Shown piece after piece: positions 1-13,235 of a stretch of 13,235 nt of DNA. The stretch's first letter is position 1; every line of letters begins with the position of its first letter. Below the pieces are notes generated by a model. The model was not told where the DNA came from. It searched no databases and saw nothing but the letters and a program-made list of their open reading frames with translations. Position numbers and translations under genes: made by a program. The DNA lies in the NCBI GenBank assembly GCA_030621995.1, contig JAUXGP010000019.1:1-13235 (forward strand), written 5' to 3'. The DNA comes from Psychrilyobacter sp. GTDB lineage: Bacteria; Fusobacteriota; Fusobacteriia; Fusobacteriales; Fusobacteriaceae.

Positions 1-1938
1 GGGAAGGTTACCTCCTATACAGCTTCTGAACCGATTACAATCTATGATAAGGATGAACATATTGTAGATTATCTGTCCAAACAAAAAGGCGAAAGTGCAG
101 AGATCGAAGATATTCCCATCTACCTGCAAAAAGCTTTTATCTCTGTGGAAGACAGAAGGTTTTATTCACATCATGGGGTAGATATATGGCGGCTGGGAAA
201 GGCTGTTCTGGTAAATTTATCCAGAGGAAGAATAGCTCAAGGCGGGAGCACCATCTCACAACAGCTGGCCAAAAATGCCTTTCTTTCCAATGAACGTACG
301 TTCACCAGAAAATTTAAAGAGGTTATTATAACCCTGGAGATTGAAAGAATTTATTCTAAAGATGAGATCTTAGAAAAATATCTCAATGAAATCTATTTTG
401 GTTCTGGATCATATGGTGTCAGGGAAGCTGCTAAAGATATATTTAATAAAGATATCTCAAAGATAAACCTGGCTGAGAGTGCTATGCTGGCTGGGATCCC
501 CAATAGACCAAATATGTACAACCCGAGAAAAAATCTAGAGGCTGCCATGAAAAGAACCCGGCTTATCTTAAAACTTATGTTGAATCAAAATTATATCTCT
601 CAAGATGAATATGATGCAGCTGTAAAACATAGATTTGTTATGGAGGCCGATCATAAAAAAACTTTTTTCTCCAACAGAAATATAACTGTTATTGTAAAGG
701 ATGGCAGGAGGAAAAGAGAGGCTGTCAAAGCACCTGATTTTATGGATATAGTCGAAGAAAAACTTATCGATCTGGTAGATCCCGCTATTTTTTCTCGAGG
801 CGGATTCAAAGTATATACTACCTTAGATAATGAGATGCAGAAGATTGCAAAGAACAGCTTTGAAAATTATTCAAAATTTAAAGCCGATAAAAAATTGCAG
901 GGTGCCATGGTTACTCTGGATGCTAAGACAGGGGAAGTAAGGAGTATTGTAGGTGGAAAGGGGTATAGATCCGGCAATTTTAATCGTGGTATCGAGGCGG
1001 AAAGGCAGATTGGATCTACCTTTAAGCCGTTTATATATTATACAGCCCTGGAAAAAGGATACACTATGAATCAGATTATAGATGGTTCTAACACCAAGTA
1101 CGGCGATTGGTCTCCTAAAAACTATAATAATGCCAAATATAAAAACATCACCCTCATACAATCGTTGGAGAAATCAGTCAACACAGTGGCTGTAAGGCTG
1201 TTAAACGATGTGGGGATAGATGATGTTGTAGATAATTTTACTCAGACAGGGGTAGATATCGAATTCACCAAAGACCTTACAATAGCTCTGGGCTCTACCA
1301 GTGCCAGCCCATTAGAGTTAGCTGCTTCATACCTTCCATTTGCCAATGGTGGTACCGCACACAGAAGTTCTTTTATTACTCGAATCGAGGATACAGATGG
1401 AAATATCATCTATGAAAATGAGGATTTAGAAGGTGTAGAAGCCTTTGACCCTATCAATACATCCCTTATGACCTATATGCTTGAAAAAGTAGTGAAATAT
1501 GGATCTGGAAGGGGAGCCAAATTACATTCTAAACATGGATTTAATGTGGATCAAGGCGGTAAAACAGGAACTTCCAATGATTTCAGATCCGCCTGGTATG
1601 CCGGATTCACCCCTGATTATGTTACTGTGGTATATATGGGCTATGATGATAACACCTCCATGCCGAACGGTTCATCAGGTGGTCGTATGGCAGTCCCTTT
1701 ATGGAAGGACTACTATCAGACAATGATCGATAAGGGAATATATACTCCTGCCTCATTTGATTTTATCGATGAAAATATCCAGAATGGAAAGCTGGTTCGC
1801 AGAAATATCGACCTTCGCAGCGGAGAGGTAAAGAGAGCTCCCAAGGAATTCAGGAGGGAGGTCCTCTTTAAAAAAGGACAGGTTCCCGACACTATCACCG
1901 AAAAAATCTTTAAGGGGATCAAAGGATGGTTCAATTAA
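1..1938 (+). CDS. Class A penicillin-binding protein (glycosyltransferase/transpeptidase), 5' end outside window
   Basis: Bifunctional peptidoglycan synthase of the PBP1A type. It polymerises lipid II glycan chains and cross-links stem peptides on the outer face of the cytoplasmic membrane. The frame is open from base 1, so the gene starts upstream. The GTG at 145 is an internal valine inside the first glycosyltransferase motif (EDRRFYSHHG), not a start. In order, one sees that GT51 motif, GGSTISQQLAKN (from 241), and EKYLNEIYFG (from 373). The transpeptidase domain follows with SxxK (STFK, serine codon 1015-1017), SVN (from 1174) and KTGTS (from 1561). All catalytic motifs are intact. 645 residues are visible; the missing part should be only the short cytoplasmic tail, the membrane anchor and the start of the GT51 domain. 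No extra C-terminal domain follows. The gene is convergent with the rhodanese operon and ends 12 bp before a terminator palindrome. Family assignment is very secure; the paralogue (1A, 1B or 1C) is less certain. Confidence 0.95.
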   Translation, partial: GKVTSYTASEPITIYDKDEHIVDYLSKQKGESAEIEDIPIYLQKAFISVEDRRFYSHHGVDIWRLGKAVLVNLSRGRIAQGGSTISQQLAKNAFLSNERTFTRKFKEVIITLEIERIYSKDEILEKYLNEIYFGSGSYGVREAAKDIFNKDISKINLAESAMLAGIPNRPNMYNPRKNLEAAMKRTRLILKLMLNQNYISQDEYDAAVKHRFVMEADHKKTFFSNRNITVIVKDGRRKREAVKAPDFMDIVEEKLIDLVDPAIFSRGGFKVYTTLDNEMQKIAKNSFENYSKFKADKKLQGAMVTLDAKTGEVRSIVGGKGYRSGNFNRGIEAERQIGSTFKPFIYYTALEKGYTMNQIIDGSNTKYGDWSPKNYNNAKYKNITLIQSLEKSVNTVAVRLLNDVGIDDVVDNFTQTGVDIEFTKDLTIALGSTSASPLELAASYLPFANGGTAHRSSFITRIEDTDGNIIYENEDLEGVEAFDPINTSLMTYMLEKVVKYGSGRGAKLHSKHGFNVDQGGKTGTSNDFRSAWYAGFTPDYVTVVYMGYDDNTSMPNGSSGGRMAVPLWKDYYQTMIDKGIYTPASFDFIDENIQNGKLVRRNIDLRSGEVKRAPKEFRREVLFKKGQVPDTITEKIFKGIKGWFN

Positions 1939-1950
1939 AATTTTCAATTT

Positions 1951-1990
1951 TAACAAAAAAAAGATAGCTTTTGCTATCTTTTTTTTGTTA
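1951..1990. terminator. Bidirectional intrinsic terminator
   Basis: A perfect 18-bp inverted repeat (arms 1951-1968 and 1973-1990) encloses a TTTT loop. The core is GATAGC/GCTATC, flanked by eight A on one side and eight T on the other. Each strand therefore gives a hairpin followed by a U tract. It lies 12 bp after the PBP stop on the plus strand. On the minus strand it starts one base after the TAA (1992-1994) that ends the read-through form of the rhodanese gene. Confidence 0.93.
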
Positions 1991-1991
1991 T

Positions 1992-2939
1992 TTATTTCTC
2001 CATTGGCATAGTTTTATCGCCACTCCATTCATAGATAGAACCTTCATAGTTTTTTACATTTTCAAAGCCCCCGGCTCTGAGGATCATAGTTGCATAACCT
2101 GATCTTATTCCCATAGTTCAGTAAAGAGTAAAATCATCTTTTTTAGAAATACCCATTTCACCCATTATCTCTTCTATTTCTTTTGGAGTCTTTAAAGTCC
2201 CGTTTTTATTCAATAAATCTGTCCAAACAAGATGTTTTGCCCCTTTTATATGACCGCCTCTGGGCTCTCCTGCCTTTTGAGATCCATCAAATTCTTTTTT
2301 AGTTCTTACATCGATAATCATTTTTTTGTCTAAATCTTTAAAAACTTCGTCCTTTGTTATCATAAAACTTCTGTCATAATCTTTTAAAGTCACACCAGTA
2401 CTGGGTGTTGGTTTAACTGTAACATCCTTTGTCATCTCATAGCCAAGTTCTTTCCAATAACTGGATCCCCCATGAAGAATTTTAACATTTTTCATTCCTG
2501 CTAATATTAATTGCCAAGCTGTACGTCCATCTGCACCAGGACCTTTAAATAAATCTGAGTAAAGTACCACTGTTTTTTCATTATCTATTCCCAATGAAAT
2601 AAGTTTTTCAGTTAACTCTTCCTTTGATTTTATAGTCCCCCAACCTGGATCTCCTGGTTTTCCGACTTTTTCTGAAAAAGCATGGAATCCAATTCCAATT
2701 GCTCCTTCTATATGCTCTTTAGCATATAAATTAGGGTTATTACAGTCTAACAATATTAATTTCTCCGATCCTAACAATGACTTAAGCTCCTCAGGACTAA
2801 TAAAATAATCTCCTTTTTCATATACCGATAAATCTATTTTTTTTTCTTTATCGGTCGATGTTTTATTACAACTGCTAAATAAAATAAATGTCAATACACA
2901 TAAAATAAGTAGTCCTGATTTGATGTAGTTTTTCTTCAT
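1992..2939 (-). CDS. Probable selenocysteine-containing two-domain rhodanese (sulfurtransferase) lipoprotein; internal TGA at 2118-2120 read as Sec
   Basis: A predicted sulfurtransferase, moving sulfane sulfur (or selenium) through an active-site chalcogen on the outside of the membrane. Residues 1-24 form a lipoprotein signal (lysines, hydrophobic core, LFSSC lipobox, Cys24). Rhodanese domain 1 is about residues 44-170 and looks non-catalytic, with Ser-Asp (YSD, 128-129) where the loop cysteine would be. Domain 2, about 190-310, carries IIDVR (208-212). Its active-site loop reads TLY-TGA-TMGIRSGYA, so codon 274 (TGA) replaces the catalytic cysteine. The frame continues as typical rhodanese C-terminus (LRAGGFENVKNYEGS, YEWSGD) to TAA at 1992-1994, giving 315 residues. 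A SECIS-like stem-loop follows the TGA, and the terminator abuts the TAA. The start ATG has AGGAGG upstream. The gene sits 15 bp after the VTT gene in the same operon. The alternative is a nonsense mutation or sequencing error, which would kill the active site; exact placement at the catalytic residue favours selenocysteine. The substrate is unknown. Confidence 0.87.
2082..2120 (-). promoter_or_regulatory. Candidate bacterial SECIS element, including the UGA codon
   Basis: On the minus strand, TGA (2120-2118) is followed by 13 nt and then GATCA (2104-2100). A 13-nt loop starting GG comes next, then TGATC (2086-2082). The inner part can also pair (GGTT with AACT, one G-U), giving a longer stem with a 4-nt loop ATGC and a bulged A. 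The apical loop lies about 18-22 nt after the UGA, inside the window usual for bacterial SECIS elements. A G in the first two loop positions fits the common bacterial pattern in the open-loop fold. This was folded by eye only. SelB would be the expected binding protein; its gene is not in this window. Confidence 0.6.
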
Positions 2940-2954
2940 TTCTTCCTCCTTTTT

Positions 2955-3668
2955 TTAATTTATATCATTTAAATCTATTATATCTTTTGATTGTTTCTTA
3001 TCATTCCAAACCTTTTTAAATAAAAATATTAATGTACTTATTGCAAATAATATAAGTAATCCCACTACTATTGTTTTGGTTGTTCCTGTTAACATACTTC
3101 CAATATATGAATAAATTATCGTTGCTGGCAGCTGCCCTATACCAGTTGCAACAAAAAAGCTGAAGAAACTCATAGAAGTTAATCCTGCAGCATAACTGAC
3201 AATGTCAAAAGAAATAAACGGCAGCAAACGTGCTATCAATATTGTATATTTTCCATATCTATCAAAAAAATCATCTACACTATCCAATGCATATCTACCG
3301 GTTAATTTTATCACAATCGTTCTTCCGTAAAACTTCGCTATAAAGAAACAAAGTGCTGCTCCTGCCATAGAACTTGTCCAAGAAAGAAGTGCTCCTTTTA
3401 CCCAGCCAAATAAACCAGCATTTGCAAAGGTTATTATAAAGGCAGGAAGAGGTGCGGCTATGGATTGCAGAACCATCAATAAAAATGATACAACCGGTGC
3501 CCATATTCCAAATCCCAAAATATACCCTCTTGCCAAATCAACATCTACATTTTTAAGAATAAAAATCGCTTGATTGACATTTATTTTAATTGCTGGGATT
3601 AAAAAATATAATCCTACTATGACTATCAGAACTCCTATTTTTAGTATCTTATCTTTTCTATTTTTCAA
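2955..3668 (-). CDS. TVP38/TMEM64 family (VTT/SNARE-associated domain) membrane protein, TTG start
   Basis: An integral membrane protein of the DedA-related VTT superfamily (E. coli YdjX/YdjZ type), 237 residues. Members are thought to move lipids or small solutes, but the substrate of this branch is not settled. Visible features are an N-terminal membrane helix (about 9-28), a second at about 50-70, and the VTT core at about 72-195. The core contains APLPAFIITFANAGLFG, the FYGR element, LIARLLPFISFDIVSYAAGLTSM and GIGQLPATIIYSYIG. A last helix (about 200-218) and a charged tail follow. The start is TTG at 3668-3666, chosen because GGAGG (3681-3677) lies 8 nt upstream and no ATG or GTG fits. 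It is the first gene of the operon, with the rhodanese gene 15 bp downstream. In E. coli, ydjX and ydjZ lie close to the sulfurtransferase gene ynjE, a known parallel that suggests a functional link. Confidence 0.88.
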   Translation of the reverse strand: MKNRKDKILKIGVLIVIVGLYFLIPAIKINVNQAIFILKNVDVDLARGYILGFGIWAPVVSFLLMVLQSIAAPLPAFIITFANAGLFGWVKGALLSWTSSMAGAALCFFIAKFYGRTIVIKLTGRYALDSVDDFFDRYGKYTILIARLLPFISFDIVSYAAGLTSMSFFSFFVATGIGQLPATIIYSYIGSMLTGTTKTIVVGLLILFAISTLIFLFKKVWNDKKQSKDIIDLNDIN

Positions 3669-3676
3669 CTGCTTAA

Positions 3677-3681
3677 CCTCC
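3677..3681 (-). promoter_or_regulatory. Ribosome binding site deciding the TTG start of the VTT gene
   Basis: GGAGG on the minus strand, separated by 8 nt (ttaagcag) from TTG at 3668-3666. No in-frame ATG or GTG lies at suitable spacing, so the TTG is the supported start. Confidence 0.75.
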
Positions 3682-3757
3682 GTATACTACAGTATAATTT
3701 CTATCTTCTGCCTTAAACATTTTTCTTCTATTATTCCATATCAAATCATTTCATTCA

Positions 3758-3786
3758 ATTTTATATCAATTTCAAATTGATGTCAA
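3758..3786 (-). promoter_or_regulatory. Promoter of the VTT-selenorhodanese operon with an operator-like palindrome in the spacer
   Basis: Minus-strand -35 TTGACA (3786-3781), 17-bp spacer and -10 TAAAAT (3763-3758), about 90 bp before the TTG start. The spacer is almost filled by a perfect inverted repeat, ATCAATTT-C-AAATTGAT (3765-3781). The repeat touches the -35 and stops one base short of the -10. This position suits a repressor. The TCAA-N7-TTGA pattern resembles ArsR/CadC-type operators; that comparison is inference. Confidence 0.7.
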
Positions 3787-3835
3787 TTTTTTTTAATAAT
3801 ATATCATATCTAAACTGTAACCTTTATTTCAAGTA

Positions 3836-3894
3836 ATAGAAAGACCTGTAAACTTTGACACTTTTTTCAGTGTCTAGTCTACAGGTCTTTCTAT
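3836..3894. repeat. Long three-tier hairpin (terminator or small palindromic element)
   Basis: The outer arms ATAGAAAGACCTGTA (3836-3850) and TACAGGTCTTTCTAT (3880-3894) are perfectly complementary over 15 bp. Inside are a 3-bp ACT/AGT tier and a 6-bp GACACT/AGTGTC tier around a TTTTTC loop. It lies about 50 bp downstream of the PqqD-like gene and about 50 bp upstream of the VTT operon promoter, so it could end the OPT-pqqD transcript. It has no clean U tract on the minus strand, and it is larger and more GC-rich than the other terminators here. It may instead be a copy of a dispersed palindromic repeat. Confidence 0.6.
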
Positions 3895-3941
3895 ACTATA
3901 GTTTTGGAATTTTTTTTGCTTTTAATCAAGTGTTGATACCT

Positions 3942-4295
3942 CTAATCAAACTCTTTAAAAGCAATTATTTTTTTATTTTTTAACAGCCTTATAAACATAA
4001 ACACTCTTTCCTGCATAGATTCGTAGGCATCTTCCTCTTCCTCTAGAAGAATGTTGATAATATCATAGACTGTATTTTTTCCATCGATATTTTCCCAGAC
4101 TACACTCCCAAGCCCATCCAATTCCAAGGTACTGGTACTGCTTTTTTTAGTCATCCATCTCAAAACCTTCTGCAGGAGACTGTCATGGGTAAAAACAAGA
4201 TGGATATTTCCACCTTGTTTTTTATAATCTAAGTGAAGTTTTACTGGTACAACATCTAGAAAATTTTCTTGTTTTTTTTCACTTTTATTTTTCAT
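3942..4295 (-). CDS. Small PqqD-like protein downstream of OPT transporter
   Basis: A 117-residue protein resembling the PqqD family, small domains that bind peptide substrates for radical SAM modifying enzymes. The family-like part is about residues 55-117: LELDGLGSVVWENIDGKNTVYDIINIL matches the usual pattern of a short strand, a hydrophobic residue followed by tryptophan, Asp-Gly, and a winged-helix-like run. A helical C-terminus follows (QERVFMFIRLLKNKKII). The first 55 residues are lysine-rich and polar. Its ATG lies 8 bp after the OPT stop, so the two genes are co-transcribed and probably translationally linked; only a weak GGTTGAG precedes it. No radical SAM enzyme or precursor peptide is in the window. 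The role is unknown; a soluble partner of the transporter is one inference. Confidence 0.72.
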   Translation of the reverse strand: MKNKSEKKQENFLDVVPVKLHLDYKKQGGNIHLVFTHDSLLQKVLRWMTKKSSTSTLELDGLGSVVWENIDGKNTVYDIINILLEEEEDAYESMQERVFMFIRLLKNKKIIAFKEFD

Positions 4296-4303
4296 ATCTC
4301 AAC

Positions 4304-6220
4304 CTATTCCGGTAATTCTTCATCTGAAGCTTTTCCAGAAATAACTTGACCAAAGATCCAAGCAGCTAAAGCTATGAAAATTGCAAATCCTATAGTAGAA
4401 TTCTGTGTAATAGCTCCGAATTTAGCTCCGAATGCTGATAAGTCTTTTCCGAAAGTAATGAATACCGCTATTAAGATACCGATTAAAGCATCTCCAGCTA
4501 CTAAACCTGAACATAAAAGAATTCCCTTTTCAACTCTTCCTTTTTGCTCTTTAACATCTGCCTTAAATCTTTTCTCAACAAATTTTCTTACCAAAGCTCC
4601 AGTTAAGATAGCTGATGATAATTGAATTGGTAAGTATAATCCTAAAGCAATCGGTAAGATAGGTAATCCTAATAGATCAATCAATATACCGATAACCACA
4701 CCAATGATAACCAATGTCCAAGGGATCTCTCCTGTCATAACACCTTCAGATAACATTCTCATCAATCCTGCTTGAGGAGCAGGAACGTCTGCCGAACCTA
4801 ATCCGAAAGCTTTATGCAGCATAAGTACTACTCCACCTGCTGCAAATGCTGCTACGACTAATCCAGCGAACATTGACCACTCGATTTTCTTTGGTGTTCC
4901 ACCAACTAAGTATGTATGCTTTAAACTTTGTGCTACTCCACCAGATGTTGCGATCGATACACAAACTACACCTGCTGCGATAATAGCCATAATTTTTCCT
5001 AATTCAGGATCTACACCAGATAGTTTTATAACCGATGCAATCACTAATAATGATGCAATAGTCATTCCAGATACAGGGTTATTAGATGCACCCATGATTC
5101 CTGTCATTCTTGCAGATACTACACCGAAGAAGAATGAGAAGAATATTACTAAGAACGATACCAAAATTCCTACTTTGGGAATTCCTGTTGATAATGGTAA
5201 TAACCATACGATTAAAAATACTGCGATAGCTCCTGCTCCAACATATGTTAATGGAGTATCAATGTGTTGTCTTTCAATTTTATGAGCAGATTTTTCTGCT
5301 TTTAACCCTTTCATAGCTTCTTTGAAAGATCCAATGATAGCTGGTGCTGATTTAGCCAATGAGATAAATCCACCTGCTGCTACCGCTCCTGCTCCTATAT
5401 ATCTGATGTAGTTAGACCATATAGCAATTGGTGACATATCAGATATTAATTCAGTTGCCGGGAAGATAGGTGCTGTCGCTCCTGCTCCTATAAACTTAAT
5501 TAACGGTATGAAACCAAACCATGCCAATAATGCTCCTGAGAACATTAAGATAGCTACTCCGGTTCCTACGATAAATCCTACTCCTAATAATGAAGCTACT
5601 GCACTGAATCCAAAAGCTGTTCCTAACTTAGCTATAACCCAAGTCGGTCCCTCTGCCCAAAGTCCTAATCCACCAGATAGAAATTTAAAAGCTCCACCCA
5701 TTCCTAAACCTTTCAATACAGTTTTAAATCCTTCTCCACCCTTGTTGGCATTTACTAAGATCTCATAAGCTGCTACTGATTCAGGAAACAATAATACTCC
5801 ATGTTCCTCGACTATTAGATATTCTCTAAATGGAATAACAAATAAAGTCCCGATTAATCCACCTAAGATAGTTATAATAGCTATAGAAACCATACTTAAA
5901 TCATGACCCCATATGATAATAGCCGGTAGTGTAAAGATAACTCCACCTGCGATAGATTCTCCTACTGCGGCTACTGAAGCTACTAAGTTAGCTTCTAATA
6001 TAGAATTTTTTCTAAATACAGCCTTTAATAATCCTGTTCCTAAAATTGCTGCTGGAATTGCTGCTGCAATTGTTATTCCTGTCTTTAATCCTAAATATAC
6101 ATTTGATGCTGCAAATATTACTGCAAATAATATACCTAATCCAACAGAAACAACTGTAGTTTCAGACATAACTGTATCCATAGATACAAAAGGTTTAAAC
6201 TGATGCTTTTTCTCGTTCAT
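4304..6220 (-). CDS. OPT family oligopeptide transporter
   Basis: A polytopic inner-membrane transporter of 638 residues, the usual size for bacterial OPT proteins, with roughly 14-16 hydrophobic segments. The family signature is near the N-terminus (about residues 40-61: NVYLGLKTGITIAAAIPAAI). Further conserved stretches are GGVIFTLPAIIIWG, the LFPESVAAYEIL block, SARMTGIMGASNNPVSGMTIASL, and SGGVAQSLKHTYLVGGTPKK in the second half. OPT proteins are generally proton-driven and move peptides or metal-chelator conjugates; the substrate here cannot be told. The start ATG (6220-6218) has AAGGAGG with good spacing. It is the first gene of a two-gene operon with the PqqD-like gene. Family assignment is secure. 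Confidence 0.93.
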   Translation of the reverse strand: MNEKKHQFKPFVSMDTVMSETTVVSVGLGILFAVIFAASNVYLGLKTGITIAAAIPAAILGTGLLKAVFRKNSILEANLVASVAAVGESIAGGVIFTLPAIIIWGHDLSMVSIAIITILGGLIGTLFVIPFREYLIVEEHGVLLFPESVAAYEILVNANKGGEGFKTVLKGLGMGGAFKFLSGGLGLWAEGPTWVIAKLGTAFGFSAVASLLGVGFIVGTGVAILMFSGALLAWFGFIPLIKFIGAGATAPIFPATELISDMSPIAIWSNYIRYIGAGAVAAGGFISLAKSAPAIIGSFKEAMKGLKAEKSAHKIERQHIDTPLTYVGAGAIAVFLIVWLLPLSTGIPKVGILVSFLVIFFSFFFGVVSARMTGIMGASNNPVSGMTIASLLVIASVIKLSGVDPELGKIMAIIAAGVVCVSIATSGGVAQSLKHTYLVGGTPKKIEWSMFAGLVVAAFAAGGVVLMLHKAFGLGSADVPAPQAGLMRMLSEGVMTGEIPWTLVIIGVVIGILIDLLGLPILPIALGLYLPIQLSSAILTGALVRKFVEKRFKADVKEQKGRVEKGILLCSGLVAGDALIGILIAVFITFGKDLSAFGAKFGAITQNSTIGFAIFIALAAWIFGQVISGKASDEELPE

Positions 6221-6260
6221 TACTTTCCTCCTTAAATTTCAATAAAGTTTATTTTTACTA

Positions 6261-6301
6261 TATTGTACAATAATGATAACCTTCTTTCGGTTTTAAGTCA
6301 A
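6261..6301 (-). promoter_or_regulatory. Promoter of the OPT-pqqD-like operon with start-site palindrome
   Basis: Minus-strand -35 TTGACT (6301-6296), 17-bp spacer and -10 TATCAT (6278-6273), about 53 bp before the OPT ATG. Directly after the -10 lies a perfect 12-bp palindrome, TATTGTACAATA (6272-6261), where transcription should start. It is a possible repressor operator; the regulator is not identified. Confidence 0.68.
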
Positions 6302-6905
6302 GAACCTATATTTCGACATGAAAGTTCATTTATTTAACACGCAATCTGCTCTTTGTTTATTTTTAAAATACAAACTTTTCCTAAAAAACTTAAATTTTAT
6401 TTAAAACACTTTTATTTCGCTTAAGAAAAAATCATTTAAGTTACTTTTATTACAGAAAAATGAAATGAAAATCCTCTTCAAGTGGACTAATCCCTGTCAA
6501 GTGGATCATTTAATTTTAATTCTTCATCCATCTATGGAATTTTTTATCCATACTTTAATTCTTAATTTTCCATAAATTGATTTAAATTTTTCGTAACATT
6601 CAATTTAATTTTATTAAAATATCTATTATTTTTGCATAAAACAGCTCTTTAAATAGATGAGTAAATTATATTAGTCTTTTTTTCTATGTTCACTTAAAGG
6701 GAATAACGCCAAATCTACTATTAAAAATATCTTCAAAACAAGAAAATGATATAATAAATATAGCAACTCCCAAAATCTTTCTATCCCTTTTAAACTTCAC
6801 ATTTCATAATTATCTAAGCCTAATCTTTCTTTTGGGTATCTAAAGCTCACTTTAATATTACCTCAAGAAGTTTCTTTTTATAATTTAATAGTTTTATACT
6901 ATTAG
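6302..6905. other. Gene-poor, very AT-rich stretch, possibly decayed sequence
   Basis: About 600 bp between two divergent promoters. Every frame is broken by frequent stops and I see no recognisable protein. It contains a direct repeat TCAAGTGGA (6478-6486 and 6497-6505, 19 bp apart), an inverted pair TATGGA/TCCATA (6533-6552) and many runs of A and T. It is too long for regulation alone, so it may be a remnant of lost genes or of a mobile element. No tRNA, CRISPR or clear riboswitch fold was found. Confidence 0.5.
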
Positions 6906-6927
6906 TCATTCATTTTTCCTTTTCAAA

Positions 6928-6936
6928 TGGTATAAT
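6928..6936 (+). promoter_or_regulatory. Extended -10 promoter of the pentapeptide-repeat gene
   Basis: ATGGTATAAT contains TG-N-TATAAT (hexamer 6931-6936), an extended -10 element, 31 bp before the ATG at 6967. The -35 region (about 6908-6913, ATTCAT) is poor, which an extended -10 can compensate. AAGGAAG precedes the start codon. Confidence 0.65.
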
Positions 6937-6966
6937 AAATTAATTATAACTACAAGGAAGTGATAT

Positions 6967-7530
6967 ATGTATTATGAAGATATGATATTTACCAAAGAAG
7001 ATATCGATCTGTTAGTTTTGGAAAACAGTGAATTTTTAAACTGTACTTTTAGAGGGGTAACTTTTGACAAAATAAGTTTTAATGAAACTACATTGGAAAA
7101 TTGTACCTTTAAATCCTGTCAGTTGGTCTCTGTCACCTTTTGTGATGCTAAATTTATCGATCTAAATTTTGAAAATTCCGAGCTTATCAGTATCAACCTA
7201 AGCCACATCAATCAATTTATAATCGAAGTCGCTTTTCAGAATTCCTACTTAAAATATTGTGATCTCAGCAAGTTAGACCTGAAAAAAACCGATCTTTCAA
7301 ACTCCACTTTTAAGGAATGTCTGTTTTTTGAAACCAACCTGAGTCAGGCTGCTTTCACCAACTCAAATTTAGAGGGATCATCTTTTGATAGATGTAATTT
7401 AGAAAGGGCTGACTTTAAAGGTGCTGTTAATTATAGGATCAACCCTCTGACAAATCGTATTAAAGGAGCCACATTTTCCCTCCCTGACCTGGTTGGACTA
7501 GTCAGAGATTTTGATATTAAGATAGTATAG
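6967..7530 (+). CDS. Pentapeptide-repeat protein
   Basis: A 187-residue soluble protein built of pentapeptide repeats, in which every fifth residue is usually F or L with small or polar residues between (NCTFRGVTF, NLSQAAFTNSNLEGSSFDRCNLERADFKGA). Such proteins fold into a right-handed quadrilateral beta-helix. Repeats run from about residue 15 to 152. After them comes a non-repeat tail, YRINPLTNRIKGATFSLPD plus a hydrophobic end (LVGLVRDFDIKIV), a cap seen in many chromosomal family members. There is no signal peptide or membrane segment. Some relatives (Qnr, MfpA) mimic DNA and protect gyrase, but size and fold alone do not show that activity here. It is a single gene with its own promoter and terminator. 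The fold is certain; the function is unknown. Confidence 0.9.
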   Translation: MYYEDMIFTKEDIDLLVLENSEFLNCTFRGVTFDKISFNETTLENCTFKSCQLVSVTFCDAKFIDLNFENSELISINLSHINQFIIEVAFQNSYLKYCDLSKLDLKKTDLSNSTFKECLFFETNLSQAAFTNSNLEGSSFDRCNLERADFKGAVNYRINPLTNRIKGATFSLPDLVGLVRDFDIKIV

Positions 7531-7554
7531 CAACGTGACGTTTAGAATAAAAAT

Positions 7555-7577
7555 AGGAGAGTCCAATGGACTCTCCT
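7555..7577. terminator. Bidirectional terminator between pentapeptide gene and DUF819 gene
   Basis: AGGAGAGTCC (7555-7564) pairs perfectly with GGACTCTCCT (7568-7577) around a 3-nt loop AAT. On the plus strand a T-rich run follows within about 15 nt. On the minus strand ATTTTTATT follows directly. It lies 24 bp after one stop codon and 18 bp after the other. Confidence 0.88.
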
Positions 7578-7595
7578 GTCTTATTATATATTTTT

Positions 7596-8813
7596 TTATA
7601 ATGTCATTAATAGTTTGGCTAACATAAGAGCCGTTACCGTTCCTATTGCTGATCCAAATATACCCATCATAAGCCCTGCTGGAATTAATGCTTCATCATA
7701 TGTTCCTGCTAAGATCGGAGCTGATACAGATCCACCTATGTTAGCTTGAGAAGCTATACCACAGATATAAAGATCTAACTTGAATACCTTTGCTAAAACT
7801 AATAATACTACTAAATGGAATAATAATACTAATACTCCTGCTACAATATAGATAGCTGCCTGACCCATATCGATTGTAGAGAAATCTGTTGATGTTGCTA
7901 TTAATCCTACTACTACGTATAAAAGTACACTACCTACATGGTCTGTTCCCTTGATTTTCTTCAACGGAGTCATACTTCCTAAGATACCAAATATTGTAGC
8001 TAAGATTACTACCCATCCTGATCCACTAAAGAATGATCTAAGACCGAATAAGAAGTTCTCACCTGTTAATCCACCTGGGTTAACTACTTGTTTACCAAGA
8101 ACTAATACGATTCCTGCTACTCCAAGACCTAATCCTAATGTTAACATAAAGTCCATAAATTCATAGTCTCTCTTCTCTTCATTTTTAGCTGCTGTAGCAT
8201 GGATATGACTTATGATCTTATCCACTTCATCACTGTTTGCACCAGAGAATTTGTTAAACTTCTCTCTCATTGGAGCTAAACTGATAAGTAATACTAACCA
8301 GAATGATGCACAGATATTATCCATTAAGAATGCATATGTTAGTGCTTGCGAACCATCTTTTACTCCTAATCCTGCTTGAGCAGCGGCCATGTTTGTTGAC
8401 CCTCCAACCCATGAAGAAGATAGGATTGAGAATGTTTGCCATGCATCTGTATCAAATCTTGATTTTAACGCAATAAATACAATTATAAATCCAACTATGA
8501 TACTAGCTGTTACTGCTAAAAATGAACCCATTAACTTTGGTCCTAATTTAAATACATCTCTAATATCATTTTTTAATAGTAATAAAAATAACATCATTGG
8601 TAGTAAAAAATATTTTAATTGTCCGATAAAGCTTGATAATTGTGGTGTTAATTCCCAAATGTGCATTGTTGCACCTATCATTCCACCAAAATAAATAAAT
8701 GTTAATCCCGGTATAACCTTGAATAATTTTAACTTTAATGTTTTTTCACAATACAATACTGCCGTTATAAATAATATCAATAACGAAAAGTAACTAAATA
8801 TACTTGTTATCAT
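7596..8813 (-). CDS. DUF819 family (YjcL-like) integral membrane protein
   Basis: A 405-residue membrane protein with about 10-12 hydrophobic helices, matching the DUF819 family (Bacillus YjcL type). Family hallmarks are the SSSWVGGSTNMAAAQ segment in the first half and ASQANIGGSVSAPILAGTYDEALIPAGLMMGI near the C-terminus. These two glycine- and small-residue-rich motifs look like inverted-repeat transport elements. A charged cytoplasmic loop separates the halves (about 183-220: REKFNKFSGANSDEVDKI, HIHATAAKNEEKRD). The start ATG is preceded by AGGAGG at 8 nt. A secondary-transporter role is inferred from the architecture; the substrate is not established. It has its own promoter upstream and no operon partner in the window. 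Confidence 0.88.
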   Translation of the reverse strand: MITSIFSYFSLLILFITAVLYCEKTLKLKLFKVIPGLTFIYFGGMIGATMHIWELTPQLSSFIGQLKYFLLPMMLFLLLLKNDIRDVFKLGPKLMGSFLAVTASIIVGFIIVFIALKSRFDTDAWQTFSILSSSWVGGSTNMAAAQAGLGVKDGSQALTYAFLMDNICASFWLVLLISLAPMREKFNKFSGANSDEVDKIISHIHATAAKNEEKRDYEFMDFMLTLGLGLGVAGIVLVLGKQVVNPGGLTGENFLFGLRSFFSGSGWVVILATIFGILGSMTPLKKIKGTDHVGSVLLYVVVGLIATSTDFSTIDMGQAAIYIVAGVLVLLFHLVVLLVLAKVFKLDLYICGIASQANIGGSVSAPILAGTYDEALIPAGLMMGIFGSAIGTVTALMLAKLLMTL

Positions 8814-8877
8814 TTGAATATCCTCCTGTTTTTAAGCTTTTTCAATATTTTCTTCATTTGTATGAAAAACTGTACAT

Positions 8878-8935
8878 AAAACGAAGATTACGTTTTGTTT
8901 CCAATACATTTTAGCATAACTTTATAAGAATTCAA
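8878..8935 (-). promoter_or_regulatory. Promoter of the DUF819 gene with downstream inverted repeat
   Basis: Minus-strand -35 TTGAAT (8935-8930), 16-bp spacer and -10 TAAAAT (8913-8908), preceded by TG (TGCTAAAAT, extended -10). About 12 bp downstream lies an inverted repeat AAAACG-N7-CGTTTT (8878-8896) in the early transcribed region, which could be an operator. The rest of the 348-bp gap up to the tRNA shows only AT-rich DNA and the tRNA promoter. Confidence 0.6.
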
Positions 8936-9146
8936 AGTTTTTTATGTTTTTTTTCAAATAAAAAAGCAAAAGTAGTATTTTTTAACTACAATTTATGTCG
9001 TCTGTATTCATATAGAATCACGAAATTCTTAGAAAACAATTAAAGCATCATATGAAGACATTAAATTTTCTTTATGTTTTTATATCCTTTTTCTCCTAAA
9101 TAATTAAAAAAAATAAATATTAATTCCTTTTTTGGAAAAAATATTA

Positions 9147-9152
9147 TATAAT
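9147..9152 (+). promoter_or_regulatory. -10 box of the tRNA-Arg promoter
   Basis: TATAAT 9 bp before the mature tRNA 5' end. No good -35 is visible at 16-18 bp (TTCCTT at 9124-9129 is the nearest). The spacing implies a very short 5' leader. Confidence 0.6.
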
Positions 9153-9161
9153 CTATGGGAT

Positions 9162-9238
9162 GACTCTGTAGCTCAGATGGATAGAGCGGCTCCCTCCTAA
9201 GGAGTAGGCCATGCGTTCGAATCGCGTCAGGGTCACCA
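9162..9238 (+). tRNA. tRNA-Arg, anticodon CCT
   Basis: A full cloverleaf of 77 nt including encoded CCA. Acceptor GACTCTG pairs with CAGGGTC (one G-U). The D stem is GCTC/GAGC. The anticodon stem is GCTCC/GGAGT, with loop CTCCTAA holding anticodon CCT (9196-9198). The T arm is ATGCG-TTCGAAT-CGCGT. The discriminator is A. It reads AGG codons and stands alone, not in a tRNA cluster. Confidence 0.96.
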
Positions 9239-9251
9239 TTCTTACAAAATC

Positions 9252-9289
9252 AAAAGAAGATGAAATTCATAATTTCACCTTCTTTTTTT
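9252..9289 (+). terminator. Terminator of the tRNA-Arg transcript
   Basis: AAAAGAAG-A-TGAAATT (9252-9267), loop CAT, then AATTTCA-C-CTTCTTTT (9271-9286), with one A/C mismatch. The hairpin runs into T residues up to 9289. It starts 13 bp after the tRNA CCA. The opposite strand has only a weak U run, but it may also help end the rseP transcript. Confidence 0.8.
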
Positions 9290-9357
9290 AATTTAATTTA
9301 TTTTATTTTCAATTATTAACTGGTGTTTCGTGGTGGATCATGCAATGTTACGAAAGA

Positions 9358-10377
9358 TTACTTATTAAATATATTCAATACATCATTAAAAGTTATCAGA
9401 ATGATAAGCCCAAATAATATGATCATGCCCACCATATGAAATTTCTCTTCAAACCCCTTATTTACCTTTATCCCTATCACTTCTAAAAGGACAAATATTA
9501 TCCTCCCGCCATCTAGAGCAGGAAACGGCAGCAGATTAAAGAATCCTATATTTATTGACAATAGTGCTGTCAACCAAAATAAGATTCCTATCCCGCCTTG
9601 ACTGGCATCTCCTACAATCTTAACTATTCCCACAGGTCCCGATATCTCTTTGGCACTTACCTGTCCTGTGACAAGCTGTTTAAATCCATTTAAGATCATC
9701 ATAAATAAATTTTTATAGGCAGTCCCGGATTCAGATACGGCATTTATAAAACCATATTTCACGATACTATATTCTGGCAGTATCCCGATATAATAATCGT
9801 CCCTTTGTTCATCAAAAGTAAGTTCAATCTCTTTTTTTATGGTTTCTCCGTCTCTTTTTATAAGAAATTCCATACTGCTGCTGTCTATATCATTGTTTAC
9901 ACGACTTATATCTTCCCATCTGTCTATCCTGTTTCCATCTATCTCCAGGATCTCATCGCCTATCTTTAGATTTCCAAAAGATTTAGAAGTTTCTACCATA
10001 TTTCCGATTATAGGTTTTTCATTTTGAACTGCTTTTCCATTATAAAGTAAACTTCCAAAGATTATAAGGTAAGCCAATACAAAGTTCATCACTACACCTG
10101 CAATTAATACTGCAAATCTTTGAAATGGTGTCTTAGTATTGAATCCATCTTTTACTATGGAATCCACTTCCATCCCCTTAATATTTACAAATCCACCCAC
10201 GGGAATAGCTCTCAGACAATATCTCGTGTGTAATCCCTCATGACAAAATAAAATAGGTCCCATTCCCAGGGAAAACTCCTCCACCGGCATCTTAAAATAT
10301 TTAGCTGTTAAAAAATGCCCCAATTCATGAACCATTATTATTATTCCAAGTATAAGTATCGTTATTATTATATTCAT
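9358..10377 (-). CDS. rseP: Site-2 membrane metalloprotease RseP/RasP
   Basis: A zinc intramembrane protease that cuts transmembrane segments, typically anti-sigma factors and signal-peptide remnants. The 339-residue protein has the HELGH zinc motif in the first helix (His17, Glu18, His21). A single PDZ domain occupies about 120-200 (NLKIGDEILEIDGNRIDRWEDI). The conserved NLLPFPALDGGRI motif (from 281), whose Asp289 is the third zinc ligand, is followed by a last helix at about 315-332. One PDZ domain, as in Gram-positive RasP and many fusobacterial and clostridial forms, contrasts with two in E. coli. Its ATG overlaps the tmk stop (ATGA), indicating translational coupling. In many bacteria rseP follows dxr directly; here a phosphoesterase and tmk lie between them. 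Confidence 0.93.
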   Translation of the reverse strand: MNIIITILILGIIIMVHELGHFLTAKYFKMPVEEFSLGMGPILFCHEGLHTRYCLRAIPVGGFVNIKGMEVDSIVKDGFNTKTPFQRFAVLIAGVVMNFVLAYLIIFGSLLYNGKAVQNEKPIIGNMVETSKSFGNLKIGDEILEIDGNRIDRWEDISRVNNDIDSSSMEFLIKRDGETIKKEIELTFDEQRDDYYIGILPEYSIVKYGFINAVSESGTAYKNLFMMILNGFKQLVTGQVSAKEISGPVGIVKIVGDASQGGIGILFWLTALLSINIGFFNLLPFPALDGGRIIFVLLEVIGIKVNKGFEEKFHMVGMIILFGLIILITFNDVLNIFNK

Positions 10378-11048
10378 CTGGACAACTCCTCACAAACTCT
10401 CAAAACTTCATTCCCAATCTCTTCTATAGTTTTTAATTCTTCATCTTTTACACACATTATTTCCTTCCACGAATATTTGTTCGCTATATAGCAGGCATTG
10501 TCATGGGATTTCTGCATATATTCACGATCATTTTCATGGATATCTTTTTTATCTTCCCCTGTGATCTTATTTTTTCTGTCTTCCATCAATCTATATGCCA
10601 TATGGGTAGGCATATTTAAAAATACCACCATATCTGGTTGAGGAATCCCCATTTTTTCATATTCCAGATCGGCCAGCCACTCTAAATATCTGTCTTTTTC
10701 TCCTTTATCTTCCATCTTCGATGCCTGATGAACCATATTAGAAGTTGTATATCTGTCGGAAATAATTATTCCCCCATCATTGTAGAACTCTTCCCAAATA
10801 GTCTTAAAAGACGCATACCTGTCCACTGCAAACATAGTTGATACAGCATAGGTATTCACCTCTCCTACATTTTTTCCAAACTCACCATTTAAGTACATCT
10901 TTACAGGTGCCGATGATGGACTTTCATAGTTTGGAAAGGTAACTTTCATTACTTTTTTCCCCATTTTTTTATATTTTTCATATAATAATTCTGCCTGAGT
11001 CTGCTTCCCGCTGGAATCCGTTCCTTCTATCACTATTAATTTTCCCAT
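10374..11048 (-). CDS. tmk: Thymidylate kinase
   Basis: Phosphorylates dTMP to dTDP with ATP in the cytoplasm, for dTTP synthesis. It has 224 residues. The P-loop is IEGTDSSGKQTQ (about 7-18), with Gln16 where Ser or Thr is usual. Next come TFPNYESPSS (38-46), YLNGEFG (52-58), the DRY motif (IISDRY, 95-100), VVFLNMP (141-147), and a lid-like region DRKNKITGEDKKDIHE (157-172). The start ATG (11048-11046) is chosen because AGGAGAG (11060-11054) lies just upstream and the family N-terminus (MGKLIVIEGTD) begins here. An open GTG 57 bp further up adds only a basic, non-conserved stretch. It overlaps rseP by 4 bp. The 135 bp before it contain no clear promoter. It belongs to a less common bacterial subfamily with the GKQT-type P-loop. 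Confidence 0.9.
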   Translation of the reverse strand: MGKLIVIEGTDSSGKQTQAELLYEKYKKMGKKVMKVTFPNYESPSSAPVKMYLNGEFGKNVGEVNTYAVSTMFAVDRYASFKTIWEEFYNDGGIIISDRYTTSNMVHQASKMEDKGEKDRYLEWLADLEYEKMGIPQPDMVVFLNMPTHMAYRLMEDRKNKITGEDKKDIHENDREYMQKSHDNACYIANKYSWKEIMCVKDEELKTIEEIGNEVLRVCEELSR

Positions 11049-11053
11049 TTTTA

Positions 11054-11060
11054 CTCTCCT
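11054..11060 (-). promoter_or_regulatory. Ribosome binding site deciding the tmk start
   Basis: AGGAGAG on the minus strand, with AGGAG ending 7 nt before ATG 11048-11046. This supports the internal ATG over the longer GTG-started frame (11105). Confidence 0.75.
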
Positions 11061-11183
11061 ACATTTTATTTTTTTTCTATAGATTAAATTCAATTTTTTT
11101 GTCACGAATTACACTAATTTGTTATTAAAGTTTTTTATCTGATTTTATCTATCTCAAATCTATGATATCTGTATTCTATTTAT

Positions 11184-12221
11184 TTACTCTTTTCCTTTGA
11201 GAGTTATCCTCACTATTTCAGACCTGCTCCAGGTTCTATAAGTTAAAAATCCTGTTCCTACCCCGGAAGACACTATTATTACCGTGTTTTTTATTTTTTT
11301 ATACCCGTAGATAACTTTATATGCCAGCATATAAGCTAAGTTTATAGGAAAAATCTGCCCTCCATGGGTATGTCCCGAAATCTGTAGTTCTATGCCTTCA
11401 TCCAATGCTTCCTCAAATTTTGGCCGATGATCTATTACAACCTTGGGATAAGCCGTTTTATAAATATCTTTTAATTTTTTTCGCAAATGATTGTTAGCTT
11501 CATCTCTAAAGATAAATTCTAATCTTTTTATTATAATAGATTCATCCCTCAAAATTTTAATTCCACATCCATCTAAGTACTCTATGTTTTTATTTAAGTC
11601 ACCTATATACTCATGATTACCCAGTACTCCATAGACTCCATATTTAGATTTCATTTTTTTTAATATCTTATCAAACCCTTTATTTTCCAGATATTCCATA
11701 TGGGATTCTACCGTGTCTCCCCCTATTAATATACAGTCAGCAGAAAATCCATTGACTTTTTCAACTATTTCTTCAACATATTTTATAGATCTTAATTCAC
11801 TCAAGTGAATATCCGATAAAAATACTATTTTTAGTTCATCCTCATAATCAGGTATCTCCACCATATATTCCTTTATTTCTATTTTAATATAATTCCGATA
11901 CCCTTTCCATATCAATAAGATATAAAATACAAGGCTCGACAAAATAAATGCCGGTGTCCTAACTGTTGTTCCCCATCCTATGATCCTTAAACCAATGGCA
12001 AAAACTGTTATAAAACACATAGTTTTATATAAAAATAAATAATTAGATACAAAGACCTTTATTTTTTTCCTTAAATTTTCATTCTTTATCTCTGTTATCC
12101 TTATCAAAAATAAAAAAGAACCCAAGAAAAAGAACCCTCCCAGTAAATAACTACCCGATAATAAATATAACAAGTACACAACAAAGGGCATAGGCAGATA
12201 ATATACAATTAATTCTAACAT
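11184..12221 (-). CDS. Membrane-anchored metallophosphoesterase (YkuE-like calcineurin fold)
   Basis: A 345-residue protein with a hydrophobic N-terminal part of four helices (about 3-20, 24-41, 57-80, 90-107) and a calcineurin-type phosphoesterase domain at about 128-342. Two-metal motifs are all present: SDIHL (Asp137, His139), GGDT (Asp169), GNHE (Asn202, His203), a DH pair in VIDHRP (264-265) and GHTHGGQ (His284, His286). Family members act on phosphate esters of lipids, nucleotides or wall components; the substrate here is unknown. Start ATG has AGGAG upstream. The gene begins 24 bp after dxr, so it is likely co-transcribed with it. Its place among envelope and isoprenoid genes hints at a lipid-phosphate substrate; that is inference. 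Confidence 0.88.
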   Translation of the reverse strand: MLELIVYYLPMPFVVYLLYLLSGSYLLGGFFFLGSFLFLIRITEIKNENLRKKIKVFVSNYLFLYKTMCFITVFAIGLRIIGWGTTVRTPAFILSSLVFYILLIWKGYRNYIKIEIKEYMVEIPDYEDELKIVFLSDIHLSELRSIKYVEEIVEKVNGFSADCILIGGDTVESHMEYLENKGFDKILKKMKSKYGVYGVLGNHEYIGDLNKNIEYLDGCGIKILRDESIIIKRLEFIFRDEANNHLRKKLKDIYKTAYPKVVIDHRPKFEEALDEGIELQISGHTHGGQIFPINLAYMLAYKVIYGYKKIKNTVIIVSSGVGTGFLTYRTWSRSEIVRITLKGKE

Positions 12222-12245
12222 ATTCCTCTCCTGTTTTATCCTAAA

Positions 12246-13235
12246 TTAAAAACCTTTGACTATCCTCAATGCCTCTTTCCTTGCCCAGCTGTCAGCTTTT
12301 ATCACCGCTTCCAGGGTGTCTACGGAGTGTACTTCATGGTTATCCATGGTACTTTTTATCACGTCATAGATCTCTAAAAATTTAATATTCCCATCAATAA
12401 ATTGATCTACAGCTATCTCATTGGCCGCATTGTAAACTGCCGGCATGGATCTTCCTCTCCTGCCTGCAAGATATGCATATTCCACCCCTTTAAACACCTC
12501 ATTATCTACCTCATCAAAGGTAAGATTGGATAATTTTTTAAAATCTAAACTTTCCAACACCTCGTTAGATATTCTGTCTGGATAGGTAAAAGCATACTGG
12601 ATGGGTACCTTCATATCCGGCACTCCTAATTGAGCTATTACAGACATATCGTTAAATTCCACCATTGAATGAATTATACTCTGCGGATGCACCAGCACCT
12701 CTATATCATCGTAGGAGACATTAAAAAGCTGATGTGCCTCTATAACTTCCAAGCCTTTGTTGCACAGGGTAGATGAATCTATGGTTATTTTTTTTCCCAT
12801 GGACCAATTGGGATGTTTTAAGGCATCTTCCACCCTTACATCCTTTAGTTCTTCCAAAGTTTTCCCCCTGAAAGTCCCGCCACTTGCTGTGATTATTATC
12901 TTATTTACCTCATTTTTTTTCCCGCCTAAAAGAGACTGGTAGATGGCTGAATGTTCACTGTCTACTGGAATTATCTCTGCCTTATATTCCTTTAACATAT
13001 TATTTATCAGATCTCCTGCTACTACCATGGTTTCCTTGTTGGCAAGAGCTATCCTCTTCTCTTTTTTTATCGCTTCTATGGTCGCTTCGATTCCTACTGC
13101 CCCACTTACTGCTGTGAGGACTATATCTGCCTCATCTAAACCGCCTAATTTTTTAAGTCCTTCATTCCCCAGATATACCTCTAATTTAGGATATTTTTTT
13201 ACTATTTCTCTATATCCGCCTTCCGTTCCAATGGA
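12246..13235 (-). CDS. dxr: 1-deoxy-D-xylulose 5-phosphate reductoisomerase, 5' end outside window
   Basis: The second step of the MEP isoprenoid pathway: converts DXP to MEP with NADPH and a divalent metal in the cytoplasm. The frame is open to the last base of the window, so the start lies outside. The ATG at 13028 is internal (NKETMVVAG). Visible are [12 protein letters not shown] and LANKET of the end of the NADPH domain, then [27 protein letters not shown] (usually TASGGPF, here Thr), and [49 protein letters not shown] and the C-terminal helical domain follow. 329 of roughly 380 residues are present; the missing part holds the GSTGSIG nucleotide motif. It heads the visible part of a minus-strand block with the phosphoesterase, tmk and rseP. 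In many bacteria uppS and cdsA lie just upstream. Confidence 0.96.

Follow-up and report, generated by a model that had tools for sequence, protein, structure and literature searches.

The gene on the minus strand at positions 1992–2939 of the window (the whole stretch of 13,235 nucleotides from a Psychrilyobacter sp. contig that was analyzed here) most likely encodes a selenoprotein, namely, an exported, lipid-anchored, two-domain rhodanese with selenocysteine (Sec) 274 as the predicted catalytic residue, whose UGA codon would be recoded with a hairpin in the coding sequence and which would transfer sulfane sulfur together with a YdjZ-type protein. We assign this complete reading a probability of roughly 0.87; its core component, insertion of Sec at the UGA, appears nearly certain from the sequence comparisons. 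The relevant features are the following:

1992–2939, minus strand: complete gene of the Sec rhodanese, encoding 315 aa, then TAA; preceded by an SD-like AGGAGG
2118–2120, minus strand: TGA taken as the codon for selenocysteine (residue 274), at the catalytic position in the second rhodanese domain; motif Y-U-T-M-G-I-R-S-G-Y
2868–2939, minus strand: lipoprotein signal peptide with lipobox FSSC and hydrophobic N-terminus; lipidated Cys24 expected
2062–2080, minus strand: SECIS-like hairpin, columns 41–59 from the T of the TGA; 8-bp stem and 3-nt loop G-G/U-N
2082–2104, minus strand: small upstream helix GATC/GATC, columns 17–20 with 36–39; 97.8% of cells paired
2955–3668, minus strand: YdjZ (DedA/VTT) homolog, 237 aa, PF09335, 15 bases before (upstream of) the Sec gene

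In-frame TGA at the catalytic position of a rhodanese

When the TGA is read as Sec, the minus-strand frame 1992–2939 yields 315 residues with a single TGA, at residue 274, which is followed by 41 sense codons and a TAA; under translation table 11, the product stops at 273 aa. The initial annotation described the 41 codons as a rhodanese C-terminus, and this description holds: the sequence behind the TGA is rhodanese sequence because the PF00581 score drops from 114.7 bits for the whole protein to 79.5 bits when the protein is cut at 273. The same annotation placed the TGA at the position of the catalytic Cys of the second rhodanese domain and expected Cys there in homologs. Both points were confirmed: the TGA codon aligns with the Cys of the solved (Mycobacterium) thiosulfate sulfurtransferases, and Cys also occupies this position in one database homolog inside the Sec clade (P0017) and in a separate clade of Cys paralogs. 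An in-frame UGA aligned with a functional Cys of homologs is the pattern expected of a bacterial selenoprotein.

Automatic annotation cuts the protein at residue 273, as had been anticipated from the sequence. Among the best 120 of the 173 protein matches, which include the entry for the window itself (P0002) and a protein identical to it, encoded on a different contig and with the same end point (P0003), 116 end exactly one residue before the Sec codon, so that the active site is absent from the annotation. Thus, more than 100 of these database entries stop just short of the catalytic residue; they include named sulfurtransferases of Psychrilyobacter, Tepidibacter hydrothermalis and Peptoclostridium acidaminophilum. 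Among the same 120, one entry has an irregular end (P0045), one contains Cys at the Sec position (P0017), and two metagenome proteins (P0026 and P0031) contain W.

The two proteins with W fit a gene caller that used another code and, at face value, would be compatible with a reassignment of UGA in the organism, for example, to Trp. However, TAA, TAG and TGA all terminate genes in the host genome, where a Tmk-like gene, selA and selB stop at TGA; furthermore, there is a single TGA per rhodanese gene, always the catalytic codon, and selA and selB are present. A change of the code was rejected given that TGA is still a stop in the host genome, and the probability of reassignment is close to nil.

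Conservation of the TGA codon in two phyla

Close orthologs (84–100% identity) were detected in 6 of the 41 genomes searched (the host and 40 relatives), with exactly one TGA in all 6. A wider search for the family found the same 6 carriers among 61 genomes, 5 of them in the host genus (the host included) and one in another genus. A scan of named genomes produced 7 loci: the TGA is present in 6, from Romboutsia, two Peptostreptococcaceae, two Desulfosporosinus and a Fusobacteriaceae locus repeating L007, and the seventh, from Facklamia, is a Cys paralog. Matches were found in 17 of 393 genomes of the Romboutsia order, at 19 places (one TGA in 18, a Cys paralog in 1), and in 4 of 82 genomes of the Desulfosporosinus class (the TGA in three, and one copy, L108, broken before the Sec codon). 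In a sample of 391 genomes from across the class, 6 places matched at E ≤ 1e-45, that is, 1 Sec locus, in the genome at the center of the sample, and 5 Cys paralogs.

At E ≤ 1e-70, the TGA is found at the same codon in 27 of the 29 places (26 genomes) in Fusobacteriota and Bacillota, the other two being the Cys paralog L104 and the broken copy L108. The 27 include L061, with a frameshift in the N-terminal part, and L103, cut by the sequence end, both with the Sec codon and tail intact; besides L104 and L108, repeats of the same genes (L002, L058, L081, L100, L102, L106 and L107) were placed outside the 27. Each of the 27 Sec loci has one TGA and a TAA or TAG end; the motif is UTMGIRSGY in 26 and UTMGMRSGY in 1, and invariant residues behind the Sec codon are present across the loci. 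Thus, the UGA and the frame downstream are kept in other species, as expected for a selenoprotein. The only Cys or Sec positions conserved throughout are the lipobox Cys (25 of 25 complete N-termini) and the Sec codon (27 of 27).

These observations bear on the simplest alternative, that the TGA is a nonsense mutation that ends a truncated pseudogene or, else, a functional 273-aa protein. Standard annotation agrees with that interpretation, given the end point of 116 of the best 120 homologs (out of 173); moreover, L108 is truly broken before the codon, and L061 is frameshifted in its N-terminal part. Nevertheless, all 27 Sec-codon loci, from two phyla, retain an intact and conserved tail with no second stop, its invariant residues persist, and Cys is found at the same place in P0017 and the paralogs. 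The initial annotation had considered a chance nonsense mutation unlikely and had pointed to scattered further stops in the tail as the expected trace of decay; the 27 of 29 close matches that keep the TGA with an intact tail bear out the former, and none of these 27 contains such stops, the one broken copy, L108, being interrupted before the codon. A recent nonsense mutation is ruled out by the conservation of codon and tail, so that truncation in any form is highly improbable. An assembly error was likewise rejected because the same TGA is found in independent genomes; its recurrence in two phyla supports the reading of the TGA as Sec.

In a phylogenetic tree of 81 rows (25 Sec loci, that is, all of the 27 except L061 and L103; 42 of the 120 homologs, comprising 39 truncated sequences, 2 with W and 1 with Cys; and 14 Cys paralogs; Sec entered as Cys), the Sec family forms one branch with 100/100 support and the Cys paralogs, with the motif C-T-A/K/G-G-I-R-S-A or similar, fall on the other side. 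The Cys-containing P0017 lies within the Sec branch, on a long branch of its own, so that its exact place is unsure. Because the sole Cys member is inside the fully supported Sec branch, Sec looks ancestral in this family and Cys appears to be the exception. This is unusual compared with the Sargasso selenoproteins, most of which had many Cys homologs (PMC1088965).

Two other loci deserve mention. L108 (genome G829, of the Desulfosporosinus class) carries a copy of the gene that is broken ahead of the Sec codon, despite the presence of selB in this genome. In a relative of the host (G004:C80:17315-18049), there is a distant rhodanese-like frame of 463 aa with 26% identity and one in-frame TGA, which could be either a second Sec rhodanese or a pseudogene.

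A constrained hairpin behind the TGA

Among the 272 windows of 15 codons along the gene, the lowest synonymous variation is in the one that starts at +8 after the Sec codon, that is, +8 to +22. Codons +1 to +20 have a mean entropy of 0.70, compared with 1.16 outside this stretch, and none of 20,000 amino-acid-matched draws gave so low a value; these statistics ignore kinship, which is equal inside and outside the region. The constrained segment covers the SECIS-like hairpin: 97.3% of the cells in columns 41–48 with 52–59 are paired, compared to 25–55% when the pairing is slid by 1–3 columns. Compensation is limited to one two-sided change (A-U to G-C, in L101) and some one-sided changes, and the loop-closing pair is lost in 4 of 23 distinct rows. 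The covariation is weak support for the hairpin because 23 of 500 shuffles reach the observed score and there is a single two-sided change.

The apical loop contains the expected G and lies 45 nt from the UGA, beyond the usual range; most bacterial SECIS elements are found 16–37 nt from the UGA according to a 2026 review. The small helix formed by columns 17–20 with 36–39 may bring the hairpin nearer to the UGA and might be a part of the same RNA element. The Rfam scan of the window at gathering thresholds returned tRNA only.

Selenium machinery in the carriers

SelB delivers Sec-tRNA to UGA codons of this kind. The initial annotation tied the Sec reading to the presence of selA, selB, selC and selD in the genome, and this stands in part. 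The host draft genome (76% complete, 311 contigs) encodes, on contig C243, a complete selB and a selA cut by the contig edge, next to genes that resemble yedF and DUF3343; neither selC (tRNA-Sec) nor selD was found above the cut-off in this 76% complete draft. In the five other Fusobacteriaceae carriers, selA, selB, selC and selD are all above the cut-off. Across the 41 genomes, selB is above the cut-off in 16, and all 6 carriers are among these (P = 0.0018, uncorrected for kinship). In Bacillota, all 21 genomes that carry the gene (including the one with the broken copy) have selB, as do 16 of 19 without it; because selB is common there regardless of the gene, this co-occurrence is uninformative.

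Additional indications come from selD, which contains one in-frame TGA in 14 of the 16 Fusobacteriaceae genomes with SelD above the cut-off; SelD is probably a selenoprotein as well in those 14, pointing to the use of Sec decoding by Fusobacteriaceae. A separate case is G016, where selD is above the cut-off and has no TGA, and selA, selB and selC are below it, that is, SelD is an orphan.

In two carriers (G006 and G007), the gene lies on one contig between selC (16–18 kb away) and selD-selA-selB (25 kb away), so that selC, the Sec-rhodanese gene and selD-selA-selB fit inside about 50 kb (G006:C1 and G007:C3). Such a tie to the selenium machinery is what would be expected if the protein were a selenium carrier, its selenol holding reduced selenium as a perselenide for selenium capture rather than for sulfur transfer; furthermore, a DedA protein has reportedly been linked to selenite resistance (Ledgham 2005, going by the title as cited). 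Against this possibility, the sel genes are on separate contigs in the other carriers of the family (G002, G005 and G020), the nearest common neighbors by clustering are YdjZ genes, not sel genes, and the scaffold is that of an ordinary two-domain sulfurtransferase. A role as a selenium carrier, accordingly, seems improbable.

Fold, lipid anchor and predicted reaction

The protein contains two PF00581 domains with the active site in the second one, the arrangement of two-domain sulfurtransferases; it departs from the two-domain rhodaneses in lacking the catalytic Cys, and because a Sec codon replaces this Cys, we classify the protein as a Sec variant of rhodanese. The AlphaFold2 model (Cys for Sec, 24 sequences) has a pLDDT of 88.4 and a pTM of 0.84. 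Its best match in PDB is the thiosulfate sulfurtransferase 3aay_A (28% identity; TM-score of 0.76 normalized by the query and 0.88 by the target), and the matches that follow the thiosulfate sulfurtransferases are mercaptopyruvate sulfurtransferases and YnjE. At the position of the catalytic Cys, the first domain has, as read by eye, the sequence LYSD, with Ser and no Cys, so this domain looks inactive.

The lipoprotein signal noted in the initial annotation is corroborated by the lipobox FSSC (Cys24), with a lipobox Cys present, by pattern, in all 25 loci with a complete N-terminus (the starts were partly chosen by the lipobox). Lipoproteins are exported and lipidated on the lipobox Cys, and rhodaneses carry a persulfide on the catalytic Cys. 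The selenopersulfide chemistry outside the membrane that had been suggested for the Sec protein is plausible, and we favor sulfur transfer, with moderate confidence, as its reaction.

The main competing idea is that the protein is a selenoprotein but functions as a thiol/peroxide or metalloid reductase on the rhodanese scaffold, not as a sulfurtransferase. Reviews expect redox roles for most uncharacterized selenoproteins; genes of the ArsR, ArsP_1 and Thioredoxin_3 types are located just upstream at three loci, and 8 of 19 loci have a member of a CCG-domain Fe-S protein family no more than about 5 kb away. On the other hand, besides the lipobox Cys, there is no conserved resolving Cys, and the nearest solved structures are thiosulfate sulfurtransferases. 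The length of the catalytic loop also argues for a sulfurtransferase: as a rule, this loop consists of six residues in rhodaneses and is longer in Cdc25 and arsenate reductases, and the loop here, U-T-M-G-I-R, has six. We therefore regard a reductase as unlikely, if less so than a selenium carrier.

Pairing with YdjZ-type genes and gene neighborhoods

The product of the gene at 2955–3668 aligns with E. coli YdjZ over 231 residues at 55% identity. Of the 24 loci for which 1 kb or more of upstream sequence is available, 21, from both phyla, have a strong YdjZ-type homolog upstream of the Sec gene; it is not directly upstream in L056, L061 and L101, the last of which has a more distant VTT gene further upstream. 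At L091, L092, L095, L097 and L098, a VTT gene is upstream in all five cases. From this pairing, we consider it fairly probable that the Sec rhodanese works directly with YdjZ.

The YdjZ pair is all that the window itself offers in this respect, and the same holds for most of the other loci. Surroundings of the YnjB/YnjF type were found in 4 of the 19 neighborhoods compared (L112, L063, L064 and L066). The genes in L112 (Bacillota) encode, in this order, a second VTT protein, a YdjZ-like protein, the Sec-rhodanese, a CCG-domain protein, a YnjF-like protein (a CDP-alcohol phosphatidyltransferase), a YnjB-like binding protein (216 bits), an ABC permease and an ABC ATPase. L063 (Fusobacteriota) has genes for a YnjB-like (192 bits) and a YnjF-like protein and for two permeases; by clustering, L064 has the same set, and L066 has a YnjB-like protein and two permeases. 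The permeases are only weakly similar to YnjC (at most 31 bits, with none listed for L112). A rhodanese-rhodanese-VTT fusion was detected by Pfam near the gene in L063, with homologs in L064 and L066; in L063 and L066, the VTT part of the fusion resembles YdjX more than YdjZ.

In E. coli K-12, ydjX-ydjY-ydjZ-ynjA-ynjB-ynjC-ynjD-ynjE are consecutive, with ynjF next; ydjXYZ-ynjABCD and ynjE are activated by FNR (PMC3688515). Given that YnjB- and YnjF-like genes are found at a few loci in both phyla, the Sec lipoprotein stands in the place of YnjE. Like the Sec protein, YnjE is a rhodanese with a signal-peptide-like N-terminus (by eye) near YdjZ; it differs in having Cys (FYCGTG), is annotated as a molybdopterin synthase sulfurtransferase and reaches only 72 bits in comparison with the Sec protein. 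YnjE has three rhodanese domains. With two PF00581 stretches and the score of 72 bits, the Sec protein is not a member of the YnjE family; only the gene context is alike.

Several other features of the neighborhoods were observed. In L109, L111 and L115, the VTT and Sec-rhodanese genes are preceded by genes for ArsR, an ArsP_1 permease and Thioredoxin_3 and followed by another VTT gene (the families were scanned in L109 and assigned by clustering in L111 and L115). The family of CCG-domain Fe-S proteins that occurs close to the Sec gene at 8 of 19 loci is represented in L063 (11614–12759) by a protein that scores 297 of 530 bits, below the cut-off, with NF045663, 'diclust_near_Sec'. Elsewhere in the window (3942–6220), an OPT-family transporter gene is followed, after 8 bases, by a gene for a PqqD-like protein of 117 aa, which is an unusual combination.

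The mechanism that we propose is as follows. The UGA would be recoded by SelB and tRNA-Sec, aided by the hairpin in the coding sequence behind it, and the product would be exported and lipid-anchored via Cys24. The selenol of Sec274 would then take a sulfane sulfur from thiosulfate, polysulfide or a similar donor, forming a selenosulfide, and, in cooperation with the YdjZ-type membrane protein, the sulfur would be handed to an extracytoplasmic acceptor. Incorporation of Sec, the donor, the acceptor and the coupling to YdjZ are the parts of this scheme that we infer, starting from features read directly in the sequences, that is, the Sec codon and its conservation, the constraint on the hairpin, the lipobox and the YdjZ pairing.

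Relationship with known selenoproteins and implications

The presence of Sec in rhodanese-like proteins has been predicted since 2005 (PMC1088965, PMC2398784, PMC9312934, PMC13188914, PMC5029168). The rhodanese-like selenoproteins are divided into five forms, 1–5, with UxxG in forms 2 and 4 (PMC13188914, Table 1); the Sargasso rhodanese selenoprotein is assigned to COG2897 (SseA) in the 2022 review; a 2008 listing includes a selenoprotein 'Sulfurtransferase COG2897'; and a 'sulfurtransferase homologous to a rhodanese-like protein' reported in 2016 accounts for 25 selenoproteins in 24 organisms. These predicted proteins share with the one described here the Sec in a rhodanese domain, and U-T-M-G fits the UxxG of forms 2 and 4. 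Compared by description, the Sec lipoprotein may be the same as form 2, form 4 (MBM9537886.1 and MCY3690685.1 for these two), the 2008 COG2897 protein or the 2016 type.

The word lipoprotein is absent from the main texts of the 2022 and 2026 reviews, and the literature searched, which was partly accessible and whose scope leaves aside Haft and Gwadz 2023 and Haft and Tolstoy 2025, mentioned neither a lipoprotein form nor a pairing with YdjZ nor a rhodanese selenoprotein of Fusobacteriota. No NCBIfam model matches at the cut-off: of the two models for seleno-rhodaneses, NF041203 gives 45.7 of 115 bits for P0001, and NF045694 (TsoB) gives at most 37.1 of 805 bits among four proteins, with no listed match for P0001. 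Within the literature searched, as accessible, what appears new is the near-obligate Sec, the lipid anchoring and the pairing with YdjZ, Sec rhodaneses themselves having already been predicted.

The thiosulfate and 3-mercaptopyruvate sulfurtransferases (3aay, 3hwi, 1uar, 1urh and bovine rhodanese) have the same two rhodanese domains with the active site in the second one; in contrast to these enzymes, to which identity is about 28%, the protein described here has Sec for Cys, the loop U-T-M-G-I-R and a lipid anchor. Rhodanese fusions of COG0586 DedA proteins have been noted, with the link called unclear, in a 2023 paper (PMC10127716). Those fusions are single chains, whereas the Sec protein and the YdjZ-type protein are encoded by separate genes.

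We tentatively propose, as a possibility that is still less likely to be right than wrong, that these proteins constitute an unrecognized, nearly Sec-only family of membrane-anchored sulfurtransferases that, together with YdjZ and, at some loci, a YnjB-type importer and a YnjF-type lipid enzyme, would form an extracytoplasmic relay for sulfur or selenium. The accessible part of the literature searched states no joint function for the ydjX-ynjF genes of E. coli. If such a relay exists, the Sec chemistry would reveal the role of these orphan, FNR-activated ydjX-ynjF genes of E. coli. The pairing with YdjZ offers a handle on this subfamily of DedA proteins, on the ydjX-ynjF genes of E. coli and on the link between rhodaneses and DedA proteins.
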